From a methanotrophic endosymbiont of Bathymodiolus puteoserpentis (Logatchev) (GTDB taxonomy: Bacteria > Pseudomonadota > Gammaproteobacteria > Methylococcales > Methylomonadaceae), in assembly GCF_900128525.1 (NCBI RefSeq), contig NZ_FQTQ01000108.1:62001-126000 (forward strand): DNA of 64,000 nt, given 5' to 3'. The position numbers and the translations under genes are program-made. A model generated the notes under the pieces. The model was not told the DNA's origin. It saw only the letters and a program-made list of their open reading frames with translations, and ran no database searches. This document shows, in pieces, positions 1-64,000 of the stretch. Every line of letters starts with the position of its first letter. Position 1 is the first letter of the stretch.

Positions 1-1
1 C

Positions 2-478
2 ATTGATTTAAGTGAAGACTTAATTGATATTGCAGATTTGCATGGCTTAGAGTCAGGCGTAAAAACGCATTACCAAAAAATCAGCGCTGAAGCACTAGCA
101 GAAGCAGAACCTGCCAGTTTTGATCATGTAGTCTGCATGGAAATGCTAGAACATGTGCCAGAACCTGGCTCCGTTGTTGCAGCATGTGCAAAAATGGTTA
201 AGCCAGGTGGCTATGTTTTTTTCTCGACTTTAAACCGCAAGCCTAAAGCTTATTTATTAGCGATTGTTGCCGCTGAACATATTCTAAAAATGCTCCCTGC
301 TGGCACGCACGACTATAAAACTTTCATCAAGCCCTCTGAACTCAGTCAATCAGCACGCGATGCAGGTTTAGAACTACAAGGCATGACCGGCATTCAATAT
401 AACCCTTTAACTAAGAACTTTAGCTTAAGTGATGATATTGACATTAATTATATAGCGGCTTTTAAACGCCCCGAATAA
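2..478 (+). CDS. ubiG: UbiG, ubiquinone biosynthesis O-methyltransferase (3' part, cut by window edge)
   Basis: This is the C-terminal ~158 residues of a class I SAM-dependent methyltransferase. The reading frame is open from the first bases, so the gene starts upstream of the window; the in-frame TTG at 38 is not a real start. The visible part has the acidic end of the SAM pocket (IDLSEDLIDIA), then FDHVVCMEMLEHVPEP and KPGGYVFFSTLNR, which is typical of UbiG. UbiG carries out both O-methylations of ubiquinone synthesis. gph follows 4 bp later, the same neighbour pairing as in many gammaproteobacteria. The assignment is confident although the N-terminal glycine motif is not visible. Confidence 0.93.
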   Translation: MDLSEDLIDIADLHGLESGVKTHYQKISAEALAEAEPASFDHVVCMEMLEHVPEPGSVVAACAKMVKPGGYVFFSTLNRKPKAYLLAIVAAEHILKMLPAGTHDYKTFIKPSELSQSARDAGLELQGMTGIQYNPLTKNFSLSDDIDINYIAAFKRPE

Positions 479-482
479 TTCT

Positions 483-1169
483 ATGAACAACTCGTTTAGT
501 TTATCTTGCGTACTGTTTGATTTGGATGGCACCTTACTTAATACCGCGCCTGATTTAACTACCGCTCTAAACAAAGCGCTAGAGAACTTCCAATTTCCTA
601 GCGTCTCTGCGGCTGCTATTACACCATATATTTCTTATGGTGCCGCAGTTATGATCGAACAGTCATTAGAACAAGCCTGCTCTGACAGCCTAAAAGCAGA
701 AATTTTAGAGTGGCTACTAGACTATTACGAAGATCATATTGCAGATCACACTTATCTATACCCTGGTATCCCTGAGTTACTAGCTAACCTTGAAGAAAGA
801 AACATCCCTTGGGGAGTCGTAACTAATAAGCGCGAACGCATGACTCACCCATTAATGAACACATTAAACCTAACCCAGCGTGCTGCCTCCATTATTTGTG
901 GCGATACAACTGCACATAGTAAGCCACACCCCGAACCCATGCTAACAGCTTGCCAACAAATACAAGTCACTCCTGAAGAGTGCCTATATATTGGTGATGC
1001 CGCACACGATATCAGCGCTGGCAAAGCTGCGAATATGAAAACGCTGGCAGCAACCTACGGTTATTTAAGGCCTGATGATCAACCGCAAGACTGGGGGGCT
1101 GATGCTTTAGTACATCACCCTGATGACATTTCACACTGGATAAAAAATTACACCTATGCCTTTAACTAA
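483..1169 (+). CDS. gph: Phosphoglycolate phosphatase (HAD family)
   Basis: This 228-residue HAD hydrolase has the nucleophile motif FDLDGTLLNT at residues 12-21 (Asp13 nucleophile, Asp15 acid/base), a VVTNK motif II/III region in the middle and GDAAHDISAG near residue 170 for Mg2+ binding. Length and motifs fit Gph, which removes 2-phosphoglycolate formed by DNA repair or by Rubisco oxygenation. It starts 4 bp after ubiG and overlaps the next gene by 14 bp, so it is probably co-transcribed with both. Another small-phosphate HAD specificity cannot be excluded from sequence alone, but the ubiG neighbour supports Gph. Confidence 0.88.
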   Translation: MNNSFSLSCVLFDLDGTLLNTAPDLTTALNKALENFQFPSVSAAAITPYISYGAAVMIEQSLEQACSDSLKAEILEWLLDYYEDHIADHTYLYPGIPELLANLEERNIPWGVVTNKRERMTHPLMNTLNLTQRAASIICGDTTAHSKPHPEPMLTACQQIQVTPEECLYIGDAAHDISAGKAANMKTLAATYGYLRPDDQPQDWGADALVHHPDDISHWIKNYTYAFN

Positions 1170-1884
1170 GCAAACCATCCTTATTACAGGTGCAGGCGGT
1201 GGCTTAGGTAGCACCGCTGCACTTGCGCTTGCTCAACAAGGTGCAACGATTATTTTATTAGACAAAAGCATTCCTAAACTGGAAAAAGTTTATGATGCTA
1301 TCATTGCTACAAATGCACCTACACCCATCATATATCCCTTTGATTTAGCCGGTGCTTCGGAAGTGCAATATCATGAGCTAGCCGCTACCATTGAAAATAA
1401 ATATGGTCAGTTAGATGGCGTATTACATTCTGCTGCCGAATTAAACGCTTTTACCCCTCTGTCTATTCATGACACTTTCGCTTGGGGGCATACCATCAAT
1501 GTTAATTTAAATGCGCCATTTTTATTAACGCAAGTGCTATTACCCCTACTACAAAAAGCTGAACACGCTTCCATTGTTTTCACTGGTGACTCCTTTACTC
1601 GTGAACCTAAGGCTTATTTAGGAGCCTACGGGGTTTCTAAAATCGCCCTAGATGGCTTTGCAAAGATTTTAGCGGAAGAGCTCGAAGATGCCGGAAAAAT
1701 TAGAGTAAACACTTTAATTCCTGGCCCCGTTGATTCGCCATTACGCAAAAAATCCTTCCCTGCTGAAGATAAACATAAACTGCCCACTATGACTGAAATA
1801 ATGCCTGCATATCTGTATTTGTTTAGTCATAAAAGTATCGGCACAACAGGGCAAACTATTGATGCTCGAACCTTTAAACTATAG
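1156..1884 (+). CDS. YciK-like short-chain dehydrogenase/reductase
   Basis: This 242-residue classical SDR has the dinucleotide-binding TGAGGGLG at residues 11-18, a serine in FTGDSFTREP and the catalytic YxxxK in GAYGVSKIAL, followed by the PGPVDSP loop. YciK-family proteins are NAD(P)-dependent oxidoreductases of unknown substrate. The start overlaps gph by 14 bp and sufT follows after 11 bp, so the gene sits in a ubiG-gph-yciK-sufT run. The family call is firm; the substrate is unknown. Confidence 0.85.
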   Translation: MPLTKQTILITGAGGGLGSTAALALAQQGATIILLDKSIPKLEKVYDAIIATNAPTPIIYPFDLAGASEVQYHELAATIENKYGQLDGVLHSAAELNAFTPLSIHDTFAWGHTINVNLNAPFLLTQVLLPLLQKAEHASIVFTGDSFTREPKAYLGAYGVSKIALDGFAKILAEELEDAGKIRVNTLIPGPVDSPLRKKSFPAEDKHKLPTMTEIMPAYLYLFSHKSIGTTGQTIDARTFKL

Positions 1885-1895
1885 AAAATACGACC

Positions 1896-2444
1896 ATGTC
1901 TGAAAGAGAAACTATTACCTTAACGCGTGATGTAAACGTTGTACTTATTCCTGACGGAAACCATGGTACGCTCAGCAAAGGCAAAGAAGTAACCATTCAC
2001 CAAGCATTAGGTAATAACTATACCGTTGTTACTGAACACGGTCATATGGTCAGAATTGCCAGCACCGATGCTGATGCCTTGGGTAAAGAAGTTCATGAAC
2101 TACATACTTTAGTCTCTGAAAATAGTGCTGAAGCAGTAGAAAAAAACTGCTGGGAAGTCATGAAAACTGTTTATGACCCTGAAATACCCGTCAATATCGT
2201 TGATTTAGGACTGGTCTATAATTGCCAAGTCGAAAGTGTCGCTGAAGGTGAAAATGATGTCCATATTATGATGACTCTAACCGCGCCAGGCTGCGGCATG
2301 GGCCCTGTTATTCAAGGTGACGTAGAAAAAGCAATACGCGCATTACCCGGTGTTAAATCAGTGAATGTCGAAATTGTACTAGATCCACCTTGGTCACGCG
2401 AAATGATGTCCGAAACTGCACAGGTTCAATTAGGTCTTTTTTAA
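1896..2444 (+). CDS. sufT: SufT-type iron-sulfur assembly protein (MIP18/DUF59)
   Basis: This 182-residue protein has an N-terminal ~75-residue part specific to SufT, followed by a DUF59/MIP18 domain. That domain contains VYDPEIPVNIVDLGLVY and the conserved TAPGCGMGP, and ends in DPPWSREMMSETAQVQLG. SufT-type proteins help mature or deliver Fe-S clusters. The family is often found inside suf operons; here it stands alone behind yciK and no other suf gene is in the window. A palindromic repeat follows 12 bp after the stop. Fe-S maturation in general is well supported; the client proteins are unknown. Confidence 0.88.
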   Translation: MSERETITLTRDVNVVLIPDGNHGTLSKGKEVTIHQALGNNYTVVTEHGHMVRIASTDADALGKEVHELHTLVSENSAEAVEKNCWEVMKTVYDPEIPVNIVDLGLVYNCQVESVAEGENDVHIMMTLTAPGCGMGPVIQGDVEKAIRALPGVKSVNVEIVLDPPWSREMMSETAQVQLGLF

Positions 2445-2456
2445 CGCATAATAAAA

Positions 2457-2528
2457 CTGTAGGGCGAGGCTTCAGCCCGCCTTTAACATTGCAGCTGAAT
2501 ATTGGTGGGCTGAAGCCTCGCCCTACAG
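2457..2528. repeat. Dispersed palindromic repeat, family A (copy 1)
   Basis: Two ~25-base arms (CTGTAGGGCGAGGCTTCAGC and its complement) differ at about one position and flank a ~22-base loop. The same design recurs at 25269-25337 and 30930-31001, and in shortened form at 34652-34680. It lies directly after sufT and may help end or protect that transcript, but there is no clear U-tract. Confidence 0.85.
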
Positions 2529-2590
2529 GTTAAACTAGCACACAAGTTCCTTAGTTACTTACACTCATATTTCATACCGGAGCATCACTC

Positions 2591-3379
2591 ATGAAACATC
2601 AGAAAAAAATACTATTAGCACTTAGCCTATTCTTATCTAGTACAGCTGTTAACATTATCTACAGCGCTGATTTAACACGCCAGCAAGTTGAACAATTATT
2701 AAACCAAGCTAGCCAAGATAAACCTGCAGATTTAAGGCGCAAAGATTTAAAAGGCATTGATTTATCCAATATGGATTTGCGCAAAGCTGATTTATGGGGC
2801 GCAGATTTACGCGGTGCCAACTTAAGCAAAAGTAATTTATCAGGCTTAGTTTTAGATTTAACCGTAATGACCGGCATCAATTTATCCGGCGCGGACTTAA
2901 CAAAAGTCAGTATTTTTGGCGTTAGCATGATGCGCTCAGATTTAAGTAATACTAACTTTAGCGATAGCCGAGTTATCGCTAACTTAGATAATTCTAATAT
3001 GACCAATGCCAACCTATCTAATGTTAGGTGGGGGGCTGATATGAAAAACCAACCTATGGGTCTAATGCGCGTTAATCTAAATAAAGTTAATTTAACTAAT
3101 GCTAACTTACAAAACGCGGACTTAGGCCGTGCCAGCATGCGCTTTGCCAATTTAACAAATGCCAATTTAACAAATGCTAGTCTATTGTCAGCAGAATTAA
3201 CGTCAGCGAACTTCACCAAAGCCAATCTTAGCAAAGTCGATTTCACTTCTGCTAAATTACGTGAAGCAATCTTTACCAATGCCATACTGAACGGCGCTAT
3301 ATTCAAAGCCGTACAAGGTCAAGAGAGCGCCCGCGACTTAAAAAACAACAAAACTAAAAGCGCAGCTAAGTTTGATTAA
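2591..3379 (+). CDS. Secreted pentapeptide-repeat protein
   Basis: This 262-residue protein has a signal peptide (about residues 1-25, ending near IIYSA), then a long series of A(D/N)LXX pentapeptides such as ADLRG, ANLSK and ADLTK from about residue 50 to 245. Such repeats fold into a right-handed quadrilateral beta-helix. The periplasmic or exported location is inferred from the signal peptide; the function is unknown. The gene has its own SD-like GGAG upstream and is separated from sufT by the palindromic repeat. The long open frame on the opposite strand is a by-product of the repeat periodicity. Confidence 0.82.
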   Translation: MKHQKKILLALSLFLSSTAVNIIYSADLTRQQVEQLLNQASQDKPADLRRKDLKGIDLSNMDLRKADLWGADLRGANLSKSNLSGLVLDLTVMTGINLSGADLTKVSIFGVSMMRSDLSNTNFSDSRVIANLDNSNMTNANLSNVRWGADMKNQPMGLMRVNLNKVNLTNANLQNADLGRASMRFANLTNANLTNASLLSAELTSANFTKANLSKVDFTSAKLREAIFTNAILNGAIFKAVQGQESARDLKNNKTKSAAKFD

Positions 3380-3606
3380 GCTCTAACTTATAGATAAACC
3401 ACAATATCTCCTCCTGCCCTTCGATCAGTGACTTTTCTAACCCTAGCAACTCTTGGCAACAGAAAAATTATTGAATTTTAGCTTATTTAAAACTGCCATA
3501 AGCGATAGATTACCTTACCACTACTTTCCCCCACAAAAGTTTTAGATATAAAAGCCATATCTAAACACTGCTATAATTGGCCAAAAAATGATAATAAGGC
3601 AATAAA

Positions 3607-3930
3607 ATGAAGCAATATTTTGGTTTTAGGTATTTCAGTAGCGATAAGACAACGGCAGGTAAGCCACACAAGCAATCTGGCAATGTATCCATTGCCGGCG
3701 AGTGTATCGTTTTCAATAGCAAACAACAACTTGAAGAATGGCTAAACCAAGAAAACCTCAGCACCCCTAGCGACTCAGGTGGCGGTAAACGGATAAAATC
3801 ATCCAGAGCCGATTTACGTAATAAATGCTTAGGTTTAACCATGGCTAATTTTAACAGAATGCTACTACGTAACACCGTAACTGAAGATACGGAGCAACCA
3901 TCAACAGCAGCAACCAATAAACCGGTTTAA
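3607..3930 (+). CDS. Small hypothetical protein
   Basis: This 107-residue, fairly basic and polar protein is not recognised. It has an aromatic N-terminus (MKQYFGFRYFSS), a central basic patch (GGGKRIKSSRADLRNK) and a low-complexity Ser/Thr-rich tail. There is no signal peptide or membrane segment. An AAGG stands upstream of the ATG. The opposite frame is also open for 118 codons but is composed like a shadow. The call as a real gene rests on start context and composition only. Confidence 0.55.
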   Translation: MKQYFGFRYFSSDKTTAGKPHKQSGNVSIAGECIVFNSKQQLEEWLNQENLSTPSDSGGGKRIKSSRADLRNKCLGLTMANFNRMLLRNTVTEDTEQPSTAATNKPV

Positions 3931-3982
3931 GTCGGTCTTACCATAGCTGACTAAGGAAATTAAAACTCAATAACTTCTACTA

Positions 3983-4016
3983 GCCCTCTAAGGAGTAGCA
4001 GGGCTTTAGAGAGGGC
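3983..4016. terminator. Terminator-like hairpin
   Basis: GCCCTCTAA pairs with TTAGAGAGGGC (with a 2-base bulge) across a ~14-base loop between the hypothetical gene and the symporter gene. No clear U-tract follows, so termination is only suggested. Confidence 0.35.
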
Positions 4017-4079
4017 GAAAATTTGTTCCGTGTTAAATGTATAGCCTGATATCCCCTTAAGTCAACCAAGCCAAACCCC

Positions 4080-5381
4080 ATGACAAAAAAAATATCACTG
4101 ACTAACAAAATCCTCATCGCTATGGCGACCGGCCTGCTATTAGGTAGTCTAATTAATTACTTTGCAGCAGATCAAGCCATTATTCAAAACTATTTTGTTA
4201 ATGGCATCTTTCACGTTATTGGTTCTGCATTTATTAATGCATTAAAAATGCTGGTTGTCCCGCTAGTCACCTTTTCACTCATTTGTGGTGTCTGCGGCAT
4301 AGGTGATATTAAGGCACTGGGCCGTGTAGGATTAAAGTCTTTTCTTTTATATCTACTAACAACAGGGCTAGCTATTACTCTCGCTTTAGTTGTAGCCATC
4401 ACTTTGGCTCCAGGTAAAGATTTTATTCAGCAACAAACATCCAGCGAATTTATCACAAAACCAGCTCCAGCTTTAACCGATATTTTTATTAATCTAATCC
4501 CTAGCAATCCAGTAGCAGCCTTTGCTCAAGGTAATATGCTACAAATTATCTTCTTTGTTATTCTGTTTTCTATTGCCATGTTAATGACAGGCGAAATAGG
4601 CCGTCAACTTGCTGACACTGCAGAAAAACTAAATGAAGTGATGATGAAAGTAGTGACTTTGGTGATGGATTTTGCTCCAATTGGGGTGTTCTGCCTGATG
4701 GCAAAAACTTTTTCAGAACAAGGACTCGCACTTATTGTGCCAATGATAGGCTATTTTTCAGTTGTCATTCTCTGCTTGTTATTGCATGCGCTAGGCACCT
4801 TCTCGGTACTTTTAGCCTTTTTTGCTAAGCTGAACCCGCTCATTTTTTTCACAAAAATGCGCCCTGCTCATATTTTTGCTTTTAGCACAGCAAGCTCCAA
4901 TGCAACCATTCCTGTCACTTTATACGCACTTGAAAAAAGAATAGGTGTCAACAATACGACTGCTGCTTTTACCGTCCCCTTAGGTGCAACCATTAATATG
5001 GATGGCACAGCCATTATGCAAGGCGTAGCTACTGTGTTTATTGCCAATGTCTATCAAATCGACCTTGATATCAGTCAATATCTCACTATTGTCGGTATGT
5101 CTATCTTAGCTTCTATAGGAACTGCTGGTGTTCCTGGGGTTGGTCTAATTATGCTAGCCATGGTTTTCAATCAAGTTGGCCTACCCGTTGAAGGCATTGG
5201 GCTAATCTTAGGCGTAGATCGCTTATTAGATATGATGCGCACCGTGGTTAATATTACTGGCGATGCAATGGTAACCTGTATCGTCGCACGCGGTGAAAAC
5301 ACTATTGATGATATTGTTTTTAATGACCCAGAAGCAGGATCTCTGCTTGATATTCATTTGCCACATAAAACGCCAGAATAA
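4080..5381 (+). CDS. Dicarboxylate/amino acid:cation symporter (DAACS/SDF family)
   Basis: This 433-residue inner-membrane transporter has multiple hydrophobic segments. It carries the re-entrant hairpin signatures of the glutamate transporter fold: AFSTASSNATIPVT around residues 265-278, TINMDGTA around 303-310 and a later DRLLDMMRTVVNITGDA. The Asp and Asn of the last motif bind substrate in characterised GltPh and GltP homologues. The substrate is probably an acidic amino acid or C4-dicarboxylate taken up with Na+ or H+. The gene is isolated between intergenic regions. The exact substrate cannot be read from sequence. Confidence 0.9.
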   Translation: MTKKISLTNKILIAMATGLLLGSLINYFAADQAIIQNYFVNGIFHVIGSAFINALKMLVVPLVTFSLICGVCGIGDIKALGRVGLKSFLLYLLTTGLAITLALVVAITLAPGKDFIQQQTSSEFITKPAPALTDIFINLIPSNPVAAFAQGNMLQIIFFVILFSIAMLMTGEIGRQLADTAEKLNEVMMKVVTLVMDFAPIGVFCLMAKTFSEQGLALIVPMIGYFSVVILCLLLHALGTFSVLLAFFAKLNPLIFFTKMRPAHIFAFSTASSNATIPVTLYALEKRIGVNNTTAAFTVPLGATINMDGTAIMQGVATVFIANVYQIDLDISQYLTIVGMSILASIGTAGVPGVGLIMLAMVFNQVGLPVEGIGLILGVDRLLDMMRTVVNITGDAMVTCIVARGENTIDDIVFNDPEAGSLLDIHLPHKTPE

Positions 5382-5535
5382 CGGCACAAAATTGCCACAA
5401 CCCAAAAACGGACTAACGCGTTATATTACCCCCGCTTAAAAACACACGCAACACACTGATTTAATTAAAAATTATAATAATGGCACATTAATCGCTTCAT
5501 GCTTAATAACATAAAGACTCACGGCATGAGGAAAG

Positions 5536-5654
5536 ATGATGACAGCAAAAATAGATAATCTAGCCATTATTAGTAATAATACTTTTGAAGCAACAAAAGC
5601 GTCTAATTTAAATCACTATGACATCAGCAGTGCGCTACAAACAACACTAGAATT
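5536..5654 (+). pseudogene. 5' fragment of a diguanylate cyclase gene split by an IS200-like element
   Basis: A strong SD (GAGGAAAG) precedes ATG 5536, and the frame encodes 39 residues ending in LQTTLE before running into the inserted element, where the fusion stops at 5736. The rest of the gene lies on the other side of the insertion at 6304-7066. Joining base 5654 to 6304 gives an uninterrupted 293-residue frame reading LQTTLE-LVHIFSTKIQ. This fragment alone has no catalytic domain. Confidence 0.82.
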
Positions 5655-6303
5655 CCATGAGTCAAATACCTCCGGCAAAGCCGGAGGCTTGAAAACCGTG
5701 AACCGCTCGAAGCGGGTTAATTCATTTACCACCTAAAGGTAGCGGTGCTTTAAAATAGATCCAGTTGCTCTATTCGCTTATCTTCATCTTCTTGATGCTT
5801 AATATAATTTCTCACGGTCTCCTCATCTCTACCCACGGTTGAAACATAATATCCTCTGGCCCAAAAACTCTGCCCCGTAAAATTCTTTCTTCGCCCCATA
5901 TAAGTTCGAGCTATAGATATGGCGCTCTTTCCTTTAATAAACCCCACAACCTGTGACACCGAGTATTTTGGAGGGATCGATATTAGAATATGCACATGAT
6001 CCGACATCAAATGTCCTTCTTCAATTTTACATTCTTTCTGACGGGCTAAATCCTTGAGAGTAGCACCCAGATACTGCCTCAAATCCTTATACAGGCTTTT
6101 CTTTCTATATTTGGGTATCCAGACTATATGATACTTACATTCCCATTTAGTATGATTTAAACTATTTTCTGTATTCATCGTTTGTTTCCTTATCTTTTGA
6201 ACTTTCGGCGGTTCACAGATAGGGAGACTCACGATGATTCCCGTAATTGTCAAACTTTATGAGTCCCCCAGCAAAGCTGGGGGTTTACTTATTAGAAATA
6301 ATT
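5655..6303 (-). mobile_element. IS200-like insertion sequence (~649 bp)
   Basis: The element holds one Y1 transposase gene on the minus strand, flanked by a hairpin near each end: CCTCCGGC-AAA-GCCGGAGG at 5669-5687 and CCCCCAGC-AAA-GCTGGGGG at 6265-6283. The 7-mer ATGAGTC stands beside both hairpins (5657-5663 and 6259-6265). AATT is present at both junctions (5651-5654 and 6300-6303), which leaves up to 4 bp of ambiguity in the ends. There are no terminal inverted repeats, as expected for this family. The boundaries were set by the frame of the interrupted gene. Confidence 0.82.
5750..6178 (-). CDS. tnpA: IS200/IS605-family Y1 transposase TnpA
   Basis: This 142-residue HUH single-strand transposase has the metal-binding HVH at residues 61-63 (GHLMSDHVHILI) and the probable catalytic Tyr at about 125 in VRNYIKHQ. 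The family moves single-stranded DNA through hairpins at the element ends. The ATG at 6178 is chosen over an upstream in-frame start at 6253 because AAGGAAA lies just before it and family members start close to the KYHIVW strand. No tnpB or TnpB-like gene accompanies it. The protein looks complete, so the element may still be active. Confidence 0.9.
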   Translation of the reverse strand: MNTENSLNHTKWECKYHIVWIPKYRKKSLYKDLRQYLGATLKDLARQKECKIEEGHLMSDHVHILISIPPKYSVSQVVGFIKGKSAISIARTYMGRRKNFTGQSFWARGYYVSTVGRDEETVRNYIKHQEDEDKRIEQLDLF

Positions 6304-7066
6304 AGTGCATATTTTTAGCACTAAGATTCAAGAATTAGTGCCGCATAATGGTTTTATCTATACCAATACTGAATTTGACCTTAACATCCAAAAAGGCATT
6401 CAAACGAAAAATACATGTAGTTACGCACTAAAAGTTGAAGATCAAGACTTAGGCGAACTAACACTCATGCGTCATACTCGCTTTAGCAAACATGAAATTG
6501 ATTTATTAGAAACCTTACTTTGCTGTCTAATTTATCCCTTAAGAAATGCGACTTTATTTAATGGCGCATTAAAAATGGCATTTACTGATGCATTAACTCA
6601 AACGAATAATAGAACAGCATTTAATGACTCACTAATACGGGAAATGACTTTAGCTGAGCGCCATGCCAACCACCTCTCTCTTATTTTTGTGGATCTTGAC
6701 CACTTTAAAGCCATTAATGACACTTACGGGCATCACTGCGGTGATCAAGTATTAAAATCAGCAGCGCAGAGCATTAAAGATAGTATTCGCGGCTGTGATA
6801 TAGCCTACCGTTACGGCGGTGAAGAGTTTGTCATATTACTTAGCGATACAGATTTAGAAGGGGCTAAGTTACTAGCTGAACGAATTCGTGAAAAAATCGC
6901 CAACCATACCCTAGCCTACGGAATGGAAGTGATAAAATTGACTGCTAGCTTAGGCGTTAGTAGCCTACGTGGTAATGATACGGTTGATAGCTTTGTACAA
7001 AGAGCTGACGATGCCATGTATCAAGCCAAAGAAATGGGTAGAAATAGAGTACAAGCTGCGGCATAA
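6304..7066 (+). pseudogene. 3' part of the split gene: GGDEF diguanylate cyclase domain
   Basis: This 253-residue fragment is open from a GTG at 6305, which has no visible SD. An N-terminal ~90 residues of sensor-like sequence (VPHNGFIYTN, then ALKVEDQDLGELTL) precede a complete GGDEF domain: TDALTQTNNRTAF, DLDHFKAINDTYGHHCGDQVL, the active-site GGEEF and an RxxD inhibitory site (RGCD) five residues before it. The catalytic residues are intact, so a truncated but active cyclase is possible if an IS-borne or internal start is used. Without the 5' part it lacks its normal promoter and SD. It converges on ung. Confidence 0.8.
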
Positions 7067-7145
7067 AAGCAAAACAAAACCCACAAAATACTATTATTTA
7101 GCAATATTATTGATTGAGAATAAGTATGACTCCCGCACCAACTCA

Positions 7146-7904
7146 CTAACTTTCAGCTATTTTTTGATTAATTTCTTGCGCTAAAGCAAACTGCTTTTGC
7201 GTTGTCGCTCTATCCGGAAGCTGCCATTTAATAGGTGCTTTCCCGGCACTCTGCAAATACTCATTACTACGAGAGAAAGGTTTTTGCCCAAAAAAACCAC
7301 GATATGCAGATAAAGGGCTTGGATGTGGCGCTTGCAGTACTAAATGTTTTGCACTATCAATAAAAGCACCTTTCTTCTGTGCATAGCCTCCCCACAAAAT
7401 AAAAACAACATGCTCAGTTTGCGCATTTATTAACTCAATAATTTTATCTGTAAATCGCTCCCAACCCTGCCCTTGATGAGCAGCAGCACTATTTTTTTCG
7501 ACACTCAAAACACTATTCAATAGCAACACGCCTTGCATAGCCCAACTAACCAAACAACCATGCTCTGCGCGATCAATTGCAAGGTCACTACTTAATTCTT
7601 TATAGATATTAACCAAGGAAGGCGGCAAAGCAATGCCGGGCGGCACAGAGAAGCAAAGCCCGTGCGCTTGACCTGGACCGTGATAGGGGTCTTGACCCAA
7701 AATAACAACTTTAACTTGATCGAAAGGTGTTAAATTCAATGCAGAAAAAATTTGCTTTGCTTGTGGATAAATTACCTTACCTAGCTGCTGTTCATGCCGT
7801 AAAAAACGACGCAAAGCACGCATGTACTCTTGATCAAACTCATCCAATAATACGGCTTTCCATGAACTTTCTATTTTTATTCGTTTGCTAATCTCTGTAT
7901 CCAT
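7146..7904 (-). CDS. ung: Uracil-DNA glycosylase, family 1
   Basis: This 252-residue protein removes uracil from DNA at the start of base excision repair. It has the water-activating [18 protein letters not shown] motif, [10 protein letters not shown], the VFILWGGYA segment and the minor-groove loop [13 protein letters not shown]. An N-terminal ~30-residue extension precedes the core. The gene is convergent with the split cyclase and stands downstream of ftsH, from which a terminator separates it. Confidence 0.96.
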
Positions 7905-7960
7905 AAATGCGAACCTTAGCTACTACCAAGTAAATAATGATGTCATTTTTTCAAACTCAT

Positions 7961-7998
7961 AAAAAAACCACTCAATCAAATAACTGATTGAGTGGTTT
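7961..7998 (-). terminator. Intrinsic terminator after ftsH
   Basis: Perfect 14-base arms (AAACCACTCAATCA and its complement) flank a 6-base loop at 7965-7998. On the minus strand the stem is followed by a run of T. It sits 50 bp after the ftsH stop. Confidence 0.85.
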
Positions 7999-8049
7999 AG
8001 AAATGTATATTTTAAAATTTACAAGCTGGGTGAATAGATAAAGGCTGAA

Positions 8050-9975
8050 TTAAACCTCTTTTTTATTTAAATCCTGCTCTTTATCCAATACCGGAATATC
8101 GTCGTCATCCTGACTCGTTTCCTGCTTAGAATCCGTTTTTATTTCAATATCTTCTGGCTCTTCTTCCGGCGGATCTATTTTCTCACCTTGCAAAAGTCGC
8201 TCAATTTGATGTTTATCAATTGTTTCCCAATCCATCAAAGCTTGCGCCATATTGTGTAAAACTTCGATATTATCTTTTAAAATCTCTTCCGCACGCTGAT
8301 AGTTTTTATCAATAACACTGCGCACTTCATCATCAATTACCTGTGCCATTTGCTCTGACATTGGTTTCGCTTGAGCCCCCATATAGCCGCCTTCACTATC
8401 ACCATAATCCATAGGTCCTAATTTATCAGACAAACCCCATCGAGTCACCATATTACGTGCCAGCTGCGTAGCACGCTCAATATCATTAGATGCGCCAGTG
8501 GTTACTTTATTTTTACCGTAAATCAATGCTTCAGCAATACGCCCACCGAACAATCCAGATATTTGGCTTTCTAATTTATCTTTACTGGCACTATAAGTGT
8601 CGCGCTCAGGTAAAAACATAGTGATCCCTAAAGCACCACCACGCGGCATAATACTCACCTTATAAACCGGATCATGCTCAGGCACATGACGGCCAACAAT
8701 AGCATGCCCCGCCTCATGATAAGCCGTCATCAATAAATCCTCTTTACGCATTACCATCGAGCGCTTTTCAGCCCCCATTAGTAATTTATCCCGCGCACGA
8801 TCTAAATCATCCATGGTCACTATACGCTTATTATTTCGAGCCGCTAACAATGCACCTTCATTAACCAAATTAGCTAATTCAGCTCCTGAAAAACCAGGCG
8901 TACCTCGCGCTAAATCTCTAATACTCACATCTTCTGCTTGAGGAACTTTTTGGATATGGACCTTCAAAATTTGCTCGCGACCTTTAATATCAGGCAAGCC
9001 AACATGAACTTCTCGGTCAAAGCGCCCAGGCCTTAATAAAGCTTTATCTAAAACATCTGAACGGTTAGTTGCGGCGATAACAATAATACCTTCATTACCA
9101 CTAAAACCATCCATTTCCACCAATAACTGGTTTAAGGTTTGCTCACGTTCATCATTACCCCCTCCCCCAGTACCAGCCCCACCACGCTGGCGACCTACCG
9201 CATCAATCTCATCAATAAAGATAATACAAGGCGCTCGTTTTTTAGCCTGTTCAAACATATCACGCACACGTGACGCACCTACACCAACAAACATCTCTAC
9301 AAAATCAGAACCTGAAATAGAGAAAAATGGCACATTAGCTTCACCGGCAATTGCCCGCGCTAATAAAGTTTTACCTGTTCCTGGAGGACCAACTAATAAC
9401 ACACCATGAGGAATCTTACCGCCAACAAATTCGTATTTAGAAGGGTCTTTTAGAAAATCAACAATTTCCATCACATCTTCTTTTGCCTCTTCTACACCTG
9501 CAACATCAGAAAAACCGACTTTAATTTGATCCTCTTCAAGTAGCTTAGCACGACTTTTTCCCATGCCCATTTGACCGCCGCCACCGCCTGCACCACCTTG
9601 CTGCTTGCGGAAAAAATAAACCCAAACAGCAATAAGCAGCAACATTGGCGCCCAAGAAATAAAAATTTGCGTCAGCATTGACTGCTTTTCAGGTGTTGCA
9701 ACTTTAATCTTTACACCATATTGAATAAGGTCATCAATTAAATGGGTATCATCCGGATTATAAGTTATAAAGGGTTCACCATTAATTAACTTGCCTTTTA
9801 CCTTTTCACCCTCAATGGTGACTTCAGATACCACCCCATTGCGGATATCCTCAATAAAATCAGAGTACAGAATTGTATAGTTCTGCTCATAGGTCGGTTG
9901 CATTCGTCCCATCATGCTAAAAAGTACACTACCAACCACTACGAACATAGCAATTCTTACTAAAATCTTCATCAT
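8050..9975 (-). CDS. ftsH: ATP-dependent zinc metalloprotease FtsH
   Basis: This 641-residue membrane AAA+ protease degrades misfolded membrane proteins and regulators. Two transmembrane segments (about residues 5-22 and 103-122) flank a periplasmic domain. The AAA domain has Walker A GPPGTGKT, Walker [16 protein letters not shown] and the second region of homology [17 protein letters not shown]. The zinc site is HEAGH. The C-terminal tail is acidic. The gene has no rrmJ/ftsJ next to it, unlike E. coli. The start could be either of two adjacent ATG codons. Confidence 0.97.
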
Positions 9976-10109
9976 ATAATTTCTCTATTATTATCAAAAA
10001 CCAGGAACTAAAACTCCTAATTTTTATTATTTTTTATTCTTTGTTTCTCTGTACCCCATGAGCTTTGTATAATGCTAAAATTAATTTATACAACCAAAGG
10101 AACTAAACT

Positions 10110-10346
10110 ATGCCAATCTCATCAAATCTTGTTGAAGAAATTACCATTTTAACACGTTACAACCAAGCATCAACGCAAGCCGGTATTAAAGTACACGACA
10201 CAGCACAACCAGAATCCATTGCTGCCGTTAAGCGTTTATTTGATAAAGGCTTAATCTCTCGAGATGATGGCGGCTATTTAACTGACTTAGGCATTGAAAC
10301 TGCTGAGCATATACAAAGAGCCTTAACTATATTAACATCCAAATAA
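10110..10346 (+). CDS. TIGR02647-family small protein
   Basis: This 78-residue protein matches my recollection of the TIGR02647 family: an N-terminal LVEEI..LTRYN segment, a central QAGIKVHDTAQPESIAAVKRLFDKGLI and a C-terminal DGGYLTDLGIETAEH. The layout resembles a winged-helix-like fold, and relatives are annotated as possible DNA-binding proteins; no function is established. AAAGGA precedes the ATG and a TATAAT stands ~37 bp upstream at 10068-10073. It is divergent from ftsH. Confidence 0.8.
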   Translation: MPISSNLVEEITILTRYNQASTQAGIKVHDTAQPESIAAVKRLFDKGLISRDDGGYLTDLGIETAEHIQRALTILTSK

Positions 10347-10365
10347 GCTTCTTTATTTATCAAAA

Positions 10366-10404
10366 AAAGTAAGGCTAATAAATTTTCAAAATTTTCCTTA
10401 CTTG
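10366..10404 (+). terminator. Hairpin downstream of the TIGR02647 gene
   Basis: AAGTAAGG pairs with CCTTACTT, and the inner bases AAATTTT and AAAATTT also pair. It lies ~20 bp after the stop. Together with the next hairpin it is the likely 3' end of this short transcript. Confidence 0.5.
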
Positions 10405-10425
10405 TTAGACTTTTCTAGCCCATGC

Positions 10426-10454
10426 AAACAGCTATAAAATACTTATAGCTGTTT
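10426..10454. terminator. Perfect hairpin, terminator-like
   Basis: Perfect 12-base arms (AAACAGCTATAA and its complement) surround a 5-base loop. There is a short A run on one side and a short T run on the other, so it could work in both directions. The remaining ~270 bp up to 10725 shows no gene and is AT-rich leader sequence for the lipoprotein. Confidence 0.5.
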
Positions 10455-10725
10455 AGGTTACCTAGTTCGTAGCCGTTGTTTTTTTATACTGAAAAGCCTC
10501 CTCCCCCACTCACTTTTAATCTTACCAACCTTCCCCTAAAGAGATAAGAATAAATACAGAGAATCCATATTTCAAATTCTCGCATAAAAACCAAACACTA
10601 TATTAGCATACAATGAAATAGATACGTATCGTTTACTGCTATTAAAAACATACAACATAAGCTACTATTGAAATACTTAGAAGCGAAAATTTTGCTACTG
10701 TCTCTCACTCTAACAGGACACTAAA

Positions 10726-11319
10726 ATGAGAAAATACCTCTTATCATTTATCGTTATAGTATTTATAACCAGCTGCTCTTCACTTACCCTAGATACTGAT
10801 TACGATAAATCTATAGACTTTTCCAGCCTTAAAACTTACCGCTGGCATGCTCAAAATAAATACAATACTGCGAGCCAACAATATTTAAAAGTTAACAACT
10901 TAATGGATCAGCGCATTCGATCTACCATCAATCAGCAGTTAAAAACTCAAGGCTATATCTTAGAAAGCACAAAAAAGGTCGATTTTTTAGTCAATTACAG
11001 TGTTGTTATAGAAGATAAGACCGATATACATACCTATAATAATTACAATGGTTATTATCCAGGTTTTCGCTACGGTACAGGCTTTGGATATTACGGGCAT
11101 AGTATGGGCATAGGATATAGCTCAGCATCTGATATACAAGTCATTTATTACCAACAGGGCACACTAATAATTGACATCATTAACCCAGAAACAGACCAAT
11201 TAATGTGGCGAGGGGCTGCTGATGGCCGCTTACCTAAAAGTGCCAACAAAGCAGAAAAAGACAAGCTTATCCAACAATATGTGACAAAAATATTATCCGA
11301 TTTTCCGCCCAAAAAATAA
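10726..11319 (+). CDS. DUF4136 lipoprotein
   Basis: This 197-residue protein starts with a lipoprotein signal peptide (MRKYLLSFIVIVFITSC, probable lipidated Cys17). It then shows the DUF4136 pattern: DYDKSIDFSSLKTYRW near the N-terminus, DFLVNYSVVIEDK in the middle and GTLIIDIINPETDQLMWRGAADG near the end. A Tyr/Gly-rich stretch lies between about residues 105 and 130. An envelope location is inferred; the function of the family is unknown. AACAGGACACTAAA precedes the ATG. Confidence 0.83.
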   Translation: MRKYLLSFIVIVFITSCSSLTLDTDYDKSIDFSSLKTYRWHAQNKYNTASQQYLKVNNLMDQRIRSTINQQLKTQGYILESTKKVDFLVNYSVVIEDKTDIHTYNNYNGYYPGFRYGTGFGYYGHSMGIGYSSASDIQVIYYQQGTLIIDIINPETDQLMWRGAADGRLPKSANKAEKDKLIQQYVTKILSDFPPKK

Positions 11320-11436
11320 TAGCGTTTTTGAGTGTCAAATTTGGCGGTACACAGCCATTGAGAGGCAGAAGTAATACGTCATGAGACGTAGTGTCTAGCC
11401 GAGCATCCTTCATTTTTCGCGGTTTACACTTTCTAA

Positions 11437-11495
11437 GTGGGAGCGGCTTTAGCCGCGATAGTGGCATGAACTATCGCGGCTAAAGCCGCTCCCAC
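11437..11495. repeat. Dispersed palindromic repeat, family B (copy 1), perfect 26-bp arms
   Basis: GTGGGAGCGGCTTTAGCCGC continues into GATAGT to form a 26-base arm perfectly complementary to the other side, with the 7-base loop GGCATGA. It lies between the convergent lipoprotein and rhodanese genes. A diverged copy is at 20340-20395. It has no U-tract. Confidence 0.9.
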
Positions 11496-11553
11496 GAAAC
11501 CTATTAAATAGTGCAAACTACTTTTGGCACTATATGAAAGCGATACTCAAAAT

Positions 11554-11964
11554 TCATTCTACGAGTAGCCCGGCTTTTACCCAATCTGGGAAACCGCCGC
11601 GATAATAAAAGACTTTCGTCCAACCCCAAGCCACTGCTTTTTCGCTGGCTACTGCACTGCGCTGACACATGTCACCATTACAGTAAAACACCACTGGCTG
11701 ATGCTTTTTCACAACTGCCGCTAAAGATTCTTCCGTTAAATCCAGTACCAAATCCAAATACACCGCCCATTGAATATGACTGGATTGGTAATCCGTAACT
11801 CGACGCACATCAATAAAAGTAACGCCTTGGTTCATCAAGGATTTTGCACGTTTAGTGCTTATTGTTACCGCGCCATCCACTTGTTCTGGAGCCGGTGATT
11901 TCGCCAACACACTTTCAGTAACAAATAAAAAACTGACCAACATAATTAAATAACGAATTTGCAT
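11554..11964 (-). CDS. Periplasmic rhodanese-like protein
   Basis: This 136-residue protein has an N-terminal signal peptide (about residues 1-21, ending VLAKS) and one rhodanese domain. It contains VTFIDVRRVTDYQSSHI and the active-site loop YCNGDMCQRSA, in which the first Cys would carry the persulfide, then GWTKVFYYRGGFPDW. Family members transfer sulfane sulfur or bind metabolites; the role of exported single-domain forms is mostly unknown. It lies downstream of the PEP-CTERM gene on the same strand, separated by a terminator. Confidence 0.87.
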   Translation of the reverse strand: MQIRYLIMLVSFLFVTESVLAKSPAPEQVDGAVTISTKRAKSLMNQGVTFIDVRRVTDYQSSHIQWAVYLDLVLDLTEESLAAVVKKHQPVVFYCNGDMCQRSAVASEKAVAWGWTKVFYYRGGFPDWVKAGLLVE

Positions 11965-12066
11965 AATAAACTCCTAATACGAATGATTTATGTTTACTTT
12001 TAACATATTTGACAGTATTTTTGTTAAAAATATCAAATAACTTTCAGGATTTTATAAATTTTTCGC

Positions 12067-12101
12067 AAAAAAAAAGCGGCTCACCTAAAAGGTGAGCCGC
12101 T
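12067..12101 (-). terminator. Intrinsic terminator after the PEP-CTERM gene
   Basis: AGCGGCTCACCT and its complement form a perfect 12-base stem with a 3-base loop. On the minus strand it is followed by nine T residues. This is a strong terminator 25 bp after the stop codon. Confidence 0.93.
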
Positions 12102-12125
12102 CCTCTAAAAATACTTACTTATAAA

Positions 12126-12800
12126 TTAAGCAGATTTCTTACGACGGCCCAAACCAAATGCCACTAAACCCATGCCTAATAGAGCCAAAGAAGTAGGTTC
12201 TGGAACAGTAGGAGGAACAAAAGCTTGACTACCAAAAGATGCAAATGAATCAAAAGTTGCATCAACAGCAATATTATTATGAATTAATAGATTTATGGTA
12301 TTTACACTAGTTAGATCACCAAAAAGAGAATGTGCAAACACTATATCACCCACAGCATTTACAAACTGTGAAGAACTCACTCCATCAACTACTAAAGTTA
12401 CATCTACCCCACCTTGATCTATAGTTAACAAACTAAGAACAAATGCATCATTAAATATTGAGGCTCCCGTTTCTGCGACAGTAAAATCAAATCCCCCAGC
12501 ATTAGCATATGCACTTGTTGTATCTGACTGGAGAGCTGTAGGTGTACTGATTGATAAAATTCCTCCAAAAACATCTGTGCTAGCATGAGCTCGGGTGCCT
12601 ATAGGATTCTCTACAATGCTTAGTACACGATCCAAAGAAAAGTCAGAGCTGGAACCTAATGTCGTTGTCTCAATGCCAGGTGCATTTATAGCGCCAGTTA
12701 GATCTGCAGAAAAATCATCAATTATAAATGCAGCCTGAGCATTTGATGCCATTACTAAAGCGCTAACCGCTAAAGTCAATCCTAAAATATGTTTGTTCAT
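12126..12800 (-). CDS. PEP-CTERM sorting-signal protein
   Basis: This ~224-residue exported protein has a signal peptide (MNKHILGLTLAVSALVMASN then AQA), a Ser/Thr/Asp-rich mature region without recognised enzyme motifs, and a C-terminal VPEPTSLALLGMGLVAFGLG followed by the basic RRKK. That is the PEP-CTERM signal processed by exosortase in bacteria that make exopolysaccharide. Start 12800 is chosen because GGAG lies 10 bases upstream; an in-frame start at 12836 would put 12 extra residues before the signal peptide. No exosortase gene is in the window. Confidence 0.9.
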   Translation of the reverse strand: MNKHILGLTLAVSALVMASNAQAAFIIDDFSADLTGAINAPGIETTTLGSSSDFSLDRVLSIVENPIGTRAHASTDVFGGILSISTPTALQSDTTSAYANAGGFDFTVAETGASIFNDAFVLSLLTIDQGGVDVTLVVDGVSSSQFVNAVGDIVFAHSLFGDLTSVNTINLLIHNNIAVDATFDSFASFGSQAFVPPTVPEPTSLALLGMGLVAFGLGRRKKSA

Positions 12801-12834
12801 TTTGTTATACTCCAAATTAAAGTTTAAAGTCATC

Positions 12835-12848
12835 ACGGAACATTCCGT
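12835..12848. promoter_or_regulatory. Short palindrome in the PEP-CTERM leader
   Basis: ACGGAA-CA-TTCCGT is a perfect 6-bp inverted repeat with a 2-bp centre, ~35 bp upstream of the PEP-CTERM ATG. The size is typical of an operator half-site pair, but no binder is known. Confidence 0.35.
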
Positions 12849-13031
12849 AGTGGAGTGCCCCCAATCGACTCTATAATAGATATCTGAAGCTTTCAGATGC
12901 TACTTCGCAGAATATGAGGCAAATAATGCAAAATACAAAAGAAATAAGTAACAGAATATTTATGTAAAAAAAACTGACACCCTTTTTCTTTGTTTTTGCC
13001 GGTGTATTTTACGTACCCTTAGTGCCTTTAA

Positions 13032-13069
13032 CTGTCATTTGCTGCCATAAAACTGTCATTTTCTGTCAC
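13032..13069 (+). promoter_or_regulatory. Pho-box-like array (PhoB-type direct repeats)
   Basis: Four helix-phased repeats are visible: CTGTCAT (13032), CTGCCAT (13042), CTGTCAT (13053) and CTGTCAC (13063), spaced 10, 11 and 10 bp. The middle pair, CTGCCATAAAACTGTCAT, differs at one base from the E. coli Pho-box pattern of two CTGTCAT repeats 11 bp apart. If the last repeat overlaps a -35, TATTAC at 13084-13089 could be a -10. The array points toward the + strand, where the next gene begins ~600 bp away. Confidence 0.65.
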
Positions 13070-13194
13070 CTCATACAGCCCCTTATTACTACGCCCCCCC
13101 CTCAAATACTCCTCTTATAAAAATACAACTACTGAAGTTCTTTCAATACTATTAGATACTTAACATGTAAGATTATAACTTATCATTATTAATA

Positions 13195-13253
13195 GAATGC
13201 CGTATTTTAGCCCGTCTTTATAGCGGAAAATAGCAAGCTAAAGCACGGCACTC
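13195..13253. repeat. Degenerate palindromic repeat
   Basis: GAATGCCGTATTTTAGCCCG pairs imperfectly with GCAAGCTAAAGCACGGCACTC. The core resembles the TTTAGC core of the other dispersed palindromes. It has no U-tract. Confidence 0.55.
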
Positions 13254-13689
13254 TAATAAACTACCTTCAACTTAATAGCTCAAATGCCATTGGGTAGTGC
13301 GTCATTACATAAAATCACCCAATTACTAAAATCTCAACCTGCCTATATCGCTTACGGGATACAGGGAAATTAAGGTAATAACTTAGTCTCCAACGCTGCT
13401 ATAGGTATATAATTGTCAGGTTTCACCACGTTGTACCATGATTTTTTAAAAAAACACCGGTCATCAGAACGACTTCGTCCTTAATGACTGTAAAAATACT
13501 TGACAATAAAGAAGGGGATTTCACAGTTACAGTGCTTTTGCTTTAACACAATGGCTTATATCTTATTTTAATTGCATAACTAAGTAGCTTAATAAGCATA
13601 TTGAACTATCATTAACTGTGACGACACACTTGATTTTTATACTGGCTTAGATAAATATCATCACTACCCAGAAAATACATTTTGTTTTG

Positions 13690-15621
13690 ATGCACTCCTT
13701 ATTACTGATATTTTTTTTTATACCTCAGCTACTCTATGCTCAACAAAACATACCTGTCGCAGCAGGCGAGAATTCTAAGCAACTCAGCATGGAAGTCAGG
13801 GTATTACGTGACCAAGCAGGTGATAAAACACTAGCTAATGTGCTAGCCTTAAAAAACGACTTTAACTTAGTAAAACTCCCCTTTAATCGAGGCCACACCC
13901 GGGATGCTTATTGGTTTTGCATTACTGTTCAAGGTATAAAAGATATTCAAAAAAACTGGTTATTATCAGTCACGCCTGCCACCTTGAATAATTTACGTTT
14001 GTATACCCCTAATGACAATGGCGGTTTTACTCTACATCAATCAGGCAATCAGGTGGCAGCAGCATTGCGCCCAATAGATAAACAATTCGGAGCCTTTACC
14101 TTTCCAATCACATTAACGGATGTCACTTCGACCACCTTTTATCTTCGACTACAAACACAATCCACTTTCACACTGAACCTTTCAATAGCTACAGCAGCAA
14201 ACCTTGCGCAAACTAATAGCCAGAATAAATTACTGCTTGGACTTATATTAGGTATTTTACTAGTTATCTTATTCCTGACTCTAGTAATGTGGAATAAGAA
14301 ACACCATTTGATCTATATCGTACTCATCAGTTATATCATTGGCTGGAGCATGTCTCTCTCTGCAATCGATGGCATGATCACTGATTACTTATTTCCTTAT
14401 CATCCTGAAATTGCTATGCTAATGTCGCCTCTTGGAGGCGGTATCATGGCATTCTGTTTTGCTGCTTTCAGCATCCTATTTTTTGATACTCCGCGCTATT
14501 TTCCACGCCTAACGTTTATTTTTTATGGCGTAATGGCTTTCACAGTATTAGCGGCACTAAGCATGCCTTTTGGCCAGTTTATTACTGTTGCACCTATTGC
14601 AATGTTAGCTACCCTTTTATCTTTACCTGCTCAGCTGTATATCAGTTGGGTAAGAGCCTACCGTGAACAGTTAGGAGATAAAGCTATTTTTTATGGCTCT
14701 TTATTAAACTTAATATTTTCTATGCTTTTGCTGCTGTTTATATTAGGCTTAATTTCCATTAATATCATGCAATTATTAGTTGCTCAAATGAGCGTGCTCG
14801 CAATATTCCTTTTTTTTGGACTATACCAACGCTTTCATAAACTCGAGCTAACCCAAGAGGAAGCTAATATCCGTAGTGAAATTGCCGAAAAATTAATCAC
14901 TATAGAAAAACAGCACCACAAAGAATCATCGACCTTTTTCACCCTTGTTGTTCATGAAATAAAAACGCCACTAGCCGTTATAGATAGCACCATACAGACC
15001 TTACAAGCATACCCTACCCTGTCTAAGGAACTCGTGTCTGAACATCACCATAGAATTCGTCAATCTATCGCACATCTCAATAATTTATTGGAAAATACAC
15101 TCTCTAGTGACTATGATAATCAACTGCTACTTACCCATAGCGAACAATTTTTACTTGCCCCCTTTGTTAAGAAAACTATTCATACCTTATCAACCAATAG
15201 CAATTGTGAGTTCGAAGTAGCTCATGATCACCGCTGTATTGCTGATCGAAGATTACTTAATTTAGCTTTAAGTAATCTTTTTGTAAATGCAGAAAAATAT
15301 AAAACAGCAAATACACTCGTCACTTTACAAGCTAGCAAGAACATGCAGCATGGAAAAGATGGCACACTATTCACTATTAGCAATAACTACACCTCCCTAG
15401 TAAAACCCGATACAACAAAATGGTTCACTAAATATTACCGAGAAAATAATCAAACCAATATTGATGGCTTAGGTTTAGGGCTGTATTTGGTACAACAAGT
15501 CGCTCAAGCTCATGCAGGCACTCTTAATTGTTCCGTAACGCCCACATCTCATGCCAATCAATGGTCAATTTCAATCCACTTATGGCTACCAAGCAACAAC
15601 GTGAAGGACGACAAGAAATGA
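13690..15621 (+). CDS. Sensor histidine kinase with 7TMR-DISM input module
   Basis: This ~643-residue membrane kinase has a signal peptide (to about LLYA), then a periplasmic beta-rich 7TMR-DISMED2-like domain (about residues 25-165) and seven hydrophobic segments (about 175-385). The cytoplasmic part has the H-box VVHEIKTPLA, the N-box NLFVNAEKYK and the G2 box GLGLGLYLV. The G1 region is unusual: TISNNYTS replaces the usual DNGxG, a variation I associate with 7TMR-DISM kinases. ATG 13690 directly follows an in-frame TTG. The stop overlaps the regulator's ATG in an ATGA, so the two are co-translated. The ligand is unknown. Confidence 0.88.
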   Translation: MHSLLLIFFFIPQLLYAQQNIPVAAGENSKQLSMEVRVLRDQAGDKTLANVLALKNDFNLVKLPFNRGHTRDAYWFCITVQGIKDIQKNWLLSVTPATLNNLRLYTPNDNGGFTLHQSGNQVAAALRPIDKQFGAFTFPITLTDVTSTTFYLRLQTQSTFTLNLSIATAANLAQTNSQNKLLLGLILGILLVILFLTLVMWNKKHHLIYIVLISYIIGWSMSLSAIDGMITDYLFPYHPEIAMLMSPLGGGIMAFCFAAFSILFFDTPRYFPRLTFIFYGVMAFTVLAALSMPFGQFITVAPIAMLATLLSLPAQLYISWVRAYREQLGDKAIFYGSLLNLIFSMLLLLFILGLISINIMQLLVAQMSVLAIFLFFGLYQRFHKLELTQEEANIRSEIAEKLITIEKQHHKESSTFFTLVVHEIKTPLAVIDSTIQTLQAYPTLSKELVSEHHHRIRQSIAHLNNLLENTLSSDYDNQLLLTHSEQFLLAPFVKKTIHTLSTNSNCEFEVAHDHRCIADRRLLNLALSNLFVNAEKYKTANTLVTLQASKNMQHGKDGTLFTISNNYTSLVKPDTTKWFTKYYRENNQTNIDGLGLGLYLVQQVAQAHAGTLNCSVTPTSHANQWSISIHLWLPSNNVKDDKK

Positions 15622-16319
15622 CTCGAATCTATATTGTAGAAGATAATGCAGATTTATTAGAAAATGGTATCTTATGTTTAAAAGCTCAAGGATTTGACTG
15701 TTATGGTGCGTCTGATGCTCAAAGCCTAAATACCTTAATCTCAGAGCAACTTCCAGACTTAGTGGTCTTAGACTGGATGTTACCTGATGAGTCCGGCCTA
15801 GATATCGCGCAAAAGTTACGCAATAACGATCAAACAAATAAAATTGGCATTATCTTCCTGACGGCTCGTAGCAATATTACTGATCGTATCGCAGGCCTAG
15901 AATTTGCCGATGCATACCATATAAAACCGATTGATTACCAGGAGCTGGGAGCCATTATTAATAGTATTAATCGTAGGTCAGCAACTATTAGCCCAGATAA
16001 AACGGCTAAATCTACGTGGCAATTACACAGTACAACCTTAGCCCTACACTCCCCAGCAGGTGAAGTGCTGAGTTTATCTCACCGTGAATTTATATTATTA
16101 CGTGAACTTGCACAAAGCTCTAATGCTCCTGTCTCTGCAAAACAGATTATTGAAGCTTGGGGGGAAAGCTGGCTCCACTATGAAAAAAACCGCCTTGAAT
16201 TATCACTATCTCGACTACGAAGAAAAATTAAAAATATAAGTGATGACTCACTAAACCCTGTTCGCGCCATACGAAATCAAGGCTATCACCTGATGATACC
16301 GATCCAAGTTCACGATTAA
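15618..16319 (+). CDS. OmpR-family response regulator
   Basis: This 233-residue regulator has an N-terminal receiver domain with the acidic pair in IVEDNADL, the phospho-acceptor Asp in VVLDWMLPDE, the switch Thr in IFLTARS and the conserved Lys in HIKPID. A C-terminal OmpR/PhoB winged-helix domain follows (about 135-230), ending LSRLRRKI...IRNQGYHLM. The start is ATG 15618, overlapping the kinase stop by 4 bp; an upstream in-frame ATG at 15528 would lie inside the kinase gene. Target genes are unknown; the nearby PEP-CTERM gene is a candidate by position only. Confidence 0.92.
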   Translation: MTRIYIVEDNADLLENGILCLKAQGFDCYGASDAQSLNTLISEQLPDLVVLDWMLPDESGLDIAQKLRNNDQTNKIGIIFLTARSNITDRIAGLEFADAYHIKPIDYQELGAIINSINRRSATISPDKTAKSTWQLHSTTLALHSPAGEVLSLSHREFILLRELAQSSNAPVSAKQIIEAWGESWLHYEKNRLELSLSRLRRKIKNISDDSLNPVRAIRNQGYHLMIPIQVHD

Positions 16320-16414
16320 GCAATGCACACAGTCTACAGCTTTAGGCTAAACAGCATGGTCAGCCCTTTAAGGAGCAGTACTTTGTATTTTTACTTTTTC
16401 AATTTAGTTAAAGC

Positions 16415-19400
16415 CTACAAATCACCCCAAGCCTTCTCTAGCCTTTTAGCCGAAATGGGATAAGGTGTTCTTAACTGCTGAGCAAAGAGTGACACTCGAA
16501 ACTCTTCAAGCATCCAGCGAAAGGCCTCACTATCAGGGTTAACAATTTCATTTTTCTGCCGCTTTTCGGTACGCTGCCAAAACCATTGCTGAAATTTTGC
16601 TATTTCTTGCATTTTTTGCTGGTCTTTAGCTGGCTGCTGTAACATTGTTTGTAAGCGTGCTTCTAGGGCTTTTAAATAGCGCGGATAATGCCTCAAATGT
16701 TCATAAGCGCTCTTGGTTAAAAAACCCTGATAAAACAAACGGGCTAATTGTAACTGCACATCCTGTACCGACTTATCTTGCTGAGGCATGCGATCCACTT
16801 GCTGTTTAAGCTTGGCATAATGCGCTAATGCACTGACTACGCAGTCGCCAATTTTAGTCGACATAGTCATTAGTTCCGACTTGTTATCTTTTAAGCACTG
16901 CTCAAATTGTTGTTCACTACGAATGGTGCGGCCACTGACAAACACGGATTTAATAATTAAGCTGAGCATATCTTCTTTATAATTGCGGCTTAAAATATCC
17001 TTAGTTAATTCAGGATGCTGCACGAGCCGATTGTAAGCTAATTCCGCTTCTGGCGAGAATGGCAGGTTCTTTAAAATATATTTGGCCTCCTTTCTTAACT
17101 GTATCTGAAATAAACGTGCTAAGCCTGCTTCATGTTGTAAGGCCGCCTTTTCTGGTGTATCTAAAATACGCACACCAACCGTCTCACCTTCATCAATAAT
17201 TGCCGGATAACCGACAAAATCTTGCCCATCCTGTTCAAATTGATAAACTTCAGGTAAGTCATCAAACGCCCATTTAATACAACCCGTGTAGTTAAGCTCA
17301 TCTTCAGCGAGTTGATTAAAGCTATCCCCTGCTTTTTCTGTGTATTTTTGCTGTAAAGCTTTTAAATCACGGCTATTATCTAAGTGCTTACCTTGTTCAT
17401 CAACCACTCGGAAATTCATGCGTAGATGGTCGGTTAGTACCTCTTTATTCCATGCTGTTAAAGGAATCGCTTCGCCCGTCAATTTACGCAAGCGCATAGC
17501 AATCCACTCATATAAAGAGCCTGTGCCATCTGGTTCAACTTCAAGGCAGCGCTCAACCATAGCAGGTACAGGAACAAAATGTTTACGTAGTTGTTTAGGC
17601 AAACCTTTAATTAAAGCAGTCATTTTTTCACTCAGTAAACCTGGAACTAGCCATTCAAATGGCTGCTCTGTGAGTTGGTTAATCTGGTGTACTGGAATAA
17701 TGACCGTTACTCCATCTTCTTCGTGCCCTGGCTCAAACCGATATTGTAAAGGCAGTGTTAAACGCCCCACTTTTTTCTCATCAGGGTACTCCCAAGAGCT
17801 AATATGTCCTTCATCTTGACGGGTTAAATCTTCTTTGGTTAAAAACAGTAACTTTGGCTGTTTGCGCTCTGCTTTTTTACGCCACTGATCAAAAGTAATA
17901 CCATTAACCACTTCTTCAGGTAATTTTTTATCATAGAAATCATATAACCATTCTTCATCTTCGATTAAATCAACACGGCGACCTTTATGCTGAATATAGC
18001 CCACTTCTTCTAATAAAGTTTCATTCGCTTTAAAGAAGGGCGCGCGTGTATGGTAATCATGCTCAACTAGCGCATGACGAATAAAAAATTGACGTGCCGC
18101 TTTTGGATCGACATGCTCATAAGGAATCTTGCGCCGACTTTGTAAAGTTAAACCAAATAATAGCGTGCGTTCATAAATAGCACTGCGCGCAGATTTTTTC
18201 TCCCAATGCGGATCAAAATGATTTTTCTTAATCAAATGCCCTGCACAACGCTCAATCCATTCCGGTTCAATTTTAGCGACACAACGGCCATAAACCTTAC
18301 TGGTTTCCACCTGTTCCGCTGCCATAATCCATTTAGGGCGTAATTTATGCTGCCCCGCTCCTGGGAAAATATAAAATTTTAGGTTACGTGCACCTAAATA
18401 CTCATATTGCTCATGTTTAAATCCGATATTGGATAATAATCCAGGCAATAAGGCTTGATGTATCGCTTCATAAGAAGCCTCAGTGCTATTAACCTTAAGT
18501 TTTAACTCGCCTTTAATCACTTGTAAGATTTGCGTATGTACATCTTGCCATTCTTTTAGGCGAATATAAGATAAGAAGTTCTGTTTACACCATTTGCGCA
18601 GTTGGTTATTAGATAAATGTTTTTTGCGCTCGCCAAAGGTATTCCAGATTTTTAAATAACTCATAAAATCAGAATCAACACCGACAAATTCAACATGCTT
18701 AGCATCGGCTTGTTGCATTTTATCGGCTGGCTTTTCGCGCGGATCTTGAATACTTAGCCCAGAAACAATAATAGCAATTTCATTTAAACAAGACATTTCA
18801 TTGGCTGCAATTAGCATTCGCGCTAATTTTGGATCGACGGGTAGTTTGGATAATTGCTGTCCTATAGGCGTTAGTTTTCCTGACTTATCCAGCGCATTAA
18901 CTTCTTGCAACGTTGTTAAACCATCGCGAATCATTTTATCTTCAGGTGGCTCAACAAAAGGAAAATCACGTATATCACCCAATTTTAATGATGACATTTG
19001 CAAAATAACGGAGGCTAAACTAGTACGTTTAATTTCTGGCTCAGTAAATTCAGGACGACTTAGATAATCTTCTTTAGAATACAAGCGGATACAAATACCA
19101 TCGGCAACTCGACCGCAACGCCCTGCTCTTTGGTTGGCGCTCGCTTGGGAAACTTTTTCAATCGGCAAACGCTGAATTTTACTGCGATGACTATAACGAC
19201 TAATCCGTGCATGACCAACATCAATAACACTACGAATACCTGGGACAGTTAAAGAAGTTTCCGCCACATTGGTCGCTAAAACAATGCGCCGCTTGCCACC
19301 TTTAGGTTTAAACACGCGCTCTTGTTCACTGACACTAAGTTTAGAATACAGCGGTAACACGTCAAATCGACCATTATTATGCTTGCGTATAGATTCATCG

Positions 19401-20317
19401 GTTTCCCGAATATCGCGTTCACCACTAAGAAAAATTAATATATCGCCACTAATATCTCGGTATAACTCATCTACTGCATCTAAAATGGCCTGCTGTACAT
19501 CCTTAGTGGTTTCATCTTCTTCCTCCTCTTGCTCTATAGGACGATAACGCATTTCCACAGGAAAAGTACGCCCTGAAACATTAATAATCGGGGCATCAAA
19601 AAAATGCGTCGAAAACCGTTCAGGATCAATCGTCGCAGAAGTAATAATCAGTTTTAAGTCAGGGCGGCGTGGTAGCAACCAGCGCATATACCCCAAAAGA
19701 AAATCAATATTTAAACTACGCTCGTGTGCCTCATCAATAATAATCGTGTCATATTGATTTAAATAAGGGTCATTTTGTGATTCAGCGAGTAAAATTCCAT
19801 CCGTCATCAGTTTAACTAACGATGTTTCTCGCGTTTGGTCGTGAAACCGAACTTTATAACCAACCGCTTGCCCTAAAGGCTGTTTTAATTCTTCGGCAAT
19901 ACGATCGGCCACGGTTCTTGCGGCAATACGTCGCGGCTGCGTATGGCCAATCAAACCTGCCGCACCACGACCAATAGATAAACATATCTTAGGTAATTGC
20001 GTGGTCTTTCCTGAACCCGTTTCACCGCAAATAATCACTACCTGATTTTTCTGGATTAATTCTGCTATTGCTTCTTTTTTACCGGTAACGGGTAGGTCTG
20101 GGTATTCTATACTCGGAAAGCTTTGTAAACGTGCATGACGCTTTTCAATAGATTGCTTTAGCTTTAGCTCTAACGCGAGTAGCTTTTCTTTAATGTCTTT
20201 ACCTTTCCTTAATTCACTACGTAAACGATCTAATTGCCGTTTAATCGGCTGACGATCTTTATTAAGTGTTTTAGGTAAGTTTTTAGAAATTTGTTGGATT
20301 AATTCTTGAGAAGACAT
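16415..20317 (-). CDS. hrpA: ATP-dependent RNA helicase HrpA
   Basis: This 1300-residue DEAH-box helicase has the length usual for E. coli HrpA. It has Walker A GETGSGKTTQLPK, the DEAH box IIIDEAHERS, motif III TSATID and motif VI QRAGRCGR, followed by the HA2/OB domains and a long C-terminal DUF3418 region. HrpA is linked to mRNA processing and ribosome rescue. Start 20317 (MSSQELIQQ) is chosen because the upstream in-frame extension runs through the palindromic repeat at 20340-20395. It is convergent with the response regulator. Confidence 0.95.
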   Translation of the reverse strand: MSSQELIQQISKNLPKTLNKDRQPIKRQLDRLRSELRKGKDIKEKLLALELKLKQSIEKRHARLQSFPSIEYPDLPVTGKKEAIAELIQKNQVVIICGETGSGKTTQLPKICLSIGRGAAGLIGHTQPRRIAARTVADRIAEELKQPLGQAVGYKVRFHDQTRETSLVKLMTDGILLAESQNDPYLNQYDTIIIDEAHERSLNIDFLLGYMRWLLPRRPDLKLIITSATIDPERFSTHFFDAPIINVSGRTFPVEMRYRPIEQEEEEDETTKDVQQAILDAVDELYRDISGDILIFLSGERDIRETDESIRKHNNGRFDVLPLYSKLSVSEQERVFKPKGGKRRIVLATNVAETSLTVPGIRSVIDVGHARISRYSHRSKIQRLPIEKVSQASANQRAGRCGRVADGICIRLYSKEDYLSRPEFTEPEIKRTSLASVILQMSSLKLGDIRDFPFVEPPEDKMIRDGLTTLQEVNALDKSGKLTPIGQQLSKLPVDPKLARMLIAANEMSCLNEIAIIVSGLSIQDPREKPADKMQQADAKHVEFVGVDSDFMSYLKIWNTFGERKKHLSNNQLRKWCKQNFLSYIRLKEWQDVHTQILQVIKGELKLKVNSTEASYEAIHQALLPGLLSNIGFKHEQYEYLGARNLKFYIFPGAGQHKLRPKWIMAAEQVETSKVYGRCVAKIEPEWIERCAGHLIKKNHFDPHWEKKSARSAIYERTLLFGLTLQSRRKIPYEHVDPKAARQFFIRHALVEHDYHTRAPFFKANETLLEEVGYIQHKGRRVDLIEDEEWLYDFYDKKLPEEVVNGITFDQWRKKAERKQPKLLFLTKEDLTRQDEGHISSWEYPDEKKVGRLTLPLQYRFEPGHEEDGVTVIIPVHQINQLTEQPFEWLVPGLLSEKMTALIKGLPKQLRKHFVPVPAMVERCLEVEPDGTGSLYEWIAMRLRKLTGEAIPLTAWNKEVLTDHLRMNFRVVDEQGKHLDNSRDLKALQQKYTEKAGDSFNQLAEDELNYTGCIKWAFDDLPEVYQFEQDGQDFVGYPAIIDEGETVGVRILDTPEKAALQHEAGLARLFQIQLRKEAKYILKNLPFSPEAELAYNRLVQHPELTKDILSRNYKEDMLSLIIKSVFVSGRTIRSEQQFEQCLKDNKSELMTMSTKIGDCVVSALAHYAKLKQQVDRMPQQDKSVQDVQLQLARLFYQGFLTKSAYEHLRHYPRYLKALEARLQTMLQQPAKDQQKMQEIAKFQQWFWQRTEKRQKNEIVNPDSEAFRWMLEEFRVSLFAQQLRTPYPISAKRLEKAWGDL

Positions 20318-20339
20318 AGGGGATTTTGTGTAATACGTC

Positions 20340-20395
20340 GTGGGAGGGGTTTTAGATGCGACTTGTATGAAATCGCGGCTAAACCCCCCTCCCAC
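20340..20395. repeat. Dispersed palindromic repeat, family B (copy 2)
   Basis: GTGGGAGGGGTTTTAGATGC pairs imperfectly with GCGGCTAAACCCCCCTCCCAC. The core and the GTGGGAG ends match the perfect copy at 11437-11495. It lies just upstream of hrpA. Confidence 0.8.
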
Positions 20396-20535
20396 AAAAA
20401 CTCGTTTAACTTAATTGCAGTGAAGTTCCTGCTTGGGAACACATGTAGCAACAGCTCAGCTGCGACTTTAAGTAAGGGGCATGCACGAAATAACTTGAGC
20501 ACAATAGGAAGCAGTCGTTAGTCTGCCCTTTAAAA

Positions 20536-20640
20536 TGCAGGCTGAAGGCCTGCACCCCAGATGACAGTGTATAAATTATTTCATGCGCGTTCCTAAGCAG
20601 AAATTACTAGCCATGCATACCTAAACGAAGTTTAGGTATG
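20536..20640. other. Two short hairpins downstream of rluB
   Basis: TGCAGGC-TGAAG-GCCTGCA lies at 20536-20554, and a perfect 11-base stem CATACCTAAAC-GAA-GTTTAGGTATG lies at 20616-20640. Neither has a U-tract. The whole 363-bp gap between hrpA and rluB (20318-20680) holds only these and the family B repeat; no gene is seen. Confidence 0.5.
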
Positions 20641-20680
20641 AGAAGATGGATAATGAAATTTTATAATTTAGTGGTAAAAA

Positions 20681-21718
20681 CTACCGACCTCGACCTCTTG
20701 GCGGGCCAGGTTTTCTTTTAGTTCTTGCAAACGGATCTTGCTTTTCGTGATTACGCCTATCAGGTGCGCCTTTTGACTTACTTTGTGGCGCATGAGTAAC
20801 TTTTGATTTACTCGTCCTTACTTTGTTCGGTGGTATTTTAGGGCTGGTACTATTAAACCGCTCTAGTGGTAATTTAACAAAAGTTAATAAATCATCTAAT
20901 TCTTTTGCATTAAGCTCATAGCACTGCCCAGCACCTAAACCGTCTGGCAAAAAAATAGGCCCATAACGCACTCGCATTAAACGACTTACTTGAAACTCTA
21001 AAGCTTCCCATAAACGGCGTACCAAGCGATTACGCCCTTCAGTAACGGTTACGTGATACCAGCTATTTGCGCCCTCTCCACCATTAAACTGAATATCATC
21101 AAATTTAGCGATACCATCTTCCAGCTCAATGCCTTTTTTTAATTGGGCAATATTGTCTGCCGTTACTTCACCTAAAATACGCACGGCATACTCACGATCA
21201 ATCTCTGAAGAGGGATGCATTAAACGGTTAGCTAACTCACCATTATTAGTCACTAATAATAAACCTTGGGTATTAATATCTAAGCGACCTACCGCAATCC
21301 AGCGACCTTTTAGAATTTTAGGCAATTGACTAAAAACCACTTTACGCCCTTGAGGATCATTGCGCGTCACCACCTCACCCGTAGGTTTATGATAAATCAG
21401 TACACGAGTCGGCTGCACACCAAAAACTTCCCACTTTAAATGTCGGCCATTTAATTGTAATTTATCACCTGCTTTCAGATGGTCGCCTAACTGAACTTTA
21501 TTGCCATTGATAAGCAAGCGGCCTTCAGTAATCCAGCGTTCGACTTCACGACGCGAACCGACACCACCGCGCGCTAAAACTTTCTGAATTCTCTCTCCTG
21601 CGGCATCTGCCTCTTTTTTAGGCTTAGTTGGTACAACAAGGTCTTGAGTGGTATTTTTAGCATTCTCCTCATCTGTTTGATAAGGCTTTATATTAATAAC
21701 GGGGGCTTGTGTTTTCAC
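20681..21718 (-). CDS. rluB: Ribosomal large-subunit pseudouridine synthase B
   Basis: This 345-residue protein has an S4 RNA-binding domain (about 40-90: ERIQKVLARGGVGSRREVERWI) and an RsuA/RluB-type catalytic core with the Asp motif GRLDINTQGLLLVTNNGEL. Its length and basic C-terminal tail (GPPRGRGR) favour RluB, which makes pseudouridine 2605 in 23S rRNA, over RluE, RluF or RsuA. It uses a GTG start. It is separated from queE by a degenerate repeat. Confidence 0.88.
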   Translation of the reverse strand: MKTQAPVINIKPYQTDEENAKNTTQDLVVPTKPKKEADAAGERIQKVLARGGVGSRREVERWITEGRLLINGNKVQLGDHLKAGDKLQLNGRHLKWEVFGVQPTRVLIYHKPTGEVVTRNDPQGRKVVFSQLPKILKGRWIAVGRLDINTQGLLLVTNNGELANRLMHPSSEIDREYAVRILGEVTADNIAQLKKGIELEDGIAKFDDIQFNGGEGANSWYHVTVTEGRNRLVRRLWEALEFQVSRLMRVRYGPIFLPDGLGAGQCYELNAKELDDLLTFVKLPLERFNSTSPKIPPNKVRTSKSKVTHAPQSKSKGAPDRRNHEKQDPFARTKRKPGPPRGRGR

Positions 21719-21777
21719 GTATTTTATCTTTTTCTGGATTTGTGTAAATCAGCTATCTGTAGCTAATAATTTAATGT

Positions 21778-21833
21778 GTAGGATGGACTTCAGTCCGTCA
21801 TGCCACGAAAGGTGGACGAAAGTCACGCCCTGC
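21778..21833. repeat. Degenerate palindromic repeat
   Basis: GTAGGATGGACTTCAGTCCG pairs loosely with GGTGGACGAAAGTCACGCCCTGCC. Its ends recall family A (GTAGGG...CCCTAC). It lies between queE and rluB. Confidence 0.45.
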
Positions 21834-21843
21834 CTATATTTAT

Positions 21844-22491
21844 CTATTTACCTGGCGAATTACCCCAGAGTATTTTATGTAATTGTAATTGAAAGCGTAC
21901 TGGTAATTGATCACGTAAAATCCATTCAGCCAATTCTGTCGGATCTTGCTCACCCATACTCGGAGAAAATAAAACCTCGCACTGTCTATCTAACTGATAT
22001 TCATCTAACTTTTCTTTAGACCATACATAATCTTGCGCATTACAAATGACAAACTTTAACTGATCTTTAGCATCGAGATGAGGCAAGTTAGTATAGAGGT
22101 TGCGCGCCTCTTCAGCCGAAGCTGGCGTTTTCAAATCCACCACTTTAACAACTCGCGAATCAACTTGAGAGATATCAAGCGCACCACTGGTTTCTAAAGA
22201 TACAATATACTCTTTATCCGCTAATTGCTTAAGTAATTCTAAACAAGCTGGCTGCGCTAAAGGTTCACCGCCTGTTACCGTAATATATTGCGTTTTATAT
22301 TGTGCAACTTGCGCCATAATATTAGCGATACTGGTCATTTCACCGCCAGAAAAAGCATAACTGGTATCACAATATTGACACCGTAAAGGGCAACCGGTTA
22401 GGCGAATAAAAACAGTAGGTCTACCCACTGATTTAGACTCACCTTGTAGTGAATAAAAAATTTCACTAATGCGTAAATCATCATGTCTCAC
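21844..22491 (-). CDS. queE: 7-carboxy-7-deazaguanine synthase
   Basis: This 215-residue radical SAM enzyme catalyses the ring contraction in queuosine (preQ0) biosynthesis. The Fe-S motif CPLRCQYCDTSYAFSGG has the CxxxCxxC spacing, and TVTGGEPL is the SAM-binding GGE region. QGE near residue 20 is typical of QueE. It starts with GTG at 22491 and lies 5 bp after cpoB, the common tol-pal-cpoB-queE order. No queC, queD or queF is in the window. Confidence 0.94.
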   Translation of the reverse strand: MRHDDLRISEIFYSLQGESKSVGRPTVFIRLTGCPLRCQYCDTSYAFSGGEMTSIANIMAQVAQYKTQYITVTGGEPLAQPACLELLKQLADKEYIVSLETSGALDISQVDSRVVKVVDLKTPASAEEARNLYTNLPHLDAKDQLKFVICNAQDYVWSKEKLDEYQLDRQCEVLFSPSMGEQDPTELAEWILRDQLPVRFQLQLHKILWGNSPGK

Positions 22492-22496
22492 TAAAC

Positions 22497-23291
22497 TTAC
22501 TGCCTCATACTCTGTAATTTTTTCTCTGCCATATGTGCGGATGTACTGCTAGGGTAATCAGTACTAATTCGTGTATACAATTGCTTTGCTTGTGCGGTAT
22601 TATTTTCTGCTAAATAAATATCAGCCAACTTTAACATAGCGGTTGCGGCCTTTTCACTTTTTGGAAATTGAGTAAAAACAGCTGCAAAATTCTTCTTAGC
22701 CGCAGCCTTATCCTTAACAACAGAATAGACAGAAGCTAACCAAAAAGTGGCATTATCCGTATATTTTCCTGCTGGATAATCTTGTAAAAATGCCTTAAAT
22801 AATTTGATCGCTTGCTGATAGTGGCTATTTTTTACACTGGCAAACGCTTTATCAAAATCTGCTTTTTCAGTGGCTGTTGTTTTGACTTTAGGCTTAGGTT
22901 TAGCCGCCTCAATTGCCGCCTTTCTTTGCGCCGCCGGAATAGCCAAGTTTCCTTGAGTTGAGCGCTGAGAGTTAGTTGTTGTTGCACTTCGTCCCATTTC
23001 TATGCGCTGTAAGCGAGCATCTATATCAGCATAAATATTGTTCTGCCGTTGCTTTAAATGCGTAATTTCATAATTTTGTTGTTCCACCAAACCGCGTAAC
23101 TCCTGCAACTCAGTTTGCAGGCGCTCGACACAGCCTAACATTTCTAACATAGGTTGATTGGATGTTGCTCGACTAGAATAAGCAGCACCGCTGGCATAAG
23201 TTGAATTATTAATAATAGGTGGTAAAGGTCTCGTTTCGGCCTGCACGATGCCTACTGCGGATAAAACCAAGATTAAAGATAATTTTTTCAT
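22497..23291 (-). CDS. cpoB: Cell division coordinator CpoB (YbgF), Tol-Pal system
   Basis: This 264-residue periplasmic protein has a signal peptide (MKKLSLILVLSAVGIVQA), an N-terminal coiled-coil trimerisation region (about 50-95: CVERLQTELQELRGLVEQQ) and C-terminal TPR-like repeats (about 145-260). CpoB links outer-membrane constriction by Tol-Pal with peptidoglycan synthesis by PBP1B. Its ATG overlaps the pal stop by 1 bp (TAATG), so translation is coupled. Confidence 0.93.
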   Translation of the reverse strand: MKKLSLILVLSAVGIVQAETRPLPPIINNSTYASGAAYSSRATSNQPMLEMLGCVERLQTELQELRGLVEQQNYEITHLKQRQNNIYADIDARLQRIEMGRSATTTNSQRSTQGNLAIPAAQRKAAIEAAKPKPKVKTTATEKADFDKAFASVKNSHYQQAIKLFKAFLQDYPAGKYTDNATFWLASVYSVVKDKAAAKKNFAAVFTQFPKSEKAATAMLKLADIYLAENNTAQAKQLYTRISTDYPSSTSAHMAEKKLQSMRQ

Positions 23292-23881
23292 TATTTATAC
23301 ACTATTTCAACGCGGCGATTAAGCGCAAAAGACTCATCAGTATGCCCTGAGGCAGCTGGTTTTTCTTCACCATAACTCACAATATCTATCTGGCTCGTCA
23401 TAACACCAATCAGTTGCAGTATTTTAAAGACAGATTTAGCGCGTTGCTCACCTAAAGCAATATTATACTCACGCGTACCGCGTTCATCTGAATGCCCTTC
23501 TAAAGTAATACGTTGATTCGGGTTAGCCATTAAATAATTGGCGTGCGCCTCTAGTATCGGTACAAATTCATTTTTCACTTGGCTACTATCATATTCAAAA
23601 TAAATAGTACGTGTAGACAAAGGACTGTTTGGATCAGAAAACTCAGGACTTTGCATAAGCGCATCAATACCTTCACTAATCTGATTATCTACACCAAGTT
23701 CCGTTACCTGTAGACCATCAGCATTATAAGTATTGCTATCAACGCCCGAAGAATCATTAAGAGAGTTCATCACATTCTGTGCAGCATTATCTTCCTCACT
23801 TAAAGAATCTTTATTAAATAGGCTACAACCTGATAATAATGTTGTGATAAAAAAAGCGACTATAACTGTTTTAAGTTTCAT
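23291..23881 (-). CDS. pal: Peptidoglycan-associated lipoprotein Pal
   Basis: This 196-residue outer-membrane lipoprotein has the lipobox LLSGC in MKLKTVIVAFFITTLLSGC, a Ser/Asp-rich linker and a C-terminal OmpA-like domain with EGHSDERGTREYNIALGEQRA that binds diaminopimelate of peptidoglycan. Start 23881 is chosen because AGAGG lies just upstream and the signal peptide begins there; an upstream in-frame start at 23917 lacks these. It follows tolB by 42 bp. Confidence 0.95.
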   Translation of the reverse strand: MKLKTVIVAFFITTLLSGCSLFNKDSLSEEDNAAQNVMNSLNDSSGVDSNTYNADGLQVTELGVDNQISEGIDALMQSPEFSDPNSPLSTRTIYFEYDSSQVKNEFVPILEAHANYLMANPNQRITLEGHSDERGTREYNIALGEQRAKSVFKILQLIGVMTSQIDIVSYGEEKPAASGHTDESFALNRRVEIVYK

Positions 23882-23923
23882 ATTTCTAACCTCTGCTTGA
23901 TAAATATTTATGGACAACTACCC

Positions 23924-25231
23924 TTATTTACGTGGAGCCCACGCTGGCTCCCGCACCATACCACCTCTATGCCGTATATCTTGCTTGCTTGCCCCATCAA
24001 GCGTAACGGTTGCTAAAATATCATTATTCCCTTTACGCCGCGCATAAATAATCACTTGGCCATTAGGCGCAAAACTGGGTGACTCGTCATTTGGACCATT
24101 GCTTAGCACTGTTGTTGTTCGGCTTGCTAAGTTTTGTACTGCAATCCGGTAATTACCTTGCACACCTTGCACCATAACTATTGACTTACCATCAGCAGAA
24201 AAACTGCCACGCGCATTGTAATCCCCATCAAAAGTAATTCTCTCTGCAACACCCTGGCCATTGCTTGCCATAATATATAATTGTGGGCGGCGGCCACGAT
24301 CAGAAGTAAACAGTATTTTTTTACCATCCGGTGACCAAGCCGCTTCGGTATCAATCGCTAACGATTTGGTTAATTGACGTAAAGACTTATTCGCCAAGGT
24401 CAAAATATAAATATCTGAGTTCCCCCCTTTAGATAAAGTCAAAGCTAATTGTTTACCATCAGGCGACCAAGCAGGTGCGCCATTAATGCCTTTGTACTTA
24501 GCAATACTTTTACGCTCACCCGTTGCTAATGTTTGCACAAAAATCTCAGAAACTTTATTTTCAAAAGAAACATAAGCAATTTTATCTGCATGAGGAGACC
24601 ATGCCGGCGACATAATTGGCTCTTTAGATTGTGCAATAGAGATTGCATTAGCCCCATCATAATCAGCCACATACAAATTATATTTAGTTTTATGCTGACC
24701 ATTTAACTCACTAGTTACATAAGCAATTCGTGAAGTAAATATGCCTGGAATTCCGGTTAACTTTGCATAAATCGCATCACTTAAATAATGTGCCGCCATA
24801 CGCAATGCTGAAGCTTCAACCGTTACCCGTAAACCTTTTAATTGTTCTTTTTTATAAACATCGAACAAACTCATTTGTACATGGTAAAGGTTATTATCTT
24901 TGCTTACTCTACCGATGACTAAATAATCTTGACCTAATGCTTCCCAATTACGAAATTTAACCTGCGCTGGCTGACTAGGGCGTGTTAACATTTGCGCCTT
25001 ATCCAATACTTTAAAATAGCCACTTCTGGCTAAATCATTACCAATAACCTGTGCAACATCTTCTTTTAATTGCTCACCCATAGGGCTTGCAAAAGGAACA
25101 ACCGCTATCGTATGCGCACTTTGCACACCTTCAGTAATTTCTATAGTCAGTTCAGCACGTAATAAATGGCTATATACCATTAAATGGCAGCCAAATAATA
25201 TAAACACTATTTTTTTCGCTATTTTAATCAC
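23924..25231 (-). CDS. tolB: Tol-Pal system beta-propeller protein TolB
   Basis: This 435-residue periplasmic protein has a signal peptide, an N-terminal alpha/beta domain (about 30-160) and six propeller repeats with the recurrent WSPDGK and FSADGK motifs. TolB binds Pal and is displaced by TolA when the system is energised. An upstream family A repeat separates it from tolA, so it may have its own promoter or depend on readthrough. Confidence 0.95.
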   Translation of the reverse strand: MIKIAKKIVFILFGCHLMVYSHLLRAELTIEITEGVQSAHTIAVVPFASPMGEQLKEDVAQVIGNDLARSGYFKVLDKAQMLTRPSQPAQVKFRNWEALGQDYLVIGRVSKDNNLYHVQMSLFDVYKKEQLKGLRVTVEASALRMAAHYLSDAIYAKLTGIPGIFTSRIAYVTSELNGQHKTKYNLYVADYDGANAISIAQSKEPIMSPAWSPHADKIAYVSFENKVSEIFVQTLATGERKSIAKYKGINGAPAWSPDGKQLALTLSKGGNSDIYILTLANKSLRQLTKSLAIDTEAAWSPDGKKILFTSDRGRRPQLYIMASNGQGVAERITFDGDYNARGSFSADGKSIVMVQGVQGNYRIAVQNLASRTTTVLSNGPNDESPSFAPNGQVIIYARRKGNNDILATVTLDGASKQDIRHRGGMVREPAWAPRK

Positions 25232-25268
25232 TTTTCACTCTTTAAAATTAATTATTTAGATACAAACA

Positions 25269-25337
25269 GTAGGGCGAGGCTTTGGCTCGGCCTTTAAAGC
25301 TTCTGTTTCAAATTAGCGGGCTAAAGCCGCACCCTAC
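25269..25337. repeat. Dispersed palindromic repeat, family A (copy 2)
   Basis: GTAGGGCGAGGCTTTGGCTCGG and GCGGGCTAAAGCCGCACCCTAC form imperfect arms of ~22 bases. It lies between tolA and tolB inside the tol cluster, so it may tune readthrough or RNA stability there. Confidence 0.8.
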
Positions 25338-25360
25338 AAAAACCATATTTAAACTCAGCG

Positions 25361-26278
25361 CTATTTTTTAGGGTCAAATAGTAAAGTAAAGCTTCTAAAC
25401 TGCTCAGCAATCTTTGGGTCTTTAGGTACCGGTAAAGTGGCTGCTTTTAAAACAGCTCGCTCAGCCGACTCATCAAACAAACGATTACCACTACTTTTTT
25501 CTACGTTAACGGCCATAACATCGCCAGAGGAAGGAATCAGATTAACTCGAATTCTACAGGAAAGTCCATCAGGAACAGTATTGGGCTGATTCCAGTTCTG
25601 CATGATTTTCTGCTTAATTAAAACCTTGGCATCTGCCACTGCTTTTTTTGCAATTCTAGCATTTTCTGCACGTATTCTGTTTTCTTTTGCCCGTTTGGCA
25701 GCTATCATTTTTTTCTGCTTCTCAGCTGCTTTACGTGCAGCTTCTTTTTTCTTTGCTGCTGCTTTACGCTGTTGCTCTGCAATTCGTTCAGCCTCTTGTT
25801 TGCGTTTTTTCTCTACTGCCAGAGCTTTCTCTTGTGCTATTCTTTGTTGCTTAATCGCTGCTTGTTTTTGCTTTTCTAATACAAGCGCCTGCTTAATAGC
25901 GGCTAATTTTTTTGCTTCATTCTTGGCTACTTCTTGCAAGCGCTGCGCCTCTATTTTAGCTGTTTTTTCAGCCTTTAAACGTTTAGCTTTTGCCTGCTTA
26001 ATACGTAATTTTTCTTGCTTTAGTTGTCTAGCAAGTAGCTCTTTTTGCTGTTGCTGCTGGTTGCGTTTTTTTTCTTCGACTTGTTGCAGTTCTTTGGCTT
26101 TTTCTGCAACGACATTTTCATCTAGAATTGAAGCCTCAATAATTTCAGGTACCTTGTCTTGCGCTTTAGGCATAGGCACTGGCTCACTGATAAAATTAAA
26201 TGCAAACAAGCCGATAATTAAAAAATGCAAACTTAGCGCTAAAATAAAAGCCAGTGCATATTTTTGTAATAGGCTCAT
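25361..26278 (-). CDS. tolA: Tol-Pal system protein TolA
   Basis: This 305-residue protein has one N-terminal transmembrane helix (about 8-30), a long Lys/Ala/Glu-rich helical domain II (about 55-205) and a C-terminal domain resembling TonB/TolA domain III with CRIRVNLIPSSGDV and ASGNR-like motifs. It spans the periplasm to reach TolB and Pal. The ATG overlaps the tolR stop by 4 bp (ATGA). Confidence 0.93.
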   Translation of the reverse strand: MSLLQKYALAFILALSLHFLIIGLFAFNFISEPVPMPKAQDKVPEIIEASILDENVVAEKAKELQQVEEKKRNQQQQQKELLARQLKQEKLRIKQAKAKRLKAEKTAKIEAQRLQEVAKNEAKKLAAIKQALVLEKQKQAAIKQQRIAQEKALAVEKKRKQEAERIAEQQRKAAAKKKEAARKAAEKQKKMIAAKRAKENRIRAENARIAKKAVADAKVLIKQKIMQNWNQPNTVPDGLSCRIRVNLIPSSGDVMAVNVEKSSGNRLFDESAERAVLKAATLPVPKDPKIAEQFRSFTLLFDPKK

Positions 26279-26706
26279 TGGGCAAAGTTTTCCGTCATTA
26301 AACCCACATTGGGTACGCCCGCATTTTTTAAAGCTGCCATAACAGTAACAACCTTACCGTATGCCACTTGTTTATCGCCGCGTATATAAACTTGTGTCTT
26401 AGGTTTATTTTTACGTACCGCCGCCGTTAATAATAGCACTTCACTCGCACTTACTGGCTGTTCATCACTCCCATTACCTAAGTCTATAAAGTATTGTCCC
26501 GACTTATCAATAGTGATAATAACTGGCGTTGGCGCATTATCCTGATCTACTTGCTGAGAGTTTGCCTGCGGCAAATCAACATCAACACCCGACTGAATCA
26601 GGGGTGCAGTAATCATAAAAATAATCAGTAAAACTAATGTTACATCTATATACGGTACGACATTAATTTCTGCCATAGGTTTTCTGCGAACATTACGTCT
26701 AGCCAT
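26275..26706 (-). CDS. tolR: Tol-Pal system protein TolR
   Basis: This 143-residue ExbD/TolR protein has one transmembrane helix (about 15-38, VPYIDVTLVLLIIFMITAPL) with the proton-path Asp, then a periplasmic domain. With TolQ it forms the proton-driven motor. It overlaps tolQ by 1 bp and tolA by 4 bp. Confidence 0.94.
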   Translation of the reverse strand: MARRNVRRKPMAEINVVPYIDVTLVLLIIFMITAPLIQSGVDVDLPQANSQQVDQDNAPTPVIITIDKSGQYFIDLGNGSDEQPVSASEVLLLTAAVRKNKPKTQVYIRGDKQVAYGKVVTVMAALKNAGVPNVGLMTENFAQ

Positions 26707-27380
26707 TACGAATGCGCCTGACGCTGTAATAAGACGACAAATTCATCGACAAATATTTCATACCGCCCCGCTAAACGATCAACTCGTGTGGAAAATCGGT
26801 TATAAGCAACAACCGCTGGAATAGCAGCAAACAAGCCTATCGCTGTCGCCACTAATGCTTCTGCAATACCCGGAGCAACTTGTGCTAAGGTCGCTTGCTT
26901 AGCGGTAGATAAGGAACGGAAGGAGTTCATAATCCCCCAGACGGTACCAAATAAGCCCACATAAGGACTTGTTGAGCCAATCGTTGCTAAAAAAGGTAAA
27001 CTCTCATCTAATCTATCCAATTCACGCGATAATTCTATACGCATCGCTCTTTGTGCATTTTCTACCTTATCAGAAGCAGGCATGCTAACCACTTTATGCA
27101 TGCGTGAAAACTCCTTATAACCCGCTATAAATATTTTTTCTATGCCTTCTACTTCTCGACCTTCTTCCGTAATTTTTGCATACAACTCGCTTAAATCACC
27201 CCCCGACCAAAAGGCTTGCTCAAATTGCTCAGTCACTTGAAAAGTCGCGGCTAACTCTTTGCGCTTAGCAAAAATAAAAGTCCAAGACATCACCGAAGCA
27301 ACCAAAAGAATTAACATAACCAGCTGGACAACTAAGCTCGCTTGGCTAATTAAATAGAAAATAGATAAATCATTATTCAT
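26706..27380 (-). CDS. tolQ: Tol-Pal system protein TolQ
   Basis: This 224-residue MotA/TolQ/ExbB inner-membrane protein has three hydrophobic segments. The motor signature is ATIGSTSPYVGLFGTVWGIM, followed by the third helix region IGLFAAIPAVVAYNRF. It forms the stator with TolR. It overlaps ybgC by 8 bp. Confidence 0.95.
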   Translation of the reverse strand: MNNDLSIFYLISQASLVVQLVMLILLVASVMSWTFIFAKRKELAATFQVTEQFEQAFWSGGDLSELYAKITEEGREVEGIEKIFIAGYKEFSRMHKVVSMPASDKVENAQRAMRIELSRELDRLDESLPFLATIGSTSPYVGLFGTVWGIMNSFRSLSTAKQATLAQVAPGIAEALVATAIGLFAAIPAVVAYNRFSTRVDRLAGRYEIFVDEFVVLLQRQAHS

Positions 27381-27777
27381 TGTTTAAGGCTTGCTTTAGA
27401 GAATCGGGAATCAATTGAGGACGCATCGAATTAGAATCTAAACAAGCAATCCGAATCGTTGCTTTACTGAGTATTTCATCTTGACGCATGACAGTTTGGG
27501 CAAAAATTAAGCTAGCGCTTTTCACTCGACTTAGAGCGGCGCTAACGTCGAGTAAATCATTAAATTTAGCAGGCTGCAAATAATCAACTTGCACTGAGCG
27601 AACTACAAATAGGATATTTTGTTGCGCCATTAGTTCATCTTGCTCAAAGCCCATCGCACGCAACATTTCAGTACGTGCACGTTCGTAAAACTTGAGATAA
27701 TTGGCATAAAAAACCACGCCACCCGCATCCGTGTCTTCATAATAAACCCGTACCGGCCAAGTAAATTGTTTGTTCAT
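27373..27777 (-). CDS. ybgC: Tol-Pal-associated acyl-CoA thioesterase YbgC
   Basis: This 134-residue hotdog-fold thioesterase has the family signature VYYEDTDAGGVVFYANYLKF with the catalytic Asp. In E. coli YbgC hydrolyses acyl-CoA and is encoded at the head of the tol cluster, as here. Its exact cellular substrate is uncertain. Confidence 0.93.
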   Translation of the reverse strand: MNKQFTWPVRVYYEDTDAGGVVFYANYLKFYERARTEMLRAMGFEQDELMAQQNILFVVRSVQVDYLQPAKFNDLLDVSAALSRVKSASLIFAQTVMRQDEILSKATIRIACLDSNSMRPQLIPDSLKQALNNE

Positions 27778-27897
27778 TATTATAAAATCCTTGTTCCCAT
27801 GCTCGATATAATTACCATTAAGCTAAATAAATTGATGTAGGAGCGAAGCGCATTGTTTGTATGTGATGCACTTCCTATTGTCATCCTACTTATTTTT

Positions 27898-28932
27898 TTA
27901 AACAACATCATCGACTTCTATATTAGGAACTTGTGGTGCTTTTAAACCAAAATGCTGATAGGTTTTGCCAGTCACCACGCGCCCTCTTGGCGTACGCATA
28001 ATAAAGCCTTGCTGAATTAAATAAGGCTCCAAAACATCTTCTATTGTGCCTCGCTCCTCACTAATCGCTGCAGCCAAAGTATCTAAACCCACAGGGCCAC
28101 CATCAAAGCTATCAATAATCGTTTTTAACAAACGCCTGTCTAACTGATCAAACCCGCAATGATCCACTTTTAGCATGCTTAAAGCTTGTTGAGCCGTGCC
28201 CTCACTAATCGAACCATCGCCCTTTACTTCAGCATAATCACGCACTCGCCGCAGTAAACGGTTGGCGATACGTGGAGTACCACGCGAGCGCTTAGCAATT
28301 TCATGCGCGCCACGTTGATCAATTTTTATACCCAAAACACCTGACGAGCGAGTGACAATAAATTGTAACTCTTCCACCGAATAAAACTCCAAACGTTGAA
28401 TAATGCCAAATCGATCCCGCAAAGGCGAAGTTAATAAACCTGCTCTTGTCGTTGCACCTACTAGAGTAAATGGCGGCAAGTCCAGTTTAATTGACCTTGC
28501 TCCCGGGCCTTCACCAATCATTATATCAATCTGATAGTCCTCCATCGCAGGATACAAAATCTCTTCGACTGCAGGACTTAAGCGATGAATCTCATCAATA
28601 AACAGCACATCATGTGCTTCTAAATTAGTTAATAAAGCAGCTAAATCTCCCGCTTTATCCAGTACAGGGCCTGAAGTTTGGCGTAAACTAACATTCATCT
28701 CATTGGCAATAATATTCGCCAATGTCGTTTTACCTAGCCCCGGTGGGCCAAAAATCAATACATGATCTAACGCTTCTTTACGCGCAGTGGAAGCTTGAAT
28801 AAACACTTCCATCTGCTCACATAAAGCCTGTTGCCCCACATAATCTTTTAGTGTTTTCGGTCTTATCGCACGATCATGCCGTTCTTCGTCTGTATTTTCA
28901 TGCGCAGTTATTACGCGATCCGTTTCAATCAT
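27898..28932 (-). CDS. ruvB: Holliday junction branch-migration ATPase RuvB
   Basis: This 344-residue AAA+ motor has Walker [10 protein letters not shown], Walker [10 protein letters not shown], the sensor GATTRAG and a C-terminal winged helix with the RTPRGR motif. It acts with RuvA on Holliday junctions. In most relatives it directly follows ruvA; here a VapBC module lies between the two, so ruvB may depend on another promoter or on readthrough. Confidence 0.96.
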
Positions 28933-29014
28933 TTAAGTTATCACTTTTCCTAAAACTCTCATTCTTAATGCTAAAGCCCCATTCTTACACAGAGCCTAGG
29001 GGAGCTAAAAAAAC

Positions 29015-29401
29015 CTACATCATAGTAAATAACTCAAATCGGCTCGCCTTTTTATCAAACGTCAATGCTGTTGCACAATTTGCGACGACTGCAGACTGAG
29101 CAATCAAAATATCAGATAAATCATACGAATATTGATTAGCACAACAGATAAAATTCCGTACAACGCTTTGACTTTCAAACTCCAATACTTGCATTTGTAA
29201 AAGGTTATTTATTGCCAAAATAATATCTTCCCGAGTAACGCTATAAGCTGATTGCAATACCCAAATTACCTCAAGCACTACCAATAAAGGCACAAACAAA
29301 ACCTCTTTATTCTGTTCTGCCTTGGAAAATAGCTTATCAGCTTGATTGACATCATCTTGAACAAGAAATCGTATTAGAACATTAGTATCTAAGGCTTTCA
29401 T
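29015..29401 (-). CDS. vapC: VapC-like PIN-domain toxin
   Basis: This 128-residue PIN-domain ribonuclease has the expected acidic residues: Asp5 in ALDTNVLIRF, Glu near 44 in LLVVLEVIW, Asp near 94 in YDLSDILIA and Asp near 115 in TFDKKA. VapC toxins cut specific RNAs, often tRNAs. It overlaps the vapB stop in an ATGA and sits in the ruvA-ruvB interval. Confidence 0.87.
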   Translation of the reverse strand: MKALDTNVLIRFLVQDDVNQADKLFSKAEQNKEVLFVPLLVVLEVIWVLQSAYSVTREDIILAINNLLQMQVLEFESQSVVRNFICCANQYSYDLSDILIAQSAVVANCATALTFDKKASRFELFTMM

Positions 29402-29649
29402 GAAAATTCTTTTTTACATTGCGTGGTAATCGCTTCGTTCATTTCCTCTATAGAGAGTGGCTTATCTTTGTTATATTGGCTGAGTTGCCCAAAAACATCG
29501 ATTGCTTTTTTTGTAATCGGTTTTATAACAACATCATTCTGAGCATTAATAATAAATTCAATTTTATCCCCAGCATCTATTGCCATAGACTCTCTTATAT
29601 CTTTAGGGATAGTTTCTTGCCCCTTTGTGGTGACAGTAGATAATGACAC
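29398..29649 (-). CDS. vapB: VapB-like AbrB/SpoVT antitoxin
   Basis: This 83-residue protein has an N-terminal swapped-hairpin AbrB domain (TVTTKGQETIPKDIRESMAI) that would bind DNA, and a C-terminal tail that would wrap the toxin. It precedes vapC with a 4-bp overlap, the usual antitoxin-first order. Autoregulation at its promoter (about 29650-29753) is expected for the family. Confidence 0.86.
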   Translation of the reverse strand: MSLSTVTTKGQETIPKDIRESMAIDAGDKIEFIINAQNDVVIKPITKKAIDVFGQLSQYNKDKPLSIEEMNEAITTQCKKEFS

Positions 29650-29753
29650 ATCGACTCCTTACTTTAATCGTAAATATTCTTAACGGTAATACCGAGCATC
29701 TAAAAAGTCAAAACACTTAAAATAACTATCACATCTTAAGTTAGAACCATAAC

Positions 29754-30365
29754 TCATCCCTTAATTTTACCCTGCAAAGCCAAACGGATAATCTCTTCAC
29801 AGGTTTTATCTTCTTGTGCGATATTTTGCACCATTTTATTGGCATCAGCTGGCTTATAACCTAATGCACATAAAGCACTTATTGCCTCTTGCTTGGCATG
29901 ACTGCGTGGTTGCGCAGTAGCGCCATCAGTTACGCTTGTTTGCTCAGCAGGCGAGTCACTAGCGGTAGGTAATTTATCACGCATCTCAACAATCAACCGC
30001 TCAGCAGTTTTTTTACCCACCCCTGGCAAACGTATTAAAGTCGCGGTGTCATTATCTTGAATGCAACGATAAAATTCATCTGAACTTTGCCCTGATAAAA
30101 TCGTCAATGCCAATTTAGGCCCAACCCCATTCACTTTTATTAAAGTACGAAACATCACTCTATCAGCTTCAGTTGAAAACCCAAATAAAATATGTGCATC
30201 TTCTCTAACCACAAGATGTGTGTGTAATTGAACGATTTCCCCCATCGCTGGTAAATTATAAAAAGTGGTCATCGGTGCTTCCACTTCGTAGCCCACACCT
30301 TGCACATCTAAAACCAACATCGGGGGCACTTTTGCCACTAATTTACCGCGTAAAAATCCAATCAA
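29754..30365 (-). CDS. ruvA: Holliday junction DNA-binding protein RuvA
   Basis: This 203-residue protein has an OB-fold domain I (MIGFLRGKLV), helix-hairpin-helix motifs (GVGPKLALTILS and LPGVGKKTAERLIVEM) and a C-terminal RuvB-binding domain. The start codon is TTG at 30365, overlapping the ruvC stop (TTGA). It targets RuvB to Holliday junctions. Confidence 0.95.
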   Translation of the reverse strand: MIGFLRGKLVAKVPPMLVLDVQGVGYEVEAPMTTFYNLPAMGEIVQLHTHLVVREDAHILFGFSTEADRVMFRTLIKVNGVGPKLALTILSGQSSDEFYRCIQDNDTATLIRLPGVGKKTAERLIVEMRDKLPTASDSPAEQTSVTDGATAQPRSHAKQEAISALCALGYKPADANKMVQNIAQEDKTCEEIIRLALQGKIKG

Positions 30366-30862
30366 GAACGTGTTCCTTGTGTTAATCGTTGTTGTGTCTG
30401 CTGAAAATTAGAATGACACAAACTAATACCTAAAGCATCACTGGCATCCATTTGTAATTCACCAGTAATCCCCAATAAAACCTTAACCATATGCTGTACT
30501 TGTAACTTGTCAGCCGATCCTTTCCCTACGACCGCTTGCTTTACCTGCCGCGCAGCATATTCAAATACGGGAATATCAAATAACTGTACCGCGCAAATAG
30601 CCGCACCTCGCGCCTGCCCTAATTTTAAAGCAGAATCTGCATTTTTATGCATAAATACCTGCTCTATTGCCATTTCAGTGGGCTGATACTCTTCCACTAC
30701 ATCACTGATACCCGCAAAAATTTGCTTTAAGCGTAGAGGGAAATCATCGCCTTTAATACGCAGACAGCCACTCGCTACATATTGATAGCCAGTGGCTGTC
30801 TCATCAATAACACCAAATCCTGTCAGGCGTGAACCTGGGTCTATCCCTAAAATTCTAGCCAT
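30362..30862 (-). CDS. ruvC: Crossover junction endodeoxyribonuclease RuvC
   Basis: This 166-residue Holliday junction resolvase has the RNase H-like fold motifs: Asp7 in LGIDPGSRLTG, Glu in MAIEQVFMHKN, and the C-terminal Asp pair in MDASDALGISLCH. It heads the ruvC-ruvA unit. A family A repeat lies ~70 bp upstream. Confidence 0.95.
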   Translation of the reverse strand: MARILGIDPGSRLTGFGVIDETATGYQYVASGCLRIKGDDFPLRLKQIFAGISDVVEEYQPTEMAIEQVFMHKNADSALKLGQARGAAICAVQLFDIPVFEYAARQVKQAVVGKGSADKLQVQHMVKVLLGITGELQMDASDALGISLCHSNFQQTQQRLTQGTRS

Positions 30863-30929
30863 TTAATCCACAAACTCTAATACCCTTAAAAATTGTAGCT
30901 ACTCACTTAAAACGGAAACATATTAAAAA

Positions 30930-31001
30930 CTGTAGGCCGTGACTTTAGCTCGCCAATACCAATCACCTACTCTATAAGTGGGCTAAAGCCACGCCCTACA
31001 A
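30930..31001. repeat. Dispersed palindromic repeat, family A (copy 3)
   Basis: CTGTAGGCCGTGACTTTAGC and GTGGGCTAAAGCCACGCCCTACA form imperfect ~23-base arms. It lies between the divergent ruvC and the small membrane protein gene. Confidence 0.8.
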
Positions 31002-31145
31002 GTATATCGACTATTTCGCCTTAAATGAGCAACCAGAACTTAGCCTCAAAAAAGATCTGCAAATTTTAACATTTTGCCTTAAAGTTATCGAACTAATCCA
31101 ATACAATATTTGCAACAGCAGAAAATTCACTCGCGGAGAGAAACA

Positions 31146-31352
31146 ATGGAAGGCACATCACATCTTATTTGGAGTACACTATTTGGCGCTATAGGCTTAG
31201 GTTTCTTTACTTACGGTACAAGGCAAAAAGCAATCGTTCCCTTATGCACTGCAGTCACCCTGTTTGTCTTTCCTTATTTTATTGAAAATATCTACGCCCT
31301 GGTCTTCACAGGTATGATATTAGTGATCCTACCGTACTTTGTACGTTTATAG
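31146..31352 (+). CDS. Small membrane protein
   Basis: This 68-residue protein has two or three hydrophobic segments (about 6-20, 28-45, 48-64) joined by a GTRQKA loop. It resembles short proteins annotated without strong proof as amino acid transport related in other gammaproteobacteria. ATG 31146 is chosen because GGAGAG precedes it; an upstream in-frame start at 31110 has no such signal. A hairpin GGTACGC-GGT-GCGTACC follows at about 31364-31380. Confidence 0.65.
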   Translation: MEGTSHLIWSTLFGAIGLGFFTYGTRQKAIVPLCTAVTLFVFPYFIENIYALVFTGMILVILPYFVRL

Positions 31353-31404
31353 TTGCACCAAAAGGTACGCGGTGCGTACCCTACCTTATAGTAAGCTCTA
31401 AGCT

Positions 31405-32046
31405 CTACACTAAATACGCCAATACCGCTTGCAAGTCAGGCTCATGAATAAATACATCCGCCTGTTCTTGAACAATTTTACGTGCAACCACACCACCAAA
31501 ACCTATACAAAATGCCCCGGCTTTTTTAGCTTCCATATCGGTATTACCATCACCCACCATAGCTAGCTTTACTTTATGGGGGTTGAGTTGCAAACAAACC
31601 TCTGCTTTCCCACCATTACGCGCTAAAGGTGATTGCTGGTTAAATCCTGCATAAGCTCCTTGCTCATCAAATAACACATCAACTGCGTGTACATGCTGCT
31701 CATCTATGTTTAATAACTTTGCCAAAGGTAAAATCGCTTGCTTTAAACCGCCACTGATTATATGTACTTGCTTACCTTGAGCTTGCAATTGCTGAAAAGT
31801 TTCTTGTACACCTAATACTATTCTTTCTATATATAAACCAGCCACCCAATTAATCGCAGCTTTATCAGGGCAAATCAAGTCCAACCGCTGACCATAAACG
31901 GATTCTAATGGCACTTCTCCATTCATGGCAGCATTAGTTAATGCTGCCATAGCAGCACCACAGCCAGCACGATTAGCTAACTCATCAATCCCTTCAATTT
32001 CACTTAAAGTACTATCACAATCAAAACAAACAATATCAAAACTCAT
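31405..32046 (-). CDS. serB: Phosphoserine phosphatase-like HAD-IB hydrolase
   Basis: This 213-residue HAD phosphatase has the nucleophile motif FDCDSTLSEIEGI, HIISGGLK (motif II) and MVGDGNTDMEAKKAG (motif IV). The DSTLSxxEGID sequence is typical of SerB, the last step of serine synthesis. It lacks the ACT-like N-terminal domain seen in E. coli SerB, as do many short SerB proteins. Another phospho-substrate is possible. Confidence 0.82.
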   Translation of the reverse strand: MSFDIVCFDCDSTLSEIEGIDELANRAGCGAAMAALTNAAMNGEVPLESVYGQRLDLICPDKAAINWVAGLYIERIVLGVQETFQQLQAQGKQVHIISGGLKQAILPLAKLLNIDEQHVHAVDVLFDEQGAYAGFNQQSPLARNGGKAEVCLQLNPHKVKLAMVGDGNTDMEAKKAGAFCIGFGGVVARKIVQEQADVFIHEPDLQAVLAYLV

Positions 32047-32161
32047 TTTTTAAAAAACTCCATAAATCCCCCCTAAATCGCACTGCCATTAAGTTAAACA
32101 AGTTGTAGCGTTTACATGTACGCTTCCTATCATCAACACATCCTTGTATATTAAGTACAGC

Positions 32162-32324
32162 TATACTTCGCGCGGCTACGGATGCGGAATTTATAATGCG
32201 CTGATTTTTGTCGAGAGCAAGGCGCTGAAGCAGTTGCATAGCTGGCTATGCAACTGTTTCAGCAACACAGCTATCGGCAAAAATCAGCCGTTAGAAATCC
32301 GCAACGGTGGTCGCGCTAAGTATA
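32162..32324. repeat. 163-bp near-palindrome (MITE-like)
   Basis: Two arms of about 80 bases are complementary with few mismatches and one 3-base gap. The centre is AGTTGCATAGC-TG-GCTATGCAACT, perfectly paired. The outer ends are TATACTTCGCGCG and CGCGCTAAGTATA. It lies between serB and the CLC gene and encodes no protein of its own. The design suggests a non-autonomous inverted-repeat element. Most of the rest of the 344-bp gap (32047-32390) is the CLC promoter region. Confidence 0.88.
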
Positions 32325-32349
32325 AGTAAGCATCACAGTTTACCTGCTT

Positions 32350-32358
32350 TGCTATAAT
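32350..32358 (+). promoter_or_regulatory. Extended -10 promoter for the CLC operon
   Basis: TGCTATAAT is a perfect extended -10 (TGnTATAAT) 32 bp before the ATG of the CLC gene. No good -35 is seen, which extended -10 promoters tolerate. The palindrome ends 25 bp upstream. Confidence 0.55.
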
Positions 32359-32390
32359 CACTACAGTGAAAATTAATTAATAAATGCGCT

Positions 32391-33698
32391 ATGTTTAAAT
32401 CCAGCAGACCCTTTTTATCCGCTAACATTTGGAAATATCGGCTAGTGTTTTGGCTTGGCGCTATTTTTATAGGCTTATTAATCGCTACAATGACCTTACT
32501 CAGTGAGCAGGCTGCGGAACTGTATCGTACAACTTCACTGACTTACCCTTGGTTTAATTTTGTTGTCGCCCCTTTTGGGCTCGCTTTTACCGCATGGCTG
32601 ACCTTTCGTTTCTTTCCAGGTAGCCAGGGAAGTGGCATTCCACAAGTTAAAACTGCCATAGAAATTCCTTATACTTTAGATGAGCGTTCCAAATTAGTTT
32701 CTCTACGTATTGCAATTGGTAAAACCTTTTTACCAATTCTAGGGCTTTTATCAGGTGCATCGGTAGGTTTTGGCGGACCAGCGACCCATGTAGGTGCATC
32801 ATTAATGTCATCACTAGGTAAGGCGGCCAATTTCCCCCCTCATTATATGCACAAAGGCTTACTATTAGCGGGGAGTGCTGCAGGTTTTGCCGCTATGTTT
32901 AGCGCACCTTTAGCCGGAATTATGTTTGCCATTGAAGAAATGGGGCGAACCCTAGAAGAGCGCGTTAGTAGCCTTGTTTTAACGGCTATTATCTTTTCCG
33001 GTGTGACTGCCTATTCCATTTTACATCACAACGTTTTTTTTGCTGATAATTCATTAGTTTTTCCTGGCGGTGAAAGCTGGCTAGCCGTCCCCTTATGCGG
33101 TATTGTTGGTGGTCTGTTAGGAGGCGTTTTTAGCCGTATTATTGTCAGCGGCAATCACCTCCTAAAAAAGCTAAAATTGCCCTTCGTTTTAGTCGCTTTT
33201 GTTTGCGGACTCATCATTGCTTTACTCGGTTTTTTGTCTCACGGTGATAGTTTTGGCACGGGCTATCAATTAGCAAAAAACATTATATACGATAATATCC
33301 CTATAGATCCTCTCTTCCCCGTTTATAAAATGCTTGCGACTTGCGCGACATTTTTTAGTGGCATTCCTAGCGGTATCTTTGTTCCCGCCATTGCAACAGG
33401 CGCAGGTTTTGGTGCAAACTTAGCACACTGGTTTCCTATCGCACCTACGTCAGTCATGATATTACTAACGATTACAGCCTACTTTTCTGGCATGCTGCAA
33501 TCACCACTTACTTCATTTGCCATCGTGCTAGAAATAACCCATAGCCACGAAATTTCCATCCCCATAGTGGCGGCAGCTTTTATTGCCTCAGGTGTCTCCA
33601 AGTTAATTAACCCACAGCCCTTATATAGAGCTCTATGCGATGCCTATCAACAGTACCCCACCCAGCCACTAGATTATGATCAACAACAAAACAAATAA
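32391..33698 (+). CDS. CLC-family chloride channel/transporter lacking the gating glutamate
   Basis: This 435-residue membrane protein of the CLC family has the anion-binding motifs GSGIPQVKTAIE (about 84-95) and GIPSGIFVPA, and keeps the EE pair of the inner proton path in FAIEEM. The usual GREGP, whose Glu gates the outer pore, is replaced by GFGGP (about residues 126-130). Known CLCs with that Glu removed lose proton coupling. Cl- passage without proton exchange is therefore inferred. No C-terminal CBS domains are present. It overlaps the next gene by 23 bp. Confidence 0.88.
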   Translation: MFKSSRPFLSANIWKYRLVFWLGAIFIGLLIATMTLLSEQAAELYRTTSLTYPWFNFVVAPFGLAFTAWLTFRFFPGSQGSGIPQVKTAIEIPYTLDERSKLVSLRIAIGKTFLPILGLLSGASVGFGGPATHVGASLMSSLGKAANFPPHYMHKGLLLAGSAAGFAAMFSAPLAGIMFAIEEMGRTLEERVSSLVLTAIIFSGVTAYSILHHNVFFADNSLVFPGGESWLAVPLCGIVGGLLGGVFSRIIVSGNHLLKKLKLPFVLVAFVCGLIIALLGFLSHGDSFGTGYQLAKNIIYDNIPIDPLFPVYKMLATCATFFSGIPSGIFVPAIATGAGFGANLAHWFPIAPTSVMILLTITAYFSGMLQSPLTSFAIVLEITHSHEISIPIVAAAFIASGVSKLINPQPLYRALCDAYQQYPTQPLDYDQQQNK

Positions 33699-34203
33699 AT
33701 ACCTGTTTCTCTCTCTGCTAAGTTTAATTATTATTGGCACTGCACTTTACGGGCTGTTAACGCATACATTTCCAACACCAGCATCCAGCACCCATTTTAA
33801 AACCATTGCTAATAAGCAAGTCTCACTCAAACAATTACAAGGAAAAGTGGTATTAGTCACTTTCTGGGCGAGTAATTGCCCAAGTTGCTTAAAGGAAATC
33901 CCACACCTCATCAGCCTATATAACGACTATCATCAACGTGGACTAGAACTATTTGCCATTGCCATGCACTACGACCGACCTAATTATGTTGTTAATGCCA
34001 GTAAAGCCTACCAAATACCCTATGATATAGTGCTAGATTTACAGGGGCAGTTAGCCTCGGCCTTTGGTGATATAAGCCTGACACCGACGACTTTACTGAT
34101 AAATTCAAATGGCGAAATTATCTATCAAAATACCGGTATTTTTGACTTACAGGCCATGCAAACTCTTATTGAATCTTTATTACCTATACAAGGAAACAAA
34201 TAA
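33676..34203 (+). CDS. TlpA/ResA-like membrane-anchored thioredoxin
   Basis: This 175-residue protein has one N-terminal transmembrane anchor (about 9-28) and a periplasmic thioredoxin fold with the redox motif WASNCPSCLKEIPHL and the cis-Pro in SLTPTTLLI. TlpA/ResA proteins reduce disulfides, for instance in cytochrome c or oxidase maturation. It starts 23 bp inside the CLC gene and its stop overlaps hemJ by 1 bp, so the three genes form one operon. The client protein is unknown. Confidence 0.88.
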   Translation: MINNKTNKYLFLSLLSLIIIGTALYGLLTHTFPTPASSTHFKTIANKQVSLKQLQGKVVLVTFWASNCPSCLKEIPHLISLYNDYHQRGLELFAIAMHYDRPNYVVNASKAYQIPYDIVLDLQGQLASAFGDISLTPTTLLINSNGEIIYQNTGIFDLQAMQTLIESLLPIQGNK

Positions 34204-34628
34204 TGCTCTGGTTAAAAGCGCTACATCTTATTTTTATGGTTACTTGGTTTGCGGGCTTATTCTATCTACCGCGTTTATACGTTTATCATGCTATGAGTGA
34301 TGATGAAATCAGCAATGAACGCTTTAAAGTGATGGAACGGAAATTATTCTACGGCATCATGACACCCGGCATGATTATCACTTTTATCTTTGGTATCTGG
34401 ATGCTGGTTGATTATGCTTGGGGGATATACAGCTCAATGGGTTGGTTACATGCAAAATTAGCCGTATTAGCGCTTGCAGTGGTTTACCATTATTATTGCT
34501 ATCGCTATTTACTGGACTTTAAATTTGACCGCAATCAACGTAGCCATGTATTTTATCGCTGGTTTAATGAAGTGCCTGTGTTATTTCTGGTAATTATTAT
34601 TATTTTAGCGGTAGTTAAGCCTTTTTAA
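34203..34628 (+). CDS. hemJ: Protoporphyrinogen IX oxidase HemJ
   Basis: This 141-residue, four-helix membrane protein has the HemJ pattern: WLKALHLIFMVTWFAGLFYLPRLYVYH at the N-terminus with a conserved His, then GWLHAKLAVLALAVVYH. HemJ oxidises protoporphyrinogen IX in heme synthesis in many bacteria lacking HemG and HemY. It is coupled to the thioredoxin gene by a TAATG overlap. A short repeat hairpin follows. Confidence 0.88.
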   Translation: MLWLKALHLIFMVTWFAGLFYLPRLYVYHAMSDDEISNERFKVMERKLFYGIMTPGMIITFIFGIWMLVDYAWGIYSSMGWLHAKLAVLALAVVYHYYCYRYLLDFKFDRNQRSHVFYRWFNEVPVLFLVIIIILAVVKPF

Positions 34629-34651
34629 AGTATTTTATTATGAGCTATGGT

Positions 34652-34680
34652 TGTAGGGCGGACTACAAAGTCTGCCCCAC
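34652..34680. repeat. Short family A hairpin between convergent genes
   Basis: GTAGGGCGGAC-TACAAA-GTCTGCCCC is a compact version of family A. It lies between the convergent hemJ and a small secreted-protein gene and could act as a shared transcription stop. Confidence 0.6.
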
Positions 34681-34692
34681 TTATAGAGACAT

Positions 34693-35028
34693 CTACCACC
34701 TAGCACCTTGCTCAACTATTTCACCCATTTTCTTTCCTGGCTTAACTTGCCCCTGATAAGTCAACACCGAACCAATAGTAAAACCACCCTCCGGGTCATG
34801 CAGCTTAGTATTTTGCTCCAAAATCCACATATGCCCATCACGAGAATCAATAACAAATACTTTGGGTGTCAAACTGCCCGATTGACCTGAATGACCTCCT
34901 TCATGTAAAACGACCGCCCGATATCGCCCGTCATCATCAGCCAGAGCGGGATGTACTGATGGCAAGACGAATAAAACCAATAGAAATAATCTACACGCCA
35001 CTGCATACGGCCGGTATTTTGCAATCAT
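34693..35028 (-). CDS. Small secreted hypothetical protein
   Basis: This 111-residue protein has a signal peptide (about residues 1-30, ending VHPALA) and a mature part of ~80 residues with YRAVVLHEGGHSGQSGS and KVFVIDSRDGHMWILEQN, a beta-rich pattern. It is not recognised. Start 35028 is preferred because GAGG stands ~9 bases upstream; an in-frame ATG at 35043 has no SD. Periplasmic location is inferred. Confidence 0.68.
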   Translation of the reverse strand: MIAKYRPYAVACRLFLLVLFVLPSVHPALADDDGRYRAVVLHEGGHSGQSGSLTPKVFVIDSRDGHMWILEQNTKLHDPEGGFTIGSVLTYQGQVKPGKKMGEIVEQGARW

Positions 35029-35092
35029 AGTTAAGATCCTCATTATTAATGAACATTTTTTTAAAACTAAACACTATAAGCCATAACTGAAT

Positions 35093-35980
35093 TTATACCA
35101 TTCCCCTTGGGTTCATACTTACTTGACTGGCTTGCCGTATAGATTGAATTAGCGCTACGCCTGCTGCAAAACTAGCGGCGGACTTTTCGACTCTAAAGAA
35201 GCCTTCAACATCCGCTTCTGCCACCTCTCTGGAATCATATACAAAAACACCAATTTTATCTTCAGGCTTTAAAAATCCAGTTTCACCAAATTCAGTATAG
35301 CGCGTCGCACCTAAAGAAATAATAATTTGTTTGGGCTGTTTAAGTTGAGTTAAATAATATTTTAAATGCTCTAAAGGGCCAAAATCATTTTGACTATTAA
35401 AGGTTTTGATAATCCAGTTTAGAAGTTTACCGTAAAAATACTGGTAACCCGTTACAGGGCTATCGACGCCATATTGAATCACCTCTCCATTACGACGTAA
35501 AAAAGAAGAAATATGGATATGATCTAAAATTCCACCTGCTTGAAATTGATCAATCTCGATCCATTGCTGCCCTATGCCCGTACACGATAGGCCCCAGTTC
35601 TTTTTTTCACTGATTTTTTTCGCATTGGGCTTACGAATCGAGCAATCATTAAAAGTGGTAAAGGCTAATGGCTCTATAGACTCGACTAGCCCGTCCGTGT
35701 AACTAACATTAAATAGCACACACATTTCCGGTTCCATATGCAAATTCACTGGCGTGGAAAAATCAGCGTCAATATGAGTATGCGACAGAGGAAACGTGCT
35801 TAGGAAAGTGGGATACTGAGGCAAATAAATAGGAAAAATACCTTTGGGAGCATTTTTTTCTTCGGTAATTACATTGACAAAATCTGCATCTTCACCGGCT
35901 TGGCTTAGGTGCTCGGCGAAATTACCCGCAATACCAAAAACAGCTAACTCTTTAAGTTGACCAATACTTACCCTTATCAT
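35093..35980 (-). CDS. DUF5718-like protein (function unknown)
   Basis: This 295-residue soluble protein resembles the DUF5718 family as I recall it. Conserved-looking parts are AVFGIAGNFAEHLSQAGED, NLHMEPEMCVLFNV, FNDCSIRKPNAKKISEKKNWG and GYQYFYGKLLNWI. The EPEMCVLFNVSY and FNDCSIR stretches are reminiscent of fumarylacetoacetate hydrolase-fold enzymes, which is inference only. Its ATG overlaps the upstream gene's stop by 4 bp, making a two-gene unit of unknown function. Confidence 0.68.
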   Translation of the reverse strand: MIRVSIGQLKELAVFGIAGNFAEHLSQAGEDADFVNVITEEKNAPKGIFPIYLPQYPTFLSTFPLSHTHIDADFSTPVNLHMEPEMCVLFNVSYTDGLVESIEPLAFTTFNDCSIRKPNAKKISEKKNWGLSCTGIGQQWIEIDQFQAGGILDHIHISSFLRRNGEVIQYGVDSPVTGYQYFYGKLLNWIIKTFNSQNDFGPLEHLKYYLTQLKQPKQIIISLGATRYTEFGETGFLKPEDKIGVFVYDSREVAEADVEGFFRVEKSAASFAAGVALIQSIRQASQVSMNPRGMV

Positions 35981-36507
35981 TCGCTATCCGGATCTAATTC
36001 TAAAAATACATTTCTAATATATTCAGCATGATCTTCTAGTAAGTGACCTTGATGAACCTGTAAATCTAAGTTAACTACTTTGGTTTTTTCCAAGCCTCCT
36101 TCTGTGCCAATTTCTCGCACTGTATGCTCTTTTAGATCCAATATATATTTCTTTTTATTATAGTGTTTTTTTTGTAAATATTGCGTCGTAATTGGCTTGG
36201 TTTTATGATTAATGGTTTCCCAGCCAATCACTTGATGCCTCTCCATCCAGCCTACAGCATCACTTGAGTTATTTTCAAGATCAACGTTAAAAACAACGAT
36301 ATAACGGTTTTCTTCAGCAGGTATCGTATTGACATGGTGTATATTAGCAACCGAGTCAAACTCAAAATCATCGGGTACAAAATACTTCTCGCTTGCACCA
36401 TCACTAAAAGTGATATAAATCGAATTCGTACTTTTGTGATATCTGAGCGAACGCACTAAATCTAAATTTATTTTAGTATCTTCGTTAATTAAAAGGAAAT
36501 TACTCAT
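35977..36507 (-). CDS. Hypothetical protein paired with the DUF5718-like gene
   Basis: This 176-residue protein is not recognised. The N-terminal half is beta-rich (RYHKSTNSIYITFSDGASEKYFVPDDFEFD) and the C-terminal half is charged. Start 36507 (ATG) is taken over an upstream in-frame TTG at 36522. It overlaps the following gene in an ATGA, so the pair is translated together. No signal peptide or membrane segment is seen. Confidence 0.65.
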   Translation of the reverse strand: MSNFLLINEDTKINLDLVRSLRYHKSTNSIYITFSDGASEKYFVPDDFEFDSVANIHHVNTIPAEENRYIVVFNVDLENNSSDAVGWMERHQVIGWETINHKTKPITTQYLQKKHYNKKKYILDLKEHTVREIGTEGGLEKTKVVNLDLQVHQGHLLEDHAEYIRNVFLELDPDSE

Positions 36508-36615
36508 AAAGGCTCTTGTCAAAGTATTAATAATCAGTGTCCAGCATACTGTTTTACTGATGGGAAAATGTAATAATAGTTTTTTATTATTTGTTATTTA
36601 TCAGTTTAATTTACC

Positions 36616-37143
36616 ATGAAAAATGCGCTCGTCCCAATTTTAGGCTTTGCCGCACCTAGCGGTACGGGAAAAACCACTTTATTAACGCAACTTATTCCAC
36701 AACTTAAAGAGCTAGGCATTCGGATTGGCTTAATAAAACATAGCCATCATAATTTTCAAATTGATAAACCAGGAAAGGATAGCTTTCGTTTACGTGAAGC
36801 AGGTGCAACACCAGTCATGCTGGTTTCAAGCCATAGACGTGCGATTATTACCGAATTTCCTAGCCCACAAGAACCCATATTAAATGAGCAACTTAGCCAT
36901 TTTGACCAATCTTGTTTAGATTTAATTTTAGTTGAAGGCTTTAAGAGTGAAAATTTCCCTAAAATTGAATTACACCGCCCTAGCTTGAAAAAGCCTTTAC
37001 GTTATCTTGACGATCATTCAATTATTGCTATTGCCTCCGATCAAAAGCTATCGCTGGAACGTGATTTAGTGCAAATGGACTTAAATAATATCCCTCAAAT
37101 TACGCATTTCATTATGCAGACATTGTTGCAACATCATGACTAA
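36616..37143 (+). CDS. mobB: Molybdopterin-guanine dinucleotide biosynthesis protein MobB
   Basis: This 175-residue P-loop protein has Walker A APSGTGKTTLL at the N-terminus, then LIKHSHHNFQIDKPGKDSFRLREAGA, a hallmark of MobB, and LILVEGFKSENFPKIELHR. MobB assists MobA in making the guanine dinucleotide form of the molybdenum cofactor. It overlaps moeA by 8 bp. Confidence 0.94.
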   Translation: MKNALVPILGFAAPSGTGKTTLLTQLIPQLKELGIRIGLIKHSHHNFQIDKPGKDSFRLREAGATPVMLVSSHRRAIITEFPSPQEPILNEQLSHFDQSCLDLILVEGFKSENFPKIELHRPSLKKPLRYLDDHSIIAIASDQKLSLERDLVQMDLNNIPQITHFIMQTLLQHHD

Positions 37144-38371
37144 TCAATGCTACTCTAACTCCTTAATTAGCATTAAGGATGCCTTGGATAATATTAAAGC
37201 TGCGCTTTCTCCTATTGAAGAGGAAGAAACCGTTAACTTACATGAGGCTTTAAACCGAACATTAGCTCAACCCTGTACCGCTCCCTTTCACCTGCCAGCT
37301 TTTCCCAACTCATCTATGGATGGCTATGCCTTTAACAGTGCTGATATAAAAAGTACACCGTTTACTTTAGAGCAAGTTGGCATTTCTTGGGCAGGTAAGC
37401 CTTTTACTGGCGAGTTATTAGCAGGGCAATGCGTGCGTATTTTTACTGGTGCTGTGCTTCCAAAAGGAGCTGATAGCGTAGTTATGCAAGAGCACGTTAC
37501 CGCCAGTGACCAAATCATTCATTTCCCTGGCAATGTTCAAGCAACACAAAATATCCGTTATATCGGCGAGGATGTTCGACAGGATGATTGCCTATTAGCA
37601 GCGCCTAAGCAATTATCAGCGATTGACCTTGGCTTACTCGCTTCAGCAGGCATTTATGAAGTACGCGTTAAACGCAGAATTCGTATTGCTTTTTTTTCTA
37701 CAGGTGATGAACTCAGTGCGATTGGCAACCCTTTAGCCGCTGGACAAATTTACGATAGTAATCGCTATACTTTAGCTGCCTTATTAAACAACCCTTGCTA
37801 CACCGTTACTGACTTAGGTGTTATTCGCGACAATAAAGCCCGTATACATGCTTGTTTATTAGACGCAGCGAAAAGTAATGATGTGATTATCAGTACCGGT
37901 GGTGCTTCTGTCGGTGATGCTGATTTTATTAAAGAAATTTTAGCTGAAATAGGTCAGGTAAATTTCTGGAAGCTAGCCATTAAACCAGGAAAACCTTTAG
38001 CTTTTGGGCGCATTCAAGCATGTTATTTTTTTGGTTTACCTGGTAATCCAATTTCAGTGATTGCAACTTTTCAACAAATCGTAACGCCGGCTTTACGTCA
38101 ATTAAGCAGCTTAAGTAATCGTACACCACTACGCTTCAAAGCAATATGTCAAAGCCCGCTACGCAAGCAAGCTGGACGCCAAGAATTTCAGCGCGGTATT
38201 GTGCAGCAAACAGAAAATGGAAAATTTGCAGTTATTTCTGCAGGTAAGCAAGGCTCTAATATATTAAGCGCTAGTAGCCGTGCAAATTGTTATATAGTCT
38301 TAACACGCGAACAAACGAACGTAGAAGTTGGAACTGAAGTTCTAGTCGAACCTTTTAGTTTATTTTTATAA
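37136..38371 (+). CDS. moeA: Molybdopterin molybdenumtransferase MoeA
   Basis: This 411-residue protein inserts molybdenum into adenylylated molybdopterin. It has FPNSSMDGYAF, RIFTGAVLPKGADSVVMQEHV, STGDEL, YDSNRYTLAALL and TGGASVGDADFIKEIL, and a C-terminal barrel domain. With mobB it forms a cofactor-maturation pair; the molybdoenzyme they serve is not in the window. Confidence 0.95.
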   Translation: MTNQCYSNSLISIKDALDNIKAALSPIEEEETVNLHEALNRTLAQPCTAPFHLPAFPNSSMDGYAFNSADIKSTPFTLEQVGISWAGKPFTGELLAGQCVRIFTGAVLPKGADSVVMQEHVTASDQIIHFPGNVQATQNIRYIGEDVRQDDCLLAAPKQLSAIDLGLLASAGIYEVRVKRRIRIAFFSTGDELSAIGNPLAAGQIYDSNRYTLAALLNNPCYTVTDLGVIRDNKARIHACLLDAAKSNDVIISTGGASVGDADFIKEILAEIGQVNFWKLAIKPGKPLAFGRIQACYFFGLPGNPISVIATFQQIVTPALRQLSSLSNRTPLRFKAICQSPLRKQAGRQEFQRGIVQQTENGKFAVISAGKQGSNILSASSRANCYIVLTREQTNVEVGTEVLVEPFSLFL

Positions 38372-38388
38372 CCCACAGAGGAACTCTT

Positions 38389-38859
38389 ATGCTTACTATT
38401 AACCAATCGGCGCCCAATTTCTCACTTTATGATGCCCATGACATTTTACATAAGCTAGATGATTATAAAGGTCACTGGCTAGTTATTTACTTTTACCCCA
38501 AAGATAATACCCCAGGTTGTACTAAAGAGGCTTGCGCATTACGTGATAATAGTGCCAAATTTGAAGATTTAAACACTCGAATTATTGGCATTAGTACCGA
38601 CAACAGTAAAAGTCACCTTAACTTTAGCCAAAACCAAAACTTAAATTTCACCTTACTCGCTGACCCTAAAGGTGAAGTAAGTAAAGCATATGAGGCATTA
38701 TTCAAACTAGGTCCAGTCAAGTTTAGCAAGCGTCATAGCTTTATCATCGACCCTACTGGAAAAATAGCAAAAATTTATCGCTCCGTTTCACCTAGTACAC
38801 ATAGTCAAGAATTAATCGATGATTTACAACAACTACAAGCTGAATTTAACAGGCAATAG
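38389..38859 (+). CDS. bcp: Thioredoxin-dependent peroxiredoxin Bcp, two-cysteine type
   Basis: This 156-residue atypical 2-Cys peroxiredoxin has the active site NTPGCTKEACALRD, with the peroxidatic Cys and a second Cys five residues later as in E. coli Bcp. It reduces peroxides using thioredoxin. It follows moeA by 17 bp with an SD (GAGGAACTCTT), and a perfect hairpin follows. A second Bcp-like gene at 57504 lacks the second Cys. Confidence 0.93.
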   Translation: MLTINQSAPNFSLYDAHDILHKLDDYKGHWLVIYFYPKDNTPGCTKEACALRDNSAKFEDLNTRIIGISTDNSKSHLNFSQNQNLNFTLLADPKGEVSKAYEALFKLGPVKFSKRHSFIIDPTGKIAKIYRSVSPSTHSQELIDDLQQLQAEFNRQ

Positions 38860-38882
38860 TAGCCCTCTCTCCAAATCAAACA

Positions 38883-38918
38883 CAAGAATACGCATCACTT
38901 GTATGATGCGTATTCTTG
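38883..38918 (+). terminator. Perfect hairpin downstream of bcp
   Basis: CAAGAATACGCATCA and its complement form a perfect 15-base stem with a 6-base loop, 24 bp after the stop. The U-tract is weak, so termination or RNA protection are both possible. Confidence 0.6.
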
Positions 38919-39085
38919 GTCAGCTACCCGACGACTTATTTTCTTAACTTAATAACTCAAAGCCAACGACTGCATCAGCCGACACTGGAAGATACACAAC
39001 GAACTTCAACAATGCCTCTAAATTTTGATATAAAAACAACTTTTTTAAGCGAACTGCGCTTCCTGCGGTCGGCTGGGTACACTGG

Positions 39086-39316
39086 TTATGCTACTTTTTT
39101 ACCTAGTTGTAGTAATTTCGCTTGGGTTGTTTCTAATATTGAATCCCTCAGAAAAGAACTTGCCTGAATTATTTCAATACCGATAAGTTCTCCTTCATCA
39201 TTCAATTCTGCCGTAATATTTGGACTAATTTCAACACTATCGAACTCTCGCTCATCTGAGATAGCAAGATGTAAAATATCTTCTTCCTTAAAATAAGACA
39301 ACTTTGAATCATTCAT
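39086..39316 (-). CDS. DUF2283 protein (putative antitoxin partner)
   Basis: This 76-residue protein has the DUF2283 pattern: YFKEEDILHLAISDEREFDS then ISPNITAELNDEGELIGIEIIQAS. ATG 39316 is chosen because a near-perfect SD (GGGAGGT) stands 6-7 bases upstream, inside the end of the DUF4258 gene. It overlaps that gene by 8 bp. DUF2283 and DUF4258 genes often come in pairs with toxin-antitoxin-like layout; that role is inferred. Confidence 0.8.
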   Translation of the reverse strand: MNDSKLSYFKEEDILHLAISDEREFDSVEISPNITAELNDEGELIGIEIIQASSFLRDSILETTQAKLLQLGKKVA

Positions 39317-39584
39317 TTTCAAACCTCCCACTTTTTACTCTATAATTAATTTGCTGACGGGTAGTAGCATGAATTGTAATTGGAGTAATTATATCTTTTT
39401 TGTGAATTTCATGCGGAATCATAACCAAGATATTAGCGTCCTTTCCTACAATTACTAGTCTTTCGGTAGCTGTATCATAGTATCTTTCAGTGCTATATTT
39501 GATTATCTCTTCGACATTTGACAAATTGAAACCGCGAAGTTTCACTCTATATCTGAAATACTCTGTCCAACTAATTTCTATCAT
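39309..39584 (-). CDS. DUF4258-like protein (putative toxin partner)
   Basis: This 91-residue protein has TEYFRYRVKLRGFNLSNVEEIIKYSTERYYDTATERLVIVG, which resembles the BrnT/DUF4258 RelE-like fold, and ends with a basic HATTRQQINYRVKSGRF. It is the first gene of a two-gene unit with the DUF2283 protein. A toxin role is inferred from pairing and fold resemblance only. Confidence 0.7.
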   Translation of the reverse strand: MIEISWTEYFRYRVKLRGFNLSNVEEIIKYSTERYYDTATERLVIVGKDANILVMIPHEIHKKDIITPITIHATTRQQINYRVKSGRFENE

Positions 39585-39691
39585 TTTCTATATGTTAATA
39601 CCTTACATTTTGTAGCACAATATAAGAGCGTAACTTTTACTGGCGAACCTTTTATGGGTCTATAGGCTGTTGATAAAAACAAAGACTTTTG

Positions 39692-40285
39692 TTATTTTTT
39701 AACGATAGTAGACCAGGCAGATAACCATGCATCAGACTGATAATAACTCGCTTTTTTGGTTAAATTTCCTATAAGCACTTGTTTTAATGTAATCTCGATA
39801 ATGCCAAAAAAATGACAATAAGCACGCGGTGCATCCAGCGCTTTAATTTCACCCTCTTTAATACCATTTTGTAAGATTCTTAATATCTTGGTAAACGGCG
39901 GCGTTGCCATCAATGGCTTTTCTTCCGGTAAAAACTCACTGACATTTAACACTAAGAGGAATTTCATTATTTCCGGTGCATGCTCGGCTAAATGAAACCA
40001 TAAATCCACAATTTCCCTTAATTGTTCAGAGGCTTTACGATTTCTACGGCGAATATCATCGATAGAAACACTTAATCGATCGGTAATCCACTGATACAAT
40101 GCTTGAGCAATTTCTTGTTTATTCTTAAAGTGTTTATAAATCCCTGCACTTGTTTTAACACCGGAAAGTTCTGCAATATCTGTTAATGAGGTATTAAAAT
40201 ATCCTTTCTCAGTAAATAACTTTAATGCTGCTACTAAAATATCATTATGCAGCTCTTCTTTATCTTTTTGTAATTCCTGATCCAT
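39692..40285 (-). CDS. TetR-family transcriptional regulator
   Basis: This 197-residue protein has an N-terminal helix-turn-helix (ILVAALKLFTEKGYFNTSLTDIAELSGVKTSAGIYKHFKNKQEIA, residues ~16-60) and an unrelated C-terminal ligand domain. It stands alone 50 bp downstream of pgsA on the same strand. Its ligand and target genes are unknown. Confidence 0.9.
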   Translation of the reverse strand: MDQELQKDKEELHNDILVAALKLFTEKGYFNTSLTDIAELSGVKTSAGIYKHFKNKQEIAQALYQWITDRLSVSIDDIRRRNRKASEQLREIVDLWFHLAEHAPEIMKFLLVLNVSEFLPEEKPLMATPPFTKILRILQNGIKEGEIKALDAPRAYCHFFGIIEITLKQVLIGNLTKKASYYQSDAWLSAWSTIVKK

Positions 40286-40335
40286 GTTGCTCTTTTATCC
40301 TAGCTCTTCGTTAACGCTATGCTTTATTAATGAAA

Positions 40336-40896
40336 TTATTCAGTTATCGAAGTAAATGCCGCTTTTAAATAACTCATCATTGACCATAAAGTTAAAATTG
40401 CTGCAATATACATCATTACCAAACCAAATAAACTCATTGACATGCCAGCGATGTCATCGTGGTATAACAAACAGCCTATGGCCAACATTTGCGCTGTCGT
40501 TTTCCATTTTCCTATTTGTGAAACTTGCACCGCAGCGCGTTGACCTAACTCGGCCATCCATTCGCGTAACGATGAAATAGTAATCTCTCGACCAATAATG
40601 ACCGCAGCCGGTAAAGTCATCCAAATACTAGACTCTGCTTCGACTAATAAAACCAAAACAAAAGCCACCATAATCTTGTCAGCAACAGGATCTAAAAAAG
40701 CACCAAATTTTGTTTCTACCTGCATTTTTCTGGCTAAATAGCCATCTAACCAATCTGTAATAGCGGCAATAAAGAAAATTACGGTCGTTGCTATATTGGA
40801 ATACTCCCAAGGCGTATAGAAAAAAATAGCTAACACGGGGATTAATGCAATGCGTAGCAGCGTTAATAATGTCGGTAAATTTATTGTATCAATCAT
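40336..40896 (-). CDS. pgsA: CDP-diacylglycerol-glycerol-3-phosphate phosphatidyltransferase
   Basis: This 186-residue membrane enzyme has the CDP-alcohol phosphotransferase motif DWLDGYLARKMQVETKFGAFLDPVADK. It makes phosphatidylglycerol phosphate, whose phosphatase PgpA is encoded at 53852. Its start overlaps the end of uvrC by 8 bp, the conserved uvrC-pgsA order. Confidence 0.95.
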   Translation of the reverse strand: MIDTINLPTLLTLLRIALIPVLAIFFYTPWEYSNIATTVIFFIAAITDWLDGYLARKMQVETKFGAFLDPVADKIMVAFVLVLLVEAESSIWMTLPAAVIIGREITISSLREWMAELGQRAAVQVSQIGKWKTTAQMLAIGCLLYHDDIAGMSMSLFGLVMMYIAAILTLWSMMSYLKAAFTSITE

Positions 40897-42739
40897 CTTG
40901 ATGATGGAATGTATCGTATATTCGTTGTGCCAATTGTCGGCTAATTCCCTCTATGCTGCAAAGTGCATCAACACCTGCGCGAGAAATTCCTTGCATGCCG
41001 CCAAACTGCTTTAATAAAATCTGTCGCCTTTTAGGCCCTAGCCCAGCTATTGTTTCTAGCACGGATTTTTTTGTTGCCTTACCTCTACGTGCCCGATGCC
41101 CAGTAATAGCAAAACGATGCGCCTCATCTCGAATATGCTGAATTAATAATAAAGCACTCGCATTAGGCGTGACATCAAGGGGACATTCTTGCCCCGGTAA
41201 AATCAACTTTTCCATGCCTGCTTTCCTATCAGGCCCTTTTGCAACACCGACTATCATAACACTATTTACGGCTAATTCAGCTAATGCCTTTTCAGCTTGA
41301 TGCACCTGTCCTTTGCCACCATCAATAAATAAAATATCCGGTGTTTCATGCTCTCCTTTGACTAAACGCTTGAAACGCCTAGAAACTGCTTGATAAATAG
41401 CAGCATAATCATCTCCAGGTGTTATACCTTCGATATTAAAGCGTCTATAAGCTGACTTTACTGGACCTTCACGATCAAAAACGACACACGAGGCAACCGT
41501 ATAGTCTCCCTGCGTATGGCTGATATCAAAACACTCTAAGCGCTTAGGTACTTCCTGACAGCCTAATTCCTCCTGTAAGCTTAAAAAGCGCGCATAAATA
41601 CCCTGTTTATCAGCTAATTTAGTCATTAATGAATTTTCTACATTAACACTGGCTATTTGTAGCCATTTAGCTCTATCACTGCGTACGTTAGGTGAAATAC
41701 TCACACTATGCCCAGCATGCTCAGTTAACACTGCTGCCAATAGCTCGATCTCTTCGGGTCTATGACTAACAATTAATTCATGTGGGATATTTTTATCTAG
41801 GTAATATTGCGGAATAAAAGCCTGCAAAATATTTTCAGGTGTATATTCATTGCTTATTTTAGGAAAAAAAGTTTTATTGCCCAAATTTTGCCCATTACGA
41901 ATAAAAAATACCTGTACACAGGCAATACCCGCCTTAGTGGCACAAGCAACAATATCCACATCCCCAGACTCACCTGAAACATAATTTTTCTCCAATATAG
42001 TACGTAATTGGCTAATTTGATCTCTAACTAACGCAGCTTGCTCAAACGCCAAATGCTGCGCTAAAGTATCCATACGTACAATAAGCTTATCGATCAATAA
42101 ACTGCCCTTACCCTCTAAAAATAGCGTGGTATTTTGCACATCTTCTGCATATTTTTCTTGGCTAATTAAATCCACACAAGGCGCTGTACAGCGCTCTATT
42201 TGATGCTGCAAACAAGGTCTAGAACGATTTTTATAATAAGAATCTTCACACTGCCTAATAGGAAATATTTTTTGTAATAACTTTAAGGTTTCGCGCACGG
42301 CTCCTGCGCTAGGGTACGGCCCATAGTAACTACCTTTTTTCTTTTTAGCACCACGATGCGCAGTAATTTGCGGAAAGTCTTGTTCAGTAGATATAAAAAT
42401 ATAAGGATAGGAACGGTCATCCCTTAAGCAAATATTATAACGAGGTTTATGTCGCTTAATCAGCTGACTTTCCAAAAGCAACGCTTCGCCTTCTGTATGC
42501 GTTACAGTAACTTCTATATGCGCAATTTTAGCAACCATCACTTGTTGCTTAGGTGATGCAGCACCTTTTCTAAAATAACTGGTAACGCGATTCTTTATAT
42601 TTTTAGCCTTACCAATGTAAATGATATCGCCTTTATCATTTAACATTTTATAGACCCCTGGTAAACGCGTCAGATTTTTTAAAAACTCATCACTATCAAA
42701 ATGCTGCTTATCTGACTTCGTAGCCTCCACTTCCGTCAT
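40889..42739 (-). CDS. uvrC: Excinuclease ABC subunit C
   Basis: This 616-residue repair nuclease has the N-terminal GIY-YIG domain (GVYKMLNDKGDIIYIGKAKNI) for the 3' incision, a Cys-rich and UVR middle, the RNase H-like domain with FDISHTQGDYTVAS for the 5' incision and C-terminal HhH motifs (ETIAGLGPKRRQILLKQFGG). It acts with UvrA and UvrB. No uvrY/gacA regulator precedes it here. Confidence 0.96.
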   Translation of the reverse strand: MTEVEATKSDKQHFDSDEFLKNLTRLPGVYKMLNDKGDIIYIGKAKNIKNRVTSYFRKGAASPKQQVMVAKIAHIEVTVTHTEGEALLLESQLIKRHKPRYNICLRDDRSYPYIFISTEQDFPQITAHRGAKKKKGSYYGPYPSAGAVRETLKLLQKIFPIRQCEDSYYKNRSRPCLQHQIERCTAPCVDLISQEKYAEDVQNTTLFLEGKGSLLIDKLIVRMDTLAQHLAFEQAALVRDQISQLRTILEKNYVSGESGDVDIVACATKAGIACVQVFFIRNGQNLGNKTFFPKISNEYTPENILQAFIPQYYLDKNIPHELIVSHRPEEIELLAAVLTEHAGHSVSISPNVRSDRAKWLQIASVNVENSLMTKLADKQGIYARFLSLQEELGCQEVPKRLECFDISHTQGDYTVASCVVFDREGPVKSAYRRFNIEGITPGDDYAAIYQAVSRRFKRLVKGEHETPDILFIDGGKGQVHQAEKALAELAVNSVMIVGVAKGPDRKAGMEKLILPGQECPLDVTPNASALLLIQHIRDEAHRFAITGHRARRGKATKKSVLETIAGLGPKRRQILLKQFGGMQGISRAGVDALCSIEGISRQLAQRIYDTFHHQDD

Positions 42740-42759
42740 TTACAATACCTCATTAACCT

Positions 42760-43356
42760 TTACAAACACTCTTCCACAGAGGGTAGACGCGTCAGTAAAT
42801 CATCCCATTCAATTTGCACATTATCTAAGATAGAAATAGGTGTACTACCCCTTAATTCTAAAATTTCGGCTTTCCCATATTCCCCATTTTGTAAACGATA
42901 AATAGTTAATACTCGGTCAATAGGGTGAATAAGCCAATATTCACGCACGCCATGATGCTCATATAATTCGCGTTTTTTAATTTGATCATGGCTTGCTGTA
43001 GAAGGTGATAAAACCTCTAATATCCAATCAGGTGCGCCACGAATACCACGCCGATCTAATTTATGACTATCACAAACAACAAGTACATCAGGCTGAACGA
43101 CTGTATCAATAGACTCGTCGGCCTCATCTTTTTTGGGTAAACGCACATCAATTGGTGCTATAAATGCACGACATTTTTTACCGGCTAAAGCTGAACGTAA
43201 CTGAAAATAAACATCACCAGCAACTTCTTGATGTTCTAAGTTTGGTGCCGGCGCCATAAAATAAGCCTCGCCATCAATTAATTCATAGTTATTATCTGAC
43301 CAATGTAAATAATCACCATAACAATGATGTTCTGTATCTTTTAGTGCTAACCCCAT
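42760..43356 (-). CDS. Uma2-family (DUF820) putative endonuclease
   Basis: This 198-residue protein has the PD-(D/E)XK-type core of Uma2 proteins: VQPDVLVVCDSHKLD, then APDWILEVLSPSTASHDQIKKRELYEHHGVREYWLIHP. The family is very common in cyanobacteria and some gammaproteobacteria, with unknown biological role. ATG 43356 is preferred over an upstream TTG at 43377 because GAGG precedes it. It is an orphan between uvrC and pnp. Confidence 0.83.
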   Translation of the reverse strand: MGLALKDTEHHCYGDYLHWSDNNYELIDGEAYFMAPAPNLEHQEVAGDVYFQLRSALAGKKCRAFIAPIDVRLPKKDEADESIDTVVQPDVLVVCDSHKLDRRGIRGAPDWILEVLSPSTASHDQIKKRELYEHHGVREYWLIHPIDRVLTIYRLQNGEYGKAEILELRGSTPISILDNVQIEWDDLLTRLPSVEECL

Positions 43357-43423
43357 CTCATTAACCTCAATTAACAAATTTATAGATAAGTAAATTGTAA
43401 TCCTTTCTATAAAAATGAACCAT

Positions 43424-43447
43424 AAAAAAAGGGCCTTTCGGCCCTTT
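43424..43447 (-). terminator. Intrinsic terminator after pnp
   Basis: AAAGGGCC-TTTC-GGCCCTTT is followed on the minus strand by a run of T. It lies just after the pnp stop and ends the operon. Confidence 0.92.
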
Positions 43448-43472
43448 CTATGTCGCTTTAGGAAGCTAAAAC

Positions 43473-45563
43473 TTAACTTTCTGCCTTACCTACTTCTTTC
43501 ATACTTAACCTTACACGACCTTGGCGGTCAATTTCTAGAACTTTAACCTTGACAACATCGCCTTCTTTCAACTTATCACTCACTTTATCAACATGCTCAT
43601 CAGTAATCTGCGAGATATGCACTAAGCCATCTTTACCTGGAAGAATAGTAACGAAAGCACCGAAGTCCATCAAACGAGCTACTTTACCTTCGTAAGTTTT
43701 ACCCACTTCAACTTCAGCAGTGATTTCTTCAATAATTTTTCTAGCTGCTTCACCCGCTGCTTTATCAACAGAAGCAACATTAACCACGCCTTCATCTGTT
43801 AAATCAACTGTCGCACCGGTTTGCTCAGTAATGCCACGAATTGTTGCCCCGCCTTTACCAATAACTTCACGAATTTTGCTTGGGTCAATTTTAAAAGTAA
43901 TAATTCTAGGTGCAAAGTCAGACATCTCTTCACGAGTTGTCGATAATGCTTTATTCATTTCACCTAAAATATGTAAACGACCTGCTTTCGCTTGATCCAA
44001 GGCATTGCTCATAATCTCTGAGGTAATACCATCAATTTTAATATCCATTTGCAAAGCAGTAATTCCTTTTTCAGAACCTGCTACTTTGAAATCCATATCA
44101 CCTAAATGATCTTCATCGCCCACGATATCAGAAAGCACTGCAAATGCATCGCCTTCTTTAATTAAACCCATGGCAATACCTGCTACAGGTGCTTTAAGAG
44201 GCACGCCCGCATCCATCAATGCTAAGCTTGTGCCACAAACAGAAGCCATTGAGCTTGAACCATTTGATTCAGTAATTTCAGAAACCACACGAATCGTGTA
44301 TGGAAATTCAGCCATATCTGGCATAACAGCAGCAACACCACGCTTTGCTAAACGACCATGACCAATCTCACGACGTTTTGGAGAACCAACAAAACCTGTT
44401 TCGCCTACACTGTATGGAGGAAAATTGTAGTGCAACATAAATGGCTCTTTATATTCACCAGCCAATGCATCAATAATTTGCGCATCGCGCTCTGTACCTA
44501 AGGTTGCAACCACTAAAGCTTGCGTTTCGCCACGCGTAAATAATGCTGAGCCATGAGTACGCGGTAAAACACCTGTACGTACAGCAATAGGGCGAACAAC
44601 ATCTAAATCACGACCATCAATACGTTTTCTATCGCTTAAAATCGCTGAACGGACAACACGTTTTTCGATCTCTTCAATAATATCGCGTATATCTGCTTCA
44701 ACATATTGCTCATCAGCTGTTAATTTTTCAACAGCGGCGGCTCTAATATCACTCAATGTATCTTGGCGTACTAATTTTTCTGCAATTTGATAAGCAGTAA
44801 CAATAGATGCTTCTACTTCAGCCACAACAAGCGCTTCTAATTCTGTATTGACAACAGGAGCAACCCAGTTATATAAAGGCGTATTAACTTCTGCAGCAAA
44901 CTCATTTATTGCAGTAATTGCTACTTGCATCTGTTCATGACCAAATAACACTGAACCCAGCATGATTTCTTCGCTTAAATTATCCGCTTCAGATTCCACC
45001 ATTAATACCGCTTGGCTTGTACCTGCAACGACTAAATCTAATAATGAATCAACTAAACGTTCCTTATTTGGATTTAAAATATATTCGCCATCAATATAAC
45101 CAACACGAGCAGCACCAACAGGACCATTAAAAGGCAGTCCTGAAACAGCTAAAGCTGCCGATGCACCTAATAGCGCTGGAATTTCTGGGTCTACATCAGG
45201 GTTCAATGAAACAACAGTGATGATAATTTGAACTTCATTCGTATAGCCTTTCGGAAATAAAGGACGAATCGGTCTATCAATAAGACGGCACGTTAACGTT
45301 TCTGTTTCTGTAGGACGCCCTTCTCGTTTAAAAAAACCACCGGGGATTTTTCCTGCCGCATACGCTTTTTCTTGATAGTTCACTGTTAGTGGGAAAAAAT
45401 CACCTTGACTGGCTTCTTTTTTACCAACAACAGAAACTAAAAGCGATGTACCTTCAATATCAATCATGACTGCACCGCTAGCTTGACGGGCAATTTCACC
45501 TGTTTCAATGCTGACTAATTGTTGACCGTATTGAAATTCTTTTCTGATTGGTTTCAGATTCAC
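43473..45563 (-). CDS. pnp: Polyribonucleotide nucleotidyltransferase (PNPase)
   Basis: This 696-residue exoribonuclease has two RNase PH domains, a KH domain ([20 protein letters not shown]) and a C-terminal S1 domain ([21 protein letters not shown]). GTG is the start codon. It degrades mRNA with RNase E in the degradosome. It is the last gene of the metY-nusA-pnp cluster, after a strong terminator, so much of its expression may come from a promoter near rpsO. Confidence 0.97.
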
Positions 45564-45626
45564 TATTGTTTTCCTACGTGTTAAAAATTGGGTTTAATTA
45601 GGTATTCAGTCCATGAATAAGGCAAT

Positions 45627-45654
45627 AAAAAAGCGGTCATTACACCGCTTTTTT
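45627..45654. terminator. Strong bidirectional hairpin between rpsO and pnp
   Basis: AAAAAAGCGGT and its complement flank a 6-base loop, giving a T run on both strands. It matches in position the known attenuating terminator between rpsO and pnp in E. coli. Confidence 0.92.
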
Positions 45655-45668
45655 ACCTACTCTTAATC

Positions 45669-45938
45669 TTATTTACGTAAGCCTAGACGTGAGATTAGAG
45701 ACTTATAACGCTCTACGTCAGTTCTTTTTAAATAATCTAATAATTTACGGCGCTGGTTAACCATTCTTAATAGCCCACGACGTGAATGGTTATCTTTTTT
45801 GTGCGCTGCAAAATGCGGAGTTAAATGAAGAATATGAGCGGTTAACAAAGCAACTTGTACTTCAGATGACCCCGTATCTGTTTCAGTTAAACGATATTCT
45901 TCAATAACTGCTTTTTTCTGTTCTGCTGTAAATGGCAT
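45669..45938 (-). CDS. rpsO: 30S ribosomal protein S15
   Basis: This 89-residue protein begins [16 protein letters not shown] and ends SRLGLRK, the usual S15 length. It binds 16S rRNA early in 30S assembly. Start 45938 is supported by AGGGAT just upstream and by family length; the longer frame starting at 45974 is not used. Confidence 0.97.
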
Positions 45939-46020
45939 TTTAATCCCTATGATTAATGTATTAAGAGCTTTCACTCAGGTTAAATATGTTTCCACGATAG
46001 GGTGTAGAAACATGAAATAG

Positions 46021-46929
46021 TTAATTCAAATTAAATATTTTTCTAGGCTGTATTTTAGCATTCATTAACATTTCTCCCAAGCCTAAAAATTGCTTATCAT
46101 GATATATTCTGCATATCTCTGACTCTGCTATATCTAGGGAGCAAGATATTTGCTGTCCTTGCTGAATTAAATCCGCCTCCAACTGTGAGACATGAATAGC
46201 GGGCATAGCCTGTAAAGGCTGATCAACAGGTATTAATATAGAGTATAATGGTTCGCCAGCCTCTATTGCCTGTAATTGCTCAATAGTACGTGCATCTGCC
46301 AATAAGAACTGCCCTGCGGCAGTGCGGCGCAACTCTTTTACAGTACCGCCACAGCCTAAATAATGGCCAATATCCTCAGCTAAGGTACGAATATATGTAC
46401 CTTTAGAGCAGCGCACATCCAGTGTTAATGTATTACCCGTAGAAGCAAGACATTCAAGTGCATAAATTGTAATTTTACGCGCCTTACGCTCCACAGTAAT
46501 GCCCTCACGAGCAAGTTCGTACAATTTCTTACCGTGGTGCTTTAATGCCGAATACATAGGTGGAACTTGCTCAATCTCACCAACAAAGCTGGCCAAACAC
46601 TCTGCTAATTGCTGGTCACTTATTACAGGAACAGGTTTGTTTTCTAAAACTGTACCATCAACATCACCCGTATCAGTCATCACACCTAGCTGAATAACGG
46701 TTTGGTATCGCTTATCATCTGCCAACATATAAGCTGACACTTTAGTGCCTTCGCCCAGACAAATGGGTAATAAACCTGTTGCTAAAGGATCTAGACTACC
46801 GGTATGACCTGCTTTATTAGCATTATAGAGGCGCTTAACTTCTTGCATTGCTTTATTCGACGAAATGCCCTGCCGCTTATCTAATAAGACAATACCATGT
46901 ATATCAAGTCCTTTTTTACGCCTAGCCAT
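46021..46929 (-). CDS. truB: tRNA pseudouridine-55 synthase TruB
   Basis: This 302-residue enzyme has the catalytic Asp in AGHTGSLDPLATGLLPICLGEGTK and the KGTYIRTLAEDIG motif, then a small C-terminal PUA-like region. It makes pseudouridine 55 in tRNA. It lies 3 bp after rbfA, the conserved order. Confidence 0.96.
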   Translation of the reverse strand: MARRKKGLDIHGIVLLDKRQGISSNKAMQEVKRLYNANKAGHTGSLDPLATGLLPICLGEGTKVSAYMLADDKRYQTVIQLGVMTDTGDVDGTVLENKPVPVISDQQLAECLASFVGEIEQVPPMYSALKHHGKKLYELAREGITVERKARKITIYALECLASTGNTLTLDVRCSKGTYIRTLAEDIGHYLGCGGTVKELRRTAAGQFLLADARTIEQLQAIEAGEPLYSILIPVDQPLQAMPAIHVSQLEADLIQQGQQISCSLDIAESEICRIYHDKQFLGLGEMLMNAKIQPRKIFNLN

Positions 46930-46932
46930 AAC

Positions 46933-47310
46933 TTAATCTTTATCCTCTTCTGCATCAGAAACAGCAGGAAATTGAGCCAATAACTCCGATACCCGCATGC
47001 CATTTTCAAAAGAAGTATCATAATGAAACTTGATATAAGGCACACTACGCAAACGCATACGCTTACCCACTTCTGAACGTATATAAGGTGCCGCTTCATT
47101 CAAAAGCTTCAAGTTATCTTTTTGGCCTTGCTCATCCGCACCTAAAGCGGTAATAAAAACTTTCGCAGAACTTAAGTCCTTACTTAACTCAACCTCGTTA
47201 ACCGTGATAAACCCAATACGCGGATCTTTAATGCCTTGCTGCAAAATAATAGCCAATTCTTTTTGCATTTGCGCTGCAACTCTCGAACTACGCTTAAACT
47301 CTCTAGCCAT
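46933..47310 (-). CDS. rbfA: Ribosome-binding factor A
   Basis: This 125-residue KH-like protein has [33 protein letters not shown] and LRLRSVPYIKFHYD. It helps late 30S maturation and cold growth. It overlaps infB by 1 bp (TAATG). Confidence 0.95.
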   Translation of the reverse strand: MAREFKRSSRVAAQMQKELAIILQQGIKDPRIGFITVNEVELSKDLSSAKVFITALGADEQGQKDNLKLLNEAAPYIRSEVGKRMRLRSVPYIKFHYDTSFENGMRVSELLAQFPAVSDAEEDKD

Positions 47311-49958
47311 TATATTTCACGCTTCACTTCAATGCGTTCAAAAACCTCAATCTGATCACCGGCTTTAACATCGTTGTAATTCTTCACACCGATACCACAT
47401 TCCATACCCATTTTGACTTCGCTAGCCTCATCTTTAAAGCGTCTCAATGACTCTAGTTGCCCTTCATAAATCACCACGTTATCGCGTAAAACACGAATAG
47501 GTAGGCTACGCTTAACAAAGCCATCAACGACCATACAACCAGCAATCGCACCAAATTTTGGCGAGCGAAATACATCACGCACCTCAGCCAGACCAACAAT
47601 TTTCTCTTTAATCTCAGGAGCTAACATGCCGTTAATCGACTTCTTAACTTCATCAATTGCATCATAAATGACACTGTAATAATGCACATCAAGTTCTTTT
47701 TCAGCAATCAATTTCCTCGCTGTTGCATCGGCACGCACATTAAAACCAATTAAAATAGCACCTGAAGCCAATGCTAAATTAGCATCCCCTTCATTAATAC
47801 CACCGACACCACCATAAACAACTTTAACCTCAACTTCTTCATGCGACAAACCAACTAATGAGGCACGTAAAGCTTCTAAACTACCCTGCACATCCGTTTT
47901 AATAATAATATTTAAGTTGGAGGTTTCACCCGCTGCCATCTTAGAGAATACCTCATCTAATTTAGAAGCTTGCTGAGCGGCATTACGCATCAATTTGCTT
48001 TTATCTTCTCTATGTTCAGCAAGTTCTCTGGCTGCTTTTTCATTGGTAACAACAATAAAATCATCCCCTGCATTAGGTGTGCCTGATAAGCCAAGAATTT
48101 CAACTGGAGTAGAAGGGCCTGCAACCTTCACACTTTTTCCCAACTCATTAAACATCGCTCGAACACGCCCGTATTCATGACCACATAAAATAATTTGGCC
48201 TTGTTCCAAAGTACCTTTTTGCACCATAACAGTAGCCACTGCACCTCGACCTTTATCAAGTCTTGATTCAACGACTAAACCAGATGCCTTACCTTCTTTA
48301 GGCGCTTTTAATTCAAGAATTTCAGTTTGTAAAATCAATGATTCAATTAAATTATCAACGCCCTCACCTGTTTTAGCAGAAACCTTAATAAATTGTACAT
48401 CGCCACCCCATTCTTCAGGCACAACATTCAGTGCCGCTAACTCTTGCATTACTTTGTCAGGGTTGGCTTCAGGCTTATCCATTTTATTCATCGCCACAAT
48501 AATAGGCACACCTGCTGCACGCGCATGCTCAACCGCTTCTTTTGTTTGCGGCATCACACCATCATCAGCCGCGACGACCACAATAACAACGTCAGTTACA
48601 TCAGCACCACGCGCACGCATTGCTGTAAAGGCGGCATGTCCTGGCGTATCCAAAAAAGTAACTGAACCATGGTCGGTAACCACCTGATAAGCACCAATAT
48701 GCTGGGTAATCCCTCCAGCTTCAGCATCAGCAACACGCGTTTTACGAATGTAATCTAACAATGAAGTCTTACCATGATCAACATGTCCCATAATCGTAAC
48801 AATAGGCGCTCTAGCAAATTCTTCACGCTCATCAGCCTCAGTATGCTCAGCCAGCATTCCAGTCTCATGATCATCTTCACTTGTCATAATCGGATTATGG
48901 CCCATTTCTTCTACCAAAATGACCGCAGTTTCTTGGTCTATACTTTGATTGATAGTAGACATAATGCCTAACTTCATTAAGTGCTTAATTACCTCAGCAG
49001 CCTTAACGCTCATTTTCAGAGCTAGCTCTGAAACAACAATATTTTCTGGAATCTTAATGTCTTTAGCAACAACTTCAGTCGGCATTGCAAAAGCATGCTT
49101 AGCCTCAGCAACGAATTGGTGCTCATTTCCACCTTTTCCACGACCTGTTCTTTTACGCCCTTTCTTACCGTAGGACGTTTTAGTACCGCCTGCCGGTTTA
49201 TCTGCTCTTCTGTGTACAGTTGTCGCAGGCTTAGCTGCATTTCGGCCACCACCGGGTACCGCTGCCACTCCAGATTTTCTTGCTGCACCGCCAGCCGTCG
49301 GCTTTCGTGCCGCACCACCGCCTGCCTTTCTTTCAGCTGCTGCTTTTTTAGCTGCCGCTTGTTTTCTTACTTTTGCTGCATTACGCTCAACAGACTCTTC
49401 CAGTCTTTTTGCTTTTTCAGCAGCAAGACGCTCCTCATCAGAAACTTTATTCTTCTTTTCCAGCTCAGCACGAGCGTCATCATCCACTTTTTTCTGAGCC
49501 GCTATTTTTGCATCTGCCTCAGCTTTTTCTCTTGCCGATGCTTCTCGATGCAACTCTTCTGCAGCTTCTTGCTTTTGTGCATGCTCATCAAGATCTTTTT
49601 TTACACGAGCCAGTTCAACTCGCGCCTCCTCCGTTATTGCATCTTCACGCTTAATATACGTTTTTTCCTTTTTAACTTGAATATTAATCGTTTTAGTGTC
49701 TTTTCCAGGCGTAGTTCCTTGCTTAAGTGAAGTCACCGTACGACGCTTTAACGTTACCTTCTTCGTAACTGCTGTATCAGCCCCCTCACCTTTACCATGT
49801 CGCTTACGTAAATGCGCTAATAAAGCCATTTTTTCATCTTCAGTAACGGTATCTACCTCATTATGCACCGAAATACCTGCCTCTTTCATTTGCTCTAATA
49901 ACCGATCCAGAGGTATTCCAACTATGCCAGCTAATTCTTTTACTGTTTTATCACTCAT
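47310..49958 (-). CDS. infB: Translation initiation factor IF-2
   Basis: This 882-residue GTPase has an IF2N domain (residues 1-50), a long Lys/Glu/Ala-rich linker (about 85-270), a second IF2N-like region ([17 protein letters not shown]), the G domain with [16 protein letters not shown] and NKMDKPEAN, then the fMet-tRNA-binding C-terminal domains. It delivers initiator tRNA to the 30S subunit. ATG overlaps the nusA stop by 4 bp. Long open frames opposite the linker are shadows of its composition. Confidence 0.97.
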
Positions 49959-51481
49959 TTTTCAACCTCTCCATTATCAATAGCAAACCAAGGTTCACGC
50001 GCTTTCATAATCAATTTAGCGGCTATTTCCTCATTCATATCTGAAAACTCATCAAGCAAGTCATCGACCGCTTGTTCCGCTAAATCTTCCATCGTTACTA
50101 TTCCTTTACTTGCTAACTGATGAGCTAACTCATCAGTCATCCCTTCCATAGCCAAAATATCTTCAGCAGGTTCTGCTGTCTCAATTTTCTCTTCTGATGC
50201 AATGGCATTAATCAATAGTATATCTTTCGCTCGTGTTCGCAAGGTTTCAACTAACTCCTCATCAAAACCATCAATTTCCAACATCTCACTACTTGGAACA
50301 TAGGCAATTTCTTCAACTGAATTAAAGCCAACCTCAACCAATACCATTGCAATATCCTGATCAACATTTAACTGCTCAACAAATAACTGCACTAATTTCC
50401 CCAACTCTTCCTGAGTATCTTTATTAACTTGATCAGCGTCACGAACATTCAACTCCCAGCCAGTCAACTCAGTTGCTAAACGAACATTCTGACCACCACG
50501 ACCAATTGCCTGTGATAAGCTATCAGCCGAAACAGCAACGTCCATCGTATGCTTGTCTTCATCAACGACTATAGATTCAATTTCTGCTGGAGCCATGGCA
50601 TTAATAACAAACTGCGCTTCATTCTCATTCCATAAGATGACATCTATACGCTCACCATTTAATTCATTAGAAATTGTCTGCACTCTTGAACCACGCATTC
50701 CCACACAAGCGCCTACTGGATCAATACGAAGGTCATTACTACGTACTGCAACTTTAGCTCTTGAGCCAGGATCTCGCGCCGCGCCCAACACATCAATCAT
50801 CCCTTCACCAACCTCCGGCACCTCTAATCTAAAAAGAGCCAGCACAAACTCAGGGGCGGTTCGACTAACAAACAATTGCGGGCCACGAACCTCAGTACGC
50901 ACTTCTTTTAAATAACCACGGATTCGATCACCGACTCGAACCGTTTCTCTTGGAATCATATGTTCACGCGGTATAAAAGCATCTGCATTACCACCCAAAT
51001 CTATATAAACACTACCTTTTTCAATACGCTTAATGACACCGGTAACTAATTCACCCACTCTATCCATATAAGCGTCAGCAACTTTCTTACGCTCAGCTTC
51101 ACGCACCTTATGAATAATAACTTGTTTTGCTGCTTGCGCTGAAATCCGCCCAAATTCAACTGATTCTATTTCATCTTCAATAAAATCACCAACCTCAATA
51201 TCTGGATTATCTATTTGCGCAACTTGCAATGAAATTTGTGTCGTAGGAAATTCAACCCCCCCTTGAAACTCATCACTTTCTTCAACAACTTGCCAGCGCC
51301 TTAATGTTGAATAGTCACCCGTATCACGATTGATAACGACACGAACTTTAACTGGAAATTCGTAACGTGAAACAGTCGCACTTTCCAAAGCAGACTCTAT
51401 CGCTTGAAAAACAATATCCTTCTCAATGTCTTTTTCATTTGAAAAAACATCAACTATCAATAAAATTTCTTTATTTACCAC
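49955..51481 (-). CDS. nusA: Transcription elongation/termination factor NusA
   Basis: This 508-residue protein has an N-terminal RNA polymerase-binding domain ([12 protein letters not shown]), an S1 domain ([23 protein letters not shown]), two KH domains ([27 protein letters not shown]) and two acidic C-terminal HhH repeats. The start codon is GTG with a strong SD (AAGGGGGT). It lies 9 bp after rimP. Confidence 0.97.
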
Positions 51482-51490
51482 AAGACCCCC

Positions 51491-51952
51491 TTAAATCGAA
51501 TAGTCTGGCTCAAGACGCGCTTTAGACATCGTCTGAAATGGAACTACATAAACCTGACCATCCTGTTGAAGATAAACATCACCTTCTTCAACTTTTTCGA
51601 TCAACCCTGTTATATTTCTTCTGCCCTCGACAGGCTTAAATAAGTTAACTTTAGCCCTATGGCCAATAAACTGCTTGAAATGTTCTATCTTAAAGAGAGG
51701 CCTTTCCATACCCGGTGATGAAACCTCTAAATTATACTCACCTGCAATAGGATCCTCAACATCCAGCACCCCACTCACTTGATGGCTCACAGCCGTGCAG
51801 TCTTCCATACCTACACCGTGCTCTCTATCAATAAAAATACGTAGTAACCCATGCTTAGGGTGAGGATTATATTCAACCCCAACACATTCATACCCCAGGC
51901 CTTCCACGACCGGCTCTATTAATTTAAGTAAAACTTCAGGAGCTTGCTTCAT
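51491..51952 (-). CDS. rimP: Ribosome maturation factor RimP
   Basis: This 153-residue protein has YECVGVEYNPHPKHGLLRIFID, DCTAVSHQVSGVLDVEDPI and LEVSSPGMERPLF. It is needed for 30S maturation. ATG 51952 follows an in-frame GTG at 51955; GAGG is placed to serve the ATG. It is preceded by two terminator-like hairpins and the initiator tRNA gene. Confidence 0.95.
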   Translation of the reverse strand: MKQAPEVLLKLIEPVVEGLGYECVGVEYNPHPKHGLLRIFIDREHGVGMEDCTAVSHQVSGVLDVEDPIAGEYNLEVSSPGMERPLFKIEHFKQFIGHRAKVNLFKPVEGRRNITGLIEKVEEGDVYLQQDGQVYVVPFQTMSKARLEPDYSI

Positions 51953-51976
51953 CACGCCTCACTTTCTTGTACACAT

Positions 51977-51999
51977 AAAAAAAGAGGCTATAGCCTCTT
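51977..51999 (-). terminator. Terminator in the rimP leader
   Basis: AAGAGGCTATAGCCTCTT is a perfect stem with little loop, followed on the minus strand by seven or more T. It ends ~25 bp before the rimP start, so it could limit readthrough into rimP-nusA-infB. Confidence 0.75.
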
Positions 52000-52046
52000 C
52001 CATTGAAAACCGAACATATAACTTCTGTACTACAAGCTAGAAACAT

Positions 52047-52070
52047 AAAAGCCCCTAAAAAGGGGCCTTT
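52047..52070 (-). terminator. Terminator after the initiator tRNA gene
   Basis: GCCCCT-AAAA-AGGGGC is followed by a T run on the minus strand, directly after the tRNA 3' end. Confidence 0.65.
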
Positions 52071-52078
52071 AAAATATC

Positions 52079-52155
<77 letters not shown>

Positions 52156-52168
52156 ATTTATTTTTTAT

Positions 52169-52196
52169 ATTATACTGAATAATCCGATTCTAGCAA
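52169..52196 (-). promoter_or_regulatory. Sigma-70 promoter of tRNA-fMet copy 1
   Basis: On the minus strand TTGCTA and a perfect TATAAT are 16 bp apart, 14 bp before the tRNA 5' end. Confidence 0.8.
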
Positions 52197-52305
52197 GTTT
52201 AATTTCAAAATACTTTAAATGAAAATCATCTTTTACATTTAAACTAGAAACAAAAAATCCCTGAGGAGATATCTTTAGAATACCTGACAGGGAAAACTAT
52301 GGAAT

Positions 52306-52341
52306 GTGCATGAAAATAACATTCTGAAAATTATCATGCAC
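52306..52341 (-). other. Hairpin downstream of the SEC-C gene
   Basis: GTGCATGA pairs with TCATGCAC, and the inner ATAA and TTAT can extend the stem. It lies in the 314-bp gap 52156-52469, which otherwise holds only the tRNA promoter. The hairpin is a possible 3' end of the SEC-C transcript. Confidence 0.4.
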
Positions 52342-52469
52342 GCTCCTATATACCGCCCATTTTCTTCGAACTATAAAATAAACGCATCACAGTGAACTAT
52401 CAGTCCACCAGAAGGTGTCATAGGTAAAAAATTAAACTTACCTCACTATTCACATTTACTACAAGCGGA

Positions 52470-53513
52470 TCAATGCAAATTACCCTTATGAATATTGGAA
52501 TGCATTGTTTTATAATTTTTGGGGTCTAAAAAATTAAAATGCACTACAGCATCGAAAAGTGGTGTTCTTTTTATTTTATATTGCTTAGTATAGTCTTTAT
52601 CGCCTTTAATAACCTCCAGCTCTGCCAACCCTAAGAACACCAAAAAGCGCTGACATACTCTGAAGCAATAACAATGACGAAAACTTTCTTCTGGGGAGAA
52701 GTAACTCCCCTCCTCCATTTCATCTAACACCATCGGGAAGGCTCGTAGAAAATCATCCTCATACACAGACGTAAAAGTCATTTTTTCACCATGCTGTTTT
52801 AACAAATACAGCGCAAATAAAAATGACTGCTGTATAAGCGGAGTATCGCTATAGCGATCCCAGTAACCCCAATTAAATTTACGGCAATAAGTTTTAAAAA
52901 TAATAGGATAAATACCTTTCACACCAAAGTTGTTGTCAATTTTTTGGTATTTTTTTGTTACATAGAAGCGCCCTTTAGTTTTGCGCAGAAACCCCGCCAA
53001 CTCAAGGGTAATTCGCGCTACATGTAACTCAAAAAAATCATCCTCTTTATTTACCTTATGAACGCCAGAAAAATCTGGATCAACATACAATTTATTGTAA
53101 TCACTCCACACATCTCTACAAAGTTTCTGAGGGAGATTTCCATTAGCTTTTGTTGCTTGCAGCCCTGTTTCATCAATAGCTGAAATAATCCCCTCGATTA
53201 ACATTAAGATAGGAGCACTAGGCTCAATGAGCAATTGCTCAGAAAACTGAAAAAGTTCAGGAGTATCAAAAGCAAAATTAAGCATTCGAAAAACTTGCTC
53301 AGAAGATAGCCCCAAAAAGTCATCATGTGGCTTATGATTTTGTTTTGCCACAAGAGTATCTGTTACTGCCTGCAACTCTTCTATTGAGTCAAATTCTTGA
53401 TCTGACAATAATTCTGTTAATTCATCACTTACCGCAGATGATGCTGATAAACAACAATATTTATATTTTTTACCACTACCACAAGGGCAGGGATCATTTC
53501 GACCAATTTTCAT
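52470..53513 (-). CDS. SEC-C motif protein of unknown function
   Basis: This 347-residue protein begins with a SEC-C zinc motif (DPCPCGSGKKYKYCC, residues 6-20). The rest is not recognised and contains mixed helical and aromatic-rich stretches (WGYWDRYSDTPLI, HCYCFRVCQRFLVFL). SEC-C motifs are also found at the end of SecA and in many small proteins of unknown role. The gene is isolated between two identical initiator tRNA genes, which is unusual. Confidence 0.82.
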   Translation of the reverse strand: MKIGRNDPCPCGSGKKYKYCCLSASSAVSDELTELLSDQEFDSIEELQAVTDTLVAKQNHKPHDDFLGLSSEQVFRMLNFAFDTPELFQFSEQLLIEPSAPILMLIEGIISAIDETGLQATKANGNLPQKLCRDVWSDYNKLYVDPDFSGVHKVNKEDDFFELHVARITLELAGFLRKTKGRFYVTKKYQKIDNNFGVKGIYPIIFKTYCRKFNWGYWDRYSDTPLIQQSFLFALYLLKQHGEKMTFTSVYEDDFLRAFPMVLDEMEEGSYFSPEESFRHCYCFRVCQRFLVFLGLAELEVIKGDKDYTKQYKIKRTPLFDAVVHFNFLDPKNYKTMHSNIHKGNLH

Positions 53514-53657
53514 TTATTAAGCTCCTGCAAAGTTTATACCCCTTATATAGCGAATTTAGAAATTTCGCAAAGATCATACCTAAAATGGCAAGCCCCTTTT
53601 GAAGGATAAAACAGATAAAGCACCAAAAGAAAATACTATGACAAAAACAACAGACAT

Positions 53658-53714
53658 AAAAAAAACGGTTCAGTAAAATTACTATCATTGACAATAATTT
53701 TACTGAACCGTTTT
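53658..53714 (-). terminator. Strong terminator after tRNA-fMet copy 2
   Basis: AAAACGGTTCAGTAAAATT and its complement form a perfect 19-base stem with a 15-base loop, followed by a T run on the minus strand. It separates the tRNA gene from the SEC-C gene. Confidence 0.93.
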
Positions 53715-53720
53715 CAGTAT

Positions 53721-53797
<77 letters not shown>

Positions 53798-53809
53798 ATT
53801 TATCTGACC

Positions 53810-53838
53810 ATCATAGGCGACTAATTGCCTTCTGACAA
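53810..53838 (-). promoter_or_regulatory. Sigma-70 promoter of tRNA-fMet copy 2
   Basis: On the minus strand TTGTCA and TATGAT are 17 bp apart, ~12 bp before the tRNA 5' end. The sequence is unrelated to the copy 1 promoter. Confidence 0.75.
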
Positions 53839-53851
53839 GCTTATTTTTCAA

Positions 53852-54334
53852 TTAGACTAAAAACATTAAGACCAGCCCAGCAAAAATACCCGCAATAATA
53901 TCATCCAGCATAATACCAAAGCCACCAGAAACCTGCTGGTCGATCCATTTAATAGGCCAAGGCTTGATAATATCGAAAGCTCTAAATAACATAAAGCCTA
54001 TTATTAAATTTTGCCATGAAAAAGAAACAAACCACAGAGTAATTAATAAACCAGCAATTTCATCCCAAACAATACCGCCAAAATCATGCTCTCCTAACAA
54101 ATCTGCCGCCTGACCACAAATCCAAATACCCACTATAGAACATAATACAGTTACGATACTATAAATAATAAAATCAGCTTGCACCAATAACAAATAAATA
54201 GGTACTGCCGCTAAAGTCCCAAAAGTACCCGGCGCTTTTTTCGCCAGTCCCGAACCAAAACCAAAGGCCAGACATAACACAGGGTTAGTCAGTATCTCTT
54301 TGGCTGTTAATTGATTTTTTCCTATTTTTCTCAT
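53852..54334 (-). CDS. pgpA: Phosphatidylglycerophosphatase A
   Basis: This 160-residue membrane phosphatase has GFGSGLAKKAPGTFGTLAAVP near the N-terminus and the acidic VWDEIAGLLITL and GFGIMLDDIIAG motifs of PgpA. It makes phosphatidylglycerol from the PgsA product. ATG 54334 is chosen over an in-frame GTG at 54343. It follows thiL, a common pairing. Confidence 0.93.
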   Translation of the reverse strand: MRKIGKNQLTAKEILTNPVLCLAFGFGSGLAKKAPGTFGTLAAVPIYLLLVQADFIIYSIVTVLCSIVGIWICGQAADLLGEHDFGGIVWDEIAGLLITLWFVSFSWQNLIIGFMLFRAFDIIKPWPIKWIDQQVSGGFGIMLDDIIAGIFAGLVLMFLV

Positions 54335-54349
54335 GAGACTCACTATTTT

Positions 54350-55282
54350 TTATGAAAAATGTTCGAAGCCGCCTACGACAAAATCAGACACCTGCCCTGC
54401 ACGCTCCAGCCTTAAACCTTGCTCTTGTTCAATAATACCAATACAGGTACAGTCAATACTTAGTTCTGCTACGTTTTCTGGCGCAACCGTAAAGCACAAT
54501 TCATAATCATCTCCTGCAATTAAAGGCATGCGCCAATCCCGTGTATCATTTATATACGCCATAACAGCATCAGATACAGGAATTTTCTGATAATCCAACC
54601 TAGCACCGACAGAACTTTTCTCCAAAATATGCCCCAAATCAGCCACCAAACCATCGGAAATATCTACACAGGCATTAGCCACAGAGCGAAGCGCCAATCC
54701 TTCAACCACTCTTGGCTCCGGCGTATTAAATCTATCTAAAACTGGCAAACCCTTATCGCCCACATAACCTTGCTTAACCTTCAAACCTAGCCCTGCATCA
54801 CCGATACAACCTGTCACATAAATCAAATCACCAACCTTTGCCGCTGAGCGACGCAACGCTTGCTGCCTAGGTACCAAGCCCATTGCTTGAATAGTTAAAG
54901 TTAGAGGCCCAGATGTCGTATCGCCACCAATCAAATCGACAGCATATTTATCAGCTAAAGCAAATAAGCCTTGAGCAAAACTTTCCAACCATAAAGCATC
55001 AACTTTTGGCATAGTCAAAGCTAATGTTATAGCAACTGGCTCAGCACCCATACTCGCTAAATCACTTAAATTGACAGCCAATAACTTATACCCAAGATGC
55101 TTAGGGTCTACATCAGTAAAAAAATGCACGCCCTCAACCATAGTATCGACGGTAATTGCCAACTCAAAACCTTCTGGCACAGCAAGCAACGCACAATCAT
55201 CTCCTACAGCTAACTGCGTACTCCCCTGCTTGGCAGGGCGCGTAAAAAATTGCTTAATTAAATTAAATTCTGCTAGTGCCAT
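54350..55282 (-). CDS. thiL: Thiamine-monophosphate kinase
   Basis: This 310-residue PurM-like kinase has the ThiL motifs GDDCALL, TVDTMVEGVHF, VNLSDLASMGAEP and GGDTTSGPL, and DISDGLVADLGHIL. It makes thiamine diphosphate. It starts 5 bp before the upstream small gene ends and leads into pgpA. NusB, often its neighbour, is not present. Confidence 0.95.
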   Translation of the reverse strand: MALAEFNLIKQFFTRPAKQGSTQLAVGDDCALLAVPEGFELAITVDTMVEGVHFFTDVDPKHLGYKLLAVNLSDLASMGAEPVAITLALTMPKVDALWLESFAQGLFALADKYAVDLIGGDTTSGPLTLTIQAMGLVPRQQALRRSAAKVGDLIYVTGCIGDAGLGLKVKQGYVGDKGLPVLDRFNTPEPRVVEGLALRSVANACVDISDGLVADLGHILEKSSVGARLDYQKIPVSDAVMAYINDTRDWRMPLIAGDDYELCFTVAPENVAELSIDCTCIGIIEQEQGLRLERAGQVSDFVVGGFEHFS

Positions 55283-55286
55283 ATAG

Positions 55287-55748
55287 CTAATTTTTCTGTA
55301 ACTGCTGCAGAGCTTTATTACGTTCCTGTACTTGGCGTTCCATATCTAAGAGCTTACCACTTAAATCCTCTGACCTATTCGGCGCATAAACCTTATCTGT
55401 CCTATTATTGAATTCCTCAACCGTCTGTAATTGAAAATGTACTGATTCATTCGATATCTTTATTCTTTTACTTACTTTTTGTATATGTTCTGATTCAAGC
55501 GGTACCTCACTATCACTCTTTGGAGCAAGCATCTGTTCCAGAGCTTGTTCTGATGCCAACACACGCTGTTGCTGAATTTTCTGCAAATCCTGCTCTTTAA
55601 TATATTTATTTTTTACTAAAAAGCTCGCTGCTGAATTCTCAGGACAGTTTCCTTTTTTATAGGTCACTTTCCCCTTGAACTCACATTTAGTAATAGCCTG
55701 TACGGGTTGCACAAAGCCAAACAGTAAAAAAACGATTACAAACTGCAT
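55287..55748 (-). CDS. Periplasmic DUF4124-like protein
   Basis: This 153-residue protein has a signal peptide (about 1-18) and a DUF4124-like N-terminus (ITKCEFKGKVTYKKGNCPENS) with two cysteines likely to pair in the periplasm. The C-terminal half is charged and helical, probably coiled coil (SGKLLDMERQVQERNKALQQL). Its function is unknown. It lies 4 bp before thiL. Confidence 0.72.
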   Translation of the reverse strand: MQFVIVFLLFGFVQPVQAITKCEFKGKVTYKKGNCPENSAASFLVKNKYIKEQDLQKIQQQRVLASEQALEQMLAPKSDSEVPLESEHIQKVSKRIKISNESVHFQLQTVEEFNNRTDKVYAPNRSEDLSGKLLDMERQVQERNKALQQLQKN

Positions 55749-55815
55749 ATATCCCTCACATGAACAAGACCAAGCACTTTAACATAGCCAGAGAAAATCC
55801 CTGAATTTAATTAAG

Positions 55816-57285
55816 CTATTTTTTCGAAACCCAAACAGAGTTCAAATTAAGCGATTTTTTCATTTTAATCGCATAAGCTGCCGCTTCCGATTTATCTTTA
55901 AATCCGGCTACTCGCACCCTAAACCACCTAACGCCCTGCACATCAACAGGCACTACTTCCGCTGGAATGCCTTTCTGTTTATATTCTTGTACTTTTTTAT
56001 CGGTATACCATCGCTGCTTAAACGAAATTAAATTTACCACCCATTCTTGCGCCACAGCATGCTTAACTGCTTTACGCTTAACTTTTACACGCTTTGAACT
56101 AACTATCTTAGCCTCAAGAGCAGCTAATTTTTCATCTATATCAACTAGACGCTGATCTATTAACGTCTGAATTTCCTCTGTATTTATAGAGTTCATCTGC
56201 CCTTGCAGCGCATTCAAGCGCTCAGGTATATTATTAATAAGTACCTGCATACTTTGCACACTCAACTGCAAATCTGCAATTTTTGCATCATTGGGATCTG
56301 CTAATTTAATTGCAGGCACTGCCAAACGATCCTCAATATCCATCAAGCTTTCCTGCATACGCTCAACACTTGACTGCACTCCCGAGTTTAAAACAACAAC
56401 AGTAATCCCTACAATCAAAGCTATTACACCAACAACTAAAGCACTAATACTCCACACTTTAAGCTTCTTATTAGCCTCATCCAACTCTCTATTAGCTTTT
56501 TTTTGATTTTTGACCACCTTATCCAAAGCTTCAGAAAAATTAAGCCCTAATTTTAATTCAGCCAACTCACTTTCTATCTGAGCAACCCTTTCACTCTGAT
56601 CATTGGTCATCACTGAATTACTTGAACTAGGAGTAACGGCTGCATCAACTCTCTCAGGGACAACTTCAGGATTTGCTACAGCAGCAGCCTGCTCGACCTG
56701 ATCAGGCGTCGATAATTCTACAGCTTTTTCTTTAAGCTCATCATCATCAGCAGAAATATCAAAATCTGCCAATAAAAAATCATCCTCCTCATCATCAACT
56801 GAAAATTCATCAATCTCAGTCATACTTTCAGTAGAATCTACATCCACTTTAGGTTTTTCCTGCATAGCGACCTCAATACCTTCTTGCTCAGCTAATAAAT
56901 CATCAGCAAATGCACTCATTTCATCGTCAGTAAGCACAGATGATGGCTCTGGAGCGGTGCTAGCTTCAACCTTTGTATCAGTGGCTTCATTCTCTCCCTG
57001 ATCATCCGCAAATTCATCAATCTCTTTATTACTCAAATCAGCTGCCTGCCCCTGCTCCGCACTAACACCATCCAATAAAGAATCCACTAAATCATCAACG
57101 CTTTCAGAAAACTCATCATCTAAGGCCTCATCACTCTGACTATCACCTAGCAAGCGGTCAATCGCATCATCACTATCAAGTACATCTTGGTCATTATCCA
57201 CTTGATCGACAGTATCCTGCAGCATTTTATCTAAATCATCATCGAAACTGCTGTCAGCTTGTTTATCTTGTTCAGAATCAGCCAT
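55816..57285 (-). CDS. SPOR-domain membrane protein with long acidic cytoplasmic region
   Basis: This 489-residue protein has a very acidic, repetitive N-terminal ~200 residues rich in Asp/Glu (DDDLDKMLQDTVDQV, DEFSVDDEEDDF), a coiled-coil stretch, one transmembrane helix (about 280-305, WSISALVVGVIALIVGITVVVL), a periplasmic coiled coil and a C-terminal SPOR domain (WVNLISFKQRWYTDKKVQEY to the end). SPOR domains bind denuded glycans at division sites. A division role is inferred. ATG 57285 is chosen since it follows an SD-like AGG. Confidence 0.83.
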   Translation of the reverse strand: MADSEQDKQADSSFDDDLDKMLQDTVDQVDNDQDVLDSDDAIDRLLGDSQSDEALDDEFSESVDDLVDSLLDGVSAEQGQAADLSNKEIDEFADDQGENEATDTKVEASTAPEPSSVLTDDEMSAFADDLLAEQEGIEVAMQEKPKVDVDSTESMTEIDEFSVDDEEDDFLLADFDISADDDELKEKAVELSTPDQVEQAAAVANPEVVPERVDAAVTPSSSNSVMTNDQSERVAQIESELAELKLGLNFSEALDKVVKNQKKANRELDEANKKLKVWSISALVVGVIALIVGITVVVLNSGVQSSVERMQESLMDIEDRLAVPAIKLADPNDAKIADLQLSVQSMQVLINNIPERLNALQGQMNSINTEEIQTLIDQRLVDIDEKLAALEAKIVSSKRVKVKRKAVKHAVAQEWVVNLISFKQRWYTDKKVQEYKQKGIPAEVVPVDVQGVRWFRVRVAGFKDKSEAAAYAIKMKKSLNLNSVWVSKK

Positions 57286-57503
57286 TTTCCTGCACCTCTT
57301 GCACAATAAATCTAATCAGATTAATTTTAACATTAAATCAAAACGCCAATAATGTAATCTATAGCGACCAATCATTACTTTTATAAAGCATTTATTAATG
57401 ATAAATAGCCAACCACACTCAAAGAAATTTATATTCACTCTCCTTTTCATATTTATGCTACGCTAAAGTTATATAAGCATTTCCACACGCACAAGGAGCC
57501 AGT

Positions 57504-57977
57504 ATGTCTAGCGTTACTTTAGGTAGTCCCGTACCAAATTTTGAAGCAATATCTACTGGGGATAAATCCATCCAGCTATCCGACTACCGAGGAAAATACC
57601 TTATTTTGTACTTCTATCCCCGCGACAACACGCCAGGTTGCACAACCGAAGGGCAAAACTTTCGCGACAAAATAGCTGAATTTTCAGCATTAAATGCCGT
57701 CATTTTAGGTGTTTCTCGTGATAGTGTGCGTGTGCACGAAGGCTTTAAAGCAAAACAAAATTTTCCGTTTGACCTACTTTCTGATCAAGAAGAAAAATTA
57801 TGTACTTTATTTGATGTCATTAAAATGAAGAACATGTACGGCAAGAAAGTACGTGGCATAGAGCGCAGTACTTTTCTCATTGATCCTAATGGCATATTAA
57901 TTCACGAATGGCGAAAAGTGAAAGTCAAAGTGCATATTGATGAAGTACTACAAACCTTAAAAGAGCTAGGAGCATAG
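57504..57977 (+). CDS. Bcp-like peroxiredoxin, single-cysteine type
   Basis: This 157-residue peroxiredoxin has the peroxidatic site NTPGCTTEGQNFRD but lacks the second Cys five residues later that Bcp at 38389 has, so it would need another partner to be resolved. A strong AAGGAG precedes the ATG. The PhoH gene follows after 2 bp, so the two are co-transcribed. Confidence 0.92.
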   Translation: MSSVTLGSPVPNFEAISTGDKSIQLSDYRGKYLILYFYPRDNTPGCTTEGQNFRDKIAEFSALNAVILGVSRDSVRVHEGFKAKQNFPFDLLSDQEEKLCTLFDVIKMKNMYGKKVRGIERSTFLIDPNGILIHEWRKVKVKVHIDEVLQTLKELGA

Positions 57978-57979
57978 AT

Positions 57980-59395
57980 ATGAATATCAGCGCTAATAAA
58001 AAATTATTCGTTTTAGACACTAATGTTTTAATGCATGACCCCGCTGCTTTATTCCATTTTCAAGAACACAATATTTTTATCCCAATGATTGTACTTGAAG
58101 AGCTTGACCATGCCAAAAGAGGCGTAACTGAAGTTGCTAGAAATGTACGCCAAGTCAGCCGGTTTATTGATGATTTATTAAAAGGCACGGATCAGAATGA
58201 CATCAAAGAAGGGCTCGCTCTTTCACAACTACAAAGCTCAGGACAAAAAGAAAATGCCCTTGATGGTCGTTTATTTTTCCAAACACAACACATGACTTCA
58301 GAGTTACCTGCTTCAATGCCAGGTAGTCTAGCTGATAATTCAATTCTCAGTATTGTTCTAGCCTTAAGCAAAGAATATCCAAATACGCAAGTTATCTTGG
58401 TTTCTAAAGATATTAATATGCGCATCAAAGCCGCGGCACTGGAAATAAAAGCTGAAGATTACCATAGCGACCAAACGCTCGATGATATTGATTTACTTTA
58501 CAGCGGTTCTACCGCTTTACCTGAAGATTTTTGGGAAACCCATGGCAGTAAAATGGAATCTTGGGTTGAAGACGGTCATACCTATTATAAACTAGCAGGC
58601 CCACTCGTTGCAGGCTGGTTTCCTAGTCAATATTTATATATAGAAAATGGCTCTGACTCTGATTTTGAAGCTATCGTCCGCAGTATTGATAATGATACAG
58701 CCACCTTGGAATTAGCAAAGAATTATCGTGAAGGTCACCATATGACATGGGGAATTAACGCTAAAAATAGAGAACAAAACTTTGCTATTAATGTATTAAT
58801 GGACCCAGAAATTGACTTTGTCACTTTACTCGGCACCGCAGGCACAGGAAAAACATTGCTTGCATTAGCCGCAGGTCTAGCACAGACCATGGACGACAAA
58901 ACGTATAAAGAAATCATTATGACACGCGAAACAGTACCTGTTGGTGAGGACATAGGTTTCCTACCCGGCACAGAAGAAGAAAAAATGACACCATGGATGG
59001 GTGCTTTAATTGATAACCTTGAATTACTAGGCGATCAAACCGAGAACAGTGACTGGGAACAAAACGTCACAAAAACAATTGTTATGAACAAAATTAAGAT
59101 TCGTTCACTTAACTTTATGCGTGGTCGCACTTTTTTAGGTCGTTACCTTATTATTGACGAAGCACAAAATCTAACCCCTAAACAAATGAAGACCCTTATC
59201 ACTCGCGCGGGCCCCGGTACAAAAATAGTGTGTATTGGTAATTTATCCCAAATCGACACCCCCTACTTAACGGCGACTAGTTCAGGCTTAACTTATGTCG
59301 TGGATAAATTTAAGTCATGGGAACATGCCGCACATATCACTTTAAAACGTGGCGAACGCTCACGCTTAGCCGACCATGCCTCAGAAATTTTATAA
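57980..59395 (+). CDS. PIN-PhoH fusion ATPase/ribonuclease (PhoH2-like)
   Basis: This 471-residue protein has an N-terminal PIN domain (FVLDTNVLMHDP, IVLEELDHAKRG, DGRLFFQ, LADNSILSI and VLVSKDINMRIKA) and a C-terminal PhoH ATPase domain with Walker [16 protein letters not shown] and Walker B YLIIDEAQNL. PhoH2 proteins are RNA helicases/ribonucleases. Cellular role here is unknown. It follows a one-Cys peroxiredoxin by 2 bp. Confidence 0.92.
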   Translation: MNISANKKLFVLDTNVLMHDPAALFHFQEHNIFIPMIVLEELDHAKRGVTEVARNVRQVSRFIDDLLKGTDQNDIKEGLALSQLQSSGQKENALDGRLFFQTQHMTSELPASMPGSLADNSILSIVLALSKEYPNTQVILVSKDINMRIKAAALEIKAEDYHSDQTLDDIDLLYSGSTALPEDFWETHGSKMESWVEDGHTYYKLAGPLVAGWFPSQYLYIENGSDSDFEAIVRSIDNDTATLELAKNYREGHHMTWGINAKNREQNFAINVLMDPEIDFVTLLGTAGTGKTLLALAAGLAQTMDDKTYKEIIMTRETVPVGEDIGFLPGTEEEKMTPWMGALIDNLELLGDQTENSDWEQNVTKTIVMNKIKIRSLNFMRGRTFLGRYLIIDEAQNLTPKQMKTLITRAGPGTKIVCIGNLSQIDTPYLTATSSGLTYVVDKFKSWEHAAHITLKRGERSRLADHASEIL

Positions 59396-59425
59396 AAAAA
59401 TTGCTAAATCATTTTATTACAGGCG

Positions 59426-59457
59426 AATCCAGTAGATAATAGCCTATCTGCTGGATT
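59426..59457 (+). terminator. Hairpin downstream of PIN-PhoH
   Basis: AATCCAGTAGATA pairs with TATCTGCTGGATT with one mismatch. It lies 30 bp after the stop; the U-tract is weak. Confidence 0.55.
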
Positions 59458-59557
59458 TGACATATTGCGATAACAACGATAACTTAATGGGTTGATTTTT
59501 AAAAACCTCCGCAATTACAATACAACTCGCTATATAGCCACTTTTTAAGAGCCACGA

Positions 59558-60742
59558 ATGGAAGAATTTCACCGTATTAGTCGTCTACCGCCTTATGTTT
59601 TTAACATTGTTAATGAATTAAAAGCAAAAGCACGCGCACAAGGCGAAGATATTATCGACTTTGGCATGGGCAATCCAGACCAACCTACTCCGCAACATAT
59701 TGTTGATAAAATGGTGGAGGCTACACAGCGCCACGACACACATCGCTATTCAGTATCTAAAGGAATTCCTAGGCTGCGCCGCGCCATAACTAATTGGTAT
59801 AAAAGCCGCTTTAATGTCGACCTAGATCCAGAAACTGAAGCTATTGTCACCATTGGCTCTAAAGAAGGTTTAGCACATTTAGCATTGGCAACACTAGGCC
59901 CTGGCGACACGGTTATGGTGCCTAACCCCGCTTACCCTATTCACCCTTATGGCGTCGTTATTGCCGGTGCTGATTTACGCCATGTAAAAATGGTACCAGG
60001 GGTGGATTTTGTTGAAGAATTACATAAAGCAATCACGGAATCTTGGCCTAAGCCTAAAATGCTGATTCTTAATTTTCCTGGCAACCCTACCTCACAGTGT
60101 GTGGAGCTGGAATTTTTTAAGCGCATCATCGAAGTCGCTAAAGAGCACAAAATATGGGTAGTACATGATATTGCCTATGCGGACATCGTGTTTGATGGCT
60201 ATAAAGCCCCTTCTATTTTGCAAGTTCCCGGCGCCAAAGAAGTTGCTGTAGAGTTTTTCTCATTATCAAAAAGCTATAATATGCCTGGCTGGCGTGTTGG
60301 CTTTATGTGCGGAAACCCTGAATTAGTTGCAGCACTTGCTCGCATTAAATCTTATTTGGATTATGGTATGTTTACCCCTATTCAAATTGCAGCCATCACT
60401 GCTTTAGAAGGCCCACAGGATTGTGTTGCTGAGATTTGTGCAATGTACAAAGAGCGGCGCGATGTGCTGTGCGATGGCCTCAACTCAATAGGCTGGAATA
60501 TAGAAAAACCCAAAGCTACCATGTTTGTTTGGGCGCCGATTCCTGAGGCCTACCAAGCTATGGGTTCAATTGAGTTCTCTAAAAAGCTAATTACCGATGC
60601 CAAAGTTGCCGTCTCACCAGGTATTGGCTTTGGTCAATTTGGTGATGACCATGTACGTTTTAGTTTAATTGAAAATGAACACCGCACTCGCCAAGCTGTT
60701 CGCGGACTCCGTGCTATGTTCAAAAAAGATGGCCTGATTTGA
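59558..60742 (+). CDS. alaC: Alanine transaminase-like PLP aminotransferase (AlaC)
   Basis: This 394-residue class I aminotransferase has the PLP-lysine motif [15 protein letters not shown] and the N-terminal [16 protein letters not shown] of the AlaC/AlaA group. AlaC makes alanine from pyruvate and glutamate; related proteins act in methionine or homoserine metabolism. hom and thrC follow on the same strand after a hairpin. Confidence 0.85.
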
Positions 60743-60759
60743 TATAATAAATTTTTTAT

Positions 60760-60783
60760 AAGGCGGATTTTTTAATCCACCTT
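60760..60783 (+). terminator. Hairpin downstream of alaC
   Basis: AAGGCGGATT-TTTT-AATCCACCTT with a following T-rich stretch (TTATT) suggests a terminator. Confidence 0.65.
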
Positions 60784-60886
60784 TATTAATATACACACTA
60801 GATCAACTAATTATAAAACCTAAGCAGGAGCATAGGTTAAATGTAAAGGACTTACCTGTTTATCTATACATGCTCAGGAGTTTGAT

Positions 60887-62197
60887 TTGAAGCCAGTAAA
60901 AATAGGCGTTTTAGGTTTAGGCACTGTCGGCGGCGGTACTGTAAATGTCTTAAAACGTAATGCCAAAGAAATTTCACGCCGCGCAGGAAGGGAAATTGTT
61001 GTCACCTGTGCCTCGGCAAGAGACCTAACTCGAAAACGTTCGTGCGACACCCAAGACATCCGCTTAAGTACTGACCCCTACGAAATTATTAATGACTCTG
61101 AAATAGACATTGTTTTAGAATTAATCGGTGGCACCAGTTTAGCTAAAGAGCTTGTTTTACAAGCAATAGCCAACGGCAAGCATGTCGTCACTGCTAATAA
61201 AGCCTTAATAGCGCTACACGGTAACGAAATTTTTTCAGCAGCCAGTAAAGCCAATGTCATCGTCGCTTATGAAGCTGCGGTCGCTGGTGGCATTCCTATT
61301 ATCAAAGCAATCCGCGAAGGCCTGAGCGGTAATCATATCAACTGGCTAGCAGGCATAATTAATGGTACAGGCAACTTTATTCTCACAGAAATGCGCGATA
61401 AAGGTCGTGATTTTAATGATGTACTTAAAGAAGCACAAGCGCTAGGCTATGCTGAATCAGATCCAACGTTTGATGTTGAAGGCATTGATGCCGGTCATAA
61501 ATTAATGATTCTCGCCTCCATTGCTTTTGGTATCCCACTACAATTTGAAAATGTTTACACCGAAGGCATTACCAAAATCACCCGTGCTGATGTCGAATAT
61601 GCCAATGAATTAGGCTACCGTATTAAACACTTAGGTATTGCCCGTAAAACCAAGGCAGGTATAGAGCTTAGAGTGCACCCCACCCTAATACCTGAGCGCC
61701 GTTTACTGGCTAATGTTGATGGCGTAATGAATGCCGTTTTAGTCAATGCCGATGCCGTTGGCCCAACTTTATACTATGGTGCTGGCGCTGGCGCAGAAGC
61801 TACTGCTTCCGCAGTCATTGCGGATGTGGTCGATGTCGCGCGCGCTTTAACTCTCAACTCAATTAATAAAGTTCCGCATCTTGCCTTTCAAGAAGACTCT
61901 ATTGCTGACTTACATATTTTGACACACGAGCAAATAGAGACCGCCTATTACTTGCGCTTAACGGTTGAAGATAAACCCGGCACCCTAGCACAAATCACCC
62001 AAATACTTGCACAACAAAATATCAGCATCGAAGCTATTTTGCAAAAAGAGCCGCTACCCGATCAAACCCTTGTCCAGATTATTATGCTCACGCAAAAAAC
62101 CATCGAAAAAGAAATGGACGATGCCATTTCTACAATTAAAAATTTATCATCTGTTACCGGTCAGGTAACACGCATCCGGCTTGAAACATTAGGATAA
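60887..62197 (+). CDS. hom: Homoserine dehydrogenase
   Basis: This 436-residue enzyme has the NAD(P)-binding GVLGLGTVGGGTVNVLKRN, the substrate motif NGTGNFILTEM and QALGYAESDPTFDVEGIDAGHK, and a C-terminal ACT domain (about 350-430) for feedback control by threonine. It starts with TTG, supported by an AGGAG 6-8 bases upstream. thrC follows after 6 bp. Confidence 0.96.
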   Translation: MKPVKIGVLGLGTVGGGTVNVLKRNAKEISRRAGREIVVTCASARDLTRKRSCDTQDIRLSTDPYEIINDSEIDIVLELIGGTSLAKELVLQAIANGKHVVTANKALIALHGNEIFSAASKANVIVAYEAAVAGGIPIIKAIREGLSGNHINWLAGIINGTGNFILTEMRDKGRDFNDVLKEAQALGYAESDPTFDVEGIDAGHKLMILASIAFGIPLQFENVYTEGITKITRADVEYANELGYRIKHLGIARKTKAGIELRVHPTLIPERRLLANVDGVMNAVLVNADAVGPTLYYGAGAGAEATASAVIADVVDVARALTLNSINKVPHLAFQEDSIADLHILTHEQIETAYYLRLTVEDKPGTLAQITQILAQQNISIEAILQKEPLPDQTLVQIIMLTQKTIEKEMDDAISTIKNLSSVTGQVTRIRLETLG

Positions 62198-62203
62198 TTA
62201 CCC

Positions 62204-63298
62204 ATGGCAACACATACACGTTACACAGGCTTAATCGAACATTACAGAGACCGTCTTCCAGTCAGCGACTCAACACGAATTATTAGCTTAGGCGAAGGTA
62301 ATACGCCACTTATTGAGTTACATAACATTCCTAAGTTGATTGGCAAGAATGTTAAAATATATATCAAATATGAAGGCTTAAACCCAACAGGCTCATTTAA
62401 AGATCGCGGCATGAGTATGGCCGTCACTAAAGCTGTTGAAGATGGTAGCCAAGCAATCATTTGCGCATCAACAGGTAATACGTCTGCAGCCGCAGCCGCT
62501 TATGCTGTCCGCGCTGGCATTAGAGCCTTTGTTTTAATTCCCGAAGGCAAAATTGCTCAAGGAAAATTAGCACAAACTTTAATGTATGGTGCAGAAATCA
62601 TCCAAATCAGAGGTAACTTTGACGAAGGCATGAGCTTGGTTAAACAAGTTATTGATCATGCGCCAGTGACTATTGTTAACTCAATTAACCCATTTCGAAT
62701 CGAAGGCCAAAAAACGGCTGCTTTTGAAATTGTTGATGAATTAGGTAGAGCGCCTGACTTCCATTGTTTACCTGTGGGTAATGCCGGTAATATTACCGCT
62801 TACTGGAAAGGTTATAGCGAATACGCCAAAGAAACCAACGGAATTGCCGCAGTAAGTAGCAATACACCTGTTATGTGCGGCTATCAAGCAGCCGGTGCTG
62901 CACCTTTCACCGCTGGAAAAATGATTGATAACCCAGAAACAATAGCAACGGCTATTCGCATTGGTCATCCACAGTCTTGGGATTTAGCGTGGAATGTACA
63001 AAAAGAGTCAGGCGGCTGGTTTGATAGCTTTTCTGATGAAAAAATCCTCGCTGCACAAAAAATGCTCTCTGCTTATGAAGGTATTTTCTGTGAACCTGCT
63101 TCAGCGACTTCATTAGCTGGCGCATTAAATGATATTGCCACTGGAAAAATCCCTGAAGGCAGTACAATTGTTTGTACCTTAACAGGTAATGGCTTAAAAG
63201 ACCCTGATACGGCAATTCAACAGTGTACTGAGACACACCCTGTATCGGTTGATGCCTCTTTAGATGCAGTAAAAAAAGCAATATTAGACAATATGTAA
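62204..63298 (+). CDS. thrC: Threonine synthase
   Basis: This 364-residue PLP enzyme has the lysine motif GLNPTGSFKDRGM and the glycine loop HCLPVGNAGNITAYW. It converts O-phosphohomoserine to threonine. thrB is absent from the window. The gene belongs to the short thrC type found in many bacteria. It is coupled to hom by a 6-bp gap. Confidence 0.95.
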   Translation: MATHTRYTGLIEHYRDRLPVSDSTRIISLGEGNTPLIELHNIPKLIGKNVKIYIKYEGLNPTGSFKDRGMSMAVTKAVEDGSQAIICASTGNTSAAAAAYAVRAGIRAFVLIPEGKIAQGKLAQTLMYGAEIIQIRGNFDEGMSLVKQVIDHAPVTIVNSINPFRIEGQKTAAFEIVDELGRAPDFHCLPVGNAGNITAYWKGYSEYAKETNGIAAVSSNTPVMCGYQAAGAAPFTAGKMIDNPETIATAIRIGHPQSWDLAWNVQKESGGWFDSFSDEKILAAQKMLSAYEGIFCEPASATSLAGALNDIATGKIPEGSTIVCTLTGNGLKDPDTAIQQCTETHPVSVDASLDAVKKAILDNM

Positions 63299-63309
63299 GA
63301 ATAAACTTG

Positions 63310-63329
63310 GGGTGGGCACTGCTCACCCT
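63310..63329 (+). terminator. Hairpin after thrC
   Basis: GGTGGGCA-C-TGCTCACC with a following T-rich stretch lies 12 bp after the thrC stop. Confidence 0.6.
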
Positions 63330-63539
63330 TTACTATCGTGCATACTCAATAAACTCCACTTCACACTCTCGTTAAAAACAGCCTCTATTGTTTGTAACAG
63401 GGAAGTAAAAAAATATAATCATCCAAAATATATTTATAAGCTATATTTTTCAAGCGGAACAACTATGAATTCCTCCCCTCGCCCTTCTCGTAGATCGTAC
63501 GAGCAAAGGGAAAGCAGAAAAACCAATCGGCTTACTTGG

Positions 63540-63827
63540 TTAATGAACCGAGGAATGAATAGGCTCCACAATAACTATCTGCTCTATAACATCTTGAACC
63601 TTATGCATAGTTGAAAAATCTAACTCACAGCCATTAAACATATCCATCACCGCCCCACTTAGCAAAGCCTTATGATCGTTCGTTATATGTAAATCTTTTT
63701 CCAAATCGAAACTAGGCTTAATATCCATCACATCTAAATCAAAAATATCAGCAAGTACAAAATAAACGGTCATAGTCATCATATTTTTGATAGTATCCAC
63801 TTCACTTGCACCTAATTTTCCACACAT
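63540..63827 (-). CDS. ACP-like protein lacking the phosphopantetheine serine
   Basis: This 95-residue protein aligns by eye along its length with acyl carrier proteins: a first helix (YFVLADIFDLDVMDI), FDLEKDL at the place of FVEDLG, then a second and third helix ending HKVQDVIEQIV as in TTVQAAIDYI. The DSL motif that carries phosphopantetheine is replaced by ITND, so it cannot be a normal carrier. GAGGTG precedes the ATG. No fatty-acid or polyketide gene is close. It is convergent with thrC. Confidence 0.68.
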   Translation of the reverse strand: MCGKLGASEVDTIKNMMTMTVYFVLADIFDLDVMDIKPSFDLEKDLHITNDHKALLSGAVMDMFNGCELDFSTMHKVQDVIEQIVIVEPIHSSVH

Positions 63828-64000
63828 AAACTACACCTCAAAATTTAAAATATCTTAAGGTTTATTTAAGCATTTAACAGGCTCTATAAACTTGCTCTAG
63901 TAAGCATTTATAAATTTTTGAACATGAACTCGATCACATATTTTCATTTGTCACCTCAATACAAGATGGCAATAAGCAGTAAAACAGTTACAAATAATTT

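Follow-up and report, generated by a model that had tools for sequence, protein, structure and literature searches.

Our analysis suggests that the array of four CTGTCA-type repeats in the non-coding region between a PEP-CTERM gene and a sensor histidine kinase gene is the operator of the kinase and response regulator pair encoded beside it, through which the pair would activate the PEP-CTERM gene and, in at least one relative (G004), the kinase operon. Judged from sequence comparison, we consider this assignment moderately likely. In the mechanism that we propose, the 7TMR-DISM kinase would partner the adjacent response regulator, and the regulator, once phosphorylated, would occupy each CTGTCA pair of 10-bp spacing in the form of a tandem dimer, so that the array studied here would take up two dimers. 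The bound regulator would then activate transcription from a TAWAAT promoter, and the resulting PEP-CTERM transcript would open with a leader of c-di-GMP-I riboswitch descent. The array, its pitch, its position and its orientation are described from the window, by which we mean the whole 64,000-nucleotide stretch that was analysed, located in contig C108 of a draft genome (G000) of 3.23 Mb, and from the related genomes of the same order. The features of the region are collected in Table 1.

Table 1. Features of the region in window coordinates
Feature	Position	Strand	Remarks
PEP-CTERM gene, likely target	12126..12800	-	224 aa, ATG at 12800, PEP-CTERM sorting signal
5' leader of the PEP-CTERM gene	12823..12932	-	aligned with c-di-GMP-I aptamers of relatives; broken pairs
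putative -10 hexamer TAAAAT of the PEP-CTERM promoter	13006..13011	-	20 bp from the last TGACAG; start site predicted
repeat 1, CTGTCA	13032..13037	+	from sequence
repeat 2, CTGCCA	13042..13047	+	10 bp past repeat 1
repeat 3, CTGTCA	13053..13058	+	11 bp past repeat 2
repeat 4, CTGTCA	13063..13068	+	10 bp past repeat 3, with which it forms an exact 10-bp pair
dispersed repeat	13206..13279		3 more genome places, 80-81% identity
dispersed repeat	13410..13452		3 more genome places, 86-97% identity; more in G264
weak third pair, CTATCATTAACTGTGA	13606..13621	+	from the pattern listing
sensor histidine kinase gene	13687..15621	+	domains 7TMR-DISMED2, 7TMR-DISM_7TM, HisKA, HATPase_c
OmpR/PhoB-family response regulator gene, proposed array binder	15618..16319	+	domain match

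The repeat array

The sequence-only reading had described four phased CTGTCA-type repeats with spacings of 10, 11 and 10 bp, and this description was borne out. The array departs from four copies of CTGTCA by one mismatch in 24 letters, whereas the best 10-11-10 array in 1500 dinucleotide shuffles of the intergenic region (the 886 bases that separate the PEP-CTERM ATG from the kinase start) had at least seven. The four-repeat array is genuine and lies well past chance expectation. The pair CTGTCATNNNCTGTCA occurs exactly at a single place in the genome, which is the array, and with one mismatch at two places, the neighbouring pair within the array and a site inside a coding frame. With up to two mismatches it is found at 37 places and the reversed control at 39; this gives no sign of a wider regulon of the 10-bp pattern in this genome, and such a lack of genome-wide enrichment is as expected for a local operator. 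The weak third pair was considered as an operator of the kinase gene and rejected, because the matching stretch of G013, compared by eye, does not keep it; it is probably a chance occurrence.

The array has two properties expected of an OmpR/PhoB-family operator, being made of direct repeats of a short half-site and co-occurring with one regulator gene; direct repetition of the half-site is the rule for the family as set out in passages of PMC4832192. The adjacent regulator scored 132.8 bits against the PhoB model, below the cut-off of 296.2, and is not PhoB. The regulators of the related loci share the stretch NR(L/M)EL-x-LSRLR near the C-terminus, which we take to be the recognition helix, and its RLR is also found in the PhoB encoded by G000.

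Arrangement in related genomes

An orthologue of the regulator (E <= 1e-50) was found in five of the 311 genomes of the order, namely G000, G013, G008, G004 and G264; the genomes are mostly drafts, and absence from them is weak evidence. Conservation of the repeats in relatives, a check proposed in the sequence-only reading, was found: an exact CTGTCA-N4-CTGTCA lies in the adjoining non-coding region at all four of the five loci that could be assessed, and no such pair arose in 8000 shuffles of each adjoining region. The fifth locus (G013) was not assessable because its contig offers only 518 bp ahead of the kinase gene, less than the distance at which the array stands in the window; no pair lies within those 518 bp.

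Three of the four loci carry the array upstream of a PEP-CTERM-type gene. The layout of the window is repeated in G008, where an array with two 10-bp pairs lies between the kinase gene and a divergent gene whose product begins like that of the window (MNKNILGL). The target frame of G008 gave no Pfam match and has no sorting tail. In this region (L042 9279-11049) the frame, which is PEP-CTERM-like, ends at VPYPLNN beside transposase-like frames (9866-11049), so its sorting tail seems to have been removed by an insertion element. G264 belongs to another genus. There the array, with one 10-bp pair, stands upstream of the PEP-CTERM gene, and the kinase gene and then the regulator gene follow downstream, all in one direction. 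The kinase frame of this locus (L070 1905-2762) is short at the N-terminus, comprising the kinase core only, with the sensor part missing. Between the window and G264, identity is 75% over a 95-base stretch that takes in part of the array and extends in the direction of the PEP-CTERM gene, and 79% over the leader; the PEP-CTERM proteins are 31% identical.

The fourth locus differs. The kinase gene of G004 is directly preceded by three consecutive repeats of 10-bp spacing, which lie 33-58 bp from its start and after a class-II tRNA-synthetase gene, and no PEP-CTERM gene was seen by eye among the frames around the kinase. The kinase of this genome is split over two overlapping frames (L043 5314-7243), which may reflect a frameshift or an assembly error. 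Since the pairs of G004 sit elsewhere, directly before the kinase, the pairs are not explained by plain DNA kinship; since the promoters of the window, G264 and G008 are homologous, the independent placements number two. The short distance to the kinase start suggests that in G004 the regulator and kinase pair probably also controls its own operon.

The motif alone is a poor guide. A search of the whole order for exact CTGTCATTNNCTGTCA returned 14 sites in 13 of the 311 genomes; its reversed control gave 9, spread over 4 genomes, with six of them in a single one. The kinase/regulator locus accounts for four of the 14 (one each in G000 and G008 and two in G004, thus three of the five regulator genomes), five fall inside long frames, and those of G084 and G224 are in non-coding places that are short or unclear. 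The pattern also occurs between the genes for ribosomal protein S2 and an M24 peptidase, presumably methionine aminopeptidase, in G109, G110 and G022 of one genus (domains checked in one). In these three genomes, which lack the regulator, the exact 16-bp pair lies directly before the peptidase start (L048, L049 and L050 at 1501). Altogether ten genomes without the regulator hold exact CTGTCATTNNCTGTCA somewhere, and the pair of G264, the variant CTGTCAAATGCTGTCA, is outside the search pattern. The pattern is by itself uninformative across the order; its placement is informative.

No relative was found when the named genomes were scanned with the kinase; scanning with the regulator alignment gave 16 loci, three of them the loci of G013, G004 and G264; the 13 others were dropped as distant (<=34% identity). 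In the loci fetched for two kinase relatives at 25-26% identity (G073, G125), no pair of 10- or 11-bp pitch was present with up to one mismatch.

The PEP-CTERM promoter and its leader

On the PEP-CTERM side, the array is followed at a nearly constant distance by a TAWAAT hexamer, at 20 bp in the window (TAAAAT), 21 bp in G264 (TATAAT) and 21 bp in G008 (TAAAAT). Seen from the gene, the array therefore occupies about 20-57 bp upstream of the hexamer. This is a usual position for activators of the OmpR/PhoB family, so the array probably serves to activate the PEP-CTERM gene. Both a regulatory function of the repeats and control of the divergent PEP-CTERM gene, one of the roles that the sequence-only reading had offered for the site, are supported, with the adjacent regulator as the protein that would bind. 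CpxR and other OmpR-family regulators have operators upstream of the promoter, with half-sites in tandem at about one helical turn. The array has the same tandem layout; CpxR-type operators differ from it in the sequence of their half-sites, and the array would serve one local regulon.

The leader of the PEP-CTERM gene in the window aligns with the aptamers of relatives and descends from a c-di-GMP-I riboswitch. The leader of G008 (L042 9141-9247) passes RF01051 (c-di-GMP-I) with 40.1 bits at a gathering threshold of 35; that of G264 (L070 462-560) passes no family, its match to RF03167 being below threshold (35.5 bits, E 4.8e-7, gathering 59), and the window leader has no Rfam match of its own. 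When 22 base pairs were placed from the Rfam match and the hairpin that follows it, all 22 could form in G264 and in G008, with three of the six pairs of the first hairpin changed on both sides between these two, whereas the window has seven non-pairs and one gap. The window leader thus looks degraded on sequence grounds, and it may have lost ligand binding because of the broken pairs and the lack of an Rfam match.

A model built from the three leaders matched in 99 of the 311 genomes, its three sources matching by construction, and one locus from each of 30 of these genomes was fetched (L120-L149). A c-di-GMP-I riboswitch was present at gathering in 18 of the 20 leader loci scanned, the two without being those of G264 and the window. 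Downstream frames were available at 29 loci, of which 16 matched floc_PepA, five Pfam PEP-CTERM and three VPLPA-CTERM (E <= 0.001), many of these sorting matches being through the tail only and not over the curated cut-off. Two of the frames resemble haemagglutinins and one a GTPase. Leaders of the c-di-GMP-I clan thus precede many genes with PEP/VPxP-type sorting tails in the order. This association is not new, since c-di-GMP riboswitches beside PEP-CTERM genes are described for Methylophaga GP59 in the relevant part of PMC12530212. Among the copies compared here with such riboswitches (PMC12530212, in the same part, and RF01051), that of G008 belongs to the family and that of G264 falls below threshold; the window copy stands apart by its broken pairs and missing match.

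The 30 leader loci also served as a control for the array. A 10-bp pair with up to one mismatch was found in three, exactly those of the window, G008 and G264, which are the ones adjoining the kinase/regulator pair. The distance from the start of the array down to the leader is about 100-180 bases in these three. Of the 27 loci without a pair, 26 include 289 bases or more ahead of the leader, and L146 only 51. One of the pair-less loci (L127) comes from G013, on another contig than the regulator gene of that genome. Another case is G019, with a leader of 104.8 bits yet no kinase match, no regulator orthologue at threshold and no pair in the fetched locus. The leader is widespread and the array is not.

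The gap before the kinase gene

No plus-strand frame of at least 60 aa precedes the kinase gene on the side that the array faces, in agreement with the sequence-only reading that no gene starts there for about 600 bp. The array and the kinase gene are about 620 bp apart in the window, about 114 bp apart in G008 and 33 bp apart in G004. Two dispersed repeats lie in the gap of the window and hint at insertions. They cover about 117 of its roughly 620 bases and so account for some of the difference in length; to name them as its full cause would be too strong. The second of them, at 13410-13452, has 11 listed places in G264 with E up to 4e-4, and it overlaps a palindrome at 13439-13456.

A phosphate-controlled small RNA transcribed from the site into this gap, another of the earlier proposals, found no support. 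The length of the gap and its lack of frames of 60 aa would suit such a gene. A scan of 10300-16500 at gathering gave no Rfam family, three weak sub-threshold matches in 12700-13700 were judged to be chance, and no terminator-like site was present in 11960-13760. The gap has only two short stretches in common with the region upstream of the kinase gene in G013, and the dispersed repeats also speak against a small RNA, which we regard as very improbable.

Alternative explanations

The sequence-only reading had taken the array for a double Pho box. The genome does encode a PhoB, in another gene that scores 323.9 bits (cut-off 296.2), Pho-type CTGTCAT half-sites are present in the array, and the claim that the middle pair differs at one base from the 18-bp E. 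coli pattern CTGTCATNNNNCTGTCAT held: this pair and four others of equal score are the best matches in the genome, and two of those four are likely Pho boxes. The difficulty lies in the pitch. According to passages of PMC2648988, a Pho box consists of two direct 11-bp repeats, each made of CTGTCAT and 4 less conserved bp, so that a double box would be spaced 11-11-11 where the array is spaced 10-11-10. Nine loci with Pho-type pattern matches in G000 were inspected, and the three chosen for a fitting downstream gene (phoB, a DUF3450 gene and a Porin_O_P phosphate-selective porin gene) all have 11-bp spacing; the 11-bp pattern with up to three mismatches is enriched in this genome (238 places compared with 170 for the reversed control). 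An 11-bp pair with up to one mismatch is confined to the window, G008, G004 and G264 having 10-bp pairs only at this stringency, and exact 10-bp pairs are thus kept in all four assessable loci as opposed to 11 bp in the three examined Pho boxes. In M. tuberculosis PhoP, of the same family, a spacer shorter by 1 bp lowered the affinity about 20-fold (PMC4832192, in the part concerned), which may serve only as a guide here since PhoP is another protein. The occurrence of the array follows the adjacent regulator gene instead, and that regulator is not PhoB. Orientation is a further point. Pho box half-sites face the promoter that they control. At all three PEP-CTERM loci the half-sites read TGACAG toward the PEP-CTERM gene, CTGTCA pointing away from it; on the kinase side it is CTGTCA that faces the kinase gene. 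The array is probably not a Pho box, for all that both consist of direct CTGTCA half-sites for a regulator of the OmpR/PhoB family, and binding by PhoB with a phosphate response of the PEP-CTERM gene or the kinase operon seems unlikely to us.

An array that serves only the kinase operon, by autoregulation, we consider about as unlikely, or slightly more so. It would be joined in G000 to a leader of some 600 nt, and such kinase control through a long leader had been suggested for the site. CTGTCA faces the kinase gene in the window, G008 and G004, and the array of G004, with a TATAAT 18 bp past its last repeat, is well placed for kinase control, which is possible in the window too. Against it, the distance to TATAAT is not constant on this side, being 27 bp in G008. 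The case is less clear for the window, where the stretch 5-40 bp past the array toward the kinase gene has no TATAAT-like hexamer with up to one mismatch. Exclusive control of the kinase is also hard to reconcile with G264, whose kinase gene lies on the far side of the PEP-CTERM gene from the array, and with the conserved flank and TAWAAT hexamer on the PEP-CTERM side. The remaining candidate for PEP-CTERM transcription is the PrsK/PrsR system with sigma-54, to which the array would be incidental. Passages of Haft et al. 2006 (PMC1569441) tie this system to a motif that precedes 99 of the 167 PEP-CTERM genes of proteobacteria, and they describe a two-component control of genes behind a long non-coding region that resembles the present case. 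The window and G264 both keep a stretch TGTC-NN-T8-ACA ending in TTTTTTTTACA, which may be likened to the 17-nt motif 1 of Haft et al. by its TTTACA end. PrsR is of the NtrC type and works with sigma-54, while the regulator here is of the OmpR type, and no GG-N10-GC (-24/-12) element was found in the three upstream regions (window, G264, G008). The array is conserved too, and we think it improbable that PrsK/PrsR is the controlling system.

Implications

Compared with these alternatives, control by the adjacent kinase/regulator pair brings together a familiar kind of switch, a local OmpR-type operator, and a class of target usually ascribed to another system. A partial precedent is the Desulfovibrio response regulator DVUA0057, for which the relevant part of PMC3333781 reports predicted PEP-CTERM targets enriched in DAP-chip; its gene belongs to a plasmid-borne exopolysaccharide operon, and the likeness noted here concerns the targets. 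A search of the open-access literature found nothing that joins 7TMR-DISM with PEP-CTERM. Passages of Haft et al. 2006 (PMC1569441) foresee that more PEP-CTERM regulators and DNA motifs are still to be discovered, and the array provides a concrete candidate for PEP-CTERM regulation in the form of a short motif with a likely regulator and a target.

A broader proposal is more speculative, and we offer it as a tentative possibility that may well prove wrong. PhoB with its 11-bp pitch and the local regulator with its 10-bp pitch might share CTGTCA and be insulated from each other by pitch alone; an envelope signal and the riboswitch-descended leader could doubly gate a matrix protein in relatives like G008, and the 11-bp middle pair might let PhoB in at the window's array. 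A CTGTCA array without the 11-bp pitch is not necessarily a Pho box, and a caution to that effect seems in order. With the Pho boxes of the same genome, the array makes a natural pair in which to study what keeps related regulators separate.
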